From assembly GCA_946894095.1 (NCBI GenBank), contig OX335645.2, forward strand, positions 15,027,001-15,091,000: DNA of 64,000 nt, in the 5' to 3' direction. The position numbers and the translations under genes are program-made. A model generated the notes under the pieces. The model made no database searches, was not told the origin of the DNA, and saw only the letters and a program-made list of their open reading frames with translations. The DNA comes from Incurvaria masculella. Lineage: Eukaryota > Arthropoda > Insecta > Lepidoptera > Incurvariidae. Below are positions 1 through 64,000 of this stretch, in pieces; positions within the stretch are counted from its first letter, which is position 1, and every line of letters starts with the position of its first letter.

Positions 1-724
1 GTGTTAAAACCGGCACTGTACCTAGTTAGGCCCACCCTGGTTGGTAATAATCGCATAAGTTGGTCCAAGCGGCAATAGACAATTGTGTATGTTTTCCATC
101 CAGTTTAATGTAGCCGTGCTTTTAAAGGGAAGGGCCTGGCAATACATCTTATTGTTTCGGGAATGCAGTATTTTGATATATGTATTCCATAACAGATAGA
201 TGTATACCAAAATAAATTAAAACAACAGGGCACACAAACTGCGCCATTTAGGTATCATAAGGCTACCTCCCCACACGTTACTCACACAAAGCGGCACCGA
301 GAAAAAAAATCAGTGTGGATGAAATTATTATTTTTAAAATATTTGTGATAAGTACAGTTGTTTCCTCTCAATTGTATACCACCAAATTACTACAGAAACC
401 TGAAAATTCAAGAATTCCGGACTAAATTATTTAGGTAACGCCAATCGGAGGTAACAAATTCAGGTTTCCGATTTGTAGCTTACAAACGACCGTGACCTTG
501 AAAACAAAATATAGGCGAGCAAATCAAAATAGGCAGGTTTGTATAATTTATAGTGACGAAAAGAAAAGGTTTTGTTTGTTTGTGTACACTAAAGTGTATG
601 TTTGAGCATACATGGTAACAGTTAACGTATCAGTTATTGTTTAGTTCAAAATTAAGTAGGTTGCTTTAACAATAATGCGCCAATCATAAATGGACCACTT
701 GTAATTCGCAACTGTCAAAATTAT
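1..724. other. Left-edge spacer with a SINE remnant
   Basis: There is no gene here. Bases about 20-165 resemble the body of the SINE family found throughout the window ('atccagtttaatgtagccgtgct', then a 'gggaagggcctggca'-like stretch). The rest is AT-rich and shows no long open frame. The part next to the SDR gene probably carries its promoter, but I see no convincing TATA box. Confidence 0.4.
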
Positions 725-916
725 TTGGTATCTCTCTCGCCCTTATCTTTCTTCTCTCTCTCCCTCCAACCCAACCAAGAAACCACTTTACTCCTCTTCT
801 CAACTCCGTGCACACAGTCAGTATTGCCGGTCCGCCGAGCCGAACATCAACCAAATCAACTGTCTAACGCCACTTATAACCTCATCAACATTGCGCTGCA
901 CAGATAACTTAACGCA

Positions 917-1741
917 ATGGACAGCCGCGTGGCGGTGGTGACCGGCGGGAACAAAGGCATTGGCTTCGAGATAGTGCGAGGATTATGCCGCAGGTTCGAA
1001 GGCACAGTGTACTTGACTGCTCGCAACGAAGAGCGTGGCCGGAACGCGACAGCTCGCCTCCGCGAGGAGGGACTCGAGGCAACTTTCCACCAGCTCGACG
1101 TGACGAGTCTGGACAGCTTGCGCGCCTTTGCTGACCATCTTGCGGCGCGCCACTCTGGCATAGATGTACTCGTAAACAACGCCGGCGTACTGGACTTTGA
1201 CAAAGCCGTCTCTTCCTACGATGATTGCAAGAGGCTGATAGATACTAACTTCATCAGCCTTCTGACTATCTCTGATGTGCTTTACCCACTACTCAAAAAT
1301 GATGCGCGAATTATAAACATGAGCAGTGACTGGGGTCTTCTGTCAAACATCAGAAAACAAGTGTGGCTGGACAAGCTGTCCCGGGACGACCTGACCAAGG
1401 AAGACATCGTAAAGTTCGTGGAAGAATTCTTGCAGGCTGCTCGCAACGGTAAAAACTCTTTCGTTTCCTTCGCGGGCCACTTTGGAGACTACAAGGTATC
1501 TAAAGTGGCACTGTCGGCGCTCACTTTCGTGCAGCAGCGAGAATTTAACGAACAAGACAAGAACATTGCTATCAATTGTGTGCATCCTGGTTTTGTGAGA
1601 ACGGATATGACAAAGAACATGGGTGACTTTAGCCCCGAGCGAGGTGCCCGTGCTCCGTTATACTTAGCGCTGGATGCGCCCCAGACGCTGAAAGGCGCGT
1701 TTGTGTGGCACGACTGCAACCGGGTCAATTGGGACGATTAG
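917..1741 (+). CDS. Carbonyl reductase [NADPH] 1-like short-chain dehydrogenase
   Basis: This is a 274-residue single-exon gene for a classical short-chain dehydrogenase/reductase of the carbonyl reductase (CBR1) type. The family uses NADPH to reduce carbonyl compounds and quinones in the cytosol. Visible motifs are the cofactor loop TGGNKGIG at residues 9-16, NNAG at 87-90, the active-site Asn 111, Ser 136/137 in NMSSDWG, the catalytic pair Tyr192 and Lys196 in YKVSK, and PG at 224-225. The insert between the Ser and the Tyr (residues about 140-190) is long, as in CBR1 rather than the shorter bacterial SDRs. The length matches the family (human CBR1 is 277). The ATG follows a short pyrimidine-rich leader, and no intron is needed. 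Lepidopteran genomes usually hold several CBR1 paralogs, so I give no specific symbol. Confidence 0.93.
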   Translation: MDSRVAVVTGGNKGIGFEIVRGLCRRFEGTVYLTARNEERGRNATARLREEGLEATFHQLDVTSLDSLRAFADHLAARHSGIDVLVNNAGVLDFDKAVSSYDDCKRLIDTNFISLLTISDVLYPLLKNDARIINMSSDWGLLSNIRKQVWLDKLSRDDLTKEDIVKFVEEFLQAARNGKNSFVSFAGHFGDYKVSKVALSALTFVQQREFNEQDKNIAINCVHPGFVRTDMTKNMGDFSPERGARAPLYLALDAPQTLKGAFVWHDCNRVNWDD

Positions 1742-2558
1742 AACTGCTCATTATCCATGTAGCCTAGTGTTGTACATACATTATTTTACTTTTTCTCACC
1801 AACAGATTTTTCTGTGATATTAGTATGTCTTACACAATAATACATCTTCATCGCTGTGTAATAGGGTATGATTTATTTAAAAGAGAAATTGATACACACG
1901 TTTATAGCATCTATGAAGTAAAACATTTTATGAAAGATTTGTTCCACTTAAAATTATGATCAAAGGCTTAGTAAAATTTAGGTGAAGGGTAGGCACTTTT
2001 GTGCTTGCCTATTCAAAGGTCAGAATATTTTTCTCAAATTTCATGTAAAAATGTATCAAACAAATGTTGTAATCGGGCTGGGAATGCCTTTCTCCAATCA
2101 CAGCACAGGTTCAATTGGCAGTTAGCTCACATCCTGTTTGATATCCAAGACAGCCAGCTGAAAGAGGATATTGTGATGCTATCTTTGCACTTTCAGGCTA
2201 TGGAAAGGGGTTAACATCATTCAACTTGCAGGAATTCTCCCGTACGAATTTCTTTTCCAAAAGTAAAATGTGTAGATGTCCAAGGCAAAACAACTTTTTT
2301 ATTCAGCTTTTTATTTAATGAAATATTTGTTTGGTTATTTCTTTTTGTATCTGTTAATCTAGTACATTTATCATTTATCGTCATCTATGGAAGAGTGGAC
2401 GAGAATGCATCTAAACAAAAAACTGTAGTTTATAAAAAAAGAACTGTATAATTTTAGTAAGGGTCTCTTCCACCAAGTAGCTTAATCCGTACATTAAACC
2501 ATCTTGAAAACGATTCCAGTAAAAGATAATCAGTACTTTAGTAATAAAGGCCCTTTAA

Positions 2559-3098
2559 GGTGGCCCAACCCGGCGGGCCTAACTCATTTGCGAGCACGGT
2601 AAAAAACCGTGCTGTTGCGCTCTGGGATCTTCTCTGTTTCAAAGAATAAGACAGGCTCCATTATAAGGAAGATGCAACATGTCCACAAAAAAGACAATGT
2701 GCATAGTGTATGATTTGGTAACATTTACGAAAATTTTAATTTCAAAACGACTTATAGCTAAAAGTAAACCACGACCGCTGTAGTCAAAAATCTAACAAAA
2801 ACCAAACAGATTATAAATCTTGATTAAATAAGCTGTCTGATGACTAATCTTTTTAAGATGTTCTTACTTTATCATTGCGTAATCCACCTCCAAAGTTATT
2901 GTATAAAACGCGCAAAAAATTCAAACTTTCGGACCTTATAACTTAGAAACCAAACACAATTTTACAATGCCAATGGTCATCAGACATCTAGTTCGATCAA
3001 ATAAAGCTATTTTGAGCAAAATTTTGGATCTCTGACAAAAAATATGGGCGTGATCTTCTTTCCCCTTTTGTATGGGGAGATGAGCGGGATGGGCCACC
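2559..3098. mobile_element. TTAA-flanked MITE, family A, copy 1
   Basis: This is a 540-bp non-coding element whose ends are inverted repeats starting GGTGGCCCAACCCG and finishing in the complement, CGGGATGGGCCACC. It is flanked on both sides by TTAA (2555-2558 and 3099-3102). TTAA target duplication is typical of piggyBac-type transposition, but the end sequence is not the usual CCC-start, so assignment to that superfamily is tentative. Homologous copies lie at 13752-14455 (opposite orientation), at 17531-18034, and as a truncated copy from 16916. Confidence 0.8.
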
Positions 3099-5860
3099 TT
3101 AAGTGTCAAATAAAATAAATCAGCACTTGGTGAAAACCAACCTAAGAGTTTAAGTTTTTATAATGATTTTTAAGGTTTTAGTTAAAAAAAATCCTTGTTA
3201 AAAATATGTTGGATTACTTTGCATTCGACGTATACACTCTGTTGTATTGCAAAAGAGTTTCAGATCGGAGAATTTCTGAAAGTTTAATCTCCAGGAAGTA
3301 GATTTTCTTGTACTTTATGCGTTGACGACCACTTTACTCGCCCCTCAACTGAACAAAGTGTTCAGCAGAGTTTCAGGTGAACAAAATTTCATTGAAACGG
3401 CATGTAGTTTATTACATTGAGAAACATATTTTCTGGTTTGCATTGTTCATAAATATGTGCATAGTGGTGGCTTTCCCTTTGTTGAACAAAGCCACAAAAA
3501 AATTGCGATTATTATTGATTAAATCAATACTTTGTAAATAAATGTTAGAACAAACAAATTGATTAAGGTATATAGCAATCACGTATTTTTTAACTGAAAC
3601 CCAAGAGACATGAAGACTTTGCAAAAGTGTACCTGAGCATTTGCTTGTCTGGAATACATTGCGGGCTTCGTGGATTGCCCACTTTTAAAGAGGCCTTTTT
3701 CTATATTGTTTGAACACTTAGTTCCATAAGGTTTTTCATGACTGTTGTACAGGCAATCCTAAAGTTCAGTCAATACAAATTGTTACAAGTGGCTCATCAA
3801 AAAACAAGAGATTATTTTAATCATAAAATGGTTGTAGATGGTTGGGTGGTTTTATTGGTTGTTTATTCTGATAAGGGCTTCTAAATAACAATCATGAATT
3901 CTATTGCATAGATTTGGGTTTTTATCGATGCCATGACCTTATTTGATTAGGACATGTAGTTATTAATTCTACAGGTGAAGTGCATCATAAAGATCTAGTC
4001 CGAAGCATAAGCGAAGAACATGTACAAAGAGATTTGTCCATTAAAAAATCGCAAAAAATATGCTATGATCCAAGAAAACCACTGGACATTTAAAGTTACG
4101 AAATATTTGATGCTGCATGGTGTTAAAAATATCATGCCAGAACGACATCACATACCGGGAACCACCAAATTATAATTTTAAAAGATGTTAATTTCAATGT
4201 TAATAATTTTTTTAATTTTCTATATGAACGTTTTCTTATAAATATTTACTTCAACACACACTGTAATAAATGATAATTACACAAATTAGATTTTAAAGCT
4301 CTATGCTCCGGACCCCACCTAATACGGTGATTGATAATGCCCGCATGGTTGAATTTCCCCCTCTCCTCTTTGTCGACCGAGAAGCTTTGAACGGAATGCA
4401 GGCTTGAGCTTTGCATGATGTAAGAGTAAAGGCTGTTCAGCACATGCTTCCATTGGGTTAAGCTGAATAAAATAAGCACTCAAGAACATTATTCTGCTTG
4501 GAAGGTCCGATGAAGTTTTTGTGACTAGGTTAGCAGTCAGAAGTGTTTTGTTAGCAACAAAAAAATATTTAGTACTACAGGAAATTTGTATCTTATTCAG
4601 ATACAATGAAAGAACATGTTTATGGATTACTAGCTGAGGTGCCCGGCTCTGCTCACATATCTACAACAGAGTGACCCACCCGAACACAACTAATTTCATC
4701 AAATTCGGTCCAGTCATTTAGGAGTTAGGTGGCAAATACATGTACAGAACAATGATTTGCTCTTGAATCCTCTAATCCAGATGCCCCATTAATCTGATGC
4801 CCCGTTTATGGGAGTTCATATTGGTGAGACTCCACTGTATTTGCACTGCTAGAGGACTGCCTGAATTCGCAAAAATACATTAACATTTGTTTAATGAATA
4901 CCCATGTATATTTATTTTAAAAACATAAAACACTATTTTATTAATCGCATGGTGCTTTTCTTGTTAAAAAATCTTCTATCAATTATATCTAACTGTACAA
5001 GAAAAATGTGACACGACACTGCGAGCTATCGATTTCTTAACCCCAAATGACGTAATGCTATAAGGACATTAAGGGGAGGGGAGTCCAATGATTATGGTTG
5101 TGGTGGTCAAGGTTTGCTCTGTCAAACACTGCCCGAAATAGCAAACGTTAAAGTGGAAGACGCAGAGGTAGAAGTCACAATACGTGACACCTGCAAGGCT
5201 GATTTGGCATTACAGTCCAAGTATGTGGAGGGAAGAAAATTTGAGCATTACATAATTTTTGTACACGAGCCACCGGGCCTATTTTTGAAAAATCGGAGAA
5301 CAAGTAACCAATTTACCTAGAAAGTTCAAGCAGGAAAAGTTTAATTCTTTTTGAGAATTACAAACTTCATTATTTTCTTTCTTTGATATAAAACTGAAGA
5401 ATAGAATATAACCTATTGGTGTAATATTTCTGATTATGTGTTTGTGTTCGATTTTTTGGCAGTGTTGGACTTGCCAGCTTTCTTCACAAAGCGACGTAGC
5501 CTATGCTTAAGAAGAGTAAAGTCCGGCACTGCCTTCCTTTCGGACATTACTGACGGCCACGTTTGTGTTTCCATATTTACTATAAAAATTCATCTACATT
5601 GCTTTTATATAGCATGTAATTCATCATATATATATTTTTATTGTAAATAACGTGGCTGCCATTGTTTTCTTTTATTGTTTGGCGAAAGTAAATGTTGACT
5701 CGCCAGTCCGGAGTGAAACGCGTGCGTACTGGTAGAACCCTGCATTTTATTAACATTGAATCATTGTGAAATCCTCAGAATTGCTGACTTCGTACTACTT
5801 TGATACTTTGTCCAAATATGCAAAGATAGTTTGGAATCGTTTTAAAATCTATGCCATTTT

Positions 5861-6075
5861 TTATGCAACCTGACATGGATCGCGAATACCACATAACTAC
5901 CGTTATGATATTAGCCCAATACACCACATTCCCGAGGCAATTAGGTGCCATGCCAGGACCTTTCCTTTATGAGCACAGCTACATTGAACTGGATGGAAAA
6001 CATGAACAATTTTTCATTGCCACTTCAACTATAGTTTCATCCAATGCGGTGTTACCAACCTGGGCGGGCTCTACC
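5861..6075 (-). repeat. SINE body fragment, inverted
   Basis: This is an inverted copy of the body of the window's SINE family. On the plus strand it reads through 'taccacataactaccgttatgatattagcccaatacacc'-like sequence into a 'cctgggcgggct' segment. The tRNA-like head is missing. Confidence 0.6.
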
Positions 6076-8215
6076 CTAATTTGGTTGATATTATTTTATC
6101 TAACATCAGTTAGATATGGTGGTTTTTCGCAAAATATTAACTGAGACAACATAAAGAAAAAAATAAATTCAAAAACAAAACTGTATGGAAATATAAATAT
6201 GCACGGAACAAAATAATCCAAAAAAAAGGTCAACTGCCACTCAGACCGCTACCTGCACTTAGTTCCCTCGTTATCGGGCCCTTTGTACAGGCCTCATTTC
6301 TTGCTACCCTGGGTAGCCAATATCGTCCATGAAGGCGAGGCAAGCGATGTAGGCGAAAGCAGCAGAACCCTCCATCCTTGCTGAACACACTGCACTGCAG
6401 AGCACATGTTCACTGATCTTGTTTTCCTCCATACAAAGGCCGGTCCTGTTTAGGGTAAGTAGCGCTGGACTATCTACACTCTAAACTGTTGACACCTCTA
6501 CTAGTTAGTGTACTCTTCAGATGCGACACAATGCAACCAAGATCTTTGGGTGCAGGCCGGAGGTAGAATAGGCTCCGGTCCTATGGGTATCGTACTCGAC
6601 TTATCAAATTCGTCAAATCCAGCAGCCTTTACTCGACACTTACTGCAAAATTTCGTCAAAACAGGCATCATCATTTTGTTTCATGTGTAAATTTCATCAC
6701 TACCGCAATACATATGTAGGAAAAAAAAAGATTTAGACGAAATGAGAACCTCCTTTTTTTTGAAGTTGGTTAAAAATACCTAAACAAAACATAAAATGTA
6801 TTTTTATTTAGTTTTTAAAATTCATGTTCTGAGACACCAGTGCGCGCAGTGCTGACGAAGACTTCTGCACCACGACCCTCAGTAAAGATTCTCCTTTCCA
6901 TGACATTTTCTGGGCCAGGAAGATATAATCCTATTTGAACATCGTAGTGTTTTGTAAACACATGCTTTATGAATACGGCCAGAACCTGCATTTAGTAGTA
7001 GTCATTTGCAGTAAACCTTATCTATGATGATTGTGTGTTTAACTGGCGCATAACCTTTCCATGTTCCTAGACCTTTGAGGCTGACTCCTGCCTCACAAAA
7101 GGTCTAGAGGTGTTTGTCATATGATCATATCAGTGCCTCAATAGCTGCTGTTGACGAGTCAGTAACCTTAGTAATAATGAAAGGGACGACCAAGGTAGAC
7201 CCTTCCCAGAACACCTGAATTAATTGATTTATTAATTTAATTATACAGACTAAAGATGATAATAAGATACCAGTTCGTAGATCACAGGATATCAGGGCTG
7301 ATAAACTATATAGAGACTTAAAAGAAGTTGCTTTTTAGGTTTCCGTACCCAAAGGTGGCAACTTAACCCAATTACTAAGCCTCCGCGGCCCATCCGTCCG
7401 TCACAGGGCTGAATCTATAATGAAATAGGTAAAATTTTAAAATAATAAAAATTAGAGGGGACCCCATACAAAAAACTAGATTTTTTTAAATCTTGTACTA
7501 TGGAACGGAACACTTTTTGTGCGAGTCCGACTCGCACTTGGTAGATACGATTTTGATTACCACTACTTGATGATAACAACACAAAAAACACAAGAATAGA
7601 CATTACCTTTTATTGATTTTCTTAAACTAATATTTACAATCAATAAGATTACTCACAAACGTATGCACAAATTAGCGGTCACTGCTAATAAATAACTCGT
7701 GTTTTTATGAAATACTTTCTCTGCCAAGCGGGCCGACAACTCGGCACAACTGCAAAAGTGTGCTCGATCTCATTTTTTTTAAAGTTTAATGTATAGACAG
7801 TCCCTCGTAACAAATAATTGTTCACAAATTTCGTTCAAAAGTGAAGGAAATGTTCCATAAAGTTCAATGTTAGTAAGTGCAACTTACATATTAAGTAAAA
7901 TAATTCTGACAAACTTTCACATTTATTTTACCTCTTTTGAGCATAATGTACCTTAGTCAGAAAACACCATTGGTATTTAAAGCCCTAGTATCCTCGTAAC
8001 TGGATTTTAACCTATTTGAACAAATTTCAAACACTATTCTTTATTTAGGTTAAGGATTTATCCATTATAATAGATTCAGATCAGAAAATATATTTGTAAG
8101 ATGAAGTTATATTATCAAATATATTTTCATGGAAAAAATCGTAGAACCAATGTGGAGGGAGTGACGCGTGTGCACGTACATTGAACCACCAGCCTGGGCT
8201 CTCAGAGTGTAACGA

Positions 8216-11200
8216 TTAATCTATTTTCACTGCGCCATATATTTTTCTTATAAATGTATATGCGGCGAAAAATCCTATCGTTCCAGTGAGGAGCCAAAAC
8301 GTTACCACCATGAGACCTGCAAGAAATAGATAAATTGTTTAAAACAATTGTATTCTTATTAGACATTTAATGAAGAACAATTTTGCCACAGGACATCATA
8401 CATGTGGAACAAAATTTCCACTTAACTGCTATAAAACGTCAAAAACTCGATTATTTGTTTTATACTTAAATGTATCCTGTGTCAAACCCCAGAGAAAACA
8501 AAATATGTATGAAGACATTATTTTTGATTTCATTTGATTTAGTTTATATTTTTCAAAAAAACAAAAAACCTGCGACACCGATATTTGTTGCCCGATATTA
8601 GATATTAAATTAATTTGAGTTTCAGCGTCATCTACATTTGAAGCATTGTAATCAGATTTTTAATATAATTTGATTACAAATTAATAAGATAACGGTTATG
8701 TCGTATCCATTAAATACATAAAATTATCAAGATATTTAAAATTAATGAAATTGGAAGAGTGGTTTTCAAATGATAAGAAAACAACATTTGTATGGGGAAC
8801 AGAACTTGCTGGCCATTCTTAAGGGATACAGCTTGCAAATGCTTGTAAACTGCAGAATGTAAAAGTGCTTACTAAGGGCCGAGTGCACGAAAGGACAAAA
8901 AAGCAAAATCAACGTCAACGTATGATTTAACACGTCACTTTGGATGAACAGTATGCAAGGAACTCCACGCGATTCACTAAAAGTGACGCGTTTGAACATT
9001 GATTAACTTAGCCGTCTCTTCGTGCCATCGGGGTTAAGACCAGCTTTGGTCTTGTCAATAGGCCTAGGGGCAGCAGCAGTGGCTGGGCGAGGAACGTATA
9101 TTTCTATATAACGAGAAAAAGTAGGGGGGGCAGCAAAGCCTTTTCTTTTTAGCAGTCGTGCCTTCTAAATTAGTAATCCTTCAAATTGTTTTTTGTGAAG
9201 ACCATCCCACTCAAACACACGAGCTAATTTCATAGCATTGTACTCAAATCGGCTCCATAAGCTTTTTTTTGCTAATTCGAAATTTGCACTGATGGGACGT
9301 CCTTCCATATGCCTAGGGCAGCCAGGTCTTAAATCCGGTGCTGACTAAAACCCAAATAAGTGAAATCAGGAACCAAAAATAAGCTATGTTGGTACAAATC
9401 ATGGGGCAAAATTAATGACAGCCCAGTCTTTCCCAGTGGGTCTAAGTAATTTAAGCCATCGGTTGTGGGGTACCACACCACTATAATCGCAAGTAAAAAT
9501 ACAGGTGATGCTAGTGCACGATTATCAATAGGCAAATAAACACACATGAATTCAACCTACCAGTGTAGCCTATATAGAGTAACGTTGGGATGAATTCAGT
9601 TATTTCCAACTTTGTGTAGAAATAATAGACGGAGTAAAATAGAATGTACACAGCCGAACCACCCGATACTATGAAGCTTCTCCACCACCAGTGGTAATCC
9701 TGAAATGGTTAATTTACATTTACTTTAAACATTTATCGATGAAATTTCACTCCATCGAAAAGTGGAGATACAGACATTTGCAGATATTGTTCAGAATTTT
9801 TTAATAATTTTCAATTCATCAATTATAATTATTTTACAGGGGTATTTTTTAAAACAGCCTAAGTACAGGGTCTAACAGCAGACACAGTCGTAACTTTGGG
9901 AAATGATTCCATTTCGAAGAATGAAAATGTCGAAGATAAAGCGGATTTCCCTTGTTTGTTTCGTTCATCATTTTAAACAATTTATTATAAAATATGTGTG
10001 TGATTGAACATTCCTCATAAATATTTAAAAGAAATGTAGAAATTAAAGAAGTTAGAAAAATAAATTATCAACGAAACGAACAAGTGAGGCCTTTTACGGC
10101 AGTGACTGCTGACACTTACCTTTTTTTATCTGCTTATTATGATTTGCAAGGTTATATTTTACCATGTAAAACTGTAGGTCGCCTTCCCCTACTAGGCACG
10201 CCCGGGTTGGAAACATTGCATTGGAAGAAAAGATGGAATGGTATGGAAAGGTTTGTTTTCCATCCAGTACAATGCAATGGTGCTCATATGAGAAGGTCCT
10301 AGCAGGGCACCTAATTCCTGAGGGAATGGCGTGTTTTGGGCTCATATGACAGTGGGTATTGGCTATCCATGTCCAGTTACATAAAAACATGGAATGTAAA
10401 AAAAGTACATGCGATTGACATATTTAGAAGAAAAAAACGACATTCAAATGTGTACTCACTTCTCCACACAGTTGAAAGTAGACCATGACAATGGAAATTT
10501 GTGAAACCGATATGACTAGTATGCAGAACACCAGAAACAGAAATCCAAACAAATAGTAGAATTGATTTTGCCATAGTGCATTAAATATGAAAAATAGTTC
10601 TATAAACACTGCCCCGAAAGGCAATATCCCAGCCATTAGAATACTGAAACAAAAACAAAAATATATTAATAGGAAACACAACTAATAATCAAGGAAAAAG
10701 TGAAGGAAAATCAAGCATTTCTCAAAAAAAAAAAACTCATTTGATTATCCTGCATGCCTATATTGAGGAAAAATACTATCAGGAAACCTATGCAAAATGT
10801 ATTTACATTCTGCTAAATGATATTTGTTCAGTTTGTGAAACTTTTAAAAGAACCCATAGTTGCCATCTATCATGCCTGAAGTGTAGAACTACCAAAATTA
10901 TTGTTAGCTGGAAGCCACTTCACCCAGATATAAAATGCTACCAAGGGCACTGTTATTTTCTTGAACGGGAGCAAAGTTGCCCATGATGTCATGGATTCAT
11001 TAAGACTCTTTGGCAGCCACCGGTTAGGCAGTTCAATGCATTCTTAAATTTGCGAGGTATGCAATAATAACTTTCCAGCAGCTAAAGGATCCAATAATCC
11101 CATACACTTACCAAGCAAATACGTTCATGTACCACAATTGCTCTGGCACCTTCCTAGGTATGAAGTTAGTCCGAACTGGGTGCTCGAAGGGTTGCTTTCT

Positions 11201-14200
11201 ACACCCGAAGTAGTAGCCCAAGTAAACGAGCGGCAGGGATATGCAGAACCAGAGGCACAGCAGGGCCATCATGGTGGAGAAGGGCACCGCTCCGCTCGAA
11301 TGTTTTCCCCAAATGAAGAAGTTTAGGAAGAAGCAAGTCCCGAAGACAAACGCGGGGTACAGGGTGGCGGTAAGGAAGGCCGCTTGCTTCCACTGCTTGC
11401 CCTTGACGGTCGCGTAGAGCCGCGCCGAGTAGTACCCGGCGATCAGCCCCATGAACACGTAGAGGAAGATGGCCGCAGTCATCAAGGCGCCGCGCGACGA
11501 CGGCGACAACATGCCCAGCATCGCGAAAACTGGAAAGACAAGAAGTCATCGTGACAAAGTGGAATGGCAAAAACCAATGAAATGTTCCAAAGCTTGTGTC
11601 ACCGCGATAAACGTATGGTAAATTTAGTTGCCCCCCCCCCCCCCCCCCCCCCCCGGTGAATCCTTCTGCAATCAGTCTTCAGACTGCAATCAGATCTCGT
11701 GAGTGTGCGTGATTTTGTAGGTCAGCATTTCCAATAACATTAGACCTTCTTCCATAAATTGATCACTTAGAACTGGTTGTCAAGATCTAGAATTATAATT
11801 CATCATTTTATTATGCAATAATACCAAATAAATTGCCATAAAAATTATGAACATAAACCATATCTATTGACTGTAGGTTTATAAAAATATTTTTTATCAT
11901 CTCGTTATTAGGGAGCACGTATTTCATAATAATACAATCCGTAAATTGCCATGTTCCAGCTATTTAGCGGTTTGGGGTAAAATACAGTTATTAATCTATA
12001 ATATCCTTATATATATGCGAAATCCACTCACTCAGTCACGCATCACGATATCTCCAAAACCACTGAACCTAGAAACTTGAAGATGAGGTTCGTAACCTAG
12101 TGGTTAATCTTTTATGTGGAAGCATATGGTTTTGATACCCAAGGTGCTGGGTTTGAAATGTGGATTTCTCTCAAATGTACAATGTTCGGAACCCACGAAA
12201 AACTGTAGGCCGTTCCTACTTACTAGGTGGTAGGATTCACCCTGACCAGGTTTTTTATTTAATTTGCTTGATTGATTTAAGAGCCGATTGCGTTCAGTTT
12301 GATAAGGGCATAAGTAAAACAACATTTAAATACATTTAAAAATAATTACAATGAATTTCGATAATCAAATAAAAAAATTTAACAAAAATAATAACCGACT
12401 TCATAGAAAAAGCACTAAAAATTTAACAAAAAAAATAACAGACTTCAAAGAAAGAGCACTAAAAAGTAAAAAAATATTGCCATTTCTGTAGATAAGATTT
12501 TTGTTATTTTTTTGTGTCGGTGTAGCCAAGGTTCTCTTGATTGGCGCAGTGCGTGCCCGGCTGATGCCGACTCAAAAAATACCAACAATCGTATCTACAA
12601 AAATGGCAATATTTTTTTACTTTTTAGTGCTCTTTATTTGAAGACGGTTATTTTGTTTGTTAAATTATTAGTGCTTTTTCTTTGAAGTTGGTTATTTTTT
12701 TGTTAATTTTTTTTAAATTTGTTTATTTTTAGTGAATCTGAAGTACACTTACTAATTTGTACACGTCCTTTCCAATAAACAAAGAATCACCGAAATCGGT
12801 TGGCGTTACATTGAGTTATTCGTCCATTTGTCGTGCACATCTTAATACAAATTTAAGACTTATATGATTTTCTTATGGATATCATTGTCAGAACTTAACC
12901 AAATTAAAATGGGGCCACTTGGGAATCACTAGCTTTCATTTAAAAAAATAATCATCAAAATCGGTTCACCCAGGCAAAAGTTATGAGGTAACAAACATAA
13001 AAAAAAACATACAGACGAATTGAGAACCTCCTCCTTTTTTTAAGTTGGTTAAAAGTAAATATTCATAAAGAAAGTTTGAACACAGAACATGAGCATCAGA
13101 TATTTTCTGTTATAGGTTTCAAATATAGCTAGACCATAAATGCATCTTTCATCTTTATGAAACTTCAAAATCAGTAGTAGTTATTTTTAGAAATAATAAA
13201 ATAAAAACAAATATGCCCTTAAGGATGGTTGAAATGGCAAATAAAGTTGACCATGTATTCCATTCAGTACAATGTAGTCGTGGTCAGATATAGGAAAGTA
13301 CTTGGTATAACACCTAGTTCCTTTGTGAACGTGGGGTGGTGGTATAATGCAATTCCATTTGCTTTCCCAAGCGGTGGTCCGAGCAGTGTTGAACTCACAT
13401 ATCGTGATCATGGTCATGAGGAACACTTGTATGCCGCTGCCAATGACAGCGGAGAAAAGCATGCGGCGCGGTGGTGGACGGAACACGTCCCCGTGCACCA
13501 ACTTCCAGCCCGTCTCCTCCATCACATCGTCGAGCCGCTCCACCGAGTTGTACCGCGCAATGTCGCGCCGCAGCGTGCGCACCATTATCATCGTCAGTAT
13601 GCCTGGATGTGATGCAGAACTTTTCATTGCATTAAAATTATGGCACGGTATATTTCATAAATGTGTATAGATATGCATGGGTAAGGAGGACCTTCTTATT
13701 GTAATTTTTTTATAAATTTATTTAAATTTTTCCATTAGGTCTCCTCCTTAAGGTGGCCCAACCCGCTCATCTCCCCATACAAAAGGGGAAAGAAGATCAC
13801 GCCCATATTTCTTGTCAGAGATCCAAAATTTTGCTCAAAATAGCTTTATTTGATCGAACTAGATGTCTGATGACCATTGGCATTGTAAAGTTATGTTTGG
13901 TTTCTAAGTTATAAGGTCCGAAAGTTCGAATTTTTCGCGCGTTTTATACAATAACTTTGGAGGTGGATTACGCAATGATAAAGTAAGAACATCGTAAAAA
14001 GATAAGTCATCAGACATAGCTCATTTAGCCCCGGTTGCACGAAGAGACAGACGAGTTAATCAATGTTCAAACACGTCACTTTTAGTGATCCGCATAGAGT
14101 TCCTTCAATAGTGTCCACACAAAGTGACGTGTTTGATCAGACGTTGACGTTGATTTTGATTTTTTGTCCTTTTGTGCACTCGGCCCTTAATAAAGATTTA

Positions 14201-17200
14201 TGATATATTTGGTTTTTGTTAGATTTTTGACAACAGCGGTCGTGGTTTACTTTTAGCTATAAGTCGTTTTGAAATTAAAATTTTCGTAAATCTTACCAAA
14301 TCATACACTATGCACATTGTCTTTTTTGTGAACATGTTGCATCTTCCTCATCACGGAGCCTGTCTTATTCTTTCAAACAGAGAAGGTCCCAGAGCGCAAC
14401 AGCACGATTTTGTACCGTGCCCGCGAATGAGTTAGGCCCGCCGGGTTGGGCCACCTTAAAAGTCTCCATTAGGAATTTATGTATTTAGGAATAGGATCCA
14501 TAACCATAATCTACAACCGATGTTTGTGGAACAGTGTGGACAGTATGTGGAAGAAAAAGATGGACTGTGGAAGAGGATGTGACGGTGGACGGCATGACCT
14601 ATAATTAAAGGTAGGAAGGGAAAAGAAATCCACTCACCCGACAAGAAGAAGAGGACCACGAGCGAATTGACGATAGAGAACCAGTGAATCTGAACATCCC
14701 GCATGCCGAGGTAGATGTCCCAACGGGAGGCCCAGCTCACCTCCGACTCACTCCACTCTACCGAGTAAGAGAAGTACAGCTTCGTGCCGGTGTCTTCGTT
14801 GACAAGCTGTGGAGGGGCGTCCGCAGCGAACCCACACGACTCCCCCGCGAACTTCAGAGCATCCTTGTCCACGGAACGTGTCTCCACTTCAAATCCCACC
14901 ACTCGGTATGCGTTTCTGCAATTATCGCACTTGTTACACAGTTTGTAGTTTACTAAAGAATTTGCAGCAACATTTTTGAAGCCCTGGTTCTCTGGGGTTC
15001 GATGCCATCGGGGGTTTAATAAGATATAATAATAATCATAAGTGTTGTAAGTTGTTGATACATTTTGGGTATTGTACTTTTTTGTAAAACAAATATATAT
15101 TTAAATGAACACTGATTGTCTAGCAAATTTTTTAATTGTTTACTGTGTGTTTGGCTCAAATACGAAAGGTTGGAAGGCTCACGGGCTGTGCATGTGATAC
15201 TTGAGCCGCAGCTTGAGATGATTGTTGATGTACGTCTTGCCCTGAGACATGAAGCCGAGCGGGTAGCCCTGTTCGATGTTATTCTCCGAGGTGTCTTGAT
15301 TCACTACCTTGGTAGCGACGGGCAGGTTGTCAACCAATCTGCAAAACGGTATGTATTTATGTCAAGACAATAATGGAAAGATTTTAAAAATTAAAAATAC
15401 AATCGAAGACGTAATAGGGGTGAAATAGTAAGCTATCATTTGCTGTACATTTTGGCAGGACTGTATTTATTTACTCAGGAGCAGTGATTGAAACGAGCCG
15501 AATCAGACTACATCCATATGAAATAGCAAAACATATTTTTTCTTCTGTTATTTTGGTTTTAATTTAACGTATTTGCCCGTTCTACCTTTCTTGCCTGCGA
15601 GTGTATTGCAGCACTCGGAAACTATACAAATATAGTTTAAGGCTTTATGACTATAGCCAAAGTGCCTTATCGAAAACGTTATAATCGGGATTATTCTTCA
15701 CTAAGCCCCGGTTGCACGAAGAGATGGCCGATTTAATCAATGTTCAAACACGTCTCTTTTAGTGATCCGCATAGAGTTCCTTCCATACTGTCCACACAAA
15801 GTGACGTGTTTGATCATACTTTGACGTTGATTTTGATTTTTTGTCCTTTCGTGCACTCGGCCCTAAGGCACATAGAACACCAGCAGTAGCCGTTCCATTA
15901 TTTTCAGAAGAAACACAGTTATACAATCATTTATTTTTCTTTATAAAAAAAAATTGCAACTTTAGGAGTCAAGTAAAAATTTATTGATTTTTCAAGTTAA
16001 ATCAAATCAAATACATTTACATAAAAAATATTCAGTACAGGAATAACATGAATTTCTTCTTGTTTTCTTATTTTATGTAAAATATTTGTAGTTCATATTA
16101 AATGACTTTCTTGAACCGAGATTTGGGTAAATTCAACTAAATGCTTCTGCTAATGTTTATTAATTTCATTTCATTTCATTTATTTAAACTTTTTGGTAGT
16201 CAAACTACACCAAGTTAGGTCACAAAGATCCGCGGATTTGATCAACCCAGTAAAGAAGAACCCGCAAAGAAACTTCACGGGTTTACATAACATATTTAAA
16301 GAACCCTTATTCTGAAAACAAAAAACCCGATTTTTAAATATTCATAAGGTTTGGTGCCCTCAAAATGCAATATTTTCTTATGGGATCACTAAATTTCACA
16401 TGGCAATAGGGGTAACATGTAACAACATGGAAATCTATAAAATTTGATTTAATTTATTTTCTTTCTAGAAAAATTCTAATCCTAGTCTGTTACTTTTTGA
16501 ACCAACCTCGGTGCTCATAGAGGGAAGATCCTGGCATGGCACGTAATCCTTCGGGAATGTGGTGTATTGGGTTAAAATCATAACCGTAATTGTGTGGTAT
16601 TAGCCATCCATGTCAGGTTGCATAAAAAAAGCAACTTCGAATTCAACAAAAAGTTGTTATGCAACAAATAAGAATTTACAAGAATAAAATTTCAAGGCCT
16701 ATGAGAGTAGCTGCAGTGGCTCAACGCTCCAATATTCAAGCTAGGGATGACCCTGGACCTGTGCACAAGATTGTCAAGGAAAATGAAGTCAAGAAGCCCA
16801 CAGGAGAAACAGCATCTGGATTATTTGGTGTTACCAGGTTTATAAAGGTGTGTCAGATAGCTTTTCTGTTGTCTAAAAATATTGCATCTTGATATTTGTG
16901 AAAAGATACATTTAAGGTGGCCTTTCCCGGCGGGACTGCCCCATTGGAGGGCACGGTAGAAAACCGTGCTATCGTGCTCTGGGACCTTCTCTGTTTCAAA
17001 GAAAAAGACAGGTTCCTTGATGAGGAAGAACATGTAACAACATGGAAATCTATAAAATTTGATTTAATTTATTTTCTTTCTAGAAAAATTCTAATCCTAG
17101 TCTGTTACTTTTTGAACCAACCTCGGTGCTCATAGAGGGAAGATCCTGGCATGGCACGTAATCCTTCGGGAATGTGGTGTATTGGGTTAAAATCATAACC

Positions 17201-18899
17201 GTAATTGTGTGGTATTAGCCATCCATGTCAGGTTGCATAAAAAAAGCAACTTCGAATTCAACAAAAAGTTGTTATGCAACAAATAAGAATTTACAAGAAT
17301 AAAATTTCAAGGCCTATGAGAGTAGCTGCAGTGGCTCAACGCTCCAATATTCAAGCTAGGGATGACCCTGGACCTGTGCACAAGATTGTCAAGGAAAATG
17401 AAGTCAAGAAGCCCACAGGAGAAACAGCATCTGGATTATTTGGTGTTACCAGGTTTATAAAGGTGTGTCAGATAGCTTTTCTGTTGTCTAAAAATATTGC
17501 ATCTTGATATTTGTGAAAAGATACATTTAAGGTGGCCTTTCCCGGCGGGACTGCCCCATTGGAGGGCACGGTAGAAAACCGTGCTATCGTGCTCTGGGAC
17601 CTTCTCTGTTTCAAAGAAAAAGACAGGTTCCTTGATGAGGACGATGCGACATGTCCACGAAACAGAAGCAGTACGTATTGCACATGATTTACGAAAATTT
17701 TAATTACAAAACAACTTATAGCTAAAAGTAAATCACAAACGCTGTAGTCAAGAATCAAACAAAAATCAAAATTATTATAAATCTTCATGAAACAAGCTAA
17801 GTCTGACGACTAATCATTTTAAGATTATTTTATTTTATCGTTGAGTAATCCACCTCCAAAGTTATTGTACATTCGAACTTTCAGACCTTAAAACTTAGAA
17901 ATGAAACAACATTTACAATACCAATGGTCATCAGACATCTAGTTCGATCAAATAAATCTATTTTGAGTATAATTTTGGATCTCTAACAAGAAATATGCGC
18001 ATGATGTATGGGGAGTTGTACGGGAAGGCCCACCTTAAAACTATGTGCGTGAGTGCTGGTGAAAATAAAATTTAGCCACAGATGATATACGGAGTCTCTT
18101 AGTCAGTTTTTCAGGTAGCTAAAAATTTTGATATGCCTAAAAAGGGCCGGCCTGAAAAACCATTGATTTTTTTTCAAAATAACGAATTTTTGGGGGGAAC
18201 ATTAGTGGGTGTGATCACTCTGCCAGTCCCTGGCTATGTCAATGCCTCTTTGAAGCTATGTAAAACTTGTATTCCTTATTTCTCCCCCATCCAACAAATA
18301 TCTGGAGCACTCACTGGAGAGAATCCAAACACCATTTGACGGCAGATATTACACTATTGTGAACCCACCATTTCTTAAATTAACTTCTTTGCTTAGTGTA
18401 GAAATATCTGCCGGGAAATGGTTTCTTTTTTCCATTCCTTTGGCCTCTTGGCACAGCCACCTATTACAGTTTCTCATTTAAAAACAAAAAAAAAATCAAG
18501 TAAAATGAATACTCACAAATGCACATAGTAGTCATGCTCAATGCGCCCAGCAACTTTCTCAGAATCCTCCACATTCCAGTTGATGGGGTCGTCCTTCTTG
18601 TGGCAGAGCAATCGGCATGGCACGTCCTCCGCCATGCGCACCTCATATGGCGTGTTGACAATGCGGTCTCCACGCAGTACTTCGCCCAGGTTCTCAGACT
18701 TGTACACAAACGTACCATTCTTGGGCAAGCAGAATGGCAGCGAGTAGTACTTGAAGGGCAGCTGGGTGTGGATGCTCGTCATTTTAACTGCCTTTACCAC
18801 AATTGATTGGCCCTTTCGGAACTCCACCGGCGCCACACCGGGCACGTAGAATGCATCGGCAACCACTGCCAAGCTTAGAATGGCAATCAGCAGGAACAT
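8216..18899 (-). CDS. TM9SF4: Transmembrane 9 superfamily member 4
   Basis: This nonaspanin is a nine-pass protein of the Golgi/endosomal system; TM9SF4 in other animals is linked to membrane protein sorting, adhesion and phagocytosis. The coding exons on the minus strand are 18517-18899, 15183-15338, 14638-14915, 13399-13602, 11112-11529, 10460-10643, 9561-9699 and 8216-8316. All have GT-AG junctions and matching phases, and they sum to 1863 bp (620 residues plus stop; human is 642). Residues 1-16 are a signal peptide followed by [11 protein letters not shown]. The lumenal domain carries [14 protein letters not shown], and WASRWDIYL and [11 protein letters not shown] precede the first membrane span. 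Conserved [49 protein letters not shown] and [16 protein letters not shown] follow. The protein ends in AVKID, the family's KxD-type COPI/Golgi-retention tail. An acceptor-like TTTTTAG lies directly before the ATG, so an upstream non-coding exon is likely. Introns are full of SINE and MITE copies. Confidence 0.95.
8876..9034. mobile_element. 159-bp MITE, family B, copy 1
   Basis: This imperfect palindrome begins GGGCCGAGTGCACGAAAGGA and ends in the complement of a GCCCCGG-type terminus. It is flanked by TAA on both sides (8873-8875 and 9035-9037), with a one-base ambiguity at the right edge. It lies in the last intron of TM9SF4. The 3-bp TTA/TAA duplication is the hallmark of PIF/Harbinger elements. 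Confidence 0.75.
10162..10388 (+). repeat. SINE body copy in TM9SF4 intron 6
   Basis: The order of segments matches the other copies: 'atgtaaaactgtagg', 'cccgggttgg', 'gcattggaagaaaagatgg', 'gctcatatgagaaggtcct', 'cacctaattcctgaggga', then 'ccatgtccagttacataaaaa'. The tRNA-like head is absent. Confidence 0.65.
11631..11654. repeat. 24-base poly-C tract
   Basis: This is an uninterrupted run of 24 C in intron 4 of TM9SF4, so the transcript would carry poly-G about 100 nt upstream of the exon 5 acceptor. Tract length is prone to sequencing error. Confidence 0.95.
12085..12250 (+). repeat. Diverged SINE head and body fragment
   Basis: A tRNA-like head ('gtaacctagtggttaatc', then 'ttttgatacccaaggtgctgg') is followed by 'ttcggaacccacgaaaaactg' and 'actaggtggtaggattcaccc', the same order as in the fuller copy at 43974. 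It is diverged and lies in TM9SF4 intron 4. Confidence 0.45.
12370..12720. repeat. Long foldback (hairpin) element
   Basis: Two arms of roughly 130-150 bp are inverted copies of each other. Each contains 'agcactaaaaagtaaaaaaatattgcc' or its complement and repeated 'gaagttggttatt'-type units. They flank a short GC-richer core near 12510-12565. Such structures are typical of non-autonomous foldback transposons. It lies in TM9SF4 intron 4, and a transcript would form a strong hairpin. Confidence 0.75.
12760..13055. repeat. Dispersed lepidopteran repeat ending 'gagaacctcctcc'
   Basis: The segment runs through 'aatcaccgaaatcggttgg' and 'aaaatcggttcacccaggca' and ends in 'cgaattgagaacctcctcct', then a T-run and 'aagttggttaaaa'. 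Similar ends occur near 6735-6776 and, inverted, near 53510-53650. I recognise it as a widespread lepidopteran interspersed repeat but cannot assign its class. Confidence 0.5.
13246..13345 (+). repeat. SINE body fragment next to TM9SF4 exon 4
   Basis: This short SINE fragment ('tgtattccattcagtacaatg', 'aacacctagttcctttgtga') ends about 50 bp beyond the splice donor of TM9SF4 exon 4. Confidence 0.45.
13752..14455. mobile_element. TTAA-flanked MITE, family A, copy 2, with a nested insertion
   Basis: This is an inverted copy relative to 2559-3098, flanked by TTAA (13748-13751 and 14456-14459). It is 704 bp. Removing the nested 159-bp element and its extra TTA leaves 542 bp, close to copy 1. It lies in TM9SF4 intron 3 and ends about 180 bp from exon 3. 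Confidence 0.8.
14028..14186. mobile_element. 159-bp MITE, family B, copy 2 (nested)
   Basis: This copy begins GCCCCGGTTGCACGAAGAGA and ends in GTGCACTCGGCCC. It is flanked by TTA (14025-14027 and 14187-14189) and sits inside the family A element, so it is the younger insertion of the two. Confidence 0.85.
15705..15863. mobile_element. 159-bp MITE, family B, copy 3
   Basis: The ends are the same as in the other copies. It is flanked by TAA (15702-15704 and 15864-15866) and lies in TM9SF4 intron 1. Confidence 0.85.
16414..17643. repeat. 615-bp perfect tandem duplication
   Basis: Two head-to-tail units (16414-17028 and 17029-17643) appear identical over essentially their whole length. Every landmark recurs at an offset of exactly 615, including a 77-codon chance open frame translated identically at 16659 and 17274. 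Each unit holds a SINE fragment (16494-16632 and 17109-17247), about 280 bp of other sequence, and the left end of a family A MITE. The right break lies inside the MITE and the junction carries the shared string ACATGT. It lies in TM9SF4 intron 1. The lack of divergence means a very recent duplication or an assembly artefact. Confidence 0.9.
17531..18034. mobile_element. TTAA-flanked MITE, family A, copy 3
   Basis: This is a complete copy, about 504 bp, flanked by TTAA (17527-17530 and 18035-18038). Its left part is repeated as a truncated copy from 16916 because of the 615-bp duplication. Confidence 0.75.
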
Positions 18900-20237
18900 C
18901 TAAAAATATATTTAGATTACATCTTTCGTGATGGAAGAATTTACTGAGGCACTCTTGTAATTTTTTTCCAAATTTCCTAAGAATTTGATTTAAGTAATTC
19001 AACCTCATTTTGTAAATAGAATCGAAACAGATTTTTTTTAATAACACAATGCAATTTGTTATTAGGAATATATATGAACAGGCGTTTGCCAATTTATTGG
19101 GCGTGGGAGGCAAGTGTCTAAACGGTGTTCTCCAGTTAGTGTCCATGTTGGGAATATATTAAACCTAAAGAAATTTAAAGCTAAACCCCTATTGATTTTT
19201 ATTCACCAGACAGTTTAGATGCAATGAGATTTAAAACATGTATTTACTGCTGGAGTGGATGTCAGTTGACCTATGTCGACCGGTAAGTAAAACATCGGGA
19301 AATAAATACTGACCATGCCTTCAAATCCAACGCTGTAACATTTAATTCTTCTCGCCGAAGAAAACATGACAGATGTTGATAGAACAATCACAGATTTAAA
19401 GAAATAAATTATTTTTTTCTACAGCACGCGCACGAACGGTGCGCTCCGTAATGCGTATATTGCACAGATTGCAGCACTGTGTCATTTTGACATAAGGGAC
19501 GTGACTGTAGACCGCACACAGATCGTAAAAAGCGCGCACGGTTGAGAGCATGTACGGTCGTTTCCTCTCAATTGTATACACTGGAAAGAGAAGGAATTTC
19601 AGGAAGTCCCTTTTACTCTATGGTTGACTTCAGCATGACAGAAAGAGATCTCAAATTTGTCTCCAACTACACCGGATGTGTATAGTTTTCAGACAAAACG
19701 ACCGTACGCTGTTAAATGGCTGTCACCGAGCTGTCATTAAGCGCGTTTATCTCTAGTTATCTGATCGTGTGCATTCTTAAACAACGAAGGTCTTTCGACG
19801 TTTGTTAGTCTAGTTTGTCAATTGTATGCCTGGAAAAACCACTCTCGAGACTTACAAGGCATTTTCGAAGTAGTTAGGTCAGGCTCTGACCTAACTAATA
19901 ACCTGAATATTTATAACCCCGGAGCAGTATTTGTATTTACTTATAAATTTTATTAAAACAAACGTTCAGTTCATCTTTGGTATATCCTTATACATATTCA
20001 AGCGACAATTTTAAATATAGGTAGGTATGTAGGTGCAGTGGGCGTTTAGTGAACTAACATTTGCCAGTCCGAGTTTTATTTGACAGCTTACTCAACGTTG
20101 CCGTAAATACGTCGACGTTGCCGTTTACGTTGACTCTGCGTTTTCATACAAATCGGATGTCCGAATTTGACTTTGACAGCTTGATTTGATTGAAATCCAG
20201 AGAATGTTTATTAAAAACTTATGTAGAGTTTGACGTT

Positions 20238-20263
20238 TTTACGGAACTTCGAAGTTCCGTAAA
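20238..20263. repeat. 26-bp perfect palindrome
   Basis: The halves TTTACGGAACTTC and GAAGTTCCGTAAA are exact reverse complements with no spacer. It lies in otherwise unassigned spacer upstream of TM9SF4. Confidence 0.95.
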
Positions 20264-21419
20264 CGCCAGTGTAGGTGACAACTGGGACTAGCAACTCTGA
20301 GTGGATTGGCTTGTTCCATCTGGCCAATCTGTGATCACTTACTTATTCCCTGTGGTTAAACCTCTAATCAGCAGAAACCGTGCGAACGCGACACCCGCTG
20401 ATCAGCAGACAATAAATAGCGCGCGAGCGCATTTTCGGCATGTTGCAATAAATCGATCACCTTTCGGAATAATTTCACCATAGGTACCCTAGACCATACA
20501 TTTTCAGAAACTAGAACGAATTCTGCTTGTAATGATACTAATTTTAGATTATTTAAAAATATATATTGAAATCTGACCCCATACAAGTCACCTTAGCAAT
20601 GGGATAGAGAAATAATTTATTTAGGTCTCATATTTTATATAAAAAGAAAAAAACTTGAGGGCAATGCTTGAATTGAGAACAGTCATTCCAATATTACTTT
20701 TAAAGTAATTGCATATTGCCTTCAAATAAAATGAGAATATGCACTGTGCAAAATGAATTTGACAAAGATGAAAATTTATCGTAATTTGATTACACGAACA
20801 CAATGCGATGCATGTGTGTGTGTAGGCGACGCACCCGAGAGCAGGCGCGACAATTTCGTAGCAGGTATATCCGGTGGCAACTGCGATGAGTGTCTACGAA
20901 ACAGGTTGCTCCAATGAAATAATTATTAATTAATTATAGAACTGATAATTTATTCCCGGTCAGAAAAGGAGTTATCGGGAATTTGAATAAGTGTTGGTGT
21001 GTTCCTAGTAAAATAAAAGAATCGTGAATGAAACCAAAATAGGGTTCCGTGCAAACCAATATAGGGTCCGTGGAAGCAAATTTTTAGTGTGTGCTTGATT
21101 GGAAAAATATGCCCCTGCAAACCAAAAAAGGTTTCCGTGGATGCAAGTGCTTAGTGTGTGCTTGACAGGATGACGACGACGCCCCAGATGGTGCAGACAG
21201 GCATCGCCGCATGGAGTGACCTAGGGTCCACCTTCGTTTCCTTCTTGCCAGCGAAGGTTAATACTCGGTGCCCGAGGAGCCATCAACCTCGCCGGCATCA
21301 GGCCCACTGAAATGTATTTTTTTTTACCATACAGTTTTTATACAGTTTTATACAATATATACACAAACACACATATATACACATACAGTTTTATAAAGTT
21401 TTTATACCATAGAAAAAAA

Positions 21420-21930
21420 CCGGCCAAGTGCGAGCCACTCGCATTCGACGGTTTCCGTATCATCGTACAGGATTTAACAGAATAAAATCACACTTAATTT
21501 TTTATTGTTTTATATTTTGCCTATTTGTTATAGCGGCAAAATAAATACATGCTTTGTGAAAATTTCAGCTGCCTACATATTACGGTTCATGAGATACAGC
21601 CCTGTGACAGACGGACGGACGGACGGTCCGACGGACAGGTGGATGGATGGACAGCGGAGACTAAGTGGGTACGGAACCCTAAAAATCACATGCATGGATC
21701 CCTTCATTTTTTTTATTTTACCTATGTTTTGTTAAAGCGGCAAAATAAAAACACTGTGAAAATTTCAGCTGCGTACCTATTACGGTTCATGAGATACAGC
21801 TCTATGACAGACGGACGGACGGACGGACATACGGATAGACGAGCGGACGGATGGATGGAAGGAAAGCGGAATCTTAGTAATAGGGTTCTGTTGGCACCCT
21901 TTGGGTACGGAACCCTCAAAAAAACAACCA
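21420..21930. repeat. Two 'GTACGGAACCCT' repeats with (GGAC)n tracts
   Basis: Two related units occur back to back. Each runs through 'aaaatttcagctgc' and 'ttacggttcatgagatacagc' into a GGAC/GGAT tandem tract (about 21608-21655 and 21809-21865) and ends 'gtacggaaccct'. The first begins with 'ccggccaagtgcgag', a start I know from lepidopteran interspersed repeats. Fragments recur at 7338-7570, 25190-25235 and near 62912. Open frames here are products of the tandem tract. Confidence 0.65.
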
Positions 21931-22528
21931 ATATTTTCTGGTACGGAATATTTTGAATATTTTCCACCAAACATACAAAATATTTTATCGCCATTATTCA
22001 CCTGTATCAAACTGTATAAAGTTTTGTTCGAGCATAGAACTGTACAGAACATATTTAGGCGGAACAGCTTAGATCAGTGCTACTGTCCGAACGCAAAATG
22101 AAAAGAAGAACACACAATCTTTCAAAGATCATTAGGAAAATACACAAAAGCATACAATTTCTATATAAAATTACTGAAAACTGAACAATACCAAACGCGT
22201 TTTTGGGTTCTATTTCTGTACGATACGGTAAGGTAACGTAAGTCCGAATAGACCTAAAGGCCGCGCTTCCGTTACGTTGGCAGCACTCCGCTGTCGAGCG
22301 CCGCCAATTCAAATATATGTGTATGTTTGTGTGAGCTAGCCTTTAGATCTCACACATGATTTTTATCAAAGAAATCCTCCTTATTGAATCGGGTTTTCGA
22401 ACATATTTCATCATTGATATGTCCCTAATAAAGCTATCTACTGACCGAAATATCAGAAATAAACCGGTTGGACGTGAAATGTGACGAAATCATCGAAATC
22501 GTATGCCGACATGCGAGGCTTCCACTTA

Positions 22529-22687
22529 GGGCCGAGTGAACGAAAGGACAAATAATCAAAATCAACGTCAAAGTATGATCAAACACGTTACTTTGTGTGG
22601 ATAGTATGGAAGGAACTATATGCGGATCACTAAAAATGACGTGTTTGAACATTGATTAACTCATCCGTTTCTTCGTGCAACCGGGGC
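22529..22687. mobile_element. 159-bp MITE, family B, copy 4
   Basis: The ends are GGGCCGAGTG and CCGGGGC, and the flanks are TTA (22526-22528 and 22688-22690). It has the same length as the other three copies. Confidence 0.85.
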
Positions 22688-22929
22688 TTAGTCGCGACAT
22701 TTTCGGAACAAAATGCACTTGAAATGCAATTCTCTCGCCGAAATATGATACTTTCGTTTTCAATCCATTTATTACCTTAGATGAAAAAGGAATGGATAGG
22801 GCACTAAAAAAATTTTACGGTCCGTCAAAAATACGCTCAGTCAGCTCATATGCTCTCAGTCGGTGTCAAACGTCAATCCATGCGCGTCAGTTGGGAAAGA
22901 TTTCAAAATATCAACAAAATGCCTTCAAA

Positions 22930-23003
22930 ATGTCTTGTGTGGTTGACAAATGTCGAAATAACACTAATAAGCACATCAAGAGCAATGGAATCACATTCCA
23001 TGT
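22930..23003 (+). pseudogene. THAP-domain first exon, probably transposon-derived
   Basis: The open segment begins ATG and encodes MSCVVDKCRNN and then KHIKSNGITFHV, closed by a strong donor GTAAGT at 23004. The start M-x-C-x4-C-x-N and the ending F-H-V (normally followed by FP-K in the next exon) are the first part of the C2CH zinc-binding THAP domain. THAP domains occur in P-element transposases and in host genes derived from them. I found no convincing continuation with the second Cys and His nearby, so I read it as a remnant. A P-transposase-like fragment at 25244-25352 may belong to the same element. Confidence 0.55.
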
Positions 23004-24210
23004 GTAAGTACAAGCGTGCGGTGGTAGAAATGGGACGGAGGGACAGCGTTGTGCAGCTCCGAAGGGCACTCTCCATGATGAAGACGATAGAATACATCGA
23101 GAGAACCTACATCCCTTCGGAGTTGAAGGGTCTCTAAATTTAGGGATACCTTGGGATCGTCAACAAGACGCACGGCACGACGCTGTATCGAGTCCAGGGA
23201 GCCAAGCAGATACTTAGCTGATAATTGTACCTCCGTATAGCTCGATTTATTTCCGCAATGAAATGCTTATAACATGAGAACCAATTACCCAATTTAGATG
23301 AGGTTTGTATCTGAGTCTAGCCGTATAGGCATCACGCTAACTTACCAGAGGAGTGAGAAGAGAGGGTTACATATTTATAACAAAACAATAAGTGGACTGC
23401 TCCTGCATGTGAAATTTGGCAGAGTACATCACTCTAGATCACGAGAGGGGTGACTGTTGCGATTAAAGGCTCATAACTTACGAACTACTCACTCGATTAA
23501 TATGTGGATTGCATCTACGTACAGGACCTATGGGCGCGGTCGGGGTTTGGATGGGTGGCCGTTTTCGATGTTAATGCTGGTTGTGGTACGGATTCCACGT
23601 AAAAAATAGCTCCCCTTTCTTACTACCTAGGTTGTAGGGTGAATCCCGCTCGAGTTGTTACGTACCATCGCACTGTGAATGATGGATGGTCGAACCGGCA
23701 ATAAAAAATGTCCATGTTTTCCGTCCATGGCAATGTGTAGTAGTGCCAGTGCAGGATCGCCCCAGCGCGGCGGCAAATGCTTTTAAAAAACAATTCAGTG
23801 ATTGGCCCCAATATTTTGCAATATATTCAAGTACATTTCTTCCACTGAATTTATAAATGGCAGTATTTGGATGTTTTCTTATTCAATCATGCCACATCGG
23901 CTCAACGGATTTTGATCCAGTTTTTTTTTGTTAGATACATTGTTTAATCTTCTGTTAGTAAAGTAATTCAACTAGCCTTTTGGGCCAGCCCTTTGGGTTT
24001 CAGCCCGATATCAGTCCAAAACGACATTGACCCGAGCGGAGCCGGGTACCTCAGCTAGTTTTTTATAATGTCGTTTAGCGTGTTTGTATAATGTCTTAGT
24101 TCTGAGGCTGTGATAAAAAAGTACATCCTTGAAAATGGTCAAAATGTTGTATGTGACAGACAGCTCGTTTCCATAAAGATTAAAATTCTCAAGTCGTTTC
24201 TTGGCTCAAA

Positions 24211-24319
24211 TGTCCTTTTGTCATTGAATGAGTATTCTTTTCTTCAACCTGCTACATTTAATCATAGACTCCAATGCATAAAATGCAAAGATGGACAATT
24301 CAAGAATAATCAATATTAT
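24211..24319 (+). repeat. Duplicated fragment, short copy
   Basis: Bases 24211-24273 recur nearly identically at 25244-25306, and 24273-24319 recur at 25593-25640. The two parts are contiguous here but separated by about 286 bp in the second copy, so this copy has an internal deletion. Confidence 0.75.
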
Positions 24320-25243
24320 CCAGTAAAGCGCGAACGACGCCGCATAGGCGTCCTCTGCCGCGCTCCCGCTATCTGCGCTGATTGGCGATTTTTTGTGTGG
24401 GCATAGATTTACTGGTCTATGATTGGCTTTTTCAAATGGATTGAGGAGTGTAGGACGCTTTTGATTGGCTAAACCGCGACCCAATAGCTGCAATTTCGTA
24501 AAACAAAATATTTTTTTGAAATCCGCGCGGCTCGTCTCGCTGGCCAGTCGCCCGAGGTACGTTTGCGCGCGTGGTTCTGTGCCGGCTGAAAAGGATGAGT
24601 GACGGAAATATTACGTAAATATTGTATTTTTTTTTATATCAATGAAATTGTAATATATTCAGCTATCTATCAATGCAGTGGTCATAGGTTTTTGCAATTT
24701 CTGTATGCAGCAAAAAAATCAAATGTTTTTTGGCATGTTCAGATTTCAAAGATTTATCACATTTGTTTACAAAATTTGTTCACAAAAAATTACGTTTGCT
24801 TGAATGTAATCAGTCCGGATTGTGGCAAATTTTGTGTAGAATCCGGTGATGTATCACACTTGATATGTTTTCTTACATAAAAATGGAAAAAAGACCGAAA
24901 ATCTAGAAAATCATATTTTGTAGTATAAACATTGTGAGTGTATTGGTGTCGGCCGCTCGGCCGCCGCTGGCCGTTGGTCAAGTGTGATTCAAGTCATTTG
25001 TCGAGATCTCAGGAACTTCGTGAGCGTGGAGTGATAACACCAAATTTTGTTGCTTTGAAATCGTTTGGTATATCTAATAAGTAATCCCATTGCATCATAT
25101 GCATACATTTCCATAGGGCAAGACGCATCTGGTAATAGAATAGAATTAAAAATATGTACTATTTGTTTCTGTTACATAGTATTCTTGTTAGGGTTCCGTA
25201 CCCAAAGGGTGAAACGGAACCCTATTACTAATCCTCCGCTTCA

Positions 25244-25640
25244 TGTCCTTTTGTCATTGAATGAGTATTCATTCCTTCAACCTGCTACATTTAATCATAG
25301 ACTCCATCTTCTTAGGGCTATTATCGAAAAATATGTAAATGTAAAACTTTAACATATACATAAAACCAATCCGGGGATAAAAGCCGCCACAAAAGGACAA
25401 AAGCGTAATAAACTGAACCAATTTGAAGGAAATAAAAAAACAATTAAAAAGAAAGAACTTAGTGGTTTTTATCAAAATACCATCACACATTTACGGCGAA
25501 CGGCAATAATCATCAACAGGTTTTACATAACACTGTACTGACTATTATTTGGACTATTTTTTAGCATCTAAAACGCATTGAACGAAATTTTTAAATGCAT
25601 AAAATGCAAACATGGACAATTCAAGGATAATCAATATTAT
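25244..25640 (+). pseudogene. P-element-like transposase remnant, long copy
   Basis: In the plus frame ending at the TAA at 25352 the translation runs EYSFLQPATFNHRL then HLLRAIIEKYVNVKL. The pattern LLRxIIxKYVxVKL resembles the C-terminal part of P-type/THAP transposases found in insect genomes. Only a short stretch is open and no catalytic region is visible. With the THAP-like exon 2.3 kb upstream, this suggests a decayed P-like element, but the link is an inference from two short matches. Confidence 0.35.
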
Positions 25641-26650
25641 TTGTTTTGCAATGTTTGACCCATACTTGCAATACATTAATGATTCCCTCTTTGTGTTTAT
25701 TTTATTTTATGATTTAAATATTAAAAATTGTGTATATTCGACTTTATTAATTTATCCTTAATATCGATGACTTTTACTCAGAAAAACGATGGTTTAAAGA
25801 ATGATTCAATTAATATTTTTTTCATTTTCCCGCTTGCAAATTCGCGAAAAGATTATTTGATGCCTTGTTAACTATACAATCATGGTACTACTTGTTCTGA
25901 CCACTATCACTAAATAGGAACTTTAATATTTTAATGTACAATACAATATATTGTTATTTATTTTTGTGATCATTTTTGGCAACCCTGCCGTTTCCACTTT
26001 CATTTTTCATTTAGTTTTGACGCGCCATTCTGGTCAAAGGGCTTAGCATGCGCGCATCGTTGATGTGTCATGATGGATTAGGATTAAATTTTGCACTATA
26101 TCTACGACCAGACGTCACAAATGTCACCATCCCTTTTTCTCATGCTATAACTAATTCAATTTAAGGAAATTGTTGTCTCATTTCATTCTTCCGCGATTAG
26201 ATGAATCTATTTGTCACTTTTTTGCATGATGCATTTCCTTATACCTTGGTCCTGCTCTATTACCCTTTACATATTAGAGTTTGGTGTGCATGTAAAAGTA
26301 TAGGTGTGTGAGTTTTTTTTAAAAATAGGAACGCTTTTGAACTATCGTCAGTATGGAGGTACCGTATCCATTATTTTTCATCTAAGTTTATTACAGCAAT
26401 ACACGTCTAATATTTCAATTACCTTGCGAAATATCCGTCCGAGGAATCCATCGTCGACCGACGCACGACACCACAGAATACGAACTTAGCTCGGCCGATT
26501 TAGGAAATTCGCCATAATTCGTATACGACAGCTAGGTTGCCAGATTGGGTGTAATATTTTGCCCCGGTTCTCTTACTTTCTATGCATTAATACAAAATCT
26601 ACAAAAAACTTTCCCTTATTCATTGGGAACGTCTTTTAGCGGACCACTCG

Positions 26651-26740
26651 CAGCGGGCCAAAGTGTCCAGAGTGCTGATCAGCGGATAAAATGCTAGCGG
26701 GCCGAAGTGTCCAGAGTGCTGATAAGCGTGTTAATTTATG
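26651..26740. repeat. 45-bp tandem repeat, two copies
   Basis: The unit 'agcgggcc(a/g)aagtgtccag' followed by 'agtgctgat(c/a)agcg' occurs twice in a row. It directly adjoins the foldback element that begins at 26744. Confidence 0.8.
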
Positions 26741-26743
26741 GCT

Positions 26744-27069
26744 GGGGTCCGAATTGCGCTCGAGCACTGATAGCGTGAATTCAGCTGCTCCGAATCGCGC
26801 TAATAGTGCTTAGAGCCTCAATTACAAGTTACAAATCACTTTTTGAAATGTTATGGAGGGCTTCGATTCCGCATGTTTTCATCATTAAATAAAGCTGGGA
26901 AAATGTTCATGGCCAAATGCCAGCTCTATTCAATGATGTAAGCCTGCGGAATCGAAGAGCACAGCGAAATTTTGGTTAGAGATTTACTCGTAATGGAGGC
27001 TCTGAGCACTGTCAGCGCGATTCGGACCAACTGTATTCACGCTGTCAACGATGGAGCGCAATTCGGATC
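26744..27069. repeat. Foldback element upstream of NGDN
   Basis: The left arm (26744-26825) and right arm (26990-27069) are inverted copies sharing 'gcgcaattcgga', 'gtgaata/gaattcac' and 'gaggctctgagcact'-type blocks. A second, inner inverted pair carries 'cttcgattccgc' and 'gcggaatcgaag'. The element is non-coding and ends about 400 bp before the NGDN start codon, so it lies in or beside the NGDN promoter. Confidence 0.75.
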
Positions 27070-27477
27070 GCGGTCTAGTACTAGTATTAATATATTCTGT
27101 GGTTGATCTCGTTCAGATGTTCTCTATTCTCTCTCTATAGTCTGTGTCTATATTCTATGGTTGATCTGCACGCGCACAGCAAGCGAAGCGTTTTCATACT
27201 CTTTGGCGCACAGAGCATATAATATCACGCGACCAGCGCGCGACGCTTTTGTGCCTTTTTGTTTTGTTGAGTATTTTGCATTGTGCCTATCGGCTTTTCA
27301 AGGGTCTAGCGCTAGTTTTTACTCATGGCCGTGTGAGCTTTTCTGGTCCGAATATGGTCCCTGCAAGAAACCTTTAATCGGTAACTTTCTTCATCAACGT
27401 GATCACACGACGCGTTCGCTAACCTTACCACTGCACTGGTCCATTTTCATCTGCTGTCGGGAAATAAGTCATCCAAA

Positions 27478-30003
27478 ATGGTGCAGGTGAGGATGATCAG
27501 TTTATTTTTTAGGTCTAAGTATGAACCTGACAACCCTCTGAAAACGCAACATTAGGTAAGAAATAAAAAACAAGATTTGTTTTTTATTGTTACTAGCTAT
27601 TATACCTATACCTGAATTATTCTTTATTCAAGCTTAGCTCGTAGCCTATTGGCACGGTCTACCATACCAGAGGTCTGGTTCATGCACCACTTTCTTTCTC
27701 TTTACGAGTTGCATAAATGCATTTTGTCACAAATACGAGCTGCTCCATGGTTCGGAATCCATGTAAAACTACTATAATGTATATAGACTATCTTGTATGT
27801 GGGTACAGTATTATATCACTGGCCTAATCTGTCATTTGTAAAGAAATAGTTATGCAGGTAAACAAAACTTGCAACGGTATAAGATCCCCAGTTTCTGGAA
27901 TGCAATTTTGGCCTTGGATCCAATAAAACATACTATCCAGGCCGGTCCAGGTGCTCCGAGACAGGTATGACGTTGCCTTGGAAACTTGCTAGGATTGGAA
28001 ACGGATTTACCTTGGCAGAGAAAACACAGCATTGCATCTTGCGAACATTGAAGGCGACAATGTTCTACTGACCCCAGTTGGCTACTTTCTCGAGAACATT
28101 TTCCACCTAACCAATTTACCACAGAACCCCTCGCTAGGCTGTGCATCTCTGCCGATATCTTTATACTGACCCCACATAAATTATATTTTATTGTTATTAT
28201 TTTTACTTGTACAACTTTAAAGGCTTTTATTTTTTATTTTATTGCATGGCTTTAATGAATTGATATGTATTCAAAACTGTGTGCTCAGTGTACTGAAAAA
28301 AATAGGATGTATTCTACAGCATTAAGTGCTTACAATTGCTTATTGCATACTTGAAAAAAAAAGCTGTACTGAATATAGAATTTGAAATATGAAAATTATT
28401 CTTTGCTTTATGATAACTGGGGTTCTGTACCTAGTTAATTTCATTTCATTTATTTAAACTTTTGGCAGTCAAATTTAAATTATCTCAGTAAAGAAGAACT
28501 CCCAAATAAACTCCACTATTTACATCTTTTTTCCGTCTACAATAATAAAATACACACTTGGACCTAAATGCTACTACTACTACTAAATAAGCATTGTGTT
28601 AAATTGTAGTGATATTTGCAACAATTTCGGCTTGTTTTTGTTGCATGCCGCTCTTCTCTTTTCATCATTTGACACCACTCATTTCGCACATTCTTGTCAT
28701 TTGGAAAATGGAAGAAATACTTGTTTGGTGTTATTTTGGTTGTATTAGTACACGAGGGCACTTTACATTACTTACAAGGTTTTACAAAATACGCATGCAG
28801 CATGCCACATACAGCACGAATGCGAAATTTGATAAAAAGACCGAACACATAAGAAAGAAGAACCACTAACAAATATACACATTATACGTTAAATAGACTG
28901 TACATAGTCGACAAAACAATGATTAATTGTGTTCCACCATTTTGCGGCCGCTGGTTAGATTGAGGAACATCAGCTGGTTAACATCTACTCTTTGAATAAA
29001 TTTGCTAAAGAGTCATCTCACTGCTGCTGTAGGGTGTAACGTGTAGTGCTTAAGGTGTGGTCTGAAGACCTATGTGATTGTTTAAAGATGGAAATGATTG
29101 TTGCAGGCGATGGAAGAAACTGAACAACAAGACCTGGGGCAAGCCCTGCGGCTGCTTGGGGAGATGAATAACAATGTACAACAAGTGGGCGATCTCGTGG
29201 ACCACATGCTTCTCCGCGTGCGTACCGGTCAACTCTCCACTGACAAAGGTTTGAGCTTCTTAGAGATGAAATACCAAATGCTCTTAAGTTACCTCATTAA
29301 TCTGACGCATATAGTCTTGCGAAAGTGCTCCGGCGAAAAGATTGAATCGGACCCGTCAATCGACAGGCTGATAGAGATACGAACAGTTCTGGAGAAGATT
29401 CGTCCCATCGATTCCAAGCTGAAGTACCAAATCGACAAGCTCGTCAAAACTGCAGCAGTGGGTGCATCCACTGATGACGACCCGCAGACTTTCCGTGCCA
29501 ACCCTGATAACCTCTTGAGCAAAGTGGGCGATGATAGCGAGGACGGCAGTGAAGGCTCCGACGACCAAGATGTGCCCAAGGATAAAAATACCAAATCCAA
29601 CGTGTACGTTCCGCCCAAACTCGCCGCCGTGCACTTTGACGATTTTACTAAATCTGATGCAGACAAAAAAGTTAAGGAGCGTAAGAAGAAACAAATGCTG
29701 AATTCGAGTGTCATGCGAGAGCTGCGCGAGGAGTATTCTGATGCCCCGATGGAAGTCAGCAGCGGCACCCATGTCAAGCATTCAATATCAAAGTATGAAC
29801 AAGAGAAGACTGAATACGAGGAAAGCTATTTGACTCGTTTGCCTGTCACGAAGGCAGAAAAAAATAGACGTAAAAAATTAACCACGGTGGGCATGCTAGC
29901 AGACGAAATCACAGGTGCAGGGAGCAGTCACGGGGGAGCTAACAAAAAGCGAAAATTGAAGACAAAGAAGGGGAAAGGATTCAAGAAACGTCGCATACAC
30001 TAA
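27478..30003 (+). CDS. NGDN: Neuroguidin (Sas10/Utp3/C1D family)
   Basis: This nucleolar protein of the Sas10/Utp3/C1D family acts in small-subunit ribosome biogenesis; the vertebrate protein was also described as an eIF4E-binding partner in neurons. Two coding exons are called: 27478-27486 (ATG GTG CAG, donor GTGAGG) and 29107-30003 (acceptor TTGTTGCAG). They are in phase and give 301 residues, against 315 in human. The Sas10/C1D domain covers residues about 10-110 with GLSFLEMKYQMLLSYL and EIRTVLEKIRPIDSKLKYQI. An acidic stretch rich in D/E and S follows, then YVPPKL, SSVMRELREEYSDAP, and a Lys/Arg-rich nucleolar-type tail ending KGFKKRRIH. The start codon is set by the 9-bp first coding exon: exon 2 opens in frame and its first internal ATG would lose only four residues. 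A poly(A) signal candidate lies near 30563-30570. Confidence 0.95.
27631..27775 (+). repeat. SINE head copy in the NGDN intron
   Basis: The sequence carries 'agctcgtagcctattggcacgg', 'ataccagaggtctggttcatgc' and 'gttcggaatccatgtaaaact', the same order as the tRNA-headed SINE at 43974. It lies 145 bp beyond the first splice donor of NGDN. Confidence 0.6.
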
Positions 30004-33000
30004 TGATCAAAAGGGATACTTGTCAATAATGTTTGGCTGCATGACAAGTTTAATTGCAGTGTTTTTGTTTGAAATCATCATAAGTTCAGGTCAACCACGC
30101 GTGGGAAACAATCAATGCATATATTTAATTTCTAATCGCATACTCTTTTAGATGCATAAAGGAGCGTCCAAAACACATTTCCTTGCAAAAGAGATAACTT
30201 TCCTTAAAGAAGTGACAGCGAAAAAAATCATATATGTAATATTCAAGTTAGTTCAATGTTTAAAAATAGTTAGGATACAGGGTAACAAACTTAAATATTA
30301 GTGAAGTTACACATAATATTGATACTATAAATCAATATTTTCAAAATCATGTCTTTATAAATGTACGGGTCCTGCATAGTGAAGTACAAATGTCGCCCCT
30401 TTTATATCAAAGTATCTATGTAATAATAAAATTTCACGAACATCAAGTATTATATTATGTATTTACAGCAATTTTAAAAGCAGCATGCGATTCTAAGTCA
30501 ATGAGGTGCTAAGTTATATAAAACTGGGATTTTATGCTGCTTTTATTGCTTAAGGTACATTAAAATAAATCGAAAAATATTTCCATTTACACAGGTCTTC
30601 ATAAATTATATAGATACAATGTGCTGCTAATATTTACAGTATACCAATATACTTATGTATGTTTTTAATTTAAAGTGCTGCTAAAACTTGAACGTAAGCA
30701 TTTGTTTAAATTTTTTGTGATGTAGAAACAAAACAATAATTATATAAATTATAATTATAAAAACCGACATAAAGGAGTTATCCAACCGGATCTCCAGGGC
30801 TCTTTAGCCTCAAAACCGATATATTTATGATAGAATTCGAAACCATCGGTAATGATTTTTTGTTATTAGAATTTTGAAATATTTCAATGTTCATGAAAGT
30901 TCATAATAACATTACACATATTAAAAAAATATCAATAATTTCGTAAGCGGAAGAAGCCATTACGCCATGCTTGTGTGGCAGGCTACATCTCGCATTGAAT
31001 ATTCCTCATTATAACTCTTGGCCCTCAAACAATTTGCCCTGAAATATCGACATTACGTTAATTAAGAATGTTCGTTATTTCATATTATGTTATATTTGTT
31101 TTACTATTCCATGAACATTTTCCTCCCTGTAATGGGAAAATGTTCCCATTGTTCTTACATTATTTAATACATTCCAATATGGTTTTTTCTTTCTGTTATG
31201 GCAATAATAACTCTTACAATCGTTTCATTCAGTCCATTGGTTGGAGGTTCAGGCTAGTTCAGTCTGATTGCGCATCTCTTAGTGCATCGACACCTATTAC
31301 ATGTTCTGTGCATTGACGCTCGCGACTGCGACCTTCCATGTCTCTCGGACTTCTGTTGTGCTAAAAGTATTATGTATATGCTATGCCACAGAATCGGAAT
31401 AGAATAACTTCTCTTTTATGAGTATTCCTACCGCACCAATAATGTCTTAACCCAACAAGAACAAGATACGGCGAAACGGCCGCAGCGGCGTATAGGCTCA
31501 AAGGCACAATTACCTTGGTTAGGGTACTAGTCATATATGAAGAGAAATAGGCCGTAGCATCTCAAATATTCCTTTATTTGAGGTATTTAACGTCTAATAT
31601 GATTTAGTTTTGCGACCAAATACATCTCTATTGGTAAAGCAAATGCTCCTGAATAGGTGCCGTGTAGGGTTATAGGAGGCTTCTGCTGACGTTTCTGAGA
31701 CCTTTCAGTGCCTGAGATCTATCAATTTGGATTCATCTTAACCAAAACAATTTAACCATGGTAATTTAATCCAAATACACAAAAAATTGTAACTTTGAAA
31801 TGTTCTTTAGATATGTAGGTACATTATGATTCTGTTGCCATCATTTCATCAATTGATTGTTTAATATTGTTTAATTTCATTAAAGAAAATGATTTACTTG
31901 AAAAAATATGGTTGTTTGATAGTAATTTTAATAATGACTTGTGTCCAACAGAAATAAAATCAAGAATCTCGGATTTTGTGTGCATGTGTACGTATCTTCT
32001 CCTTCTAAACAGCTTGACATATTTTAATGATTTTTTAATGTACTACAGAGTCACCTGGATCGGTCGTTAGCTATAGTTGGTACCGGAGGGTGGATCTGTT
32101 GTCGCGATTTTTTTTTAACTGACCATGTCAATAACACCCTCGAAAGTTTCTGATTACATTTTACCGGGCTCTGTTTGGGTGAATCTCCAAAACGAAATCG
32201 ACCAGAGCAGAGCCGAGAACCTCAGTTATAGCTTAATAAAAATTATCTTAACACTTCCCTAACTCGGACAATCATAGCCGATTATTATTATTATAAAACG
32301 TGATATGGGTGGCACTCATACCTCATCTCGCCAAATCACGCACAGCACAGGCACCATACGGGCGGAATTTTGGACCATTGCAGAGCTATCGAGGTAGGTT
32401 GAATCGCATTTGAAAACTCCGAGGTTGTGGGTTTGAGGGTATCATCTAGCCTGGAAATAACTGTTTTGAAACTTTCTCGGATTGTAAAAAAGTTGCCTTT
32501 AAAATTTGTGACAGGCAGGTGTCGTTTAAGTGGAAGAATAATTTGTTAAGAAATTATTTTAAATGGGGCATGAAAAATTTGCCATACATGTTACTATAAA
32601 TTGCTGAGAAAAAACACTTAAAATGCCTTTTCGTAACATATATGGATTGGCATACTTTGTGCACTATTAATGGTGTCAGAATAATTAAATTCACTTGTAT
32701 TTTGTTCGTGTTGGGTAGGACAACATAGTTGATTAGTGACGAAAACAGTTGAGTAATTGAATTTGCCTGATTCATAGTTGACCATATTTTTCCTCATCAT
32801 AGGCACTCGAGAGTGAAATCTAAATAATTAAAAAACCTTAATGTAAATATCGTAAATACTTTTAAACAACAATTATACGACTGAATTGCCAATTATATTA
32901 GAAACGTATGCCCCAAACCGTGTAGGACAATACGCATGTACAACTATGATATAACTTAATGTTGCAACCAAAAGGTGTATCTGGAAACCTCGACACAACC

Positions 33001-34229
33001 ATTAATAATATATATTTGCCGGTCAGGTATGTGCAACTATGTAGGTCTGTAAGCTTCAGGCTTCCGGGAATTTCGGCAGGGCGAGCACTGAAATTTTGCA
33101 GCGTGCTTCTGCGATTGCAACCGCAAATCGTTGCAACTTATTGCGCGTTCCGATTTGAATTGTAAACTAATACACTGCTAAAAGCGTATACAAGCGTCCC
33201 GAATCAGATTGCACGCTCAAAGCAGCAAGCATTACAAACTATTCGAACCATTTGTTTACGCAAACAAAACAACAAACATGGAACATGGAATAAGTTGAAC
33301 TGGAATTTTCAACTAAGGTACATTCAAAGGTTTGTGAAAAAACACGGTGGAAAGACGATAGACTACTCTTTAGAAACATCAAAAAGTGACATTGACAGTT
33401 GCTCACCCAGTGCCCTACCTCCAAAGCGTGAGCAAAGCGTGACCAAAGCGTGTACGGCATTGCGTGACACAGCGCTAACTTCATACCGTTCACGGGACGC
33501 CATTTTGAGGGCTGTAAGCGCTAATCGAACCAGTTTTGAGCGTGCTTTTGGTAACGATGGTTCAAATCGGACCGCGACCTTATTGGATGCTCGCACTTGG
33601 GGTCAATAGACTTGTTCTACTATGACACTTGCATAAAATAGTTGTTCGTCTCATTAAAGCCTGCAGCACTGGTGCTACTATTGTAAAACTGCATGTGCTG
33701 GCGTTTAAATTTCAACTTTTTAAGATAAATATCTTCCTATATCTAAAAGTACATAACATCTAAAATATGATTGGCAACAGCCAAAGAAGTCTGCAAAACC
33801 CACAAATTAAACCATATCGGTCTGAAAGTCACTCTGAGGCTGTTAATGTGTAAGATAATATTTGAATTTTTGTTATTTTTTTTAAAATGATTTGTGTGTG
33901 TATTGTAAGTTAATTTATTACATCCTCCTACAGACAGTGCTGCAGTCATTGTTATATAATGTCACACTTCCAAATGCTCTTATGTAGAGAGGTCTACGTT
34001 CTGTAATTGTAATTTGTTTCCTTTTTATTTCATGTTAGTTTTTGTAACACTGATCTGTTGTTTCAAACATGCTTTGTTATTTTTGTTGTGGTTCACTTTA
34101 ACTGTTATTTTCATAATAATTTATTTGCGATGTTTCTTTGCAAATTTTAATCGTATTTGTTACGTATATTTACTTTTTTCAATTTACTTTGAAATAACAA
34201 TAAACTGCCATTGGTAAAATTAAGTCTAT
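30004..34229. other. Convergent spacer between NGDN and CFAP95
   Basis: The two flanking genes point toward each other, so this 4.2 kb holds both 3' ends. I see no further gene. The sequence is AT-rich, with a 'gagccgagaacctcag'-type dispersed repeat near 32160-32225. The open frames at 31068, 31867 and 33295 have no family features. Confidence 0.5.
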
Positions 34230-34235
34230 TTTATT
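34230..34235 (-). terminator. AATAAA poly(A) signal of CFAP95
   Basis: The hexamer reads AATAAA on the minus strand and overlaps the TAA stop. A U-rich stretch follows on that strand. It supports the third exon as the gene's last. Confidence 0.5.
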
Positions 34236-37230
34236 TTTTCGGTGGAAAATCTTGAATCCCACTAGCTGGATCGAAGGATAGATAGCGGAAATGCCTTAGT
34301 TCTCGAATGTGACCTATTGGAGTGTGCGTGTCCAGGCATTGGTAATCCCCCTTTGGTGGTGCGGTGCCATGGTTGTGGGTCAAATCCGAACGTATGACTC
34401 GGTTCACCAGCCAGGTTGGGGAGGGCATAGCGAGCTGAAAAACAGATGTATAGGTTTAGCGGTGTTCCGACCCATAAAACAACTTTTCGACCCAAAGTAA
34501 TTATGAATGTTACATATTTGTGCATTAGTGCAATTAGAACAAGCCTACAACCGTGAGGCGGAGGTTCCATAAAAGGAGGAATGAACTGTGGACGGCTCCG
34601 GCTATAATGGGGTGAGAATATGTTATGTGGAACACCGTTCTCTGAGGAAAGTATGCGGAGAATACAAGTTCTGAAATAGCAGTGTCAACTGAAAGAACAC
34701 AAGACGAGTATTGGGATTGGTATAGTTCGCGCCAAACTTAAATGTGTCTCTAAGATTTGAACGTGTACTCTATGCCCTTGCCTCAAGAGGGTTTTTTGTG
34801 CGCGCGAAGCGCATTTATGTTTGGCGCGTAGTGTATGCTCATGTGATTTGGACACGTAAAGCTATGAAAGTATGACGAAACAGATTTACAGAGTGGAATC
34901 GAGTGGAAGTGACTTATTCAGGCGGCCTAGGAGAACGAGCACCACCCAGATTGAAGAATTATTTCGTAAACACGTAGTCATAGAGCATGTATGAAAACAT
35001 GTATGTCTGTAGAGGAAGCGAAATAAGTACACTGTGATCGTATTGTATCTCTGCCTACCCCCCCGGGCAAGCGGTGAAATGGCATGCATGTATGTGATTC
35101 TAGCCGTAGTAGTTGCGGCCACAACATTTTTAGAATTTCAAGTTAGTTGATAAATTAAGTATTGATAGGTAAACTACACTTACTGTTTACTGTTTATGAC
35201 ACTAAAATGTTCATTGCCACTCAACCTTCTTTCGTTCAGTGCGATGGCACTAACCCTAACAATGCCGCCTATTGACACCACCACCTAGTAAGTAAGGAAG
35301 TATCTACAGTTTTACGTGGAATCCGAACTACGACTAGCATCAACGGTCGAACGGTCACCCATCCAGAACCCGGACCGCGCCCAATATTGTTTAACGCCGA
35401 TGATCGAAAGTCACGACTGACGTCTTGGGCTACGGAGGCTGCACGCTAAAATTCCATCAAGGCATCTCACAATGTGACAAATAATTGCTCGTTGAAAGTT
35501 GCAGTCGAGCATCCTAGATAACACTCAGGCTGGGATAAATAGTCGTAACGGAAACTAAGGCTAACAACAAGTAGTACTTTATGACGTCACTTTGCATTAC
35601 TTTGATACAAAATGTGTCAAAGTGACGTCACAAAGTACTACTTTTCGGTAATCTTAAGTTTCTGTTACGACCATTGGTTACGACTATTTATCTCCCAGTC
35701 ACTATTTGGGATTGGAACAACATCTGGCAACAAAGCAGGTAAAACACGCATTATTGCATAAAATGAAAACAATATATTTTGGTTTAAACCCTGAAAACCA
35801 GGTCTGCCTTAGGTTTTAGGAGTATCCTTAGTCCCGAATTGCAGCTTCGGCTCGCCATCACGTTTCAGGTTTTTGTTAGTTAAAAGTGACAAACAGTGAC
35901 AAATAACTCATCCACCGGGCACTCGATCTTGACAAGGCTATAACGAATCCACTATCGAACCATGTAGCAAATCAGCTCTGTTGCCCTGTGTGTTCCATGC
36001 AGGTTCAGTTTTACATTGCGACATTTGCCACCCTCACCTAAGAGGCGCCCGTGGGCTTTCGAACTTACTAGGATGCTGCTAAAACCATCCTGGCCGGCTA
36101 GTCTTCTTCACACCATATTCGAATGGATGGATTCAGGGGGGGGGGGGGAGTAATTGGGGACTTAACCCCTTTAGCTGGGTCTGGTCGACTAATCCACAAG
36201 GTTTCGTGCTGTCATTGGTGTCATGTTCCCCCCTTGACCTCGGCAGGGAGTTCATCCCCTAGTTTATCGTACCTTTATGCTAATTTATAGGTGCTTACCG
36301 GTTTCATCACAGAAGGACGAGGGTTTCTGTAGTCGTCCTGTTGTGTAGAAATGTAGTGCATTACGCCAAAATCCTGAGGAAGTTGCGCAAGATTGGCTTT
36401 CTCCATTAGTTTGTTTCTTCCAGGAGTGCTTAACAGATAATTTTACATCAATTAAAACGTAGTTCATATAAAATATCACACAATTAGTTTTATATCCTTT
36501 CAGCTAGTTGCATGGCTGCAATGGTAGCATGGACCGTCGTGATATTTTCCCGATGGATCGTATTTCGGTAGGAATTAGTTGCCATGCCGGGACCCTCTTC
36601 ATGACCACGGCTACACTGTATGTAAAACACAGACTTTTTTTATCTAATTTTTTCTTCCATGCTGTGGTACCAACCCGGGCGTGCTTAACCTCCCCACCTA
36701 GTAGGGGAAGGGGACGTACAGTTTTACATGGGTTCCGAACCATGGAACAGATCGTATTCGTAATTAAATGCTCAGAAAGGGAAAGCAAATGGTGCATGAC
36801 CGGGGCGAGCATTTGAACCCATAACCTCTAGCATGAAAGGAGATTCCTACATTTAAAGATCAACCAATAATTTCGCAAAGTAACTAGAAATCAGTGATTT
36901 TAGAGATACTATAGCTGTAAGCGACACTTACTCTGTGCATGGATATGAAGTAAAGTTCACAAGTGGCTTGAATTCATTAATCGGGTCTTCCCTCGTCCAA
37001 ACTTGCTCCAGCATATCGTGTGTTTCGGTGTTCCAGTGCCCCTGGTCACAGTTGCCGAGACGATCGTAGGTCGACATGTGATTGCTTAAAAAATCCTTGT
37101 AGACATCGTGATCCTTTACCTCCGCGTCCGCAGCGTACTCCCAGAGGTGCACTTTCACGTGTTTGTCATAAGTGTTCTTGTTGAACAACACCTTGGCTGG
37201 TTTCTTCGTCATTGCACTTCTAGTGCACAT
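34231..37230 (-). CDS. CFAP95: Cilia- and flagella-associated protein 95-like (C9orf135 family)
   Basis: Three minus-strand exons join in phase: 36932-37230, 36299-36428 and 34231-34434, giving 210 residues (human C9orf135/CFAP95 is about 229). The donors are GTAAGT, then GTAAGC. The best evidence is residues about 53-72, where S-T-Y-D-R-L-G is followed by H-W-N-T-E-T-H-D; this matches the family's STYxRLG...WxSETH signature, and the preceding KVHLWEYAA fits too. Residues about 105-145 (LPQDFGVMHY, STQQDDYRNP) fit the later conserved part. Exon 3 (ending FDPASGIQDFPPKK) is less certain: it is called because it is open, has an acceptor and matches phase 0. In mammals the protein is an axonemal/sperm protein. 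The start could instead be the ATG at 37212. The poly(A) signal AATAAA overlaps the stop codon. Confidence 0.7.
35262..35440 (-). repeat. SINE fragment in CFAP95 intron 2
   Basis: This inverted fragment carries 'cacctagtaagtaaggaagt', 'acagttttacgtggaatccg' and 'cggtcacccatcca'. A similar arrangement occurs near 52240-52330. Confidence 0.45.
35530..35698. mobile_element. 169-bp foldback MITE in CFAP95 intron 2
   Basis: The ends are CTGGGATAAATAGTCGTAAC and the complement (GACTATTTATCTCCCAG). The interior is also palindromic around 'aagtagtacttt..gacgtcactttg'. A partial relative lies at about 60705-60790. I see no certain target duplication. Confidence 0.75.
36578..36845 (-). repeat. SINE copy with tRNA-like head in CFAP95 intron 1
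   Basis: This inverted SINE is complete at the head. On the minus strand the B-box-like 'ggttatgggttcaaatgctcg' precedes the body. The copy ends about 90 bp short of the exon 1 splice donor at 36931. Confidence 0.6.
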
Positions 37231-37781
37231 TGCCAACGCTTAAATATTCTCTGTTAATATTTTAAAATTAAAATTAATTTGAGTAAATAAATAAATTGTA
37301 GAGGCATAATATTGCATGCGTTTACAAACTGATTGATGGAATTGTCATCTGGCGTCGATTGTGTTTTTAATACCAGGCTGGAGTGCACCATCTTGTACCG
37401 TATTATAGTTAAGGTATGGCATCCTCTTTCTTCTTCAGGCGAAAAATAAGGACGGATATATTATAATTAAAAATGTTCACTAATCGGAGAAATCACGTAT
37501 GTTTTGTACGCACTAATCTCCAAATTCAATAAAATTTAGTGAATGTGTTAGGTTTGTTCCCGCTTAGGCTTTATATATTTATTCATTTTGTATCCCTTTT
37601 TTTTACGCGGAGCCGGGTACCGCAGATATTGATTGGAATATTGTTTTTACGGGTCTCGTTCCCGCGCCGCCTCGTACCCGCACCGGTCTAGCATGAATCA
37701 TTCTTAATACATTTATTTTTAATAACTATCAATGTCATCGTTATTGAATGTCATTTGTTGAATTGTTATTGTTTACATAAG
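37231..37781. promoter_or_regulatory. Inferred shared promoter of CFAP95 and RSPH10B, left part
   Basis: This is the upstream region of CFAP95 up to the LINE target site. Deleting the LINE and one target copy would leave about 0.6 kb between the CFAP95 and RSPH10B start codons, the usual geometry of a bidirectional promoter. I see no complete RFX X-box; only a half-site-like AGCAAC lies at the LINE edge (37780-37785). A dispersed-repeat fragment ('gcggagccgggtacc') lies near 37607. Confidence 0.4.
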
Positions 37782-37793
37782 CAACAATCATTG
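37782..37793. repeat. LINE target-site duplication, left copy
   Basis: CAACAATCATTG occurs here and at 43569-43580, precisely at the two ends of the LINE. Confidence 0.9.
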
Positions 37794-37954
37794 GAAAAAA
37801 ACAAATGCGAATCTGAGCTTGCCGTGCGGAATTTTCGTAAAAAATTGTGATTTTGATCGTGCATCGACAATACTTCAAGTTTTTACTGTCCGTTGTGATA
37901 AGTGCGTCGACACACATCGGGAATTGTATTGGTTAGTCCCAGCGGTGACATGAT

Positions 37955-39510
37955 ATGACCTCGAAAGAGCCTCCTGACTTGGACGACCCCGGAGGCCATC
38001 ATTTGCCTCTGGGGTTTGTTCTTGCCAAATCAAAACTCCACTCTCGGAGCAGTAATTCATTAAGCGATGAATTTAACACGCCTCCTGATCCGTCATGTTT
38101 CATAGAAGTCAGCAACAAATTTCAACTGTTGTCTGAAAATGATGAACCTCATTGTTCTGGGAAAAGAAAAAGAAAATCGAGACGCTTACAACCGAAAACA
38201 AAACACAATCCTATTGACTTGCATTCATCCAAATCCTCGATAGTTTCTTCCGAGATTGATAACCTGATAACCCTCCATCCAAGATTCCAACTCCTGGTCC
38301 TCCTCCACATCCTGCGACTGAAAATAAAGATAATAATGACTTGACAAGACTATACAATATATATGATAAGGGTCCCTTTATTGTTCATGCACAAAAAATT
38401 GAGTCAAATCCAACGTCTGGCACTACTCTAAATCCAATCACTTTTGGATTACTATTGCGTCAGAATAATATTACTCATATAAAACGAGATGGAATAAAAA
38501 ATATCGGTCGTAATAGAGTATCCATTGAGTTTGACACTTATGACGGGGCAAATCATTTCCTAGCTGAAAAATGTTTGTCAGAGAAAATGTTCAAAGCATT
38601 TATACCTACCTTTAATATTACTAAACTCGGCCTTGTAAAAGGTATCCCTCGTGATTGGTCAGTCGAAGAAATTTTGAAAGAAGTTCGCGTGCCTGATGGC
38701 TGTGGACCTGCCATTAAAGCCAGGCGCTTAAATTATAAAGTAAAACAAGAAGGCCCTCCGACTTGGAGGCCATCCGAGTCCGTCGTTTTAACTTTTGATG
38801 GTCAAAAACTTCCCAAGAGAGTATATGTTGTGAATACAAGCCTACCAGTTGATGTTTACGTCTATCCAACCATCCAATGTTTTAAATGTTGTCGTTTTGG
38901 GCACACCCGAACTCAATGTCGCTCCAAACCGAGGTGCTTCAAATGTGGTCAAGAACACCTTGGATCTACTTGCAATGTCGAAGATTCGTCAATTTCCTGC
39001 ATATCTTGTCATGGCAATCACTCTGCCATCAACAAAAATTGTCCAGAGTTTATGAGACAAACATTAATAAAAAGCAACATGGCTGAAAAATCTATATCGT
39101 ACGTTGAGGCTGCACGAGAAGTACCGACAGCTCGACGGTCGTATGCTAATGCGGTCTCAGCTCCATTGTCAAATATTCAACCTATAACTAAATCGTTTAA
39201 AAAAACTATTTTTTTGAAACCTAAACCGAGACCCTCACTTTCACCGGGATATAATGTTTCGGCCCACAATGCAATCATCAACGAATATACCCCCCCCTCT
39301 TCTAATGGTTGTGCCTTCCTCGATGAAGTCAATAGTCCTGCGACTGTTGACCAGATCAGCCAGTTGATTTCAATATTCATTAATTTGTTTCCTCCTAAAT
39401 CTTCTGTACCGTCCAACGTTGCCAAAAAAATTTCAGACATTTCACATATAATTCAAAATATGCTTAGTAATGAAGACTCTGTAGGTGAACTTCAGAGTAT
39501 TCAAAAGTAG
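37955..39510 (+). pseudogene. LINE ORF1 (gag-like), one frameshift
   Basis: ORF1 proteins of this class bind the element's RNA and form the particle with ORF2. The N-terminal part is open from the ATG at 37955 and leaves frame near 38262-38277, where GATAACCT is directly followed by GATAACCC. An 8-bp tandem duplication explains the shift, because the second frame is open from just beyond it to the stop at 39508-39510. Without those 8 bp the length is exactly 516 codons. The C-terminal half has three CCHC-type zinc knuckles: CFKCCRFGHTRTQC, CFKCGQEHLGSTC and CISCHGNHSAINKNC. Confidence 0.85.
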
Positions 39511-39625
39511 CCAATTCTAATTTGTGGTTTATTATTATTATTATTTATTTTTATATTTATATATATACATATATTTTATTATTATTATTTTTTTACTTTA
39601 AAATTTTTCATTTCTGAATATAAAA

Positions 39626-42600
39626 ATGGATTCCAAAATTTTACAATGGAATAGTAGAAGCATGTATCGTAAAAAATCTGAAATTTCTTATTTACTTAAT
39701 AAATACAATCCAATAGTGTTTGCTATTTCTGAAACATGGTTAAAAGCAGATCAAAGATTTAGAGTATCTAAATATATTACTCTCAGACATGACAGACCTG
39801 ACGGATGGGGTGGTGTCGCCCTACTTATAAATAATTCATACCCTTTCTCCTCCATTACCTTGCCCCCTTTTGGTGATAGTATGAATGCTGTTGCTGCCTG
39901 GGTGCAGGGTATAACTTTTCTATCCTTATACATTCCTAAACCATCTCCATCCATAGTTCATGAACTTAAAGCTCTCATATCGTCTCTTTCCAAGCCATTC
40001 ATTATATTAGGTGACTTTAACTGCAAACATGTAGTATGGGGATCTTCAATCAATGATAGCTTTGGCAATAAACTTATAGATATCATGGATGATCTTAATG
40101 TATGCCTATTGAATGATGGATCACCTACTCGTCGAGTCTCGCCTTATCAAAATGTTAGTGCCATAGACCTTACATTATGCTCCCCTGACATTGCTCAAAT
40201 ATCTTCATGGACGCCGTTATCCTCCACTCATGGTAGTGATCATTTTCCATTGCTTATTACCATTTTTGCCCATCATCAAGTACCACCTAAACGACAACCT
40301 TTACAAAAATATAAAGTTTGCAATGCCGATTGGTATACTTTCAAATCAATAGTAGACAAAAATGTCATGAACCTTGCTAAACCCTCCATAGAAAATCTCC
40401 AAATAACATATGCTAAATTTGTCGAGTCATTAATGGATGCAGCTGATAAATGCATCCCCTTAAAGAATTCTGCTTTAAACAAAAGGCCGTCTCCTCCTTG
40501 GTGGAATTCCGAATGCACAGGAGCTATAAAAAATAGGAAAAATGCGGAAAAAATATATACTGAAAATATGTCTGAAAAAATTTTTCTAGATCTTCGTAAG
40601 ATTCAAGCTCAAACATCTCGAACATTGAATGAAAAAAAAAAAGAAGGATGGCTCAATTTTTGCTCTTCTATTTCTCCCCAAACACCTCCCTCGATTGTAT
40701 GGAAAAATATTAAACGTTTTCGATCCGTTTTCAAAGACGTTCCTCCCTCAAAACCTATGTCTGATGTTTGGATTGAGGAATTTCTTAATAAATTGGCTCC
40801 ACCTACAATTCCCATGTTAACAGAAACTCCATTTCGATATGATTCATCATCATTTAATGATCATATGGATACTCCATATACTATACAGGAATTAAAACTC
40901 GTTCTAAGTCATGTTTCTGATTCCACTCCTGGAGTTGATGGTGTACCATATTCTTTCCTAAAATATTTAAATAATTATTCTTTGGAATATTTTCTAGAAC
41001 TGGTTAATCTCGCCATAGACTCTGGGGAAATTCCAAAATCCTGGAAAATTCAAATTATTGTTCCCATTTTAAAACCAAATAAAGACCCTAATTCTGGAAC
41101 TTCATACCGTCCCATAGCCTTATCGTCAGTTTTATCCAAAATAACTGAACATCTAATAAAGAATAGACTAGAGTGGTTTGTAGAAAATAAAGAATTATTG
41201 TCTAACACTCAGTTTGGATTCAGAAAAGGAAAAAGTACAATAGACAACCTTAGTATTTTCACAACAGATATTCGCCTCGCATTCAGCCGTGACGAGTCTG
41301 TCGTAGCAGCATTTTTAGACATTTCTGCTGCCTATGACAATGTTCAGCTACCAACTCTTAGACAAAAATTACATAATCTAAATATCCCTGAAAAAATTGT
41401 GCTTTTTATAAACAATTTACTTGTCCAAAGAACTATTGAGCTAAGAACTGACTATGGTCAATCATTGACACGGACTGTCTGGAAAGGTCTTCCGCAGGGC
41501 TCTGTTCTTAGTCCAATCCTATACAATCTTTATACTCATGACATTGATCGAAGTGTTAACCCTTTTTGTAGAGTTTTGCAATATGCTGACGACCTTCTTA
41601 TTTACATTGCCAGTAAGTCTTTCACTAATGCAGCCCAATCAATAAACACTTCAATAGAATCACTAAATAATTGGCTTTCAGTCCATGGATTAGAATTATC
41701 TGCAGCAAAAAGTAAAATTGTCACTTTCACCAGGAGACGGGCAATTCCAAACTTCATCATCAATAGTCATGGTTCCCAAATTCCACATGAAAATAAGATA
41801 AAATTTTTAGGTGTAATATTAGATGCAAAAATGACAGGTGTACCCCACATGAAGTTAATTTCTGAAAAATGTGAAAAAAATATTAATATAATCAGATCCC
41901 TCGCTGGCGCATGGTGGGGAGCTCACCCATATTCCCTGAAACTCATTTACAATGCTCTTATTCGAAGCCATCTTGATTATGGTACTTTTCTGTTTGAACC
42001 TGCTAATTGCAAAGCCTTGAATAACCTTAACTTGATTCAGTCTAAATGTCTCAGAATCATTACAGGTGCGATGAAGTCGTCCCCAATTAATACTTTGCAA
42101 GTTGAGTGTGTAGATCCCCCTTTACATCTACGAAGACAATATCTCTCTGACAGATATCTATGCAGAGCAATTCAGTTTTCTAAACATCCCATAATTCCCA
42201 AGTTACAACTACTATCGACATACACGCTGAACAAAAAATTCTGGGAGAACAAAGTCTCTCCCAGATTAGTTAAAAGTTACCGCAAATTTCGTAACTTAAA
42301 AGCTCCTACATATAGATCTGAAACTCTTCCCTTATTTGAAACACCATATGAAGCTTTGGTTCATTCTCCTACAGTTCTTACTCACATCGGTATTGACAAA
42401 GAAACTCCTGCTGCTAATGCAAAATTTAACGCTTGGATTCAAGAAAAATACCCAAATTGGCATATTATATACACCGATGCTTCAAAACTATCCTTGGATG
42501 GTAGTGTAGGCTCAGCTTTCTTTTATCAAAATCTCAATTTGGTTTGTAAGATGAAAAGTCCAACAGAAGCTTCAGTTTACACAGGGGAGGTGTTTGCAAT

Positions 42601-43336
42601 TCTTGTAGCATTACAATTCATTGAACGCAATACATTCTTGAAAAATATCCTTATACTGTCTGACTCGAAGAGCACTCTGCAATCAATTCTTCAAAACCCT
42701 TTCAAAAGTCGAATTCATAATCCTTTAATTATGCAAATTAGACATTTATTATATGATTTTTTTATAAATCATATTGACATAGTAATAGCTTGGATACCAG
42801 GACACCATGATATAGCTGGAAATGTCATTGCGGATGAATGTGCAAAAGACGCTGTAATAAGAGGAGATAAAACTGTTTATAAAAACTATTGTTATGACCT
42901 TGCATGCCTACCTAAAGTACAGCTTACTCACACATGGCAAAGATCATGAAAAAGATCTAGCGAACACAAAGGCAGGTATTACTCAAAAATTCAACCAGAT
43001 ATTCCAGCCAAACCATGGTTCTTCAAAGTAAAATTAAATAAAGTAGAGACATCAATCATATGTAGATTAAGAATTGGCCACATATGCTCTCCAGTTCATC
43101 TTACTAAACTTCGAATAAAAGATTCATCATTATGTGAATGTGGTCTAGATGAGGGCACTGCTGATCATATACTTCTTGCATGTCCTCTACATGACAAATC
43201 CACTCCGATTTATAGTAATTTATCAAAACTAAAAATACCTTTGCCCACTAATGTTCAAACTCTCCTTGCTACCTTTAACATCTCTCTGTTAAGAATAATA
43301 GCTTCATTTATTAAAGCGAATAAAATTAAACTATGA
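39626..43336 (+). pseudogene. LINE ORF2 (APE, reverse transcriptase, RNase H), one internal stop
   Basis: ORF2 cuts the target and copies the element RNA into DNA. The frame is open for 1,107 residues, meets a single TGA at 42947-42949, and then continues in the same frame to the TGA at 43334-43336. The N-terminal AP endonuclease shows QWNSRSM, SETWL, GDFNCKHVVWGS and GSDHFPL. The reverse transcriptase has SYRPIALSS (about residue 493), QFGFRKGKST, FLDISAAYDNV, GLPQGSVLSPILYN and the active site YADD at about 653-656. The RNase H has YTDAS, TGEVFAIL, LSDSKST and WIPGHHDIAGN. The C-terminal zinc-finger-like CECGLDEGTADHILLAC lies after the internal stop, so it would be lost. Confidence 0.92.
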
Positions 43337-43568
43337 AAGAATAAAAAGAAATAAGTATATGTAAATATATTGGCACAAATATCTATCATTTCACTAACGA
43401 AGCATTTCAATGAAATTTAAGCTTACCTTTAACTGAGACTAAATATGCATGAAAAAACGACAATGAGCATATGTCAAAACTTGACACTGGCAGAATGAAC
43501 CTCAGCTGAGACCAGTTGCCACAGAGTGGGTTTGATCCTCTCTATAAAGAAGAAGAAGAAGAAGAAGA

Positions 43569-43580
43569 CAACAATCATTG
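43569..43580. repeat. LINE target-site duplication, right copy
   Basis: This second CAACAATCATTG directly follows the (AAG)n tail. Only 24 bp separate it from the RSPH10B start codon. Confidence 0.9.
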
Positions 43581-43604
43581 ACGTAGAAAATCTCATTGGC
43601 ACCC

Positions 43605-46600
43605 ATGTATTATCTAGATTCTCGATTAAACGTAAAGAGGAGGGACAGCTCCTTCTTACGCAGTCCCGAACCCTTGTGGGAGGAGAATGACTCCCCATCT
43701 TTAGCAGTCATAAAGCTCGGTTCGGCGACCACTCACTTGACCAGCATATCTGAGCATTCCGTGCCGGAGAAGCATAAGAACAAAATATCAGTTGAACAGC
43801 AGCTAATTACTTCGCTTTTTGAATCAATGCTGGGCGCAATAGTGAAGTCTTGGACTGTTGTGGACAACCAAATAGATGCCAAAGAAACAGCTCCCATCAT
43901 CAGTGAAATGGGTCTCGTGCCACGAAAAGGGAAAAAAACAAGTAGGTCGAAATGTTTTAAATGTTTAAACTATGGAGCGGCTCGTAGCACGGAGGCGCGG
44001 AGACTGGCTTTCCATTCCAGAGGTCATAAGATCGATCCCCTGTCCTGCCTTCTCTTTCTGGGTTGGATAGTGCATTTCGTCACGAATGGTTCGGAATCCA
44101 TGTGAAACTGTAGTCCCTTACTAGGTGGTAGGGTTAATCCCGCCCACCGGATACCATTGCATTGGATTAAAAGATGGACTAATCCGGACAATTTCCAGTT
44201 CAATGTAGCCGTGCTTTTAAAATAAAGGCAGAAACCTAATTCCAGACCTCATGTGTTGGTTTAAAATCATGACGGTGGTGGGTGGATATTAGCCATCAAA
44301 TCACCTCTGTCGTGGTAGGACATACAAAAATTGTGCGTTAAAAATATAATAAAATTTTCAGCACCGAAAAGTGGCAAGGCCCGCAGCCGGACAAAGCTAC
44401 AATCAGGCATGTCCTCCTCGCAGGCAGTACTGAGTGTCAAGCCGCTGCCAAGCGTGTGGTGGAACGGACAAGATGAGAAAGCTAGAATTCAGTTCCACAA
44501 CGGGAACACATACGAGGGAAACATTTCAATGAAATGCATGCACGGAGAAGGGAAGTTTGAATGGGCATCCGGTGCTAGATACATGGTGATCTTCCTTGTG
44601 TATAAGTAGGAAGCAAATATTGCAACACGGTCTGACGTTTGCATCGTGCATCGCGAGCATGGAGAGACGGGAGAATCGATCGAAACTCATTCGTATGGCG
44701 CATGGCGGCAGCGTTGCCACGAGTTAACCAAAACGTCTAAGGGTATTTTTCGCCTACTGCTGATTAGCTTACATACAAGCAAATTTCGGTTCTTCCATGC
44801 TCGCTGATTCAGTCATTGCGGTTAGAGGGCGATGTTATCACCGTCTGCGCCGCCGCCGTGTGTATTTTGCGCTTGCACGCGGACTGTACTGCATCCATCA
44901 AGACACAAACATCCCGCAAACATAGTATTCCGGGAGGTCACGACATGTTTGGTCACGATAAGGTAAATGGCTGAATCTGGGTTCACATGTTAGAAACCAA
45001 CCCGCTGATGCTAGTTATGTCTGTCTGCGCCATAGACCTAGCATGCGCGCGCAATCCTATTTCTATGGTCTGCGCCAAGTGGTTGCGTTATCTAGATTGG
45101 CTATATAAAATAGATACTGGTATGTACCTGCTGATGAATATACTGATTGTCTAGAAATATTGATACCTTCTAATTATACAACAATAACCAGTCGGTTTTT
45201 TAATTAAATACTTAAATATATCTAAAGTTATATCTTTAACCTTAATCGCCTATAACTACGAAATGCAACCGAACATTTCTTCAGTTTTGGTATTGCTAAG
45301 CAAGTATGTACTAATACTTTCATGCTTCTTTATTTGCAGCCATTTACCTTATCATTTATATTTGTTCTCACCATAACTACTTTTTCAGGCACCTTTTCTA
45401 CGTAAGGCTACCACTTGGCGCAGGCAGACTGACACATTTACCTTCGGAGGGTTGGTCTCTATCCGTTGAAACCAGTTTCAGCCATTAACATTATGGTTAC
45501 CATTTTTGTCGCGACCTCCTTGTCTATAGACCATGTCAGGATAAAGTGTTTTCCTCACAACTTATTTGCAGGGCAGTTTCTTTTCCAATGAACTACGAGG
45601 CCGAGGCGTCCTCGAATGGCGTAATCAGACGTGGTACGAAGGAAGTTTCGTAGGCAACGTGCGTCACGGATACGGGATGTTCGTCAACTCTCGAGAACGG
45701 TTGTCCTATATTGGTAATTGGCACTGTGGGACCAAAGATGGACAAGGAATTATTTGTTATTCAAGCAACGACTTGTACGACGGCACCTGGGAACAGGTTT
45801 GCAACTCCAACTGGTTCGTTACGTGTATCGCGTGTTGTCGGACTGATGAGCACTATTTATTGTTTTTTTTCTTTCAATAACTTCAGCAATGACTGGTGGT
45901 CGAACGTTTTTTATTTACTATTTCTTGTAAAACAAAAGTGATGAAGACGTTTATGCCCATCTATTTAGATAGTCACATTTGATGCATTTTCGTGTCTACA
46001 TGTGATGCAGGGAAAAATGACTATGATGTAACGTTAATTACTCCCATGGTTATTTTTATATTGTAAATGGTTTTCATGACTCACCGTGTTTGCGATTTAT
46101 CACACAGCTCACGGATAGACTGACGCGAAACGTAGGGAGAAAATCGCCAACATGGTGAGTCCCGAAAACCATTTACAATGTCTACGATATTGTGGTCTTT
46201 CATATGGATGGGTAAATACCACACAACTACCGTTATGATATTAGCCCAATACACCACATTCACACAGGTGCCATGCCAGGACCTTTCCGTTATGAGCACG
46301 GCTACATTGAACTGGATAGAAAACACGGACAATTTTTCATTGCCGCTTCGATCATCTTTTCATCCAATGCGATGTCGCGGGGAACGGGACCTACAGTTTC
46401 ACATGCGTTCCGAACCATAGAGCATGTCGCATTTGTGACGAAGTGCACTTATCCAACTCAGAAAGAGAAAGAAAGTGGTGCAAGGGGCGAGGATTTGAGC
46501 CCAGACCTCTGGTATGCTAGGCAAGTCCCCGCGCCACTACGCTAGAGCCGCTCACTGGTATCCGCTTCTTCCCTCGATGCCGATCTTAGCTATTCTAATA

Positions 46601-49600
46601 GAGCGGTACCGACATTTTTATCTAGCCAAAACATTTTCTAAAAATCGTGTTAGATATTGTTCTGTAATATGTGTATAAGAATACTTATTTGTAGATTGTA
46701 GTCCACCTCTGAATGACCTGCCTGAGCGTATAACACTTCGTTAGAAAACAGAAAATCTTGCCCATCACTCCCACCGTTATTGTGCCTACCTACCTTATTA
46801 TGATAGATACTCACATTGTTGCAGAACGTACGTCAGGGTTTCGGTAAAAGAGAATACAGTGCAACAAGTGGCTACCAAGGAATCTGGAATAATTATATCA
46901 GACAGGGGCAAGGTTTTATGATATGGCCAAATCAAGATGTGAGTAATGTAGTTTTAATTAAGAGGCCTACATTCGCGGTGACGGAAAAATTGCCCCTGCC
47001 TCGTTTTTATGTAATTTTTTAAATATAATATGCTCTACAAGAGTTTACTTTTCGAAGAAAATTCACAATCCACCCTGAGAATAAAACTGCACTGACCACA
47101 AAAGCGACATGGTTTAGGTTTTTTTTTAAAGGGCTTATTGGTGGCGCGGGTAGGTCGCTGGACACAGCCATAGATTAAGCGAAGACATTATGGCCTAACC
47201 ACTCATTTTAGCGAAAGTTCGCGACCTGCTATTTTATGCAGCCGTGCAATATAAGGAAGGTCATGGAATGATACAGATCCCATGTGGTAGATGCCACCAT
47301 AACATACCTTAACAATTCATAGTGAAATTGCAGTCTCAGAAACGAACTGGAAGGTTTTTAACCATGTAATTTATAGCTGGCCTTTTAGAGGTATGCGCTC
47401 ATGAGGTATAAGGCTCCCGAAGACGAGCGAAGAGATGGCTAAATAGGGCCTGGTCCACTGCTGCGTAGGGGTTCAGCGGCAACCTTTACTAGGGCTGCAG
47501 GCGATGGCCAATGTACGATTAAGGGTCACAAATGTAAACAGTAACTAATGTTATGGCAAGATGACGTTATTTTCTCTTCCATTATAACAAAATCTCAATA
47601 GTGTTGTTCGTTCCCATGCAATTAACATGTATCGTCACCATAATAGTTTTTTTGTTGAAGAATCACCTCCAGAAACAACTCTAGTCCACACATGCACATA
47701 ATTGTATTATATTTCCAACTTAAGCTTTTTGTACATTCAAACGTTACAGTATTACAATGGTGAATGGAAGGACGGTGTCATGTCGGGGCATGGGTTATAT
47801 GTGTGGAATATCTGTGCAAATAGAACCATGTCTATACCTTCGGAAAAAGGCGTACAATGGTTACTGGAAAAATGGCAAGCGGCACGGCCACGGCTATCTT
47901 CGGTTAGGTTTTTCAAATGGTTTACATTACAAGGGTAATTTCAATGAAAATATGAAACACGGCAAGGGCACACTAGTTACGGGCGAGGGGTTCATCATGC
48001 AAAGCGAACAATTGTTTCTCAATGATAACCTGGCCTCAGGAAGAAGTGAAAATGAAGGCAACTCTAGTACCGTGGATGTGACGAGTGTGCGGCAGGCACA
48101 ATTTCAAATGTTCAATGGAAGTGTTGATCTATGGTATCACATTGACCAAACTTTGAAAGGAATTGACGGACGTGATAAGATACAAGATCAAATTGTTGAC
48201 ACATATATCACCGCTTGCAAAAATCGTGGCAGGACCACCTACAACATCAGTCAGCAAAAAAAAATCAATGTATGCGATGTTGAGCCTTTTAATGTAAACT
48301 TTGAATATAAGGCATTGCAGAAAGCAATTAGATGTTATGAAACGGATTTAAAGAACATCTATTATAAGTATGCCACGGTGTGCAACACTACGGAAATACA
48401 AGTTACGCCTATACTTATACGTCTATTTTTGTGGCAAATGTATTATGATTGCAAAGTCCATGAAAAGGGTTTAACATTGGGAGAAATAGACAACATGCTT
48501 TATTCGAATCCAGCATGGCTCATACAAACGATTCACGATCCTTTTGAGAGAATATACTATTGGCAGTATGTGCATAGCATGATTGCAGTTTCGAGTAAGC
48601 TGTACTTTAAAAATCATCTACCCAGTGAAAAATGCGATGCTATGTTAGCATCTGGATTCAGAAAGTTTATGACTGACGATATTCTTCTTCACGTAGGCAT
48701 TACGAGAGGTAAATATTAGAAAGCCTTGTCATTACTTTACGTAAAACAATAAGGATCGGAGGAGCCTATGTCTCAAATGGTCTTTGATTGATATTTATAC
48801 CCTCGTTCCTCCTAATATGATTTCCTTTTTATTATTATTTGCTAAATTATAAGTACCTACCTTCATCAACCCCAGCAAGCAACTCAATAGGATTATTATT
48901 TTTTTCCAACAATCTACACATATTGGACATACTTATCAGTATCAGTGTACAGAATACATATATGTTGTTCCCTACTTACAATAATCGACTAAAACTATGA
49001 TTACCTATATTCATAGTTGAGTAAGCTTTACTCGCGAAGAAGGCTTTACTCTATGAATTCAATAATTAAGTACACAAAATAGATTCAAATAACGAACGAA
49101 TTAAATGTTATTTAGAGGTGAGGGGGTGCTGCGAATAAGGCCTTTTACCGAATTTTACTCCTTTTCAATTCCCTTATTTATTTTGCCAGGTGTGTCCTTG
49201 GCAACATGCATGGCGTACATTCCTCTGAACTCTATGTACAAACTTTACAAGAGCATTGGGGAGCCGCACACTATCAGAGATTTCTTAATGGCCACTAGGT
49301 ATCCACCTCACTGGACGCATCTGCGCCAACCTGCACCCGAAGATACTCCAGACGAAGAGCTCGTCTTTGGAAGCAACGCTTTCCTCATTGGGGATCAAAT
49401 TGCTTTTGTTACTGGTGAGTAAAACCCTCGACGTGCACCAATCGTCTACTTTTTAGTTACTTATGCGCAGCAAATTATTTTTGAATACATTCAATATTAA
49501 CAGTTTTATCCGTGCCAAACAGTTTTTTATAAAACGCTCCGCCAATAGCACCGTGGTTATAATATTTTTAATCGGCAGTAATGACAGACTGCATAGCAGA

Positions 49601-50257
49601 ATGCAACGTTGCCAATAGGCTGCGTGATGGGCAACAAAAGTCATGCCGTTTTACCGGAAATATTGTCACTTCCAGACTTTAGCTGTACCTACATAAAATG
49701 AACAAGCAGTAGGCAGAGATGATAGACCTCCCACCATCATATGTATGATGTGATGCGAGATCACGAGCCTACTTTATTCGCTTCCTCTACAGGGAATCTA
49801 TCTTTTAAAATGAATAAACTACCTTTTTCGTTTCGAGCGAGCTAGGTAGATCGTAGCCTTCGTATGCTCGAATTGTCAGAAGGCGTACTTAAAAAATCGT
49901 CTTAAAAATGTTCGAATAAATTCTAAGTAATAACATTTCGTTTCAGAGAAAAGCCTATTCAAGAAAAAAGAGGCGAAAACTCCTACGAAACCGGCCTTAA
50001 AGCTATTCAACCTGGGAATGTTGTCTAGCAAGGATATCTTAAGAAACTTCGCTAAAATATTCCCAAGTGTTCGAGAGAGCGAGAAGATTATTGCTGTGGA
50101 CATTCGTCTAACTTTCTTGGAGTTCTATGAAGTGTTATTTGATTGCTTGAAAGATTGTATTGCTGCTAAAGAGCAGGTAGAAAAGCGAAATGCTTTGCTA
50201 GCGGAAATGCCACAAAATGTTAAAATTGATGGCAGTTTTAAAAAGCAGCGGCGTTGA
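43605..50257 (+). CDS. RSPH10B: Radial spoke head 10 homolog B (MORN-repeat protein), frameshifted
   Basis: RSPH10B is a head component of the radial spokes of motile cilia and sperm flagella. Seven exons are called: 43605-43941, 44362-44585, 45572-45796, 46825-46938, 47750-48708, 49190-49414 and 49947-50257. Residues about 140-430 hold roughly eight MORN repeats, such as NGNTYEGNISMKCMHGEGKF, WYEGSFVGNVRHGYGMF and YYNGEWKDGVMSGHGLYVW. The later part has the family's alpha-helical region (LFLWQMYYDCKVHEKGLTLG, MLYSNPAWL, FRKFMTDDILLHVG). The length is about 797 residues, against 870 in human. In exon 5 the frame shifts by one base between about 47806 and 47838: MORN units are clear before it in one frame and after it in the next, and the exon is one base too long for its flanking phases. 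Donors after exons 2 (GTGATC), 3 (GTTTGC) and 5 (GTAAAT) are weak. A TAG at 43584 makes ATG 43605 the first possible start. The poly(A) signal is at 50387. Confidence 0.88.
43974..44306 (+). repeat. Nearly full-length tRNA-derived SINE in RSPH10B intron 1
   Basis: The head 'gagcggctcgtagcacgg' (A-box-like) and 'ggtcataagatcgatcccc' (B-box-like) are followed by the body ('ttcggaatccatgtgaaact', 'ctaggtggtagggttaatcc', 'tgtagccgtgcttttaaa'). It begins 32 bp after the exon 1 donor and makes up most of the 420-bp intron. Confidence 0.7.
44930..45525. repeat. Long foldback element in RSPH10B intron 2
   Basis: The left arm (about 44933-45060) and right arm (about 45410-45520) are inverted copies. 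Shared blocks include GGAGGTC(A/G)CGACA, 'taatggctga' or 'aaatggctga', 'agaaaccaacc' or 'agagaccaacc', and 'tgtctgcgcc' or 'tctgcctgcgcc'. The middle is AT-rich. It ends about 50 bp before exon 3 and holds no coding sequence. Confidence 0.7.
46060..46180. mobile_element. 121-bp palindromic MITE in RSPH10B intron 3
   Basis: Ends of about 30 bp are inverted: ATTGTAAATGGTTTTC...ACTCACC on the left and GGTGAGT...GAAAACCATTTACAAT on the right, around a core of about 60 bp. The SINE at 46194 follows directly. Confidence 0.75.
46194..46553 (-). repeat. Full-length SINE in RSPH10B intron 3, inverted
   Basis: On the minus strand the head 'agcggctctagcgtagtggc' (A box) and 'aggtctgggctcaaatcctc' (B box, GGCTCAAATCC) are followed by the full body, ending in 'acccatccat'. 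This is the clearest evidence that the family is tRNA-derived. Confidence 0.75.
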
Positions 50258-50386
50258 AATTTATACAATTTTACATTTTATTTTCAGACCACTGCATTGT
50301 GACACATTCACACATTCCTGTATTGTGCTAAATTCCCTCAGAATTTAAGGTCACAATCTGTTAAATGGAAACATTATTTCCAATTA

Positions 50387-50392
50387 AATAAA
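50387..50392 (+). terminator. AATAAA poly(A) signal of RSPH10B
   Basis: This canonical hexamer lies 130 bp after the stop codon and is followed by T-rich and GT-rich sequence. Confidence 0.7.
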
Positions 50393-50903
50393 ACTCAAGT
50401 TACTAAAAATATTAATTTGAATTTTGTGTATTTTTTGTGTGCAGTTGTTTAGGTGGGTTACGAGAGGTTAGCAGTATTCGCTAAACATTTTTTTTTTTCT
50501 CAAACACTATGCTTATTATTCGTCTTGGTAAACGCTTATATTTTGTTAACCTTCCAATGTGTTTCAGTGAGAATTCGTAGTGGAGGCAAGTTTAATGTTT
50601 ATCGTTTTTTTTATTATTATGATGTGAGATTTCTTTGATAAATAGATGACGGGCAGATGCATGCGACCAAGGATAACGTGTTTCCGTTGAGGAAGGTACG
50701 AACCCCTAAAATATTCGTATTTTAAAACTTTCATTTAGCGAATGGAATATTGATTCCATTGATTTATATTGAGGCCAAAAAGGACCCTCTGCTTTTCTTC
50801 CCGTGCACGTTGTAAAAGCACAAGAAGCCGGTATAAAAGCATCGTTATAACATATTACAATGTACGTGCAAAATATGCTTAGGAATTTGTTTTATATTGT
50901 GTG

Positions 50904-51405
50904 ATGGTTAAGATCGCAACTACTGTCATGATGTTAGCGCATTACATTGTGTTCCCTAAGGAAGAAAGCCGCCATAGACCTTCCCTATTGTTGAACACGG
51001 TTATATATACATTGAACTGGGAGGTTACCATGGTAAATCAATTCGCCGTATGAACAGTATGTAGTAGTAAGTATATAGATGTAGTATTATGTACGTCAGA
51101 TTTAATCACTCTTTTGCCTCTTACTGCACTGCTATTCACCTGGCGGGTTATTTACCATGGTAACACTCCTGGAAGGAAAAGACTCGACGCTTCGAGCATG
51201 ATTTTAACAAATGCGGAGCGTATTAACCCGGGCGGGCTAGTCCTCAAGGGAAGGGGACCTCCAGTTTTATATGGATTTTAAACCATGGAACAGTTCGAAT
51301 TAGTGACGCTCGGATAGAGAAAAGAAGTGGTGCATGAACAGGTCGGGGATAGAACCCATGACCACTGGCGTGAGAAGCAAATCCCCGCGCCCGTGAACTA
51401 CGAGT
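50904..51405 (-). repeat. SINE copy with internal insertion
   Basis: The minus-strand head is near 51330-51405 ('gtggtcatgggttctatcccc', B-box-like) and the body end is near 50904. About 130 bp of unrelated sequence interrupts the body at roughly 51050-51180, itself bracketed by inverted 'accatggtaa' strings. Confidence 0.5.
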
Positions 51406-51780
51406 AGTTGCTTGACTTTTTACTCAAGTTGTTTTTTTTAGACTTCTGGTTTTCAAATTATTTTTTATGCTCCGTTAAAAAAAACTCCTACTTAGTCACG
51501 TTTCGGTCAAACGCGTTATGGTATTAAGTGGGAAGTACGTGAAAAAAAAAGAAAATAAAAAAGACGAATCATAGGCTGTCAATAATATTGTTTAATTTTA
51601 ACAGTAATTTTAACTTCATTCATAAGCCGTCTTCTGGGCGCTAGCAGTTTCCATGCATTTCGGTTTGCGCCGTAAGCGGTCGCTAGTCCGTCCCTTAATT
51701 TACCTACAGAAACAAGAGTGCGTGAGTCAACATAGGACGAAGTGTGCACCATATCCTATTCAAAGACTTCAATAATGGAT

Positions 51781-53063
51781 TTAACCCCATCTCCAAATCT
51801 TCCAAGGTCTGAAGAGCCACATGGTGTCGTCCCGGCTGAGGTCTTCGGACGGCGCGTCCAGCGGGTCGCGGATCTCTATCGGCTCCTGGGAGCCGGGGTT
51901 GTCCGTCTTGGTGGACTCCTGGCCTGACGTCTGCCCCAGCAGACAGAGTGCGCAGAACAGGAGTACCACAATCTGAAATCACAATTTGGAAAATTTAAAT
52001 AGTTGTTTGTGCAAAAAACGCCACTGCTCACACCTTGGGTGATTTAGCGTGATGCTAGGTAGCTTTAACATTGTGGGAACAATGAAATACGTACATTAAA
52101 AACTGCACCGAAATCGGGTTAGCGGTTCCATGCCAGAACCTTCCTTATATTGATCTGCTACTTTGAAATGGAAGGAAAGAAGAGATATTTTATTCCTGAT
52201 TTGACCGTTCAATGTGATGGTCAAACCTGGGTGGGATTAACCTTATCACATAGTAAGTAAGGAACTACAGTATTACGTGGAATCCGAGACGCGGCCAGAT
52301 TCCACGGTCACCCATCCACTAGCGCTACTAGGCTGCCGGGGCTGACAAATCAAAGTGCCCTATAAAATGAACCTAGCCAAAGACATAAAATATTACTGAA
52401 AGGTTTGTCTATATGAATTGAATAGAACAGATGTAATATTCTAGGTATTTGGTTACTCTTTGCATTTCGAACCCATTGAATTTCTCTAACATTTTTGGTG
52501 GGAAAGTTAAATACCCTTTTAGTTGGGAAATTTATTCAGTTCAGTTCTCCAAAGTGTGGTAATTCTGCAGAGGCATTGAATATCAATACCCACTCACAAC
52601 CAGGTTTATATAATAACTTTATTTGATCAGCCCCCATATGAATGGGATAGCAAATATTTTTGGAGACTTTTAAGTATACAATGTAGAGGAAAAAGGTACC
52701 CACAGAATCAATTAAATACAAAAAAATAACATTACAAATTCATTCATCATTAGAATAAAACGACCCAAGGTAGTCTGGACCCCTGCCATACTTCAATGCT
52801 AACAAGGCAAAGAATTCCATTTTACTCCTATGTCGAGGCCAACATAACAAAAAGGATCTTGAATTTGTCTCTATTTCCGGTAACACGACATGAAAATACG
52901 TAACTGTACCAAGTACAACCCCTCCGCCTACCCCTTTTCCCTAGTGCCTTCGTAAATTAAATTGACTATCCGATGACTTCACCCCACATAAATTACATGA
53001 AAAATTAAGAAATTAATAGTTATTAGGTATTATGCAATAAGTGCAGCTCACATGCAGCTTCAT
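51781..53063 (-). CDS. Small secreted precursor with a Trp-rich cationic C-terminus
   Basis: Two exons (53052-53063, then 51781-51972) join in phase 0 across a 1,079-bp intron with donor GTGAGC and acceptor TTTCAG. They encode 67 residues. Residues 1 to about 21 form a signal peptide (MKLHIVVLLFCALCLLGQTS). Residues 23-53 are strongly acidic (10 Asp/Glu against 3 Lys/Arg), and residues 54-67 are TMWLFRPWKIWRWG, with four Trp, three basic and no acidic residues. The mature part has no Cys. A signal peptide, acidic pro-region and cationic Trp-rich tail form the layout of many antimicrobial peptide precursors. The terminal Gly directly before the stop could serve for C-terminal amidation, as in neuropeptides. 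There is no dibasic site; Arg51 is the only basic residue close before the tail. I do not recognise the family. A TATA box and initiator support a real, regulated gene. Confidence 0.72.
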
Positions 53064-53117
53064 CGTCGGTTGGCGTCGGGTCGGTCGGTGAGGTTCACTG
53101 GCTGCTTGAATGTCGAG

Positions 53118-53150
53118 TGACGCCTTCGCCGCGACGGCACGCAATTTATA
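53118..53150 (-). promoter_or_regulatory. TATA box and initiator of the secreted peptide gene
   Basis: On the minus strand TATAAAT occupies 53150-53144. An initiator-like TCACT has its A at 53118, about 32 bases downstream, leaving a 54-base 5' UTR before the ATG. A weak NF-kappaB-like string (GGCAATTTTCC on the minus strand, one mismatch from a typical insect site) lies at about 53327-53337. Confidence 0.55.
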
Positions 53151-55639
53151 TGCACCACTAATTTATTAAAACAGAACATTAGAAACTGCGCAAGTGTGGT
53201 AACAATTTGTTGTTTGCTTTGGCGCGTTTTACTAGAATCTATTGGCAGGTTATAATTACTAGTGAAAATTAAACAGGCCCAGTAACCAGTTCGACTGTCT
53301 GCACATGCAATCTGTTCAAACATTGTGGAAAATTGCCGCTTAAGAATACACATCCCGGCACTGGCATGTCACTTCCCCGTGAAAACACAGGTAGGTGCCT
53401 ATATTATTGTTGCTGTAAAAACTTTTGCTTGCTCGTTTAATTGAAAAAAAAACGTTATTTTGATGTCTTTATGGTTTGATGTCATCGATATTTTTTTAAG
53501 GCTTCGTTACTTTTAAAACAACTTCAAAAGAAAGGAGGAGGTTGTCAATTCGTCGGAATCTTTTTTTTTCTCTTTTTTTTAATGTATGTTCACCGATTAC
53601 TCGAAGACCCCTGAACCGATTTGAAAATTTCTTTTTTTGTTCAAAAGGGTATACTTTCTAGTTGTTATTTACATATTTATTTTGTTCTTATTTGTCACCA
53701 TCCAAATATCTAGCATAACACTATTTAGGTTTTTTTTATTTATACCAACAAATGAGCTTGTGAATGGCCGGGCCTTTGCCCGCATTAAAAGTTCAATGAA
53801 CTTCTCTTATATTTAATTTTACTGCTTACCACTCAGGTAATTTAACGTGATAGTAAGTAGCTTCTATTATATCTAAATTCATGGGAGAAATCACTAAACA
53901 AATTATGCCCATAGTCAAATAAAATCAAATAAATGTATTGCATGCGAGTACAGAAATGCAGTGAGGAGTTCGTAGTCACAGCCGAACATACGCTATGTTG
54001 GTGCAAAATGTTCCATTATCATAATAGAATCCTCCAAACAAGAATATTTAATTTTAATGATTCATTTAATAAGAGAGACCATCACCCAATAAAGCCAATC
54101 TATTGCATGGACTAGGAAGGTAAACTTTGTGGACCAAACCTTTCTAAGTACTAGGGGCAGCTAAAGATTGCATATTGTTGATGGACAGACATAAGAAGCA
54201 CACCAGATGCCTTCAGAAAACATTTCACAGATAGAGGTGGACATACTTGTATTATCATAACATAAAAAACATCTTCACCATAATCGCCACACATTTGGAC
54301 TTTGACCCACATACATTTTATTTACAAATTCCAATGCTTACTGTGGCATTTACTGTGATGCCCTCCGTACAATTGCAATTAGGTACCATGCTAGGACCTT
54401 CCCTTTATGAGCACGGCTACAAAACGATATTACCCAATATAAGTTTTTAAGTTTACACCGTTGCTACACAAAATGGCGGTTAACACTTACGCTTATCCGG
54501 CAAATCGGATTTCACCGACATGTGTCGCCCGCTGCGCCGCGGGCTTCCCTTAGGACAGCGGCTGTTCTGGAGCAAATTTCAACATCTCGGCCTGTCACAC
54601 ATCAGTGGCCGTCGGCTGCGAAGATTGTATCAGTGGGTAGGCAACACGCCGGCCGACGAGGGTATTCCGAAATGTTGGTGCACTATAGACAAATACTGGT
54701 ACATAATATACCCATAACTAAGGATGTCGGCTTCTCCATGGCTGGTATTCGTGTATGTTGTTTTTTTGATACGCCAGAAGCGGATTCCAAGCCGATGAGA
54801 GCTTCGTGCTGTCGTCCTGGTTAAAGAAAGCATGTCTAGAGCTTTAAGCTGGTCGAAACGTATCCAGTGATTCCTCCCACTATCAAAAACATGTTCACAT
54901 ACTATTTTCCATTTTCAATCGCAAATTAATGGACAACTATTTGAATTACTTAAAAACACGTTACGTTTAACAAGTTGACCACACAGTAAGTTTTATTTTT
55001 TACAACCAAAACAGTTAAATAATAAAAAATCAAATCAACGACTTCACTGCACAATTTATTAACACGAATCACATATAATCTCAATAAACATAACATAATT
55101 ACTTCTTTATAACTAATCAATTGGACTTCATAATTAATCACTAGTGCTATCACAGTCTCAGTAATTATAGCTGCAGTTAACAAACTGTTAATACTTGAAT
55201 CGCTGCTGCTCACCTCTTCTTGATGATGTTTACTTCTCGACCCCCACTATTTTTCTGCCAAGTGTTTAATATAAATATGTAATTTATATTCCAATTATGA
55301 CCTAATATTTACCAATAAGTACACGCTAATTATTAAAAAAAAATCAAGATACATTAATATATTTCGTAAAACAACTGACTTTGGACTTTAGCTTTAAAAT
55401 ATACATATATACAAACAAAAGATGTGGCTCTAAAACACAATTGTGAAACGCATCCGATACTTCTTTCACTTCCTCTATAGTACACATCTAGACGTATACT
55501 CTTTACTTATTACTTGCCAGACATCCAGGAGATACGAGACGCACCTATCGTGTGCATTCGTCCAGTCTGTTTCGATCTGAGAAAATTGAGGAACGTTCTC
55601 ACAGCCAGATGTTGGCTTTGATGTTGCTGGCGACACTGC

Positions 55640-55721
55640 CGCGGCGGCGCGGCGGCGGGGCGTGCGGCGCGTGCGGCGCGGGGTGCGGCGGCGGCGGGTG
55701 GGGGGCGAGGCAGCGCGCGGG
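55640..55721. other. GC-only microregion after the CABLES stop codon
   Basis: About 80 bp consist almost wholly of G and C (gcggc, gcgtgcggcgcg repeats) in an AT-rich neighbourhood. It would form the start of the CABLES 3' UTR. Open frames across it are Ala/Gly/Arg low-complexity and not convincing. Confidence 0.7.
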
Positions 55722-63373
<7,652 letters not shown>

Positions 63374-64000
63374 CTACAATTACATTTAGGACAGATAAAA
63401 TACATGCATACTTGGGAGCGAAGCACTTTAGTATATAAATTGCATTTTGTCAACCTGTTCATCCTATTTTAGGTGTTGCATTTCGGCGCAGCCATTATAA
63501 ATGATTGAGCTTAGTACAATAAGAACAAACAATTTCGGACGTAGTTATTGAACTTTATTCTAATTTATTTTTTTGAGTTTATGGATTGGAAAATAAAAAT
63601 AGTTTGGTCACATTATTTTAACTTAAAAGTGAATCTTTCAAGAATGATGCATCTAAATAAATTTAAAATTACATATTCATTTAATTTTCAACTATAATTT
63701 AATTTTCATCAGTTTAAAAATAGACTGGATAAACCATAGACCTAGCATAGCGCGCTGTGTTTACAAGACGTACATAGGATAACGCTCAGGCAATGTGATT
63801 TTTTTTGTGAAATCATTATGATTTCTCTAGTTTTTCTGACAGAAAGGATAGTGACCTGCGCATTTATAGATTGTTAAGTGAGCAGGCGTAAGAAACCCAG
63901 ACAAATAACATTTTATTCTGGTAAATGAGAGGTGACCCAAATATTCTTTGTTGATCATATTCCCTTACTTTTCCTCATTATTTCAAAGTAAAACTTTAAA
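63374..64000. other. Right edge: CABLES intron or upstream sequence
   Basis: The open frame extends upstream of 63373 to a possible ATG at 63462, but a TTGTAG acceptor at 63374 and the family's longer N-terminus favour intron here. No other gene is seen. A 'catagacctagca' string near 63737 also occurs near 45033, probably from a shared repeat. Confidence 0.4.

Follow-up and report, generated by a model that had tools for sequence, protein, structure and literature searches.

A probable two-exon secreted-peptide gene with a tryptophan-rich C-terminal tail in a moth genome

Our analysis of a 64-kb stretch of a moth genome (C5:15027001-15091000, hereafter the window; the assembly comprises 552 Mb in 31 contigs) points to an unrecognized secreted-peptide gene that is very probably real. 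The gene lies on the minus strand and has two exons, with the ATG at 53063 and the stop at 51781. As a tentative and by no means secure reading, we propose that this single-copy gene gives rise to a 45-residue secreted peptide that is capped at both ends and membrane active.

RESULTS

Gene structure and transcription signals

Positions 53063-53052 and 51972-51781, once joined, form a continuous open frame of 67 codons plus a stop, MKLHIVVLLFCALCLLGQTSGQESTKTDNPGSQEPIEIRDPLDAPSEDLSRDDTMWLFRPWKIWRWG. An earlier note on this DNA, which left the strand unnamed, had described a TATA box, an initiator, consensus splice sites, a signal peptide, an acidic middle, and a tail; all of these are present, on the minus strand, as follows.

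53145..53150, minus strand: TATA box TATAAA, first base 53150, 87 bases ahead of the ATG
53116..53120, minus strand: initiator-like TCACT, A at 53118, 32 bases downstream of the first TATA base
53052..53063, minus strand: coding part of exon 1, MKLH, read from the sequence
51973..53051, minus strand: intron of 1079 bases, phase 0, GTGAGC...TTTCAG
51781..51972, minus strand: coding part of exon 2, 63 codons plus stop, codon usage best of six frames, one genome match
51922..51972, minus strand: rest of the signal peptide, residues 5-21, from hydropathy, with a predicted cut between TSG and Q
51784..51921, minus strand: predicted mature peptide (residues 22-67), running from Gln to Gly, with putative end caps
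51784..51825, minus strand: tail TMWLFRPWKIWRWG, four Trp, charge +3
51591..51596, minus strand: poly(A) signal ATTAAA, 185 bases past the stop

The ATG has an A at -3, the interval from the initiator to the start holds no other ATG, and a T-rich run lies downstream of the ATTAAA.

Several other features share the window. A non-LTR retrotransposon occupies 38263-43336 on the plus strand; it consists of a 415-codon frame with a weak, subthreshold zinc-knuckle match, followed by one of 1115 codons carrying endonuclease, reverse transcriptase, and RNase H, and a further open frame extends past the stop at 42949. MORN-repeat frames at 45545-48719 (plus strand), which we take to encode a radial-spoke-type protein, lie on the opposite strand and downstream of the peptide gene, and the open frame 49934-50257, for which no Pfam family exceeded the cutoff, may belong to the same MORN-repeat gene. 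Open frames at 55722-55913 and 63100-63468 on the minus strand resemble parts of a CABLES-type protein, the former its end, and may belong to it; neither had a Pfam match, and 55722-55913 also had no PDB match. If this assignment is right, they would form a same-strand upstream neighbor that ends about 2.6 kb before the peptide gene.

Coding potential

We scanned both strands for models of two exons that combine a short first exon with a GTRAG donor, a pyrimidine-rich acceptor, a length of 55-120 residues, and a signal-peptide-like start, at two stringencies, and took 150 first-order Markov shuffles in 600-base blocks as the null. The real 64 kb contained a single such model, the peptide gene, at both stringencies, whereas the shuffles (n = 150) averaged 0.05 models at the strict and 0.20 at the relaxed setting over both strands of 64 kb, figures that flatter the gene because the scan criteria were post hoc, written after it had been seen. 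Shuffle models with a TATA box averaged 0 (strict) and 0.02 (relaxed) per shuffled 64 kb, and none had a four-Trp tail.

A codon usage table trained on seven coding pieces from other genes of the window ranked the peptide frame best of the six frames of exon 2, which rules out another frame as the coding one. The exon 2 score of -2.4, still slightly below that of a pure base-composition model, compares with a base-shuffled mean of -12.6 (standard deviation, 3.1; P = 0.001, 2000 shuffles). The GC3 of the gene is 0.79, and exon 2 has a G+C content of 61% versus 38% for the window.

Could the frame have arisen by chance, or belong to a noncoding RNA, so that no protein is made? The failure to find a homologue (see below), the post hoc criteria, and a codon score that is the best of six yet slightly negative in absolute terms would all suit such an origin. 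Against it stand the shuffle counts, the codon usage, a GC3 far from the G+C content of the window, and the presence of TATA, initiator, and poly(A) signals, and we consider it very improbable. Gene structure, shuffle scan, and codon usage together support the real two-exon secreted precursor that the earlier note had described.

The predicted precursor

The first residues are signal-peptide-like, with a mean hydropathy of 2.2 to 2.95 in windows of 11 residues that begin at residues 1, 4, and 7; we presume cleavage between TSG and Q on the basis of the -3,-1 rule. The predicted mature part begins with an acidic, Cys-free stretch of 32 residues (residues 22-53, charge -7) and ends with the 14-residue tail, whose four Trp and charge of +3 are as previously claimed; the whole predicted mature part has a charge of -4. 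Only 1 of 686 stop-to-stop open frames of at least 40 amino acids in the window, that of the peptide gene, carries four Trp among the final 14 residues, and one other carries three. Gly67, the last residue behind a signal-like stretch, fits a predicted C-terminal amidation.

The earlier note had read this layout as a pro-region plus a released tail, a division that is not written in the sequence: the border between acidic part and tail has neither a basic pair nor an RXXR site, and the single Arg51 is the only nearby basic residue. For this reason we favor an uncut 45-residue peptide over a freed tail. The note's full version, an acidic pro-region from which a cationic, amidated tail of 14 to 16 residues is freed to act as an inducible antimicrobial peptide, draws on the charge split of -7 and +3, on the Trp/Arg composition of the tail, and on a possible trypsin-like cut after Arg51, which would release DDTMWLFRPWKIWRWG; however, this product would retain two Asp and have a charge of only +1. 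Together with the promoter comparison given below, this makes release of the tail quite unlikely.

Search for relatives and copies

No relative of the 67-mer was found in a search of about 5.8 billion proteins, nor did an alignment widened by nine invented tail variants yield a candidate. Pfam returned no family at E-values up to 10, and the PDB gave two matches only, at chance level (E-values of 1.4 and 1.6). Among viral contigs, 17 stretches fitted the peptide pattern, as did 180 among prokaryote genome contigs, and none of either set was confirmed. The view that the peptide belongs to no known family thus agrees with the protein database, Pfam, and the PDB.

The reach of the protein search, which requires three shared 5-residue words, was estimated by simulation. 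Orthologs were recovered over the 67 residues in 31% of cases at 50% identity, 50% at 55%, 69% at 60%, and 96% at 70%, in a simple model with independent sites in which recovery is lower if only the 46 mature residues count. As a positive control we used a neuroguidin gene of the same window.

29110..30000, plus strand: neuroguidin, a single open frame

It retrieved 1077 proteins, many of the 120 listed being named Lepidoptera, which demonstrates that the database contains Lepidoptera but not that it contains their very short proteins; the best identity among the matches listed was 79%. A midpoint-rooted tree combined the window protein with the first 82 of the 1077 relatives. One of these was the caddisfly Arctopsyche; the window species fell outside the remaining 81 rows (support, 97/86), and the named rows among those 81 were all Lepidoptera. 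The best neuroguidin matches and the tree agree with the lepidopteran origin supposed earlier, and from this one gene the host looks like an early-branching moth with only distant relatives in the protein database.

Because of this distance, and because a word search misses about half of the orthologs at 55% identity, the null result for relatives is weak. Even neuroguidin reached no more than 79% identity, so a secreted peptide that evolves fast may well lie beyond the reach of the search. The peptide is perhaps restricted to its lineage, or an orphan.

Searches of the host genome gave, among the best candidates scored, one match each for the 67-residue protein, for exon 2, and for the promoter region, and tblastn against the window gave no convincing paralog (next best E-value, 0.36). 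These results rule out a repeat or a duplicated exon.

Cecropins of the same genome as a control

Eight cecropin loci (L004 to L011) exceeded the cutoff in a model search of the genome, six on C1 (24.41-24.61 Mb, five of them within about 17 kb), one on C7 (14.70 Mb), and one on C12 (12.76 Mb). Like the peptide gene, they have a TATA box and are split by an intron, with an upstream exon that encodes a signal-peptide-like start and with a Gly as the last residue. All eight cecropin open reading frames end in this Gly, so that the amide-donor argument made for the peptide is at home in this genome. The TATA box lies 89 to 116 bases before the putative ATG in all eight, versus 87 in the peptide gene. 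Cecropins are cationic helices. They differ from the peptide in that the latter has no Pfam match, and the two also differ in their upstream DNA.

We defined a kB core as an intact GGGR with at most one mismatch in YYYY, a criterion chosen after the cecropin sites had been seen. Between -200 and -81 of the ATG, such a core occurs in seven of the eight cecropins (L010 being the exception) versus 17% of random 120-base stretches of the window, and an exact GGGRNNYYYY occurs in four of the eight versus 3%. Within 350 bases, five of the eight cecropins have exact sites compared with 11% of random stretches, the upstream DNA being shorter than this for L008 (222 bases) and L010 (329 bases). The peptide gene has neither the core nor the exact site between -200 and -81 of its ATG, and no exact GGGRNNYYYY from -1000 to +200 of its start site. 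We set aside a comparison that allows one mismatch, since 52% of random 120-base stretches pass it; the peptide gene has one such site.

The missing kB core counts against induction by the kB route, and with it against an inducible antimicrobial tail, but not against constitutive defense. A promoter without an immune signature and the lack of any detected relative would also suit a secreted peptide of a gland or the reproductive system (seminal, salivary, silk, or cuticle) that is not antimicrobial, evolves fast, and is restricted to its lineage. Nothing in the data points positively to a tissue, however, and the null result for relatives carries little weight given the distance of the host; we regard such a role as rather unlikely, though still worth considering.

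Comparison with Trp-rich antimicrobial peptides

Mammalian Trp-rich peptides derive from cathelicidin precursors with a much larger pro-domain. In contrast, the 32 residues attached to the tail of the moth peptide are acidic, Cys-free, and without a clear cleavage site, and no cathelin-like pro-domain was found in the precursor with Pfam at E-values up to 10.

According to a review, Trp-rich antimicrobial peptides usually contain more than 25% Trp, together with Arg or Lys, and have Trp near the C terminus (PMC6017362). With 4 Trp (29%) and 3 Arg/Lys among its 14 residues, the tail falls within this composition, which applies to the tail only, as the whole mature peptide has 4 Trp in 46 residues. 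The same review includes the active hexapeptide KWRWIW-NH2 (KCM12), which has the same six residues as WKIWRW of the tail in a different order, and lists the following peptides of insect origin: cecropin, thanatin, defensin, drosomycin, drosocin, metchnikowin, apidaecin, abaecin, pyrrhocoricin, and melittin (PMC6017362). Indopt 5, a synthetic peptide derived from indolicidin, FIKWKFRPWKKRT-NH2, for which MICs are given (PMC6901909), has the word FRPWK in common with the tail. In a literature search on words of the tail, WKIWRW and RPWKI occurred in no paper, FRPWK occurred only in PMC6901909, and IWRWG occurred only in PMC6138672, where it is part of a human signal peptide; the related FRPWR appears within a heat shock protein peptide from Lonomia (PMC2806347). 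Such occurrences in a heat shock protein and a signal peptide mean that short tail words are not diagnostic.

Indolicidin, tritrpticin, puroindoline peptides, KCM12, and Indopt 5 share with the tail a short cationic stretch rich in Trp and Arg/Lys with Pro (PMC6017362, PMC6901909). They are amidated at the C terminus, whereas the amide of the moth peptide is only predicted, and they have no sequence homology to it. Judged from the sequences, the likeness is one of composition, not homology, and the earlier label "indolicidin-type" exceeds what the sequence allows. To our knowledge, none of the insect peptides that the review names, from cecropin to melittin, is Trp-rich.

Over the 13 residues before the Gly, the helical moment of the tail lies at the 52nd percentile of shuffles and the strand moment (160 degrees) at the 2nd percentile. 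Reading the tail as an amphipathic helix is unsupported, its helical moment being no better than that of shuffles. With one moment unremarkable and the other low, any membrane action would be that of an extended Trp-rich peptide. The antimicrobial interpretation offered earlier thus stands in part: the Trp/Arg composition and the C-terminal Gly agree with it, and the lack of a clear tail-freeing site, of helical amphipathicity, and of a kB core does not. An antimicrobial role is possible on this analysis.

DISCUSSION

Trp near an amidated C terminus also occurs in insect neuropeptides, among them the myoinhibitory peptides (allatostatin B), which have the form W(X6)W-amide and are encoded in several copies between basic pairs. 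Is the product then a peptide hormone or another signaling peptide, 45 residues long, capped by pyroglutamate and an amide, whose aromatic C-terminal message binds a receptor? The ends of the peptide suit both caps, the gene is single copy and TATA driven, and the peptide follows directly behind the signal peptide. The moth peptide, whose amide is a prediction, is however present in one copy without a basic pair; its Trp residues at 56, 61, 64, and 66 do not fit W(X6)W-amide; and no known family was matched. Among the matches listed in a literature search for RW-amides, the word RWamide appeared only in a placozoan paper. We judge a signaling role to be unlikely.

The reading that we tentatively favor, a doubly capped, membrane-active secreted peptide, starts from the gene structure, the coding frame, the composition, the single genome match, and the missing kB core, all of which are observed; from these we infer secretion, both end caps, membrane action, a role in defense, and the tissue. 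Signal peptidase would cut after Gly21, Gln22 would cyclize to pyroglutamate, and Gly67 would donate the amide, leaving 45 residues with both ends blocked. The first part of this product would be acidic and flexible, and its Trp/Arg tail would end in WKIWRW-amide. We hypothesize that the tail is the working part and settles into membrane interfaces in the way of extended Trp-rich peptides such as indolicidin, and that, before an anionic surface is met, the acidic part masks it and maintains its solubility. The anionic charge of the whole mature peptide (-4) is a point against this proposal. Constitutive defense at a secreting surface (gut, gland, or cuticle) would fit better than kB-driven induction in the fat body.

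A bolder possibility is that the gene represents a new family of Trp/Arg peptides encoded by insect genes, in which an acidic part masks an extended, amidated, Trp-rich, membrane-active tail. Such a family would have arisen in an early-branching moth lineage independently of the cathelicidins, with a precursor that is free of Cys after the signal peptide. We think that this goes beyond what is likely.

If the tail is active, the gene would provide a Trp-rich peptide encoded by an insect, a secreted effector of a moth lineage that has been little studied. Otherwise, it would illustrate a kind of gene that annotation easily misses: short, secreted, and perhaps restricted to one lineage.
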